Below are positions 1-28,309 of a DNA stretch of 28,309 nucleotides, in pieces (within the stretch, counting starts at the first letter, position 1; the number at the start of each line of letters is the position of its first letter). Location: IMG/VR virus record IMGVR_UViG_3300045996_000823, positions 1-28,309 of that record; one strand, written 5' to 3'. Under the pieces are notes generated by a model, which saw nothing but the letters and a program-made list of their open reading frames with translations, did not search any database and had not been told where the DNA came from. The stretch comes from a virus. A program made the translations under genes and the position numbers.

Positions 1-275
1 GCGAGGCCGGACAGTTCGACATTGACGCTCCGGATGGAGTCCTGGATGCCGTTGAGTTCCGTGGCCGCGTTGATCGTGTAGATCTTGCGCTCACTGGGAT
101 CAAGCGGCCCGGCCCACGAGACAATGCCGGTGCCGTCCCCGAAATCGGCGGTGCGCCACGCCGGAGCAAGCGCGTGAAAGACGGCTCCTGGGTCCCCCCT
201 GAGCAGGAGCTTGCCCACCGGCTCCCCGGCCTCTTGCAGCAGCAGATAGCTGCCGTCCTGAAGGAGAAGCGCCAT
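1..275 (-). CDS. Partial phage protein, N-terminal 91 residues (unknown function)
   Basis: An open frame starts with ATG at 275 on the minus strand and runs off the left window edge without a stop. The visible protein begins MALLLQDGSYLLLQEAGEP and continues with a region rich in Gly, Asp and aromatic residues; I see no signal peptide or membrane segment. A GGGA ribosome-binding sequence lies a few bases upstream, and the gene starts 10 bases after the stop of the preceding minus-strand gene, so it belongs to the same late transcript. I do not recognise the family. Its place after the tail-fibre and lyase-type genes suggests another virion-surface or receptor-binding component, but that is inference from context only. 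Confidence 0.7.
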   Translation of the reverse strand, partial: MALLLQDGSYLLLQEAGEPVGKLLLRGDPGAVFHALAPAWRTADFGDGTGIVSWAGPLDPSERKIYTINAATELNGIQDSIRSVNVELSGL

Positions 276-285
276 ATTCCCTGCC

Positions 286-1461
286 TCACGTGATGATGAT
301 GTCGAGCGGGGTCGTGGATACGGTGCTTGCCTGGTCTCCCAGCAGGGGGCCGGGAAGCGTGGTGACCGGGGCATGAGGGCTATTCGAGACCAGCGGGGCC
401 GTCGTCGTGATCAGGCTCGCCTCGTTGCCGGTGGCATTGCTCATCGGCCAGTGGTAGAGCGCGGCCCCGGTCGGCACCGTCAGGCCGGTGATCTGGTCTG
501 GTGTCTTGCCCTCGGCCAACTGGTTGATCTGCGGATCGCTCGGTATCCAGTTAGAGGCCCACACCCAGTTGCTGAAACGGCAAGGTGCGTGATTGGTCCT
601 CGAACTGGAGGTCCTTGCCCCAATCTGGAGGAAGCGACAGATGTCTCCGGTCGAGGTGGGCGGGATAACGGTTCCCTGGTAACTGGCCCCTTTCTGAGTT
701 CCGAGCCGAACCAGAACATCCGCGCTGGCGAGGGCTGTGATCCCGATATAGTACCAAGTATCGACCTGGAGCTGCTTGACGAGGTAGTTTTCCCGATAAT
801 TGACGCCGGTATACTCCGCTGTCGAGGCGGATATCTTGTTGTTGTCGGGGTCCCAGAACAGCCGGACCCGAGCCGCCCCGCCCGCTGGAGAGCCAGCGTC
901 GAGACGCCCGAAATCCATCAGGTAGATCGCGGCTGACGGCATGTAGGTGAAGGCCACGAAACCGCCGATATACCAGTTGAAGTTCGAGATCCGCAATCCG
1001 GACGTTTGGGCATCAAGGCTGAAGTACTGGGTCTTGCCGTTGAGCCGTCTGGCGCTCAGCGTGCCGGGTTTGACCTCCTCCAGGATCGGGCTGGAGACGG
1101 TGACGGTGGCGGCTGTGGTCCGCTGGAAGTGTATCCAGGTTGTCGTGCTGATCGCGGTGAATTCAAGCTTGTTGTCTCCGGCGTTGGAGGTGTTGGGACC
1201 CTTGATATCTCCCAATCCTTCCGCGCTGCCGATCATCCTGAACATCACGGTTGAGGTGTCGTTGCTCCAGGACAGCAGGTAGGTCTTGTTGACCTCCGTG
1301 GTCACCGCACGGCGGGCGTAGACCAGACCGGTGCCGTTGGCGACGATGGTGATCTGGCCGGTAACGGCATCGATTGTGACCGTGCCGGGACCGCCCGTAT
1401 TCCAGGTGCCGCCGGCCCGCAGCAGGTTGGTGTAGCTGGTCGGTTCTGTAGGATCTGCCAC
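286..1461 (-). CDS. Two-domain tail appendage protein with LamG/concanavalin-like C-terminal domain
   Basis: This 391-residue protein starts at GTG (1461), with GGGA about 8 bases upstream, 16 bases after the preceding stop. Residues about 10-130 form a beta-rich module ending in TTTWIHFQRTT and VSSPILEE. The same module occurs twice in the gene at 10895-11665, where it ends TTTWLQYQRTS and VSNIFVQE. Residues about 140-360 look like a laminin-G/concanavalin-type sandwich: NGKTQYFSLD, a WYIGG strand, DTWYYIGITAL and FLQIGAR are typical of that fold. No catalytic motif is visible. The likely role is glycan binding on the virion tail, as a receptor-binding or fibre-tip protein. Family assignment is by pattern only; the domain architecture is more secure than the function. 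Confidence 0.75.
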   Translation of the reverse strand: MADPTEPTSYTNLLRAGGTWNTGGPGTVTIDAVTGQITIVANGTGLVYARRAVTTEVNKTYLLSWSNDTSTVMFRMIGSAEGLGDIKGPNTSNAGDNKLEFTAISTTTWIHFQRTTAATVTVSSPILEEVKPGTLSARRLNGKTQYFSLDAQTSGLRISNFNWYIGGFVAFTYMPSAAIYLMDFGRLDAGSPAGGAARVRLFWDPDNNKISASTAEYTGVNYRENYLVKQLQVDTWYYIGITALASADVLVRLGTQKGASYQGTVIPPTSTGDICRFLQIGARTSSSRTNHAPCRFSNWVWASNWIPSDPQINQLAEGKTPDQITGLTVPTGAALYHWPMSNATGNEASLITTTAPLVSNSPHAPVTTLPGPLLGDQASTVSTTPLDIIIT

Positions 1462-1477
1462 TGTGATTTTCCCGCGT

Positions 1478-4474
1478 TCAGGCGAATTCGTCGGAGAAAT
1501 CGCTAGAGAAATCGCTTGTTATCTGCTGGATCGAGAGCGGCACCGTGACCTTGCCCCGCTCGTCCCAGTCATTTGGAGCGGCAGACGTGTTCTTCAGGTT
1601 GAACAGGCTCTGGCGAGCGAGCAGCACTCTCTGGTCGGAGGGCGCGACGTAGTGCTGGTACATCGACAGAGCGGCATAGATCTGGATCATATAGTTGTTG
1701 CCATCGACCGAGACGTGCTCTCCGGTGCTGAGCGGATGCAGGCCATTGACCGCCGTCCGCACGCAGACGCCGACGATATCGACGCCGTTGGTGTTGAAGG
1801 TGACCGGACTGCCGCCCGGAGACAGCGCGATCTTGCAGGTGTTGCCGGAAGACTGGACCGCGTAGTAGGGAATGTTGCGGGTCAGCAGGCCGGGGATCTT
1901 GGTCATGTCGGTGACCGCGTGCGGTTCTCCGACCTCCCGGATGCCGGTGATCGTGATGATCATGCCGTCCATCATGGCGGTTGTGCCCTGCATCGGTCCC
2001 GTGAAGGACAGTGTCTGGTTATCCGCCTTGTAGGTGCATGCGCTGGTATTGGCCTTCCACTGCCCAATGTGCCAGTAGCGCCGATCCTCGATAGTGGCTC
2101 CGCTGCCGCTCGACATGCTGAGGTTGTTGTAGGGCGCGACATTGAAGGGGTCCGGCTTCATCAGGTAGTACTGATCTCCGACATCGTTCTTGTAGCCGCC
2201 CGACGCCACGACCAGGGCGTAGGACCACCACTCGGCGCGCTCCTTAAGCCTGGGGTACTCCGTTATGCCATAGGCGTATGCCAATCCGTGCAGGCCGAAA
2301 GAGTGCATCCAGAACTTGTAGCTCGGCTCATTGTTGGGCCAGAGAAGCTTCAAATCCTGAAAGCGCCTGCCATCGGTGCGGGTCAGTCCGCCGCGCCAAG
2401 CATCCTCTTCCAGCGGAATCTCGTCGTTCATTTCCGCCCAGTGATCGAACATGTCGCGACACATGACCCAGTGCGGATCGCTCGGATTGCCGTATCCCAT
2501 GGCGTAGGCAATCGGCTTGACGCAGTGGGCGACGGCGCGGATCTGTCCCTTGAAGAGGATGCCGCCGAACTCGATTTTGGCCCGCCCGCTGGTGCCGTAG
2601 AAACCGTAGGCGTCGGCATCGAACAGCGCCGGGAGGGTGGCTTCCTGATAGGCCAGATCGAGCCAGTGCTGATCCCCCTCCGAAAGATAGGGCCAGTGGG
2701 ACATCTGCGGAAAATGGGCGGCATCGAGTTCGTTAATCTCCGGGAGCGTGCCGCCGTTCGGCTTTCGGATCGCGGCCCACCCGGTCCAGGTGCTGGCCGG
2801 TCTGCGCGTTGGCGCGCCGTAGATGCTGGTGCCAAGAGCGCTGGCATTGGTTGATTTGGTCGGCGGCAGGTAGCAGATGATCTTTCTGGTATCCCGGTGC
2901 AGACCGACGCCGGTCATCGCCCCCATCCCAAGACCGCAGACGCGGGCCAGACGCTGGTGCTCGGCAAGCTGCGCGGCTGTCCCCCTGGCATGGGCCGCGA
3001 TGCACCACGCCATGAACTTGCTGGTCGTCCACCACAGTGTCGCGTGATCCGCCACGTCTGACTGTTTCGGCCGCAGCGGGCCGCGCCGTGCGGGCCGGTA
3101 GATGTCACTCGCCGCCGTCATCGGGAAGCTGCTGTTGGACGTGTCGTAGGGCGGGATCAGCTTGGACTGGACGCCGTAGCCGATGTTGTGCCGGTAGATC
3201 AGTTTCGGCGGCACGACGTAGCTGTTGCTCGCGACATCGAACCAGTCCATCTTGCCGTCCGTTCCGGCGCTGACGACGAAGCCGCCCTTCCACGTGTTGA
3301 CAGCCCCCCAGTCAGCCGTGCCGATGGCAGCGCCCCGGATCACCGTATTGTTGACGGACAGATTGAGATCGACCCGCAACCCCTGTTCATCCTCGGGAAC
3401 GTCGGTGGACCAGCCGTAGACGCTTCGGTAAAAGAACTGTATCCGCTTGGGATTGTTGGCGGTGCCGCCCCAGGCGCGGGCATAGAGCAGGCAGCCGAGA
3501 TTTTCAGTCGGAGAGCGGGTGCCTGAAGAGCCGGTCGCCATATCCGAGGCTCGCCATTCCGTGCAGACCGGCCCGCCAACGATGCGCTCTATCCAGGTCG
3601 AGTTGCCGGGGCCGAGCATGTCGCTGGAACGGAAGTGCTTCGGGCCGCGCTCTGCGGTCAAAACATCCGTCAGAGAACGCCCCTTGAAACTGGTGAAGCT
3701 GTAGTTGAGACTGACCTTGGAAGTAATCGCGGTCGTCTGGGTGTGGAGCGGCGTGTCGTTGGCTCCCCAACTTCCGTCAACCGCCTCCCAGACGATGTCC
3801 TTGGAAGATCCCGCCACGATGGACGGCATCAGAAAGCGAACCTGTGCCAGCTTGAGGGAGCCGTCCATCCAGGTCGTTCGATTGGAAAGCTGCTGCGGCA
3901 CGCGCACGCCATCGACCGAGAGGACGGCGATCCGACCGGGAGGAACATCTCCAGGAGCGAACCACTGGGCCGTGCTGATTTCCTGGTCAGCCCATGACGA
4001 GACGGTGTCGTAGTTCTCGATCTTGGCGCTGAACAGGGTTTCTCCTTCCTGGGTCTCGACAGACTCGATAGTCAGAGAGACCTGGAAGGTTTCTGGAAAT
4101 CCGCTAACCTGGATGGTGACGGCGTAGATCCCCGCCGTCAGGGTGGCGTTGCCGACCACGAGTTTGTAGCCCTGCCCCCAGTTTCCACTCAGAGCAACCT
4201 TGCCCCCGGCATCATCGGTCAGGGTGGCGCTGTAGGATACTCCGGCGAACTCGTTGGTGAATTCGTGGGTAAAGGGGGTGTTGGCGGAGACCGGAAAGCC
4301 GGTGAAGGACAGCGCCGCGATCTGGGTTCCGGGAAGAACGGAACTCTTCACCGTGGAGGCGGTCGGCGTCATGTTCCGGACAGTGGGCGGCGGCGTGTAG
4401 ACGCCGACCCGAACCGGCTTGCCGTTTGGGCTGCGGAAGTATTTTCCGCCCGGTGTGCGAAGATAACCGCCCAT
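1478..4474 (-). CDS. Large tail protein, candidate polysaccharide lyase (PcRGLX/YetA-like fold)
   Basis: This is a 998-residue protein. I chose ATG at 4474 because it follows the upstream stop (4478-4476) by one base and has GAGG six bases before it; an in-frame ATG at 4486 is possible. The N terminus has two short repeats (LRTPGGK, FRSPNGK). An Ig-like segment covers about residues 35-155. Around 160-240, FAPGDVPPGRIAVLSVDG, WMDGSLKLAQVRF and similar stretches resemble the beta domain of RIFT-related PcRGLX/YetA-like lyases. A central region (about 480-800), rich in Trp, Tyr and His with helical spacing, would fit an alpha/alpha-toroid catalytic part. It ends in SDFSSDFSDEFA, a motif shared with two other proteins here. 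Lyase activity is inference; depolymerising host capsule or exopolysaccharide is the likeliest role. Confidence 0.7.
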   Translation of the reverse strand: MGGYLRTPGGKYFRSPNGKPVRVGVYTPPPTVRNMTPTASTVKSSVLPGTQIAALSFTGFPVSANTPFTHEFTNEFAGVSYSATLTDDAGGKVALSGNWGQGYKLVVGNATLTAGIYAVTIQVSGFPETFQVSLTIESVETQEGETLFSAKIENYDTVSSWADQEISTAQWFAPGDVPPGRIAVLSVDGVRVPQQLSNRTTWMDGSLKLAQVRFLMPSIVAGSSKDIVWEAVDGSWGANDTPLHTQTTAITSKVSLNYSFTSFKGRSLTDVLTAERGPKHFRSSDMLGPGNSTWIERIVGGPVCTEWRASDMATGSSGTRSPTENLGCLLYARAWGGTANNPKRIQFFYRSVYGWSTDVPEDEQGLRVDLNLSVNNTVIRGAAIGTADWGAVNTWKGGFVVSAGTDGKMDWFDVASNSYVVPPKLIYRHNIGYGVQSKLIPPYDTSNSSFPMTAASDIYRPARRGPLRPKQSDVADHATLWWTTSKFMAWCIAAHARGTAAQLAEHQRLARVCGLGMGAMTGVGLHRDTRKIICYLPPTKSTNASALGTSIYGAPTRRPASTWTGWAAIRKPNGGTLPEINELDAAHFPQMSHWPYLSEGDQHWLDLAYQEATLPALFDADAYGFYGTSGRAKIEFGGILFKGQIRAVAHCVKPIAYAMGYGNPSDPHWVMCRDMFDHWAEMNDEIPLEEDAWRGGLTRTDGRRFQDLKLLWPNNEPSYKFWMHSFGLHGLAYAYGITEYPRLKERAEWWSYALVVASGGYKNDVGDQYYLMKPDPFNVAPYNNLSMSSGSGATIEDRRYWHIGQWKANTSACTYKADNQTLSFTGPMQGTTAMMDGMIITITGIREVGEPHAVTDMTKIPGLLTRNIPYYAVQSSGNTCKIALSPGGSPVTFNTNGVDIVGVCVRTAVNGLHPLSTGEHVSVDGNNYMIQIYAALSMYQHYVAPSDQRVLLARQSLFNLKNTSAAPNDWDERGKVTVPLSIQQITSDFSSDFSDEFA

Positions 4475-4475
4475 G

Positions 4476-7400
4476 TCAGACCTCATGCCCGACGAGGGTT
4501 ACCTGGAGGCCCTTGGCCCCGGCCCCCGCTATATCGATGTCAAAGTCCACCAGGGCGTTGACCGAAATCGATCCGGCTGACGCGGAGGTGAAGGAATTGG
4601 TGCTGGAGAACTGGGAGTTGGCGGCAACCGCGACCGGTGCCGTCAGGATCGAGACGCCGTTGACATTGACGTCCACGGTGGTTGCCGTTGTTCCGGCCGC
4701 GACCACGTAGAAGCGGATCTCGGTCAACTTCATATTGAACGGCATCATGATCCGGCGCGCGGGCAGCGCCACGGTGACCTGGGTAAACTCCGCGACGCAC
4801 GGGATCGTGATCGTTCTGGTCAGCTTGACCGGCACCGCGTTGCCACCGGCATCGAACCCAAGAACCTGCCCCTGTGTGCCGCTGATCTCGTTGGCATTGG
4901 CGAAGGAATTGAAAGCTTCCTTGGTCCGCGCCGGGTTCATTGAGGTGGTCGTGCTGGTGCCGGTGACCGCCTCTGAGGTGGTGGCGAAGACGACACTGGT
5001 CCCGCCGCCGCCACCGCCCGTGGACAGGGACCCCGGAACCATCGTGAAGTTGGTGCCGTCGAACACCAGCAGGACAGACTGGTTAGCCGCCAGTCCGATG
5101 ATCGATGCACCGTTGTGATTGGCAACCGTCAGCAGGGCGGAGCCGGTCGAGGCCGGAGTGCGGGTTATCCGGAAGGTTGCCCCCCGAGCCGTGCGCGGGG
5201 CCGTGTAGGCACCACTGGCGTAAGACTTGTCGATGTAGCGGGACAGCGAGATCGTCCGCTCCGCCGTCAGCGGTGTGGCGCACTGAACGTGCCTGCCGTG
5301 GATCGCGGGATAGACGGTCAGGGATTCGTCCCCGATGGTGTGCAGCCCGCCCGTGACCTCACCGATGACGCTGTTGTAGGACAGCAGCGGCCCGATCAGA
5401 ATATCACTGGTCGGATCGACGGTGGCGATGGACAGATCATCAAGCAGGTGCGGACTGGCGGAATCGACATCGAGCCGGATCTGCTGGAAGGTGCCGGTGA
5501 CGTTCTTCGCCGCAGAACTGCTGGTGTGACCGATCAGGGAAAAGCGAATGCCGCCGTCCTTGACAGTACCGCTCAGCGTCATATTGGCGATCAGAAAAGC
5601 ACAGCCCTGTTCCCCGGCGAAAATCACCGCATCCGACATCGCCTGGGATGCGGTCGTGAGCTGGGTTCCGGACACGTGAAGGCCGGTCATCTGCACCATC
5701 GATCCGAAGCCGCCACTGACGATGGTGCCGTAGCCGACTGTGGCGCGCGGGGTAATGCGATTGATCACGCCACCGGTAACGGTTGCCGCGCGCACCCCGG
5801 AGAAGTGCATGGGGCGGGTGGCGGTCAGCCACTCGCAGATCAGGTTGGTGAAAGTCACCTGATCCGCCTGACCGATGTAGACACCGCCCGTCACGGTCTG
5901 GGTCGTGGTGCCGCCCGTGACCCGCACATTGATGAAGTTGTTGCCGTTTCCGTTCTTGTGAATGAGACCCCAGGACTGGCCGGTGGACATGCCGATCCGG
6001 ACATTCGTGAAGGTGTTGGAAAACGATCCGGCATTACCGCTGAGGCCGAGGTGGACCCAGGCGTTGAAGGTATCGATATCACTGAACCGGCAATTCGACA
6101 CACCGTTGAGGCGCAGCGCCGCCAGATAGGTCTCTCCAGCGACCGGGTCCGTTCCACTCGACTGATTGGACTGATAAGCGAGACTGATGCCGCTCATCGT
6201 GATCTGATTGGCGTTGGTGATCGAGACGATGGAAACGCTGGACTGGAACTGGCGGAGGACGCACCAGTCACCCTCGATCCGCATCATCGAGGCGTTGGAG
6301 ATCGTCAGCGGGCCGTAGATCTCCCACGTGCCGCCGCCCATATCGACGCGCCCCTTGACAACGGCAGCCTGGGTCCAGCACGTGTTGATCGAGACGGCGT
6401 TGCTTTCCCGCTGCGCCTGGGTCAGTCCGGTTCCCCGGATCGCGCCGTAGTTCTCCGGCCTGAAGGCGTTATCGCTGCCGCTCCCGGAGGTGGACACGGA
6501 GACCGTGCCATCCGGCGCTATCTCGACCCCCGGCCCCTGTTTGACGCCTCCCAGCGTGTTGACGCCTGCGGGGGGCAGCACGAAGGGTGTCGGGTTGGTG
6601 TTGTTAAGAGTATCCCCGGAGAGGGTGAAACCGGAACCGACCCGGATGCCGCCGCGCGTGTCAGCGGTCGCCGGGGGCAGCACGTAGGATGTCCCGGTCG
6701 GGGCGACGGACAGAATGCCGCTGATCTCGTCGTAGGTGAACCCGCTGCCGATCCGGATGCCGCCGAGTTTGGAGGCGGTCGCGGTTGGCAAGCTGTAGGA
6801 CGAGGACGACAGCAGGGCCAGCTTGACCTTGCGCAGCAGGCCGGACGAGGCGTCGTGGGCCATCACGAAGTCGGCGGTGACGTCCGGCGCGGTATCCTCG
6901 CTGAGGCCCGCGATATCGACCGAGAGGCTGCGGTTGGCCGTAAGGTTGCCACCACCCGTCATGCCCGCGCCCGCGCTGATGGAAATCGTGCTCGACGCCA
7001 GACCGGACGCCTGCCAGCGAACCGTCTTGGCTGCCGGGTCCGTCAGGATCTGAATGTTGGAGCCGGACACGAAGTTGATGGTCTCCCCCGGCGTTGCGGC
7101 AGAGATCGTGGTTTGTCCGGGAGAGGCGAAGGACGAGAAGTCGGGTTGACTGCTGTCCCCGCCGCCGCCAGTCGAGACGATCCGGGACATGCGGACTTTG
7201 CGCGGCGCTGCGGCGGAAACATCGTGGCTGAGCACGAAATCGTTGGTGAGATCCGGAGCCAGATCTTCGGTCAGGCCATCGACGTCCAGTTCGAGGGTCC
7301 GGTCTGCACTCAGGGCACCGCCGCCCTTGATCCCGTTCAGTGTGTTGATGAGGCGGCTGGTCGGCGCGCGGGACGCCAGAGCCACGGCCAGCTTCATCCG

Positions 7401-7490
7401 GATCGAGTTGCCGTTGCGGGTAGCGTAGAGGTTGTCGGTGTCCTCCGCGCTCGCGCTGTCCAGAAGCTGGTCTAGGGTTTGATCAGCCAT
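4476..7490 (-). CDS. Tailspike with right-handed beta-helix (pectate-lyase-like)
   Basis: This is a 1004-residue protein. ATG at 7490 has GGGAG about 9 bases upstream and is preferred over an in-frame start 78 bases earlier. Two copies of a fibre repeat lie at residues about 49-103 and 174-227 (GGGALSADRTLELDVDGL; GGGNLTANRSLSVDIAGL, each followed by DFVxxHD). Three short GGI/GGV repeats follow at about 234-325 (LGGIRIGSG, RGGIRVGSG, LGGVKQGPG). From about 342, RPENYGAI and many N/T/S/V-rich rungs (ITNANQITMSGI, LNGVSNCRFSDI, GQADQVTFTNLI) indicate a parallel beta-helix up to about 640. A beta-rich C-terminal domain follows. Such proteins trimerise and bind or cleave surface polysaccharide. 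The catalytic residues, normally acidic or Tyr residues in the groove, cannot be assigned by eye. Confidence 0.85.
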   Translation of the reverse strand: MADQTLDQLLDSASAEDTDNLYATRNGNSIRMKLAVALASRAPTSRLINTLNGIKGGGALSADRTLELDVDGLTEDLAPDLTNDFVLSHDVSAAAPRKVRMSRIVSTGGGGDSSQPDFSSFASPGQTTISAATPGETINFVSGSNIQILTDPAAKTVRWQASGLASSTISISAGAGMTGGGNLTANRSLSVDIAGLSEDTAPDVTADFVMAHDASSGLLRKVKLALLSSSSYSLPTATASKLGGIRIGSGFTYDEISGILSVAPTGTSYVLPPATADTRGGIRVGSGFTLSGDTLNNTNPTPFVLPPAGVNTLGGVKQGPGVEIAPDGTVSVSTSGSGSDNAFRPENYGAIRGTGLTQAQRESNAVSINTCWTQAAVVKGRVDMGGGTWEIYGPLTISNASMMRIEGDWCVLRQFQSSVSIVSITNANQITMSGISLAYQSNQSSGTDPVAGETYLAALRLNGVSNCRFSDIDTFNAWVHLGLSGNAGSFSNTFTNVRIGMSTGQSWGLIHKNGNGNNFINVRVTGGTTTQTVTGGVYIGQADQVTFTNLICEWLTATRPMHFSGVRAATVTGGVINRITPRATVGYGTIVSGGFGSMVQMTGLHVSGTQLTTASQAMSDAVIFAGEQGCAFLIANMTLSGTVKDGGIRFSLIGHTSSSAAKNVTGTFQQIRLDVDSASPHLLDDLSIATVDPTSDILIGPLLSYNSVIGEVTGGLHTIGDESLTVYPAIHGRHVQCATPLTAERTISLSRYIDKSYASGAYTAPRTARGATFRITRTPASTGSALLTVANHNGASIIGLAANQSVLLVFDGTNFTMVPGSLSTGGGGGGTSVVFATTSEAVTGTSTTTSMNPARTKEAFNSFANANEISGTQGQVLGFDAGGNAVPVKLTRTITIPCVAEFTQVTVALPARRIMMPFNMKLTEIRFYVVAAGTTATTVDVNVNGVSILTAPVAVAANSQFSSTNSFTSASAGSISVNALVDFDIDIAGAGAKGLQVTLVGHEV

Positions 7491-7518
7491 ACAAGTTTCT
7501 CCCGGAGACCATGATTGC

Positions 7519-10401
7519 TCAGCCGTTGGGCGTGAAGGTGGGACCGATAACCAGGACCGGGGGGCCACCGCTCGCGGTGGCGGTATTGCCGTTGCCAGAC
7601 AGGTCTGTCAGGGTCGTGGCGGAGCTGGTGAACTTGTGATACCACTTCGGTGTCAGGCCGAGGCTGGTCTTCATGTCCAGCCCTCTGGCGATGTCCTGCA
7701 TCTGGGCCTGGGTCAGCCTGCCGTCCATTTGGAAGGCCATGTGCATCTTGCCGCCGAAGTAGCGGGTATCGGGAAGATCGTGCCGGGTACCGATGGTGAC
7801 GGTGGCGTTCGGCGACGTGATCACGGAGAGGGCGTTGGGCAGGGTGGCTGTATGGAACAGAACCCGAACGCCGTTGACCGGGGTGTAGTAGATCCTGAGA
7901 ACATCGGCCGCGCTGTCGTGCTCTATGGTCCAGAGATACCAGTTGCCGTCGATCCTCGCCGCCAGAGAGGGCGTGAAGAACTCGTCGTCCTGGGCGGCAG
8001 CGCCATCGTCCAGGGAGAACGACATCATGTTGGCGGCAGCCGCGTAGCCCGCTTCACCGATGAAGAGGTTGACGCATCCCGCCCCGAAGAAATTACCGGT
8101 ACTGTAGATGTACTGGGCCACGGTTCCGGCATTGTCGTCCAAGGCGATCATGAACCCGAGGGTCCAGTCACCAGCGGGCAAGGTGTGGCTGGCGGTTTTC
8201 GCCATCGTGTATTTCAGACTGGTCTCATCGAACTTAACAGCGCTGGTCTGCACGGAGAACTGCGGCCCGCTGGTCAGGCTGGTTCCACCAGTGATGGTCG
8301 CCTCTGCATTGGCGGAGGTGCCGCTGTTCACGATGGGGGAGGTCAGCGTGTTGAATTTTGTGTAAAGCTGGGGCGACTTGCCGAGATCTGAGATCAGATC
8401 GTCGCCGCGCGCCAGCGCCACCATCTCCGCCTCGGTCAGCAGGCCGTTCATCCGGAAGACACTGTGAACCGCGCCATCCAGCCAGCGCAGGCTTGTTGAA
8501 GAGGGCGGAACGCGCGTCCCGACAGCGGGCGGCGTGGTTGGCTGGATCGAATTGATGCCGGTCAGCGTCTGGGCGGTCACGGTGGTTCTGTTCGACCCCG
8601 GCTTCAGGCTGTAGATCGTCAGGATCTCCGTCGCCTTGGCGCGTTGCACGATGATCAGGTTCCAGTGGTTCTCCAGATTGGCCGGGTTCGATGCTCCCTG
8701 GATGACCTGGACGGCACCCTCGCTGCGCAGCGCCACCTCGATGCCGCCCGGTCTCGGGTTAGTGGCGGACTCGGTGGCTTCATACATGAGAAGGTTGAAG
8801 GACTGAACCGCCTGATTGGGACCGGCTGAGATCAGGTACTGGGACGCTGTCCCTGCCGGATTGTCGATCCGAAACCAGCCGCCGACCGTCCAGTCGGCAT
8901 CGGGGAAGTACCAGCCGTCCGTGATCTTGTAGCGCGCGTGGCCGGTGGTGCCATCGAGCTTGAGTGCCGAATTGAGGATGGCCCCGGCCTCGGCCGGACT
9001 GCTGACCGGGGTGATCAGCGGCTGGAGCGCGTTGCCGGTTGTTCTCCCGAGAGACACCGTGTTGTCGTAGACCGGCGAGGCGGCGTCGAACCGCCCGTAC
9101 TGGTGGTAGACATCGACCGGCGTGGCGGGGTCCGCGCCCAGCGCGATAACGATGGCGGAGGGGTTCAGCGTGATGCTGGAAATCGCCAGGGCGGAGGCGT
9201 CACTGTGCGGCGTTTCCCGTGGAAGCACCTGAAAGCCGGTCGCCACGGTGCCGCTGTTGATCTTGAGGGCGGTGCCGGAACGGTGCTGGACCGTCAGGGT
9301 GACCGTGGCTCCGCTTCGTGAGGCCCCGGTAATGACCGGCCCGAGCGCGTTGACGGTCTCGATGCCCATGGCGTGAAGCAGGGCGTGAGCGTAGGACTCC
9401 GCGATCAGTTCCGATCCGGAGGCGGTCTGGTTGACGTCGTCGGCCAGCGGCACGTCCGGCACCCAGCCGAGATTGATCGTGGTGGGATTTTCCGTTAGGT
9501 ACTCGTAGTGGGCACGGCGGATTTCCTGGACGGATAAATCGCTCTCGGCGGCGGGGGTGCGCTGCATCAGGGGAAATAGACCGAACCGCGAGACCGTCGC
9601 CGCCGCTTGCAGGCCACTTCTCAGAGTGGAGAGGCGGGCCTTGTAGTCGGCGCGGGTGATGTTCCCGATGCCGGTGCCGCCCTGGTGCCACAGGATGCCC
9701 GAGACGCCCCCCACGGCGGTCAGCCGGGACACCGCGTTGGTGTAGGCGCTGTCAGCCACTTCCCAGTCCGTGATGGCGGTGCCATCGACACTGGCTTGAA
9801 TACACGCTTGGGGGGTATTGGTCGCGGCTGTCATCAGATTGAGGAACTTGATGACGCCGTTGCCACCCGTTCCGGCGATCTGTCCCGGAAGCGTCCAGGA
9901 GGTGCCTCCCGTGAAGATGACGGTCCTGTCGCTTGGCGTGGGAGGGCTGCTGACCAGCGTGGACATGCGGGACTGCTGGGACTCTCCGGCAAACACCCAA
10001 ATATCACCGACACCGATGGTGTTGATGCTGGTGAAGACGGCGGCGGGGGCATCCGCGAAGCGGTACTGGATCTTGTACCAGCCGCCCTGCGGCACGCTCA
10101 GCGTGCCGTTCCAGGTGTCGCTCTCCCCGGCCCCAAAGGCGGAGGAGAAAGCGGTACTGAACTGACTGACGGAGGGATCTGCAACCGTGAGCCACCCGAC
10201 CACTTCCGCAGAAGTCACCGCATTGATGATGCGGGCGGAGATGGCGCTCGGTGTTCCAGTGTAGGTTCCGGAAACGGGAACAGTAGCGGTACCGTTGATG
10301 CGCTGGTAGACGCGCCGGGAGGGGAGTTCCGTAGCGCTGATGCGAATAGCAGCACTGCTCGATCTGCGTCGAGCGGCGGCAGTCACACTGACTTGCGTCA
10401 T
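7519..10401 (-). CDS. SASA-like esterase-fold tail protein with two LamG-like domains
   Basis: This is a 960-residue protein whose ATG overlaps the upstream stop (ATGA at 10401-10398), implying coupled translation. Residues about 30-130 form a beta domain containing QFSTAFSSAF. Residues about 130-350 resemble sialate O-acetylesterase/SGNH proteins: GDIWVFAGESQQS (nucleophile Ser141 in GES), GILWHQGGTG (His239-Gln-Gly-Gly) and a C-terminal block LADDVNQTASGSELI. In related proteins that last block usually reads D-x-V-H-x-T, so the general-base His appears replaced by Asn324. Two concanavalin-like modules follow, at about 470-650 (LDGTTGHARYK, DWTVGGWFRID) and 700-900 (DWTLGFMIALDD, DGNWYLWTIEHD). 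The likely role is receptor glycan binding, possibly with lost or altered deacetylase activity. The domain calls are pattern-based. Confidence 0.78.
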   Translation of the reverse strand: MTQVSVTAAARRRSSSAAIRISATELPSRRVYQRINGTATVPVSGTYTGTPSAISARIINAVTSAEVVGWLTVADPSVSQFSTAFSSAFGAGESDTWNGTLSVPQGGWYKIQYRFADAPAAVFTSINTIGVGDIWVFAGESQQSRMSTLVSSPPTPSDRTVIFTGGTSWTLPGQIAGTGGNGVIKFLNLMTAATNTPQACIQASVDGTAITDWEVADSAYTNAVSRLTAVGGVSGILWHQGGTGIGNITRADYKARLSTLRSGLQAAATVSRFGLFPLMQRTPAAESDLSVQEIRRAHYEYLTENPTTINLGWVPDVPLADDVNQTASGSELIAESYAHALLHAMGIETVNALGPVITGASRSGATVTLTVQHRSGTALKINSGTVATGFQVLPRETPHSDASALAISSITLNPSAIVIALGADPATPVDVYHQYGRFDAASPVYDNTVSLGRTTGNALQPLITPVSSPAEAGAILNSALKLDGTTGHARYKITDGWYFPDADWTVGGWFRIDNPAGTASQYLISAGPNQAVQSFNLLMYEATESATNPRPGGIEVALRSEGAVQVIQGASNPANLENHWNLIIVQRAKATEILTIYSLKPGSNRTTVTAQTLTGINSIQPTTPPAVGTRVPPSSTSLRWLDGAVHSVFRMNGLLTEAEMVALARGDDLISDLGKSPQLYTKFNTLTSPIVNSGTSANAEATITGGTSLTSGPQFSVQTSAVKFDETSLKYTMAKTASHTLPAGDWTLGFMIALDDNAGTVAQYIYSTGNFFGAGCVNLFIGEAGYAAAANMMSFSLDDGAAAQDDEFFTPSLAARIDGNWYLWTIEHDSAADVLRIYYTPVNGVRVLFHTATLPNALSVITSPNATVTIGTRHDLPDTRYFGGKMHMAFQMDGRLTQAQMQDIARGLDMKTSLGLTPKWYHKFTSSATTLTDLSGNGNTATASGGPPVLVIGPTFTPNG

Positions 10402-10814
10402 GGAGCGGTATCACCGGTCAGGATGACCTGGGGAGCCGTTCCGGCATTGGAAACGCAGACCAGAAAGGCGACGGCGTACTGTCCCGCCGTCCGGGTGTGA
10501 TTGTCTCGGGACAGCAGGGTCCCGCCCGTGATCTGGATCACGGAAGCCCCGGCCCCCATCTGGACGACCGTCAACTCGAAGCCTGCGGGCGTGGTGTTGG
10601 GCAGGGTGATCGTGATGGCACCGGCGGAGGTGGCGATGATCTTCCTGCGATTGTTGGTCAGGGAAACGCCGTAGTTGGCGGTTACCGGGATCAGGTCTTG
10701 GGTGGTGCGGTCCTCAAAGGTGTCGAGAACGTCCCAGAGATCTGAGACAGATGTGCCCGCCGCTTCCGAGAGCGGCATCTTGGCCTTGAGTCCGGCAATC
10801 GTATCTACTGCCAT
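10398..10814 (-). CDS. Small appendage/fibre-adaptor protein (paralogue 2)
   Basis: This 138-residue protein starts at ATG 10814, with GGAG about 8 bases upstream. It begins MAVDTIAGLKAKMP and ends SNAGTAPQVILTGDTAP. It is clearly related over its whole length to the protein at 11665-12087: shared NRRKI/NRRRI, QMGAGASVIQI/QLGAGQVTVAV, LLSRDNHTRTAGQYA/LRSRDSHTKTAGQYA. The core (ITITLPNTTPAGFELTVVQMG) matches a beta-barrel domain commonly found in phage tail-fibre and baseplate-appendage proteins, where it serves as a trimeric connector. The gene overlaps the next large SASA-like gene by four bases, so it probably makes the partner or adaptor for that protein. No enzymatic motif is seen. Confidence 0.8.
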   Translation of the reverse strand: MAVDTIAGLKAKMPLSEAAGTSVSDLWDVLDTFEDRTTQDLIPVTANYGVSLTNNRRKIIATSAGAITITLPNTTPAGFELTVVQMGAGASVIQITGGTLLSRDNHTRTAGQYAVAFLVCVSNAGTAPQVILTGDTAP

Positions 10815-10894
10815 CAGAACACTCCGGCTGGCGTAAAGTTGGATGCATCCAGATCAGAGCGGTCTGAAGGAGCGATGAGGATTGGCCTAGCCTC

Positions 10895-11665
10895 TCAGAC
10901 CATCTCCTGGACGAAGATGTTGGAGACCACGGTGGTGCCGCTGCTTGTGCGCTGGTACTGCAACCATGTCGTAGTGGTCGTGGGCCGGAACTCGTAGACC
11001 AAATTTCCCGCGACATCGCTGAAGAACGAGGCTTTCATCTGGCCGCCGCCACTCCCGGTGCCGATCAGGCACATAGTCGCCAGGGTGATGTTCCAGCGAA
11101 GGCGGTAGAGTTTTCCGACCGTGGTGGGGAAGCTCTGGCGGGCGGACAGGGTTGTCCCGGCTGCCGGGATAGTGATGGCCCCCGTGGTCTGATCGACCGT
11201 GACACCGGCTGACAGATTGGTCCACCCCGCCGGACTGATCAGGGAGGTGTCCGTCCAGGTGACTTCCGGGATTTCCTGAATGGTGATATTCGATACCGTC
11301 GTGGTTCCGGCGCTCTGCCTCTGAAACCCGAGATGGAGAGTTGCCGTGGTCACGGTGACATCGAAGAAGGCGTCGTTCTGGATCGGAGAGCGATACTGGA
11401 TGCCGCCGTCAGATGTCCCGGCGAACTGGTACATGCCTGATGTGGTGCCGGAATAAGCCCAGGATATCCGGTAGCGCTTGCCTGACGTAACCGGAACGGC
11501 GGCACGCCGAGATGTCGTCGTGGTGCCGTAGGTGACGGTGATCGTCTTCGCTGTCGTGTCGATACTGCTAACGCCGTCACCACCGGTGACTGAGAACAGA
11601 GAGACATCGATCGGCAGCACCGACAGGACGCGGCGGCGGGCCGAGACTTGGGCGCGGACCAGCAT
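10895..11665 (-). CDS. Tail protein made of two tandem beta modules (carbohydrate-binding-like)
   Basis: This is a 256-residue protein. ATG 11665 overlaps the upstream stop in a TGATG arrangement, which decides the start; the reading frame stays open further upstream but would then overlap the previous gene. It consists of two related beta-sandwich-like modules, residues about 24-132 and 147-254. Each has a strand such as KTITVTYG or GAITIPAAG, then GKRYRISWAYSG or GKLYRLRWNITL, an aromatic strand LHLGFQRQS or WLQYQRTSS, and an end VSNITIQE or VSNIFVQE. A third copy forms the N-terminal half of the protein at 286-1461. This layout is typical of carbohydrate-binding modules. The probable role is glycan recognition by a tail appendage; no enzyme motif is visible. 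Confidence 0.78.
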   Translation of the reverse strand: MLVRAQVSARRRVLSVLPIDVSLFSVTGGDGVSSIDTTAKTITVTYGTTTTSRRAAVPVTSGKRYRISWAYSGTTSGMYQFAGTSDGGIQYRSPIQNDAFFDVTVTTATLHLGFQRQSAGTTTVSNITIQEIPEVTWTDTSLISPAGWTNLSAGVTVDQTTGAITIPAAGTTLSARQSFPTTVGKLYRLRWNITLATMCLIGTGSGGGQMKASFFSDVAGNLVYEFRPTTTTTWLQYQRTSSGTTVVSNIFVQEMV

Positions 11666-12087
11666 CAGGCGGCCGCCGTATCGCCGGAGAAGGCGATCTG
11701 CGGAGCGGTTCCGGCGTTGGCGTAGCACCACATATAGGCTTGGGCGTACTGCCCCGCCGTCTTGGTGTGGCTGTCGCGCGAGCGCAGGTTTCCACCCGTG
11801 ACGGCGACGGTGACCTGACCGGCCCCGAGCTGCATGATCAGGCATTCCCAACCGACCGGCACGTTGTTCGGGATCGTGAAGGTGATCGCGGCGGCATTGT
11901 CGAAGGTGATGCGCCGACGGTTGTCAGTCAGGGCAGCGGTGTAGGCGGTGCCGGTCTGCGCCACAATCGACTGGGAGGTGCGATCCTCCACGGTGTCGAT
12001 GAAGTCATGCATGTCCGAGATGGTCGTTCCACCGGGCGTATTGGCGGGCATCTTGGCTTTCAGCCCCGCAATGGTATCAACAGCCAT
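11665..12087 (-). CDS. Small appendage/fibre-adaptor protein (paralogue 1)
   Basis: This 140-residue protein starts at ATG 12087, with GGAG about 9 bases upstream. The N terminus MAVDTIAGLKAKMP is identical to that of the paralogue at 10398-10814, and the C-terminal halves align throughout (RSRDSHTKTAGQYA, NAGTAPQIAFSGDT). The DNA is well diverged at synonymous positions, so the duplication is not recent. The middle (AAITFTIPNNVPVGWECLIMQLG) is the tail-fibre beta domain noted for the paralogue. It is translationally coupled (TGATG) to the two-module protein at 10895-11665. The arrangement, a small adaptor followed by a large binding protein, occurs twice in a row, which suggests two attachment points in a branched appendage. 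Confidence 0.8.
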   Translation of the reverse strand: MAVDTIAGLKAKMPANTPGGTTISDMHDFIDTVEDRTSQSIVAQTGTAYTAALTDNRRRITFDNAAAITFTIPNNVPVGWECLIMQLGAGQVTVAVTGGNLRSRDSHTKTAGQYAQAYMWCYANAGTAPQIAFSGDTAAA

Positions 12088-12136
12088 TTTCAGGATCTCC
12101 GGATCGATCTGATTTCAGTCTTTTATCGGCCGCAGG

Positions 12137-13468
12137 TCAGGGAACCAGCGTGTTAAGCCAGCCAATGATGGCGTCGGCCATTCTCCGACCTGTGTAGATA
12201 TGACCGGCCTGATTCACGTGGCCGTCGTCTCCGGGAACGGAGGTGTTGTAGATCGAATCTGTCATGTTCCCGACTGTTGTGCTGATGTCGAACCAGTTCT
12301 GCGGCGAAAAGGTGGGAAGAAAAGCCATGCGGTTAGCATCCCAGCCGGGTGCGGCAAGCCATCCGTCCCTGATCGCATCGTGCATTGCCTGGGATGTGGT
12401 GATGGCGGGAGACCTCTGCGGCCCGAAGGCGGCGATCAATGCATTCGGCTGACGGGTGATGATCTCCTGGGCGAAAAGGGAAGCCTCTGCCTGGACCTGC
12501 GCCGGGGAGAACCCCTGACCCACATCGTTCATGCCAGTCGGACCGACGATGATCAGGTCCAGTTCCCCGAACCGCTCGATGTCGGACGGCGTTGAGGTTG
12601 TCAGCCTCTGCCGGAAGTTTTTGCCGGAACCGTCATTCCCTACGGCGAGATATCCCGACGAGCCGACACCGGAACCGATAATGGATTTGATTCCGAGGTA
12701 TTCTCCGCATTTGTGGACCATGCCCGCCCGACAGTTTGTCGATCCGATACCCACTCCGGTCACCCAGCTATCGCCCCACACCAGGGCGCGCGATTCGTCG
12801 GGCAACGGAGCCTTCCAGATGCGGTAAGGATTGTTCTCCGCCGCAGTGCCTGCACTCGGCCCGATATTCATGCCGAGCATTTGATAGACCCCGGCATCAA
12901 ACGAAACGTCAATGACCCGAGGACGGCTGCTACCAACCCCGAAGTCGATCTTGTAGAAAACGAACTGACTGCCGTCCCCGGTGATCTGGTAGTCGTTCTG
13001 GGAAGTCCACTCGCCATCGACCATAACCCGGAAGTGGGGTCCGCTGACCGCGACGAACTTCAACTCAAAGGCTTCAGCATCGGTTGCGAAGCGAATCGTT
13101 CCACCGGTTCCAGCGCTGGCGCTCGGAGAGTTGATCCATCCCCACCAGCCAGCATCCGAGATGAGGCCGCTGTAGTAGGTCAGGTGGGGACTGTCCCAGT
13201 TGATCTGGGCACCCCAGATATTCTGGTCCGTAATGATCGTGCTGTTGGCGGACAAGCCTCCCTGTGTCACGGTCGGCACTGGATTAGCCATGACCGGCAC
13301 CAGCTTGCCGCGAAAGGCAGATCCGAGGATTTTTCTAGCCTTATTGATAGGCAGATTAAAAGAATACAGTTCCTCGAAATTCGCGTTTATCTTCTGCCCA
13401 GCAGTCCTGACCGGATCTCCGGTGCCGTCGTTGGCACTGGTGCCAACGCTGATAGCCTGTCTTGACAT
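12137..13468 (-). CDS. Tail fibre with SGNH/GDSL esterase domain
   Basis: This is a 443-residue protein starting at ATG 13468; the ribosome-binding site is weak. The N terminus (NDGTGDPVRTAGQKINANFEE after GTS) is a well-known phage fibre attachment motif. Residues about 60-220 are beta-rich. The C-terminal half is a lipase-like SGNH hydrolase: block I VWGDSWVTG (nucleophile Ser234), block II near GSGVGSSGY (about 265-272), block III IVGPTGMND (Gly309, Asn314), and block V DDGHVN (Asp414, His417). All expected catalytic positions are present, so the domain looks active. Such domains on phage fibres typically remove acetyl or other ester groups from host surface glycans. It is the first of the receptor-binding genes in the direction of transcription. 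Confidence 0.87.
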   Translation of the reverse strand: MSRQAISVGTSANDGTGDPVRTAGQKINANFEELYSFNLPINKARKILGSAFRGKLVPVMANPVPTVTQGGLSANSTIITDQNIWGAQINWDSPHLTYYSGLISDAGWWGWINSPSASAGTGGTIRFATDAEAFELKFVAVSGPHFRVMVDGEWTSQNDYQITGDGSQFVFYKIDFGVGSSRPRVIDVSFDAGVYQMLGMNIGPSAGTAAENNPYRIWKAPLPDESRALVWGDSWVTGVGIGSTNCRAGMVHKCGEYLGIKSIIGSGVGSSGYLAVGNDGSGKNFRQRLTTSTPSDIERFGELDLIIVGPTGMNDVGQGFSPAQVQAEASLFAQEIITRQPNALIAAFGPQRSPAITTSQAMHDAIRDGWLAAPGWDANRMAFLPTFSPQNWFDISTTVGNMTDSIYNTSVPGDDGHVNQAGHIYTGRRMADAIIGWLNTLVP

Positions 13469-13519
13469 TTTTTAAATCCATCAAACTTGCGGCAGAAAGC
13501 CCACGCCGGAAAGATGCCA

Positions 13520-13807
13520 CTAGAAGAACTCTCCGGAGAACTCCGGAGAGAAATCGGAGGTAGGCTCCGGCTGTAGAGTTTGATCAAATGTGACCACAGC
13601 GCTGTCAAAGGTTCCGGAGAGACTGTCGAAGGAAGGATTCCAGGGTTCAGGCTCGACCACCGGCAAGAACGCCCCGGCATCCACGAGCGGGTAGGGTTCT
13701 CCCGGCTCCCATCCGGCGCGGCGCAGACGGTTTTCCCGCGCCTCCCGGCTGGCTTCGGCCGAGAGAGAGAACCGTCTGCCGGAGGGTGAGGCGGCACGTC
13801 TTGCCAT
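13520..13807 (-). CDS. Small late protein with C-terminal F-x3-F-x3-F motif
   Basis: This 95-residue protein starts at ATG 13807, five bases after the upstream stop; I see no good ribosome-binding site, so it may rely on coupling. The N-terminal third is basic (ARRAASPSGRRF, REARENRLRRAGW) and the rest is acidic and aromatic (VVEPEPWNP, TFDSAVVTFDQ). It ends in SDFSPEFSGEFF, closely matching the end of the 998-residue lyase-like protein (SDFSSDFSDEFA). I do not recognise a family. The two-part charge pattern and the shared tail suggest a small structural connector, but this is inferred. Confidence 0.65.
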   Translation of the reverse strand: MARRAASPSGRRFSLSAEASREARENRLRRAGWEPGEPYPLVDAGAFLPVVEPEPWNPSFDSLSGTFDSAVVTFDQTLQPEPTSDFSPEFSGEFF

Positions 13808-13812
13808 CAGGG

Positions 13813-14199
13813 TTACGGAGCATCCGGATCTGGATTTTCCTCCTCGGGAACATCGTCGTCCGGGACGGGATCTTCCGTGGTGTCCTTCGAGGATGCGGTG
13901 CCTGCCATCAGGGTGACGACACGAGCCTCTCCGCCGACCACCTGAATATCGAGAACACCGATGATCATCTTGGTTTCCGCACCGGGCAGGGCGTCCGCCG
14001 TGGCGCGCACCTGGACCGTGCCGATCTGGCCGACCGTGACGATTTCCGCCGACAAGCCACCCTCGCTGGGAGTCACCGTGACAATGCCATCAGCGCTGGT
14101 TTCCCAGGTCGGTTGGCCGTCGATGGGGGCCGGGTTGCCGTAGCGATCCTGATAGGACGCCGTCAGCGTAACCTTCTGGTCGGCAGTGAGAACGAGCAT
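13813..14199 (-). CDS. Ig-like (Big2-type) small virion protein
   Basis: This is a 128-residue protein starting MLVLTADQKVTLTASY. ATG 14199 has AGGAG about 10 bases upstream, and the sequence before it in this frame does not look coding. Residues 3-95 have the pattern of a bacterial Ig-like domain: DQKVTLTASYQDRYGNPAPIDG, WETSADGIVTVTPS, GTVQVRATADA. The tail is acidic and Pro-rich (DDDVPEEENPDPD). Small Ig-like proteins just downstream of a major capsid gene often act as capsid decoration or neck proteins. That role is inferred from position; the fold assignment is reasonable. Only eight bases separate it from the preceding small gene. Confidence 0.75.
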   Translation of the reverse strand: MLVLTADQKVTLTASYQDRYGNPAPIDGQPTWETSADGIVTVTPSEGGLSAEIVTVGQIGTVQVRATADALPGAETKMIIGVLDIQVVGGEARVVTLMAGTASSKDTTEDPVPDDDVPEEENPDPDAP

Positions 14200-14206
14200 G
14201 GAAAAC

Positions 14207-14368
14207 TTACTCCTTGGAGGAAACGGGGCCGATTTTGAAGACGCAGACCGGGTCATCTGACGGCGGCGGCGTCACGGTCGCCGGTTTAAGGACGACCGTG
14301 ATGGTTGCCGTTTCGATCTGATTGGAGGCGATCAGACGAGCCAGTGTGACGCCGATATCCTCTGGCAT
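14207..14368 (-). CDS. Small hypothetical protein, 53 residues
   Basis: A short frame with ATG at 14368 and TAA at 14209-14207 encodes a 53-residue protein beginning MPEDIGVTLARLIASNQIE and ending VFKIGPVSSKE. It has AGGGG about 9 bases upstream and fills the otherwise empty space between two convincing genes with 12 bases on one side and 7 on the other. The product has one amphipathic helix-like segment, one beta-like run (TATITVVLKP) and a Pro stretch. I recognise no family. The tight fit and ribosome-binding site support it as a real gene. Confidence 0.6.
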   Translation of the reverse strand: MPEDIGVTLARLIASNQIETATITVVLKPATVTPPPSDDPVCVFKIGPVSSKE

Positions 14369-14380
14369 CGGGCAGACCCC

Positions 14381-14713
14381 TTAGCTTTCCGGGCCTGCCC
14401 CATCGCCTTTAGACTTGCCCTTGGATGCTTTCTTGGCCGGGTTCGAGGTGGTGGTGACGCGCTCTCCCTCGCTCTGCTCTGCCGACATCTCCAGCGGCGG
14501 ACGCCGGAATGCCGGAGCATTGGGGTCTCTGTTGAGCACGGTATCCCCGACATTCTTGACGTTGCCGCTGGCAACGGCCGGATGATCGGACAGGTCATGA
14601 GCACCGCCGACCGTCTTGGCAGGGGGTGCATCTTCCGTGGTCTGGTCCGGCTTCATGACGGGCGGCAGGTCCGGATTGACGGGGTCTTCCGGGGGGGCAT
14701 TCTCTTCGGACAT
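14381..14713 (-). CDS. Pro- and Glu-rich hypothetical late protein
   Basis: This is a 110-residue protein. I prefer ATG 14713, which has AGGAG about 8 bases upstream; a GTG two codons earlier (14719) overlaps the upstream stop and is also possible. The composition is low-complexity and mostly unstructured: EENAPPEDPVNPDLPPV near the start and a Lys-rich end (KKASKGKSKGDGAG). I see no domain or membrane segment. It lies between the 279-residue charged protein and the small 53-residue gene, in the post-capsid block. Function unknown; a disordered accessory head protein is one possibility. Confidence 0.65.
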   Translation of the reverse strand: MSEENAPPEDPVNPDLPPVMKPDQTTEDAPPAKTVGGAHDLSDHPAVASGNVKNVGDTVLNRDPNAPAFRRPPLEMSAEQSEGERVTTTSNPAKKASKGKSKGDGAGPES

Positions 14714-14715
14714 GG

Positions 14716-15555
14716 TCACTTCTCCTTGGGAGCGGTGCCTGGGACGGGACCCGGTTGGACGGTCTTGGGAGCGTCTGCGGGCTTGGTCGCGTAGTCCTTG
14801 TTGACTTCCGAATTGCTGGAAGCCTGGGGCAGGGTTTTAACCGGCTCTTCCTTGGTCGGTTCACCGGGGCGCGGCTCCGACTGCTTGGACTTGGCCTTGG
14901 CCTGGACTTCCTTGCGCGCCTTGGACTCTTCCTCCAGAGCAGTTTCCTGCATGACTTCGGCGCGCGGAACCTTGCGGCTACCATACTTCTCGGCAATCTT
15001 TCCGACCGTCTCGGACTTATCGTCCTCGGGCAGCTTGACCGGCTTGGTGGCGGATTTCTTGGAGACCGTGGTATCGACATCGGGCCGCTCCGAGTATTCC
15101 TCGGTGGCGCGGATGCGACCATCGTGCTGGGGCGCGCGCGGGTCCTCGTAGTCCTTGTAGGCTTCTTGCTGGAGCGGAGCCATGCCCTGCTGGGAGCGGT
15201 CCTGACCGGCCTCGTCATGATCCGGGATGGCCTTGACCTTGTCATCCCGAAGATGGGCGTTCTGAAGCTCGTTGCGGGCCTCTTCGGAGAGCACGCGGAC
15301 CTTGTTGAGTTCCGACTGCTTGGCTCCCTCGATCTCCCGCTCCATGTCGGAGCCGGACGGAATATTGACGAGTTTGCGGATGTCCGGGTAGGGCGGCGAG
15401 GCCATGTCCGGTGTCGGGTCCTGGGCGAACTTGCTCAGTTGCCGGGCGTCCATGGCGTGGTTAAGCGGGGTGTTCTGCTTGGCGTCGTCCCGCGCCTTCG
15501 CGTCGGCCAGCGCCTCGTTCTGGCGGCGGGACCGGTTGAAACTGGTCACACTCAT
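14716..15555 (-). CDS. Charged, largely disordered late protein
   Basis: This is a 279-residue protein with ATG 15555 and AGGAG about 8 bases upstream. It is rich in Lys, Glu, Asp and Gln throughout and poor in hydrophobic residues, with Pro-rich final thirds (GEPTKEEPVKTLPQ, PGPVPGTAPKEK). Residues about 70-100 (EREIEGAKQSELNKVRVLSEE) could form a coiled coil. It follows the major capsid gene and precedes another disordered protein. I recognise no family. Possible roles are an accessory head protein or an internal DNA-binding protein, but neither is supported by a motif. Confidence 0.68.
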   Translation of the reverse strand: MSVTSFNRSRRQNEALADAKARDDAKQNTPLNHAMDARQLSKFAQDPTPDMASPPYPDIRKLVNIPSGSDMEREIEGAKQSELNKVRVLSEEARNELQNAHLRDDKVKAIPDHDEAGQDRSQQGMAPLQQEAYKDYEDPRAPQHDGRIRATEEYSERPDVDTTVSKKSATKPVKLPEDDKSETVGKIAEKYGSRKVPRAEVMQETALEEESKARKEVQAKAKSKQSEPRPGEPTKEEPVKTLPQASSNSEVNKDYATKPADAPKTVQPGPVPGTAPKEK

Positions 15556-15612
15556 GATGATTCTCCTGACCGGGATGGAAGGGGAAGGCGTCGGGACTCC
15601 GACGCGCCTCCG

Positions 15613-16596
15613 TTACGACGCAGCGCTGGTCAGGCGGTGACGGAATAGGACCATCCGGATACTTTTAGGTTCATAAACACGCTCCCACGAAGCGCCATCG
15701 GCGAGTACTGAGTTGGCCGGACCACCACCGACAGCAGCGCCGACATATCTCACACCCCTGGGATGCAGGACAAAATGCCTACGATTGATCAGGTAATCCT
15801 CTCCCGCGAGTGAATCGCGGTCAGTTTCAACCTGAGTTAGCTTCGTGCCATTGCCGTCCGCGTAACCAATTGCACCGGGGCCGAACAGGATGGTGTCGTA
15901 AACGGCGGTAGCGCCGCTGCCGGTAACCGTAACGCCATCGTCCACAATCACGCGCTTGCCCATCAGGAACGGGACACGCACAGAGCTGTCGGCAAAGGTG
16001 ACGTAGTCGATCAGGTTCAGCTTGGCGAGCTGGCTCTCTACGGCCGAGTGCATCAGAACGGCAACGACCTTGTCCTTGGAATCACCGAGCTTCTGGATGG
16101 CGTCGAGATAACCAACTGCGGTGATGGCCTGACCGTTGGCGACGCCGCTGATGTCGTGGACGTTGGCAGCCATCGAGGCCGAGGAGAACACGCCAGTCAG
16201 AATGGCCTTGGTCGTGCGCTGCATGTCACGCGCCCACCAAGCAGCAACCAGATTACCGATCACGGAAGCCGGGTCGCCACCGCTGAGGGCTGCGGCCAAC
16301 TCATTGACGCCCCACGCCTTACCACGGGCCATGACGACGGCCTGATCCTGGGCGGACGTGATCGGGTTGACGCTCAGCGCGGCACCGGTCGCGGAGAGGA
16401 CTTCCGACTCGCCGGTCAGGTCCTGCCAGAACGGCATGTTGAGGGTATTGCCGCCATCGGAGAAGAATCCGTTGAGATCCTGGACCGGCTGGACGATGCC
16501 GCTCGTCCAGAGTTCGGACAACTCTGCGGTGCGATGGACAACGTAAGGGACCCAGCGCTCGGGTACAATGATATTTGCTAGGCGTGTACTTGCCAT
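15613..16596 (-). CDS. Major capsid (coat) protein
   Basis: This is a 327-residue protein. ATG 16596 has GAGGAA six bases upstream; the frame extends upstream but with non-protein-like composition. It resembles HK97-fold phage coat proteins: an N-terminal arm with IIVPERWVPYVVHRTAELSE, an extended region GNTLNMPFWQDLTGESEVLS, a long helical segment (GDPASVIGNLVAAWWARDMQ, TTKAILTGVF), and a domain with VAVLMHSAVESQLAKLNLIDY, typical of the A-domain/peripheral region. The tail HPRGVRYVGAAVGGG is common near the C terminus of this family. It lies directly after the scaffold gene, the normal order. The long hairpin-filled leader between them may tune its expression. Confidence 0.85.
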   Translation of the reverse strand: MASTRLANIIVPERWVPYVVHRTAELSELWTSGIVQPVQDLNGFFSDGGNTLNMPFWQDLTGESEVLSATGAALSVNPITSAQDQAVVMARGKAWGVNELAAALSGGDPASVIGNLVAAWWARDMQRTTKAILTGVFSSASMAANVHDISGVANGQAITAVGYLDAIQKLGDSKDKVVAVLMHSAVESQLAKLNLIDYVTFADSSVRVPFLMGKRVIVDDGVTVTGSGATAVYDTILFGPGAIGYADGNGTKLTQVETDRDSLAGEDYLINRRHFVLHPRGVRYVGAAVGGGPANSVLADGASWERVYEPKSIRMVLFRHRLTSAAS

Positions 16597-16659
16597 GTCG
16601 ATTCCTCGGTGGGTTTCACTGGAGTAGGGAGAATCGGTGGAGGCAGTCCCACCGGGTCG

Positions 16660-16678
16660 CCGGTGCCTTCCGCACCGG
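16660..16678 (-). promoter_or_regulatory. Perfect 7-bp stem-loop in the coat-gene leader
   Basis: CCGGTGC and GCACCGG form a perfect stem around a CTTCC loop. A further 6-bp stem (CGGTGG at 16635-16640 with CCACCG at 16649-16654) lies between it and the coat start codon. Neither is followed by a T run, so they look like leader RNA structure rather than terminators. Confidence 0.45.
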
Positions 16679-16702
16679 ACGTTTCGGACACGGCTCAACG
16701 TT

Positions 16703-16733
16703 CCCGCCACCTCCCACTCAGGGAGGTGGCGGG
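16703..16733 (-). promoter_or_regulatory. Perfect 13-bp hairpin between scaffold and coat genes
   Basis: CCCGCCACCTCCC pairs perfectly with GGGAGGTGGCGGG around the loop ACTCA. It lies 20 bases after the scaffold stop on the minus strand. No U tract follows on either strand, so classic intrinsic termination is doubtful. It may protect or delimit the coat mRNA, or act as a partial terminator or processing site. Confidence 0.6.
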
Positions 16734-16752
16734 TTGTGGTCCGTGATAGGTG

Positions 16753-17619
16753 TTAGGCCGCTTTCGGCGGGTGAGTGGCGTGAACGGTCGAGCCTGCTGC
16801 GGTCGCCATGGCTTCTGCCTTAGCCATGCCTTCCTTGAGGATGTATTCAGACTGCTTGGTGAGGTTCCAGTTCTCACGGGTCCAGGGATTAACCGGGCCT
16901 CCGGGAAGATTGGAGCCGATGGCTCCCATGCCGTGCGCCCTCTCGAAGAACCAGGGGGCGGAATCGCGCAGCGTGCGGGATGCCCACTCTTTTGGCGTCA
17001 GCGGATCGACACCGTTTTCACCGAAGACGATTTCACCGTTGCGGACCAGAATCGGCACCTTCTTGTCGGACAACTGCCATCCTTCTCGGGTCGCCTGATC
17101 CAGAATGTTGGAGATGGCACCGGGAATGGCGTTGGCGGCGAGGGCCGCGTCCTGAATCGCTCGGGAGATGATGATACGCTCGTTCTCGTGGACGGCGGCT
17201 GCAAGTTCCGCTTCGCGCTTGTTGAGCGCTTCAGACAGGGCGCGGATCTGGCCTTCGCTGGCCGACTTCATTTCCTGGGTGCGCTGTTCGACAGCCTTTT
17301 CGAAGCCATCCTTCTCGATCAGGTCCTTGTCCTTGACCCGCTGGCGCAGCTTGGTCAATTCCTCGTATTCCTGGCGGAGCTTGTCAGCGTCCTCATTGAT
17401 CGTCCGGTAGACGGTCAACTGGCGTTCGAGGTCTGCCTTCTCCTTATTGAGGTTCGTGTTATTGCCACGAAACTCATCGAACTTCTCTTTGGGAACGACA
17501 TTGTCCACGAACAGGCGGAAGGTGCCGCCCTCTTCGGTTTCAGCGTAGTATTCCCGCAGGGATTCCGGGACTTTCTCAAGGCTGTCGATAACGTAGGGAA
17601 GGGGGTTTGTAGACGGCAC
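16753..17619 (-). CDS. Capsid scaffolding protein
   Basis: This is a 288-residue protein. GTG 17619 has a strong GGAGG about 8-9 bases upstream. Residues about 50-150 are heptad-rich and highly charged (NLNKEKADLERQLTVY, EELTKLRQRVKDKDL, IRALSEALNKREAELAAA), indicating a long coiled coil. The N-terminal portion has EEGGTFRLFVDNVVPKEKFDEFR, a pattern seen in minor structural/scaffolding proteins of tailed phages. The C-terminal part (PWFFERAHGMGAIGSN, WTRENWNLTKQSEYILKEG) is likely the capsid-binding part. Position directly before the coat gene fits. It probably directs procapsid assembly and leaves before DNA packaging. Confidence 0.83.
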   Translation of the reverse strand: MPSTNPLPYVIDSLEKVPESLREYYAETEEGGTFRLFVDNVVPKEKFDEFRGNNTNLNKEKADLERQLTVYRTINEDADKLRQEYEELTKLRQRVKDKDLIEKDGFEKAVEQRTQEMKSASEGQIRALSEALNKREAELAAAVHENERIIISRAIQDAALAANAIPGAISNILDQATREGWQLSDKKVPILVRNGEIVFGENGVDPLTPKEWASRTLRDSAPWFFERAHGMGAIGSNLPGGPVNPWTRENWNLTKQSEYILKEGMAKAEAMATAAGSTVHATHPPKAA

Positions 17620-17697
17620 TGAAACGACCTCCGGTCGCTGCCCGCACCCAGCTCCGCTCGGCTCGGCTCCGCGTCACTGATGGGGGACTGGTTGCAG

Positions 17698-17718
17698 AAA
17701 AACGGCCCTGAACGGCCG
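17698..17718 (-). terminator. Weak intrinsic terminator-like hairpin
   Basis: On the minus strand CGGCC and GGCCG form a 5-bp stem followed by five Ts. It lies between the stronger terminator and the scaffold start. The short stem makes function uncertain. Confidence 0.35.
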
Positions 17719-17767
17719 GTAGATCTCACCATTCTTTGGCGGACATCGGCAGAGCCGATCCGGACAC

Positions 17768-17802
17768 AAAAAAAGCCCCTGCGCCGCTGGGGGCGTGGGG
17801 CT
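17768..17802 (-). terminator. Intrinsic terminator ending the packaging/portal transcript
   Basis: On the minus strand AGCCCC pairs with GGGGCT, an inner 4-bp stem (CGCC/GGCG) extends it, and seven Ts follow. This is a typical Rho-independent terminator, placed after the gene at 17953-18243 and before the scaffold gene. Confidence 0.8.
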
Positions 17803-17855
17803 GGAACGGTGGGCATGTTCTGCTCGAAAGGCATCTTTCGAACGGAACTATACGG
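17768..17855 (-). ncRNA. Candidate short RNA (about 85 nt)
   Basis: A start near 17855 is predicted from the promoter-like pair just upstream, and the RNA would end at the terminator T run. It would hold two structures: a stem-loop at 17817-17848, with a perfect 7-bp stem TCGAAAG/CTTTCGA, GCAT-type loop and an outer GTTC/GAAC stem across a 3x3 internal loop, then the terminator hairpin. No ribosome-binding site and start pair is evident. It could equally be the trailing part of the upstream mRNA or an attenuator before the scaffold gene. Confidence 0.4.
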
Positions 17856-17860
17856 GGTGA

Positions 17861-17889
17861 TCTATACCGTCATATTCTTTTCGTTACAA
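17861..17889 (-). promoter_or_regulatory. Sigma70-like promoter candidate
   Basis: On the minus strand a TTGTAA hexamer (17889-17884) and TATAGA hexamer (17866-17861) are separated by exactly 17 bases, in the most A/T-rich part of the gap. Each matches four of six consensus positions. It would drive the short RNA or, with read-through, scaffold and coat. Confidence 0.4.
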
Positions 17890-17952
17890 GGACTTTCTAT
17901 CAAGAGATTAGCAAAAAGTTATAGGCGGCCAAACACATCCATGACCAGACGA

Positions 17953-18243
17953 TCACTCTCCCGTATCGCGCGTCAGGTCGTTGAGGTGATACGACAGCAG
18001 ACCGGCGTATTCCATATTAGAGCCTCCGGCGCAGTAATGATAGATCTGCTCGGTGCCCCGACCTGTGCTCTGTGCCAAGCAGACATATAGGACATTCGGG
18101 TTCCGGCGACCTTCCACGATATCCCGCAGAAGTTTCTCAACGGCTTCCTTCGGGGTCCACAGGGTCGAATTCCCCTCTCTTTCGGCCCGAACCTCGTTGA
18201 AACTGACGACCTTCTTGGTCCCCGTCTTGGGTTCTCCACTCAT
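17953..18243 (-). CDS. Conserved-looking small phage protein, 96 residues
   Basis: ATG 18243 has GAGGA about 9 bases upstream. The protein starts MSGEPKTGTKKVVSFNEV, has a helical middle (TPKEAVEKLLRDIVEG) and a C-terminal half with NPNVLYVCLAQS, YHYCAGGSNMEYAGLLSYH. That combination is of a type I associate with small proteins of unknown function in phage genomes. No catalytic or metal motif is apparent. It is the last gene before the terminator at 17768-17802. Function unknown. Confidence 0.72.
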   Translation of the reverse strand: MSGEPKTGTKKVVSFNEVRAEREGNSTLWTPKEAVEKLLRDIVEGRRNPNVLYVCLAQSTGRGTEQIYHYCAGGSNMEYAGLLSYHLNDLTRDTGE

Positions 18244-18267
18244 TGTTCTTGGTCCTCTTGATAAGAC

Positions 18268-18477
18268 TCAGTTCTTCGACAAGATCCGGTACATGATCTT
18301 GGGGTACTCGTTCTTCAGCTTGGCGATAACGCCGCAGCTATTGCAGTAGTGGGTGTAGAGCGGCGGAAAGCTTTCGGTCGGACCAGTGTCCGTGGACCGC
18401 ATCATGGTGCCGCGCCCGCAACGGTCGCAGGCATACTCGACGCCGTAAACCTCGATGCCGCATTCTTTTTCCGCCAT
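18268..18477 (-). CDS. Small zinc-ribbon protein
   Basis: This 69-residue protein starts at ATG 18477, whose first base is shared with the upstream stop (TGATG); a GTG one codon earlier is less likely. Two Cys pairs, CDRCG near residue 17 and CNSCG near residue 45, form a typical zinc ribbon. The rest is MAEKECGIEVYGVEY and a basic C terminus (KLKNEYPKIMYRILSKN). Such small ribbons may bind nucleic acid or protein partners. The gene lies in a cluster of three small proteins after the MuF gene. Zinc binding is likely; the role is unknown. Confidence 0.75.
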   Translation of the reverse strand: MAEKECGIEVYGVEYACDRCGRGTMMRSTDTGPTESFPPLYTHYCNSCGVIAKLKNEYPKIMYRILSKN

Positions 18478-18731
18478 CACGCCTGTTCCTGGACAACGGA
18501 CACAGCAAACTCGATCAGTTCTTCCTGCAAATCTTCCACCATGGTCAGGTCTCCCTCTGTCGGGTCTTCGCTCGGATCGAGAAGGTCGAGAATGTCTGTC
18601 AGTAGCAGATGCGCTCCGGCATAGAACGAACGTCTACATTCCTTAAGATCTTCTTCAGATGCGTTTGGAGGGATAACCCGTGACCGGTATCTCTCCCACC
18701 CCGCCGAAAGCAGTTTGGCCTTCTGCCTCAT
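18477..18731 (-). CDS. Conserved hypothetical small acidic protein, 84 residues
   Basis: ATG 18731 has an excellent AGGAGG six to seven bases upstream. The protein is helical and acidic in its C-terminal half: WERYRSRVIPPNASEEDLKE, RRSFYAGAHLLLTDILDLLD, EDPTEGDLTMVEDLQEELIEF. The RRxFYAGA segment followed by EPT/DPT-x-x-DL is a pattern I associate with small hypothetical proteins of phages of alphaproteobacteria. It is coupled to the zinc-ribbon gene downstream. Function unknown. Confidence 0.75.
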   Translation of the reverse strand: MRQKAKLLSAGWERYRSRVIPPNASEEDLKECRRSFYAGAHLLLTDILDLLDPSEDPTEGDLTMVEDLQEELIEFAVSVVQEQA

Positions 18732-18764
18732 ATCGGTCCTCCTGGCTTTTTGTCATAGGTCTGA

Positions 18765-19757
18765 TTATAGACCAAGAAGCTTTCTCGCGGTTTGATAGTC
18801 TAGCGGACCAGCATCCCGTTCCTCTCCGCGAATTTCCAGCCACACCTCTATGTCGGGTTCAGGACTTGGCCTGCCGTCGAAGTCTTCCTTTCTGATTCTG
18901 CGCTGAAGACGACCGGGCATATCAGAGAACCCATGCAGGACAGCAATCAAATGGCTGCGACAGCTCCAATGGATCGGCGGACGAGCAAATGGCAGGGTGT
19001 GACCTATTGGCACACCCTCCAAGGTCCACAGCCTCCCTGCCCTGGTTTTACAAATTTTTGTAGTAACACCGTCGAGGACGGAGATATGCTGGAAAGCCCG
19101 GAACAGTTCCGGGTGGCGCATGATGATTTCAAAGCGCACCCGGTTGGCGACGGCGTGATAGGCGCTGCGCACCAGCCCTTGGGCGTGGCGCGGTGCTGCG
19201 GAAAACAGACCTGCGGGGGAGTTGTCCTTGATCGCTCCGACCAGATCCCCGGTGCCGGGTTCCTTGCCGATCTGGGTCAGCCGCAGGGCGTCCTCCAGGA
19301 CTCGGCGGGTTCGGAACTTCATGTCGTCCGCCTGACGGTCCCACCAGTCCGGCACCGTCGCTCCGGAGATCAGCACATCCTTGCGGGCGGAGACCAGCGC
19401 AGCGCTGTCGAGTTGGCGAGACAGCCCCTTGACCAGGAGCAGCAGCGCCAGCAGGGTCGAGAGACTGTCCTGGGTAAGCGCTGCTGCGTCATTCAGGTCT
19501 GCGTTGACCTGAACCTCGATCTGCCGGTAAGCGTCCCGGATCGCCTTGTCCATCTCCTCGACCAGGGTCTCCAGGCGGGCGCGGCGGCTCCCCTCCCGGA
19601 CAACGGCGGTGGGATCGATCCGGATCACCAGAACCGCCAGTTGGTCCCTCAGAGCGTTCAGCCTTTCCAGGACGCGACCGGTACTGTTGATGGCGAGCCT
19701 ATCCAGCACCAAGCCCATTTGTATGGCTTCATCCATCAGCGCATCGGAAGCCTTCAT
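18765..19757 (-). CDS. MuF-like head morphogenesis protein
   Basis: This is a 330-residue protein. I take ATG 19757 (MKASDALMDEAIQ), with GGAAG about 8 bases upstream; an in-frame upstream start would read into the insertion element. Residues about 224-274 carry the phage Mu gpF-like signature: HISVLDGVTTKICKTRAGRL followed by the Pro-Pro-Ile-His-Trp-Ser-Cys-Arg-Ser-His block. The N-terminal half is helical. MuF-family proteins are minor head components associated with the portal and needed for head assembly or DNA ejection. The portal lies two genes upstream, as expected. No toxin-like C-terminal extension is present: the protein ends soon after the MuF domain. Confidence 0.86.
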   Translation of the reverse strand: MKASDALMDEAIQMGLVLDRLAINSTGRVLERLNALRDQLAVLVIRIDPTAVVREGSRRARLETLVEEMDKAIRDAYRQIEVQVNADLNDAAALTQDSLSTLLALLLLVKGLSRQLDSAALVSARKDVLISGATVPDWWDRQADDMKFRTRRVLEDALRLTQIGKEPGTGDLVGAIKDNSPAGLFSAAPRHAQGLVRSAYHAVANRVRFEIIMRHPELFRAFQHISVLDGVTTKICKTRAGRLWTLEGVPIGHTLPFARPPIHWSCRSHLIAVLHGFSDMPGRLQRRIRKEDFDGRPSPEPDIEVWLEIRGEERDAGPLDYQTARKLLGL

Positions 19758-19816
19758 GGAATGTGCTTCCAGGTTTTTAAGCAAAAACAGGACAGGCCAA
19801 CAGAACAAAGCTTGAA

Positions 19817-19842
19817 CATATTCAGAAAACTCTGTATATATG
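19817..19842 (+). repeat. Left-end imperfect hairpin of the tnpB element
   Basis: CATAT and ATATG, plus CAGA and TCTG around an AAAC loop, form an imperfect hairpin with a small asymmetric internal loop just before the tnpB start codon. Subterminal hairpins like this are what TnpA recognises at the ends of IS200/IS605 elements. Confidence 0.5.
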
Positions 19843-19846
19843 AACC

Positions 19847-21091
19847 ATGCAGCGCACGATTTCCATCCATCTCAAGAGCACGCCGGAACAGGACGCCATC
19901 CTGTTTCGGACGTTGGCTGGATCTCGTGACTGCTTCAACGCGGTTGCGCAGTTCGGCTGGGAAGCTAGAGAGAAAAACGGCGTTACGCTGCACAAGGCGA
20001 CCTATTATGAGCTTCGCATGCTCCATCCAACCATGCCGTCCCAACTTGTCATCTCCTCCCGCATAAAGGCGACAGAAGCGCTGAAGTCTGCTTTTGCGCT
20101 GGAGAAGAAGGGGGGCAAGGCAAGCGCCCCGCAAACTGTTCGTGGCTCCATCCGGTATGATGCTCGATCCTATCGCATGGAGGTGCAGGAAGGTCTGGTC
20201 GGGCTGACTACCGTGGAAGGACGGATCAAGTTTCCCTTCCACATTCATAACCACGCCAAACGCTGGCTCGACCGGGCAACTGGTTTCGACAGCGCGGATC
20301 TGAGTCACCGGCCTTCCGGCTGGTGGCTCAACGTCGTTGTGACTATAGATCCTCCGGAGATTGCGTCCTCTGGTCAGGTGGTTGGTGTTGATCTTGGCAT
20401 AAACAGACCCGCCGTTCTGTCCAATGGGATCTTCCTTGGCAAGCGTCGGTGGAAAGAAATCGAAAAGCGGTACTTCCGGCTTCGTCGCAAACTCCAGTCC
20501 AAAGGCAGCCAGTCGGCCAAGCGTCATCTGAAAAAGATACGCCGCAAACAGGCACGGTTTCGGACGGATTGCGACCACGTTCTGAGCAAACAGATCGTTC
20601 AGAGCGTGGAACCGGGCAGCATCATCGTCTTCGAAAACCTCACAGATATCCGTAGCCGCACCAAACAGCGGGGACGAAAACAGAGGCGCAGGCATCACTC
20701 CTGGAGCTATCGGCAAGTTAGAACCTTTGCCACCTACAAGGCAGAAGAGGTTGGAACTACCCTTGTCGGAATTGATCCTCGTCATACGTCCCAACGCTGC
20801 TCCAGGTGCGGTTTCGTGCATAAGAGAAACAGACCAACTCAGTCTGTCTTCCTATGCACGTCTTGTGGTTATGAGGTTAACGCCGACTTCAATGCTGCTC
20901 TAAACATCAAGTGGAAGTACCTTGCCGAAGCTGGCATGTCTGGCATCGGCGGGCACCCAGGCAACGTGCCTATCGTGAGGGAGGCAGAACACTCGTGTGC
21001 TTCCTCTGCTCACAAGCTGCTTACTTCATCAGGCAGCCGTTGCCAGAACCCTTTCTTGCGCGTCACGAAAAACACGGCTGAATTGCCGTAG
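19847..21091 (+). CDS. tnpB: TnpB RNA-guided DNA endonuclease
   Basis: This is a 414-residue protein starting at ATG 19847. The split RuvC nuclease is complete: Asp182 in GVDLGINRP, Glu263 in VFENLTDIR, and Asp347 in NADFNAALNI. A zinc finger sits between the last two (Cys318/321 in CSRCG, Cys337/340 in CTSCG). The N-terminal part (residues about 1-175) has the OrfB/WED-REC composition with QDAILFRTLAGSRDCFN. TnpB proteins, ancestors of Cas12, use an RNA made from the element's right end to cut DNA next to a target-adjacent motif, which helps the element persist. With the predicted right end at 21013, about 25 C-terminal residues (390-414) come from flanking phage DNA, so the native stop seems lost. 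All catalytic residues remain, so activity is plausible. Confidence 0.92.
   Translation: MQRTISIHLKSTPEQDAILFRTLAGSRDCFNAVAQFGWEAREKNGVTLHKATYYELRMLHPTMPSQLVISSRIKATEALKSAFALEKKGGKASAPQTVRGSIRYDARSYRMEVQEGLVGLTTVEGRIKFPFHIHNHAKRWLDRATGFDSADLSHRPSGWWLNVVVTIDPPEIASSGQVVGVDLGINRPAVLSNGIFLGKRRWKEIEKRYFRLRRKLQSKGSQSAKRHLKKIRRKQARFRTDCDHVLSKQIVQSVEPGSIIVFENLTDIRSRTKQRGRKQRRRHHSWSYRQVRTFATYKAEEVGTTLVGIDPRHTSQRCSRCGFVHKRNRPTQSVFLCTSCGYEVNADFNAALNIKWKYLAEAGMSGIGGHPGNVPIVREAEHSCASSAHKLLTSSGSRCQNPFLRVTKNTAELP
20900..21013 (+). ncRNA. Predicted omega RNA scaffold region of TnpB
   Basis: In this family the guide RNA overlaps the 3' part of tnpB and ends at the element's right end. Here the last 65 bases hold AGGCA/TGCCT (20959-20971) and a longer imperfect hairpin at 20981-21006 (GAGG...CCTC, ACAC/GTGT). 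The guide would be the following phage bases from 21014. The 5' boundary is a guess. Confidence 0.45.
20981..21006 (+). repeat. Right-end hairpin of the tnpB element
   Basis: GAGG pairs with CCTC and ACAC with GTGT, with AG/CT between and two mismatches, around a two-base loop. Its position a few bases before the inferred right end fits an IS605-family right-end hairpin. Confidence 0.5.
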
Positions 21092-21849
21092 GATGACGGC
21101 AATCTTGTGACCCGAAGCAGCGGGTTCTGTGTCAGGAACTCATCGAACGCCTTGCTCTCACCCATGTTCTTTTCCGCCAGATTGCCGGAATTCCAGTCAT
21201 CGAAGACGATGATCGAGTGCTCCGCCAGCAGCGGCCCGACAAAGTCCAGCGCCTCCTTGGAGGCGGAGTAGATGTCGCAATCGATCAGCACGATCCCGAC
21301 CTTGCGGATGTTGTACTTCTCGACCGTGTGCTGGGTGCATGTATCCTTGAACCAGCCCTGGATCAGGAAGGTCGTGTTCCAGTCAATCCCGCGCCGGGTC
21401 AGCAGCTTGTAGGTGAAGGGCAGGGAACTGTCGAACTGTCCCTCGCTGAAGAAGCCGCCGTCCTGATCGTCGGCCTCGGGAGGCAGTCCCTGGAAGCTGT
21501 CGAACCCGAACTTGCGCACCCCCGTGGTGCCGGTGGCCTTCAGGACGTCGTGCATGCACGCCATGCTGGAGCCGTGGCAGACACCGAACTCCAGGTAATC
21601 CCCGATGTCGTCTCCAACGCGGTCTCTCAGGGTCATGACGGCGCTGGTGTAGGTTTCCTTCAAGGCTTCCTCGGGAACCAGACCCTGTCCCCGGAGCGCG
21701 CGGCGCTGGGTCTTCAGCCGAAACATCAGGCGGGACAGCTTGCGCAGCGGCCGGAATAGGCCGATTGCGACAAGCGTGCGGTACAGCGGGGTATCGAGAT
21801 GTTCCGGAAGGGGTCGTCTGGCTTGGCGGTGAGAGACGCTTGCTGACAT
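21010..21849 (-). CDS. TylF-like SAM-dependent methyltransferase
   Basis: This is a 279-residue protein; ATG 21849 has GGAG about 9 bases upstream. SAM-binding motif I is seen as YLEFGVCHGSS (residues 85-95), followed by FGFDSFQGLP (114-123), the acidic metal-binding type segment VLIDCDIYSAS (187-197) and IVFDDWNSGN (214-223). These match the TylF/macrocin O-methyltransferase and related sugar methyltransferase group. Residues 1-75 form a basic, helical extension. It probably methylates a hydroxyl of a glycan or small molecule, but its substrate in a virion-gene cluster is unknown. The stop codon lies in the predicted right end of the tnpB element: the original protein would end SSF rather than SSL. 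Confidence 0.85.
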   Translation of the reverse strand: MSASVSHRQARRPLPEHLDTPLYRTLVAIGLFRPLRKLSRLMFRLKTQRRALRGQGLVPEEALKETYTSAVMTLRDRVGDDIGDYLEFGVCHGSSMACMHDVLKATGTTGVRKFGFDSFQGLPPEADDQDGGFFSEGQFDSSLPFTYKLLTRRGIDWNTTFLIQGWFKDTCTQHTVEKYNIRKVGIVLIDCDIYSASKEALDFVGPLLAEHSIIVFDDWNSGNLAEKNMGESKAFDEFLTQNPLLRVTRLPSSYGNSAVFFVTRKKGFWQRLPDEVSSL

Positions 21850-21869
21850 TAGAAAGACTCCAGGGTATG

Positions 21870-21918
21870 TGGACGCTTCAATAAGGCATTGATAACAGCA
21901 CCCTTTCGAGAGCGTCCA
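21870..21918. promoter_or_regulatory. 8-bp inverted repeat in the methyltransferase leader
   Basis: TGGACGCT at 21870-21877 and AGCGTCCA at 21911-21918 are perfect inverted copies spaced by 33 bases, and a small hairpin (TCAAT/ATTGA, 21878-21892) is nested inside. This may be leader RNA structure or operator half-sites, possibly for the adjacent ribbon-helix-helix protein. Confidence 0.35.
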
Positions 21919-21939
21919 TGCTGATCGATAGCTATACCC

Positions 21940-22248
21940 TTATTTGTTCTTTCCCGATTCAGCTATCCTCTCGTTAATGACATGCAAACGGATTGCTCTA
22001 TTCAGGTTACCAGGGTTCCGAGACTTTATTCGGCTGACCAATTGATTAACGCTGAGGTTTTCCCTGGCGGCACAGTCCCGGACTTCCTGCCACATCTCGT
22101 CGGTCAGGGAAACGCTGGTGGGTTTTCCCTGAACGCTGAGAGATCTCTTGCGAGGGCCGCGCTGCGGCACCTCGTCATCGGTGAAGGCTTGCGTCAATTT
22201 ATCCCCGCTGGTTGTCTCTGCGCGGTGCCTTGACCGTGGTCTGGACAC
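21940..22248 (-). CDS. Ribbon-helix-helix protein (RHH_4-like)
   Basis: This protein is up to 102 residues. Residues about 42-95 (KPTSVSLTDEMWQEVRDCAA, RENLSVNQLVSRIKS, GNLNRAIRLHVINE) match the ribbon-helix-helix type common in alphaproteobacteria (RHH_4): a beta strand followed by two helices, with the GNL-x-x-AIRL ending characteristic. It likely binds DNA as a dimer. The start is uncertain: GTG 22248 overlaps the portal end by 50 bases and has its ribosome-binding sequence too close, whereas TTG 22197 follows the portal stop with GGGGA a few bases before it, giving 85 residues. Possible roles are autoregulation or control of late genes; an inverted repeat just downstream is a candidate site. 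Confidence 0.78.
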   Translation of the reverse strand: MSRPRSRHRAETTSGDKLTQAFTDDEVPQRGPRKRSLSVQGKPTSVSLTDEMWQEVRDCAARENLSVNQLVSRIKSRNPGNLNRAIRLHVINERIAESGKNK

Positions 22249-23716
22249 CTCCCGGCTGGCGCATCATCGGCCTTGAACCGGCTGGCTGATTGCTGGGAGC
22301 CTTGGATGCCGTGCTCTGGGTCGGAGAGCCGGTCGGCATGCCGATCAGCATCGGCTTTTCCTTATCGAGCGCATCGACCAGTTCCTCCAGGCTCTGTCCC
22401 GGCCGGACGAGTTCTCCGCGCATCAGGTTCCAGGCGTAGTCCTCCAGAGTCATCAGCCCCTCTCGCTTGGCGGTGACGAGGCCGAGGAGGTCCTGGCTGC
22501 TCATGCCACCCGCCTCGAAGTCGGTGTTGAGGGTAATCTGGCACTTCATCGGGTCCTCATCGACCAGCCGCGCCATCATCCGGATCGCCTGTGTGAAGGA
22601 TTCCGAGCACGACATGGCGATGTCGGACAGGGACGCCGTCTCGCCGCTGGAGCGGACGTTGAGGGCTTCCGCCGTTTCCGTCACCTTCTTTTTATCCTCC
22701 AGCATCTGGGCACCGAGCTTGCTCATATAGCGGTCGGTGCGGTCCACGGCACGCTCCAATGCACCCAACCCGTCACCGTGGAACTCCAGATACTCGGCGC
22801 TGGCCCCTGCGGGCAGCAGCCAGATGATGCTTTCCGAGATCACGAATTTGTGTTGATCATCGGCGTCCACCCCCTGAATCCAGGGCACCGGAAAGGCCGT
22901 CTTGTGCAGACCCGCGTTGACATCGACGGAGAAACGCCAGTGGTCGATGTTGGCTTCCGCCATGGCGAGCATCGGCGGCTGATCCGGCTCCGCCCGCTGG
23001 TTGCGTGGCCCGATGAAGTAGAAGGGGATCTCCCGGATCGGCTTGCCGCCGATGCGGATCGCCGGACGCACCGTGTTGCCCATCTGGACGTAGACCCCAT
23101 CCCTGTTGGGAGCCAGGAAGCGCACGGTGTAGAACCCCTCGCTGTCCAGTTCCAGAACCCGGTAGCGCGGCTTGTAGACGGACCCGAAGCCGTCCGGTGA
23201 GGGGAAGTCCATAAACTCCTGGAGGATGACCTGATCGAGCACGCGGACACCGTTGATGATGCGGTGCCGCCAGTTACGGATTGCCTCGGCATTGTACCCG
23301 GCCATGAACGGCAGCGGCGTCCGAGTAACCTCCCCCTCCTCCTCGACATCGACCAGGATGCCGTAGCGTCCCTTGGTCAGGACGTCGAATGTCGCCCCCT
23401 TGGTGAAGGTGTGGATGCTATCGCCGGTATTGGTGACGTTCTTCTCACGCGCACTCAGTCGATTGGTCAGAGTGACGATTGGTTCTCGGCGGTAGATCTG
23501 GCCGATGAACGCCGCCGCCGTCTTGGCGAGCGCACCGTACCAGCTTCCCCGGTTCAGGTAGCCCATATACTCGTCGTCGCTCTTGTGTCCGGTCAGCTTG
23601 GGCACGTAGGTCTGACCGGCCCTGATCATGGCCTTACGACCCCCCAGGCAGTCATTTACCATCTGCCATTCGTGCATTCTTTCAACATACGCGGGATGAA
23701 GGTCCGTTACGGGCAT
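22199..23716 (-). CDS. Portal protein (DUF4055 family)
   Basis: This is a 505-residue protein starting at ATG 23716, with AGGA about 9 bases upstream. The N-terminal part is characteristic of DUF4055 portal proteins: YVERMHEWQMVNDCLGGRKA, the QTYVPKLTGH segment and YLNRGSWYGALAKTAAAFIG followed by IYRREP. Later, GRYGILVDVEEE, REIPFYFIGPRN and ANIDHWRFSVDVNAGLHKTA fit the same family, as does a helical region (about 330-400) with MSKLGAQMLEDKK and AEALNVRSSGETASLSDIA. The last 50 residues are Pro/Ser/Gln-rich and probably disordered. It would form the dodecameric ring through which DNA is packaged and to which TerL docks. Length fits the family. Confidence 0.88.
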   Translation of the reverse strand: MPVTDLHPAYVERMHEWQMVNDCLGGRKAMIRAGQTYVPKLTGHKSDDEYMGYLNRGSWYGALAKTAAAFIGQIYRREPIVTLTNRLSAREKNVTNTGDSIHTFTKGATFDVLTKGRYGILVDVEEEGEVTRTPLPFMAGYNAEAIRNWRHRIINGVRVLDQVILQEFMDFPSPDGFGSVYKPRYRVLELDSEGFYTVRFLAPNRDGVYVQMGNTVRPAIRIGGKPIREIPFYFIGPRNQRAEPDQPPMLAMAEANIDHWRFSVDVNAGLHKTAFPVPWIQGVDADDQHKFVISESIIWLLPAGASAEYLEFHGDGLGALERAVDRTDRYMSKLGAQMLEDKKKVTETAEALNVRSSGETASLSDIAMSCSESFTQAIRMMARLVDEDPMKCQITLNTDFEAGGMSSQDLLGLVTAKREGLMTLEDYAWNLMRGELVRPGQSLEELVDALDKEKPMLIGMPTGSPTQSTASKAPSNQPAGSRPMMRQPGGVQTTVKAPRRDNQRG

Positions 23717-23759
23717 TGGATATCCTGTTCCGCGCCGAGCAAATCAGCGCATAGAAAGA

Positions 23760-23786
23760 GGGACCGCCGATTTTCTGGTCGGTCCC
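23760..23786 (-). terminator. Possible weak terminator hairpin before the portal gene
   Basis: GGGACCG and CGGTCCC form a perfect 7-bp stem with a 13-base loop. On the minus strand CTCTTTCT follows, a broken T run, so termination would be partial at best. It lies between the 71-residue gene and the portal. Confidence 0.4.
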
Positions 23787-23821
23787 CTGGGTGGGGAGGG
23801 GTAAATCTCTGGGAAAGAGAG

Positions 23822-24037
23822 CTAGGGTCTGGCCTTCAGCCTGTGTTCGACCGCCACGTTCAGCTTGTCGGAGAACTCCTTCCAGGCCACAGTGCGGGCA
23901 CCACGCGCCACCTTGACGTTGTAAGAGGGGGCTGTGAAAACGTAGTAAGCACCTTCCTTGGCGTAGGTGATCGGCACTCTGACTTCCTTGCCGAGAACCC
24001 GGACGGTGCTGTTCAGTTCGACCACGGCGTCAGGCAC
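23822..24037 (-). CDS. Hypothetical small protein, 71 residues
   Basis: GTG 24037 is the first start in this frame after an upstream stop, with GGAG about 11 bases before it. The protein MPDAVVELNSTVRVLGKEV has a beta-rich N-terminal half and a basic C terminus (KLNVAVEHRLKARP). I recognise no family. It sits between the terminase-linked small genes and the portal, in the packaging module. Function unknown. Confidence 0.65.
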   Translation of the reverse strand: MPDAVVELNSTVRVLGKEVRVPITYAKEGAYYVFTAPSYNVKVARGARTVAWKEFSDKLNVAVEHRLKARP

Positions 24038-24112
24038 CGTCCGGTCTCCGGCGCGGTTTCGTCATGTTGGTGGGGGAAGATGCCTGCGCCATTGTCTATC
24101 CTTTCCTTCTGT

Positions 24113-24625
24113 TCACCCGTTGCTGATGGCGCGCGTGATCGCCATCCAGTCGATTTCTTTCGGCCTGTCTTCAGGCTGCTTGTCATCCGGTGTCGGTGCC
24201 AGGGCCAGATCCGTGCCAACCGTAATCAGGGTCGTGCGTTTCCCGATGGCCGGTGAGAGATGCGGCAGCAGGAGTCGGATCGGAGTGCGGTCGGGCCAGA
24301 GGGTTGGATTGTGGAACACCATGAACGGCCACGACTCGGTACCGAGCTGACCCGCATCCTGAAGGGTGCGGATCGGCATAATATCGAGCTTGGCCCTGCT
24401 GCCGGTATGATAGGAGACCGCGCCGCTGAACGTCCGCAGTCGGCTGTGGGTCGGGAAGATGCCGCCGTTCTCCACGATCCTCATGTAGAGGCTGACGTCC
24501 TTGCCGTTCGAGCACAGGATGATGCCGTTGCCGAACTGGCCGAGAGAGTTGCAATCCACGACCCACTTCTCGACCGCCATGGCCGGGTCCTTGACCATGA
24601 CCCGCCTGCGAATTCCGCTGATCAT
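24113..24625 (-). CDS. Hypothetical protein with shared C-terminal motif (170 residues)
   Basis: ATG 24625 overlaps the stop of the previous gene (ATGA), so the two are coupled. The beta-rich body includes WVVDCNSLGQFGNGIILC, DVSLYMRIVENGG and SGAVSYHTGSRAKLDIMP. The end, PKEIDWMAITRAISNG, matches the end of the neighbouring 111-residue protein (PRQIDYAAITKAVSAGG). This suggests the two share a binding partner or descend from one gene. No known domain recognised. They follow the terminase, so a packaging or head-assembly role is possible. Confidence 0.72.
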   Translation of the reverse strand: MISGIRRRVMVKDPAMAVEKWVVDCNSLGQFGNGIILCSNGKDVSLYMRIVENGGIFPTHSRLRTFSGAVSYHTGSRAKLDIMPIRTLQDAGQLGTESWPFMVFHNPTLWPDRTPIRLLLPHLSPAIGKRTTLITVGTDLALAPTPDDKQPEDRPKEIDWMAITRAISNG

Positions 24626-24957
24626 GACGCACCCCCGGCGCTGACGGCCTTGGTGATCGCGGCGTAATCGATCTGCCGGGGTTCCGGCGCTGAACGGCCG
24701 ATAGACACATATTCCATAAGGTCAATGGACTCGATGAGAAAGCTCCTGGCTCCCTTGCGGGTCCTGACCTGGAGAATCGGGCGGTTGCCGAGAGGTCCGG
24801 CCGGGGTGTAGACGCAGGACACGATATCCCGGCTGGTCTTCATGAAGCTGACGAAGTCAAAATTCTCGGGGAGAGCCAGAAGATGCGTCGTGGTGCCATC
24901 CTCCGCGTTGACGCGGTAGCCGATGACCTCAGGCTTAATATCGATGGAGCCTTTCAT
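24622..24957 (-). CDS. Hypothetical protein with shared C-terminal motif (111 residues)
   Basis: ATG 24957 has AGGAG about 9 bases upstream. The protein is beta-rich (KGSIDIKPEVIGYRVNAED, THLLALPENFDFVSFM, NRPILQVRTRKGARSFLIE) and ends PRQIDYAAITKAVSAGG, the motif it shares with the next gene. It starts 79 bases after the terminase stop. I know no family for it. The shared C-terminal peptide may be a docking tag. Confidence 0.72.
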   Translation of the reverse strand: MKGSIDIKPEVIGYRVNAEDGTTTHLLALPENFDFVSFMKTSRDIVSCVYTPAGPLGNRPILQVRTRKGARSFLIESIDLMEYVSIGRSAPEPRQIDYAAITKAVSAGGAS

Positions 24958-25036
24958 GGGAGGGTCTCCTTGAGTGGGCGGGCGGACACTATCCCCTTGT
25001 CCCTCCCAAGAGAAAACCCCATTGATCGGATGACGC

Positions 25037-27952
25037 CTAACGGCCGATAAGAGCGCCGACCTTAAGTTGCCTTGATCCCGTCATACAAACATAGCGTGTG
25101 TCATCGGCACAATTGTGAACAATCAACCCGCCGTTGACGGCGAAGGCATGGGTATGTTCGACCTCAAGATTGAAGACGTCGTGCTGACCGGCATCCTCGA
25201 TGGAGGTGACTTCTGCGGTGCTTTCGGCGGAGCGTGGTGTTGTTGACGGAGCGCAGACAATGGTCTTCCCCATGGTGTGCTGCGCCTCAATCCATCCGTC
25301 CGTGGTCAGAATCCGATGGTCTGGCGTACAGGTAACAGAACGCATATCCTTGGTCTTGATCGTAATAGTATCCGCGTTTTCCCGTGTCAGACGGCATCCC
25401 CAGAAAATCATGTACTGCCCGTCAGCCTGACGCGCTTCCCCGACCTTGCCGACAAGATCCCGGATTGGGATATTGCCATCTCGGGTTTCTACCAGCGTAT
25501 CTCCGTGAAGACAGTGGTCTTCCTGAGTTGTGTCAACGTCATCGAAATCCGTATCTGATCTCTGCATGACCGGCACGGTGCGCAGCCAGTGATGACAGGT
25601 CTCGAACACCCACAGCCCCGGCTTCTCCGGACGATCCGCCCGCGCGTTCTCCAGCATGTCGCGCACCTTCTGCCAACCGCCGATGCGGTTGTTGTCGGCC
25701 GGAGACATGATGAGATTGTGACCGGCGTCTGCGGCCCCCTTCCTCATCTCGTCGTAGATGCTTTCCCGGCCGAGCTTGGAGTAGATCGACGGGTCAGCGA
25801 CGCAGCCGCTGAAGCGGTAGCCGAGGGAGCGCTGCGCTATGCCTTCCCCTAGCGCCAAGTTGGTCAGGCGCAGCCCCTCGTTGGGCACGATGTCTCCAGT
25901 CTTGGTCTTGGCGCAGGTGTACCACTCCTTGATCCGGATCAGGGAGCCACGGGGAAAGGTGAAGCCGTCCAGGTCGGGAACCGGGTTGCCGTCAGACACC
26001 GCCCATATGCCGAGACTGGCGGGAGATGCCGACCCCCAGTCGAAGGAGCGCCGGTAGCTCCAGGTCGAGGGAATGTGGAAGGGGGTGAGGAAGTGAATGT
26101 CCGGGACGATCAGGTCGTCAAAGAAGCCGCCCGCGACAATATCCCAGTCGCCTTTCAGCCAGGCATTGACCAGAGCCGCAGACCCGGTGCCGCGCAGTCG
26201 GGCGGCATAAGTCGGGTCGTTCTTCATCATCGCCGTGTTGTCTTCAAGACGGCTGGGGATGTAGATCCGGTAGGACCCGGTTTCCTCATCCCGGATCGGC
26301 GTCCAGCCCTGCGGTGCCGGTGAGATGTAGCGTTGTTTGACCCAGGAATTGCCACTGACCCAGATGAAGCCGTTCTGCCGGATCAGGAAACTATGGGTCT
26401 TGGGTACGCCGATGCAGTAAACATCGCCGTCGAAGTCGAGCATCTTGACGGCGTCCGCCGTGATGTGAAGCTCCGGCCGTCCGATATCATCGAGCGCAAC
26501 CGCCTGACCTTCCCTGAATACGGTACGGGGAATGGTGAAGCCCGATCCCAACTGGTCGAAAGGTTTGAAATCGATCTTCGACTTCGCCGGATACTGGACG
26601 GTGCCGATCTTGTGGTTGGGCGTGCAGACCATGGTGATGCCGTTGCGAGAGATCGTCGCCATCAGGCCGGTGTAGCGGGACTTGTGGACCTGGGAGACCT
26701 TGGCCTCGATCATCTCCCCCTTGGGCGTCACGGTCATCACCGGATCACCGAGGATGAAGCTAGAGATATCCTTCCAGCCGGTCGGCGTCAGCACCTCTCC
26801 GTAGGGAACACAGTGACCGGAGCCGCCGGGGTTGCCGGTCATGATCAGTTCGACCGGCACACCCTTGGCGGAGCGCAGTGTACCCCGCATGCGGTCAATG
26901 GCGTCCGGGGTACTCCAATTGGTTAGCTCTTCGAAGCACAACCATGAATAATTATGACCCTGATATTCTTCAGTCGCTGATACATCCCACAAATGCCTTA
27001 GCTTAAGCAATGCACCATTTGGGAATACCCAATTCGCGTCTCCCTTGTGATATGTGGCTCCGGTTCGGGGAAACAGAGCGGAACATCTGGCCTGGACTTC
27101 TTCAAGCTGCTTGAAACGGCGGCGGAAGAAAACTCCCTTGGCATCGGGGCCGTAGCGGTGAGCGTGCTGGAGCCATTTTCCGATAGCGCCGTCCGTGTTG
27201 TGTGTGATTATGTCGTTGTTGGTGACGAACAGTCCGTCAGCACTGTCAACTTTGATGCACTGGGTATAGGCCAGACCATCGTAAAGGATGGACTTGATGG
27301 CAACCCAGGTATCCAGGTTCTCTACGGGCAAGGCCACCTCAAGGCGGCTTTCCATCAGGCAGCGGATATAATCGGTGGTGACCAGCATCTCATCCTGGTT
27401 GACCCTGATCCGCCAGAGGTGACCGCGAGAAGCCCGTACGGTTCGTCCATCGACAAGAGTAATTTGGAAGACGTCTTCGGAACCCTGCGGATAGACACCG
27501 ATGACATTGACGACAGAACCTCCAGGGCCGTTGATCTCGTCTCCGACCTTGACCTCCCCCATAGCTCTGTATCCGCCAGGGGTAGAGATCACCTCCGTTA
27601 TGGGTAACGCTTTCCCACCACCTCTCGCTCCACCAAAAAAGATTTCTGGGAACGGGCAGGACAGGAGCGCGAATTGGGGGCCGGGGGTGCCGTCCTCTTT
27701 GTACTGCGGAGACCAGATCGACTCGTAGTTCTTCGGGCGGGCAGGTTCCGTCTGCTTGGGCTTGGGCGGTCTACCCGGTGGCCTGCCGGTGTTGCGCTTA
27801 TGGCTGTTCTTCCGGGCATACTCCTTCAAATACGCCTTGCGCTTGAGGTAGCGGCGCTGCTCTTTGGTCAATTCTGGAGCGGGAGCGTTCAGAGGGTCGA
27901 AACCGGCAGGCTCGTCCGGATCTGACTCTGGTTTTCTTTCAGCGTCTGACAT
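25037..27952 (-). CDS. terL: Terminase large subunit precursor with three mini-inteins
   Basis: The 971-residue precursor starts at ATG 27952, which shares a base with the upstream stop (TGATG); a TTG one codon earlier is less likely. Removing three inteins (residues 115-252, 381-535, 814-947) leaves 544 residues, normal for TerL. The motor ATPase has Walker A GARGGGK|T (Lys114 joined to Thr253), Walker B-type WLCFEEL (Glu341/342) and coupling motif TGNPGG. The RNase H-like nuclease has SFDWG (Asp638), VADPS (Asp720) and DFDDVDTTQEDH|CADDT. The N terminus is very basic with an AT-hook-like GRPPGRPPKPK. It would translocate DNA into the procapsid through the portal and cut concatemers. Activity needs three splicing events, each next to an active-site motif. 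Confidence 0.95.
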   Translation of the reverse strand: MSDAERKPESDPDEPAGFDPLNAPAPELTKEQRRYLKRKAYLKEYARKNSHKRNTGRPPGRPPKPKQTEPARPKNYESIWSPQYKEDGTPGPQFALLSCPFPEIFFGGARGGGKALPITEVISTPGGYRAMGEVKVGDEINGPGGSVVNVIGVYPQGSEDVFQITLVDGRTVRASRGHLWRIRVNQDEMLVTTDYIRCLMESRLEVALPVENLDTWVAIKSILYDGLAYTQCIKVDSADGLFVTNNDIITHNTDGAIGKWLQHAHRYGPDAKGVFFRRRFKQLEEVQARCSALFPRTGATYHKGDANWVFPNGALLKLRHLWDVSATEEYQGHNYSWLCFEELTNWSTPDAIDRMRGTLRSAKGVPVELIMTGNPGGSGHCVPYGEVLTPTGWKDISSFILGDPVMTVTPKGEMIEAKVSQVHKSRYTGLMATISRNGITMVCTPNHKIGTVQYPAKSKIDFKPFDQLGSGFTIPRTVFREGQAVALDDIGRPELHITADAVKMLDFDGDVYCIGVPKTHSFLIRQNGFIWVSGNSWVKQRYISPAPQGWTPIRDEETGSYRIYIPSRLEDNTAMMKNDPTYAARLRGTGSAALVNAWLKGDWDIVAGGFFDDLIVPDIHFLTPFHIPSTWSYRRSFDWGSASPASLGIWAVSDGNPVPDLDGFTFPRGSLIRIKEWYTCAKTKTGDIVPNEGLRLTNLALGEGIAQRSLGYRFSGCVADPSIYSKLGRESIYDEMRKGAADAGHNLIMSPADNNRIGGWQKVRDMLENARADRPEKPGLWVFETCHHWLRTVPVMQRSDTDFDDVDTTQEDHCLHGDTLVETRDGNIPIRDLVGKVGEARQADGQYMIFWGCRLTRENADTITIKTKDMRSVTCTPDHRILTTDGWIEAQHTMGKTIVCAPSTTPRSAESTAEVTSIEDAGQHDVFNLEVEHTHAFAVNGGLIVHNCADDTRYVCMTGSRQLKVGALIGR
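25112..25513 (-). other. Intein 3 of TerL (134-residue mini-intein, nuclease site)
   Basis: The element starts CLHGDTLVET (Cys1, block A), has block B SVTCTPDHRILT with the T-x-x-H motif, block F VFNLEVEHTHAF, and ends GGLIVHN followed by Cys+1. All standard splice residues are present, so it should splice as a normal class 1 intein. There is no space for a homing endonuclease. Joined exteins read QEDH|CADDTRY, near the third nuclease acidic cluster. Confidence 0.93.
26348..26812 (-). other. Intein 2 of TerL (155-residue mini-intein, coupling motif)
   Basis: It begins CVPYGEVLTP, has block B MVCTPNHKIG (T-x-x-H), block F DVYCIGVPKTHSFLI, and ends FIWVSGN with Ser+1. Splicing gives NPGGSGH|SWVKQRY, which matches uninterrupted terminases. 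The penultimate residue is Gly instead of His, so Asn cyclisation may depend on other residues. No endonuclease domain is present. Confidence 0.92.
27197..27610 (-). other. Intein 1 of TerL (138-residue class 3 mini-intein in Walker A)
   Basis: It begins with Ala (ALPITEVISTPGG) rather than Cys or Ser, ends NNDIITHN and is followed by Thr+1. The class 3 hallmark triad is visible: Trp in block B (SRGHLWRI), Cys at block F position 4 (YTQCIKVDS) and Thr+1. Such inteins start splicing from the block F Cys. It splits Lys and Thr of the P-loop. No endonuclease domain is present. Confidence 0.92.
27752..27799 (-). other. AT-hook-like segment in the TerL N terminus
   Basis: Residues about 52-67 of TerL contain two GRPP units flanked by Lys and Arg (GRPPGRPPKPK), resembling AT-hook minor-groove binders, after a basic stretch KRKAYLKEYARKNSHKR. 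This may give the motor DNA affinity independent of a small terminase. Confidence 0.45.
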
Positions 27953-28309
27953 CAATAATATCCGAGAAAGGGAATGATGCGCCCCTGAAGGGTCAGCATC
28001 GGCTGGAGCAGCGCCACGACCTCGCCCTCCGCCTGGACGGAGATCAGCGAGAAATCGTGTAATGCCAGCCTGTCTGCGTCGGCCTCGCTGGAAACCCTAG
28101 CGACGCGCAGTCTGGCTCCGTTGGGGAAGTGCCAGATGCCGCCTTTGCGAACCGCTCCGGCCTGGGGCAGATAGTATTCGCACGCCATGTGCATGTTGGA
28201 GAAACTGACCGGCGTGCTCGCTGCCAGCAGGATATGGGCGGACGGCAGGGTGTTGGCGTGGTCAATGATGGTGTCGAAGGCGGTGATGCAGCGGCCCCAC
28301 GGGGTATCG
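27952..28309 (-). CDS. Partial protein upstream of TerL, terminase-ATPase-like pattern
   Basis: The frame is open to the right window edge, giving the last 118 residues of a longer protein; it ends LGYY with the stop overlapping the terL ATG. It contains HILLAASTPVSFSN, EYYLPQAGAVRKGGIWHFPN, GARLRVARVSSEADADRLAL and HDFSLISVQAEGEVVALLQP. These can be lined up, in order and with similar spacing, with a stretch of the TerL ATPase in the next gene (VFFRRR..., ALFPRTGATYHKG..., FPNGALLKLRHLW..., YSWLCFEELTNW). The Walker B acids are not obvious (SVQAEGE). It could be a degenerate terminase-type ATPase, a terminase partner, or unrelated. The small terminase, normally at this place, has not been seen. 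Confidence 0.6.
   Translation of the reverse strand, partial: DTPWGRCITAFDTIIDHANTLPSAHILLAASTPVSFSNMHMACEYYLPQAGAVRKGGIWHFPNGARLRVARVSSEADADRLALHDFSLISVQAEGEVVALLQPMLTLQGRIIPFLGYY

Follow-up and report, generated by a model that had tools for sequence, protein, structure and literature searches.

A predicted class 3 mini-intein between the Walker A lysine and threonine of a phage large terminase carrying three inteins

The window analyzed here covers an entire virus record (IMGVR_UViG_3300045996_000823; 28,309 bases) whose minus strand carries a phage head/tail module. An open reading frame at 25037–27955(−), starting at either TTG 27955 or ATG 27952, encodes a large terminase (TerL) precursor of 972 residues. 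Its product matches the terminase large subunit family PHROG 979 (E 5.6e-23), as well as 768 phage records, among which the highest-scoring are annotated as terminase large subunit. Three mini-inteins interrupt the precursor: intein 1 at 27197–27610(−), of 138 residues (A1 ... THN), lacking an endonuclease domain and assigned to class 3; intein 2 at 26348–26812(−), of 155 residues (C1 ... SGN, then S+1); and intein 3 at 25112–25513(−), of 134 residues (C1 ... VHN, then C+1), with the latter two assigned to class 1. A fourth site, EEYQGHNY/SWLCFEE at 26945–26950(−), just before Walker B, is vacant in the window, whereas two relatives, L002 and L004, have an intein there that contains an HNH gene in antisense orientation.

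Intein 1 interrupts FFGGARGGGK/TDGAIGKW between the Lys and Thr of the terminase Walker A motif, the N-side of which, GGARGGGK, lies at 27611–27634(−). Intein 2 is inserted after TGNPGGSGH, the ATPase coupling motif, and intein 3 at EDH/CADDTRY, a nuclease-domain motif (EDH..D..RY). Since the coupling-motif, nuclease-motif, and pre-Walker B positions resemble known motifs, each of the insertion sites, including that of the fourth intein in L002, would by this resemblance lie in or beside a catalytic motif.

The boundaries of intein 1 given in the first-pass annotation are exact, with the translation running from ALPITEV to NDIITHN over 138 residues and zero stops. Position 1 is Ala, and no Cys, Ser, or Thr nucleophile is therefore present there. 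Class 3 inteins are defined by a triplet consisting of Trp at B:12, Cys at F:4, and Thr at G:5 (PMC5050341; PMC7891396), and this WCT triplet is complete in intein 1, as W66 at 27413–27415(−), C118 at 27257–27259(−), and T136 at 27203–27205(−), together with the block B:10 His (H64, 27419–27421(−)), the penultimate H137, and the terminal N138, which is followed by Thr+1 at 27194–27196(−). Thr+1, the first residue of the C-extein, is the Walker A Thr, as had been recognized at first pass; its designation there as the third residue of the triad was, however, wrong, the diagnostic Thr being that at G:5 (T136 of THN) and Thr+1 occupying the non-diagnostic position G:8. Because both residues are Thr, the class 3 call still holds. 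Alignment of 14 inteins shows invariant residues at A1, G13, G55, H64, W66, C118, I119, T136, H137, and N138. A redox switch of the Mycobacterium smegmatis DnaBi1 type (Cys48–Cys118) is rejected for now, as the sole other cysteine of intein 1, C84, is Ser in L002. An antisense open reading frame over intein 1, at 27047–27607(+), extends beyond the intein into the extein and was not taken as a gene.

When used as a profile, the 14-intein alignment matched the class 3 DnaB inteins over their full length (M. chimaera, Mch, 6rix, E 5.5e-25; M. smegmatis, Msm, 6bs8, E 9e-25), with ordinary class 1 inteins scoring far more weakly. Among class 1 inteins gp41-1, whose resemblance to class 3 is known, stands apart in that it shares the SxxH and THN features of intein 1 and scores well; 6riz, a gp41-1 entry, was not counted as class 3, as its WCT letters are engineered (C1A, F65W, D107C). 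An AlphaFold model of intein 1 with its flanks (mean pLDDT 75, pTM 0.70) returned the Mch and Msm DnaB class 3 inteins at ranks 1–5 in Foldseek, with 6riy (9.3e-9), 6rix, and 6bs8 placed above class 1 inteins. Intein 1 falls below the cut-off in Pfam and NCBIfam models, which can happen with a diverged class 3 element, and intein 1 by itself, used as the query against viral contigs, gave no match.

A phylogeny with class 3 and class 1 inteins, as suggested at first pass, was computed from the N- and C-terminal splicing regions of 41 aligned inteins after removal of the four trait columns, and intein 1 falls with class 3. One branch, with support of 95/67, has the 27 class 3 rows together on the same side, and intein 1 and its L002 orthologue are grouped at 100/100 inside a 19-row class 3 set (96/91); support for the branch that unites the whole of class 3 is incomplete (SH-aLRT 67), and the end branches are long. 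Forcing intein 1 to group with class 1 inteins was rejected in an AU test (p = 0.025). Together with the complete triplet and the best matches in the PDB, these results bear out the class 3 assignment.

The two other inteins of the gene have Cys at position 1, Ile at B:12, and SGN (intein 2) or VHN (intein 3) at G:5–G:7, and thus neither the Trp nor THN, although intein 2 also carries a Cys at F:4; their earlier description as class 1-like is borne out, and they are class 1 inteins. The Pfam Intein_splicing model recognizes intein 3 (E 5e-10), whereas its match to intein 2 (E 3.1e-5) is below the Pfam cut-off, and the whole terminase protein matches TIGR01445 (E 1.1e-13) and TIGR01443 (E 4e-11). 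The presence of two splicing chemistries in one polypeptide, also proposed at first pass, is accordingly supported as a prediction from sequence. In the 41-intein tree, inteins 2 and 3 lie in two separate class 1 clades. The tree supports separate origins of the three insertions, providing no dates by itself, and the idea that the inteins were acquired separately gains support because the three belong to unrelated clades and their sites are occupied independently in relatives.

With high confidence, intein 1 is a mini-intein of class 3 that occupies the "classic" P-loop site in a phage large terminase, most likely working like other class 3 inteins, for which experimental studies (PMC5222942; PMC6195587) provide the basis of the steps proposed here; by analogy with these homologues, both the inactivity of the precursor and every step of its splicing would proceed as follows. 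With its Walker A loop split, the precursor terminase would neither bind nor hydrolyze ATP. The folded Hint domain would place the Lys–Ala1 bond beside Cys118, the presumed first nucleophile, which would attack that bond to form a thioester-branched intermediate. The acyl group would then move from Cys118 to the hydroxyl of Thr+1, the presumed second acyl acceptor, and Asn138 would cyclize with help from His137, Thr136, and His64, after which an O–N shift would yield intact GGARGGGKT. Intein 1 has lost its homing endonuclease, and its present transmission is probably by descent along with the gene or through recombination.

The absence of a nucleophile at Ala1 would equally be expected of a class 1 intein that had lost Cys1 secondarily and now followed a class 2-like route in which Thr+1 attacks directly, and the class 1 intein gp41-1, with its SxxH and THN features and good score, lends this origin some plausibility. 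However, intein 1 has each of Trp66, Cys118, and Thr136, which it shares as invariant residues with class 3 inteins. The tree, from which those columns had been removed, places it in class 3, and the AU test rejects the class 1 placement, which had been raised at first pass as the alternative. Moreover, grafting WCT onto gp41-1 gave no productive splicing (PMC7664689), so that a working WCT set is unlikely to arise by drift, and secondary loss of Cys1 is an extremely improbable account. It is also very improbable that intein 1 is a dead remnant that no longer splices, with the gene being a pseudogene or the phage using another terminase. Although no endonuclease domain remains, and carrying three inteins might burden the gene, the 972-codon frame is open, and omega values are 0.15–0.28 for the inteins and 0.01–0.12 for the exteins. 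Both orthologous copies of intein 1 keep all catalytic residues despite differing at 25% of residues, and the omega of intein 1 (0.17, window versus L002), which is similar to those of inteins 2 and 3, indicates that the element is under purifying selection.

A spliceable class 3 element at this site therefore remains the preferred reading, and its history can be followed in close relatives. L003, a terminase 88% identical in the best segment, reads FFGGARGGGKTDGAIGKW at an uninterrupted Walker A motif, and comparison of its vacant-site DNA, GGCGGAAAA/ACAGACGGC, with the junctions in the window places the insertion exactly between Lys and Thr; no copy of intein 1 was found anywhere in the 143-kb L003 record. 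In 75 of the 76 further relatives (L006–L081), GG[AS]R[GA][GS]GK is likewise contiguous with T, the remaining one, L034, starting downstream of the motif. The site of intein 2 is vacant (TGNPGG.GH) in 63 of these 76, and that of intein 3 in 74, as well as in L004/L005. The filled sites are 1+2+3 in the window, 1+4+2+3 in L002, and 2+3 in L003, while L004/L005 contain intein 2 with the third site vacant and the first site not covered, and L004 also contains intein 4. Since the filled sites differ among these records, the terminase inteins turn over independently of one another. The C-terminal extein of the window is 97.5% identical to that of L003, with the vacant site, versus 92.8% to that of L002, with the filled site, a pattern that two separate gains of intein 1, in the window and in L002, could explain. 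The dS of intein 1 between the window and L002 (1.12), however, is the same as the value for the extein beside it (1.10), which is what common descent predicts, and loss through recombination with a vacant allele is simple. One older acquisition followed by loss from L003 is therefore favored, with two gains being unlikely. The family, with its vacant Walker A site and its members with three and four inteins, offers a natural comparison for independent intein turnover in one motor.

The fourth intein in the relatives has an unusual layout, inteins 1–3 of the window being too short for such an HNH gene. In L002 (387 residues) and L004, the copy in which ends at the contig end, an HNH gene lies inside the intein on the opposite strand, matching PHROG HNH in L002 (E 1.9e-15) and Pfam HNH_3 (E 3.7e-7). 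A scan with the antisense HNH detected the same layout in four further divergent terminases (L103, L104, L105/L106, and L107), and a second scan detected L123/L124, also with an antisense HNH intein. The sense product of L105 is a good Pfam intein (E 2.1e-15), and the antisense HNH genes of L105 and L107 have a strong ribosome-binding site (AAGGAG). Because family models recognize the sense inteins of L002, L103, L104, and L123 weakly or not at all, these four were identified as inteins from their position, Cys1, block F, and the residues at the junctions. When the HNH genes were re-coded with random synonymous codons in 20,000 trials each, the intein frame stayed open at frequencies of 0 (L002), 0.00065 (L103), 0.0027 (L104), 0 (L105), 0.00005 (L107), and 0 (L123), and the relative frame of HNH versus intein is identical in all six. 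Between the L002 and L004 HNH genes, codon third positions are the most variable (93 changes versus 53 and 51), which points to the HNH as the constrained product and to a sense linker constrained mainly to stay open. Intein 3 of L003 differs in having an HNH on the same strand as the intein, in a shifted reading frame (PHROG E 1.5e-45; chance fraction open, 0.0001).

It is probable that the HNH is a separate gene overlapping the intein linker, on the opposite strand (L002, L004, L103, L104, L105, L107, and L123) or, as in L003 intein 3, in a different frame, such that the same DNA codes for both a stop-free linker and an endonuclease, and that intein 3 of the window is a mini form of the L003-type element after loss of the hidden endonuclease. 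A 2025 study (PMC11855218) reported HNH insertions that lie out of frame on the same strand and lack splicing domains. Like the ShiLan-type insertion in a phage methylase, the elements here have an HNH gene overlapping an in-frame open insertion; the ShiLan elements, however, have no splicing domains and a same-strand HNH, whereas the relatives here are inteins with a mostly opposite-strand HNH (PMC11855218). Full-text searching of an open-access literature library yielded no description of an antisense endonuclease inside an intein. If the interpretation is correct, antisense endonuclease genes would explain the mobility of some oddly long inteins without a recognizable endonuclease domain, and the antisense HNH inteins would represent a striking instance of coding overlap.

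The novelty implied for intein 1 at first pass was overstated, the arrangement being already known from mycobacteria and other phages, of which intein 1 is a fresh example. DnaBi1 of M. smegmatis is a class 3 P-loop mini-intein; once the protein is mature, its +1 Ser coordinates Mg2+, and a class 1 intein, DnaBi2, is present in that DnaB polypeptide as well (PMC6195587). Intein 1 resembles DnaBi1 (139 residues; A1, Trp67/Cys118/Thr137; PDB 6bs8) in being a class 3 P-loop mini-intein with an Mg-coordinating +1 residue and class 1 company; it differs in its host, a terminase rather than a helicase, in having Thr rather than Ser at +1, in being one of three inteins rather than two, in having SxxH rather than DxxH in block B, and in lacking the redox partner Cys48. 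Mycobacteriophage TerL inteins at the "TerL1-a" site split the same Lys and Thr (PMC5050341), and those of L089 (Kostyavirus) and L090, with the class 3 signature, share with intein 1 the position between the Lys and Thr of the TerL Walker A motif. Unlike intein 1, they are endonuclease-sized (~330–340 residues), occur in other terminase families, and have low identity to it.

The diverse intein alignment proved too variable for a scan of the collection, and a DNA pattern joining Walker A to Ala (GGARGGGK/A) was used instead; it detected class 3 inteins at precisely this junction in seven other, diverse terminases. As in intein 1, the inteins in these uncultivated phage terminases (L110–L114, L116, and L119) lie at GGARGGGK/T or S; they are 29–45% identical to intein 1 with its flanks and 268–368 residues long, most with an endonuclease-sized insert, and L114 additionally carries, at the site that intein 2 occupies in the window, an intein of class 1. 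Further phage class 3 relatives of intein 1 at GK/T or GK/S occur in Snf2/DarB-like and DnaB-like helicases and an SbcC-like ATPase, and others in a T4-like gp17 (QLGK/T), a Kostyavirus TerL (NGK/T), and a Methanosarcina virus terminase (RSGK/T). Seven of the class 3 inteins compared (L083, L084, L086, L092, L096, L098, and L100), hosted by phage Snf2/DarB-like, DnaB-like, and T4 gp17-like ATPases, have A1, WCT, and THN and lie at GK/T, as does intein 1, with ~25–44% identity (tblastn, matched part). Judged by such signatures, class 3 inteins at the K/T or K/S of P-loops are the rule among the sampled phage relatives. The P-loop site cannot easily mutate to escape, because the Mg-binding residue of the host is also the splicing nucleophile. 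Intein 1 thus adds a mini-intein to the known examples of class 3 inteins concentrating at the P-loop Lys–Thr/Ser junction of phage ATPases.

In several terminase inteins of related phages, the strand opposite the intein carries a gene for an HNH endonuclease, with the intein reading frame remaining open. In L002, a relative whose orthologous terminase gene (4001-8086, plus strand) harbors four inteins, at Walker A, directly ahead of Walker B, at the coupling motif, and at the nuclease motif, one such intein occupies 5018-6178 (+) and its antisense HNH gene 5139-6137 (-). The same arrangement was observed in L004 (intein 1-696, HNH gene 2-667 on the minus strand) and likewise in L102, as well as on the minus strand of L103 (3328-4347), L104 (3358-4377), L105/L106 (3061-4095), and L123/L124 (2888-4216), with L107 providing another example. 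Retention of the open intein frame by chance is very unlikely, and a single relative frame between intein and antisense HNH gene is common to all of these terminase inteins. In L105 and L107, the ATG of the HNH gene is preceded by a Shine-Dalgarno sequence. A same-strand arrangement, with the HNH endonuclease in a different frame and both frames open, was found in the L003 homologue of window intein 3 (6026-7039, plus strand; HNH at 6234-6941, plus strand).

Window intein 2 (26348-26812, minus strand) and its orthologues belong to class 1, with Cys1, yet position F:4 is likewise Cys and the residue before the terminal Asn is Gly (SGN). Judging from sequence, splicing may start at either Cys1 or Cys F:4. 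The window's pair of inteins recurs in the distant terminase of L114 (1721-2779 and downstream, minus strand), namely a class 3 intein at Walker A and a class 1 intein at GTGH|C...SGN|SWV.

Elsewhere in the window, a TylF-like methyltransferase gene (21010-21849, minus strand) overlaps at its end with a TnpB-type gene (OrfB_IS605, with a Cas12f1-like TNB domain; 19847-21091, plus strand), which is inserted opposite to the phage gene direction. A probable 960-aa tail protein (7519-10401, minus strand) contains a SASA sialic acid acetylesterase domain.

A class 3 mini-intein of 141 aa was also detected in L082, an unannotated phage from human faeces, at the SGK|S site of an SbcC/RecN-like ATPase (2501-2923). 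The terminases of CcrRogue (L093) and Kabachok (L095), large Caulobacter and Brevundimonas phages, contain inteins at the Walker A K|S site that cluster with the class 1 inteins in the phylogeny. With Pro at position 1 and Cys at F:4, and lacking both the Trp and the G:5 Thr, they do not match class 1 or the textbook form of class 3.
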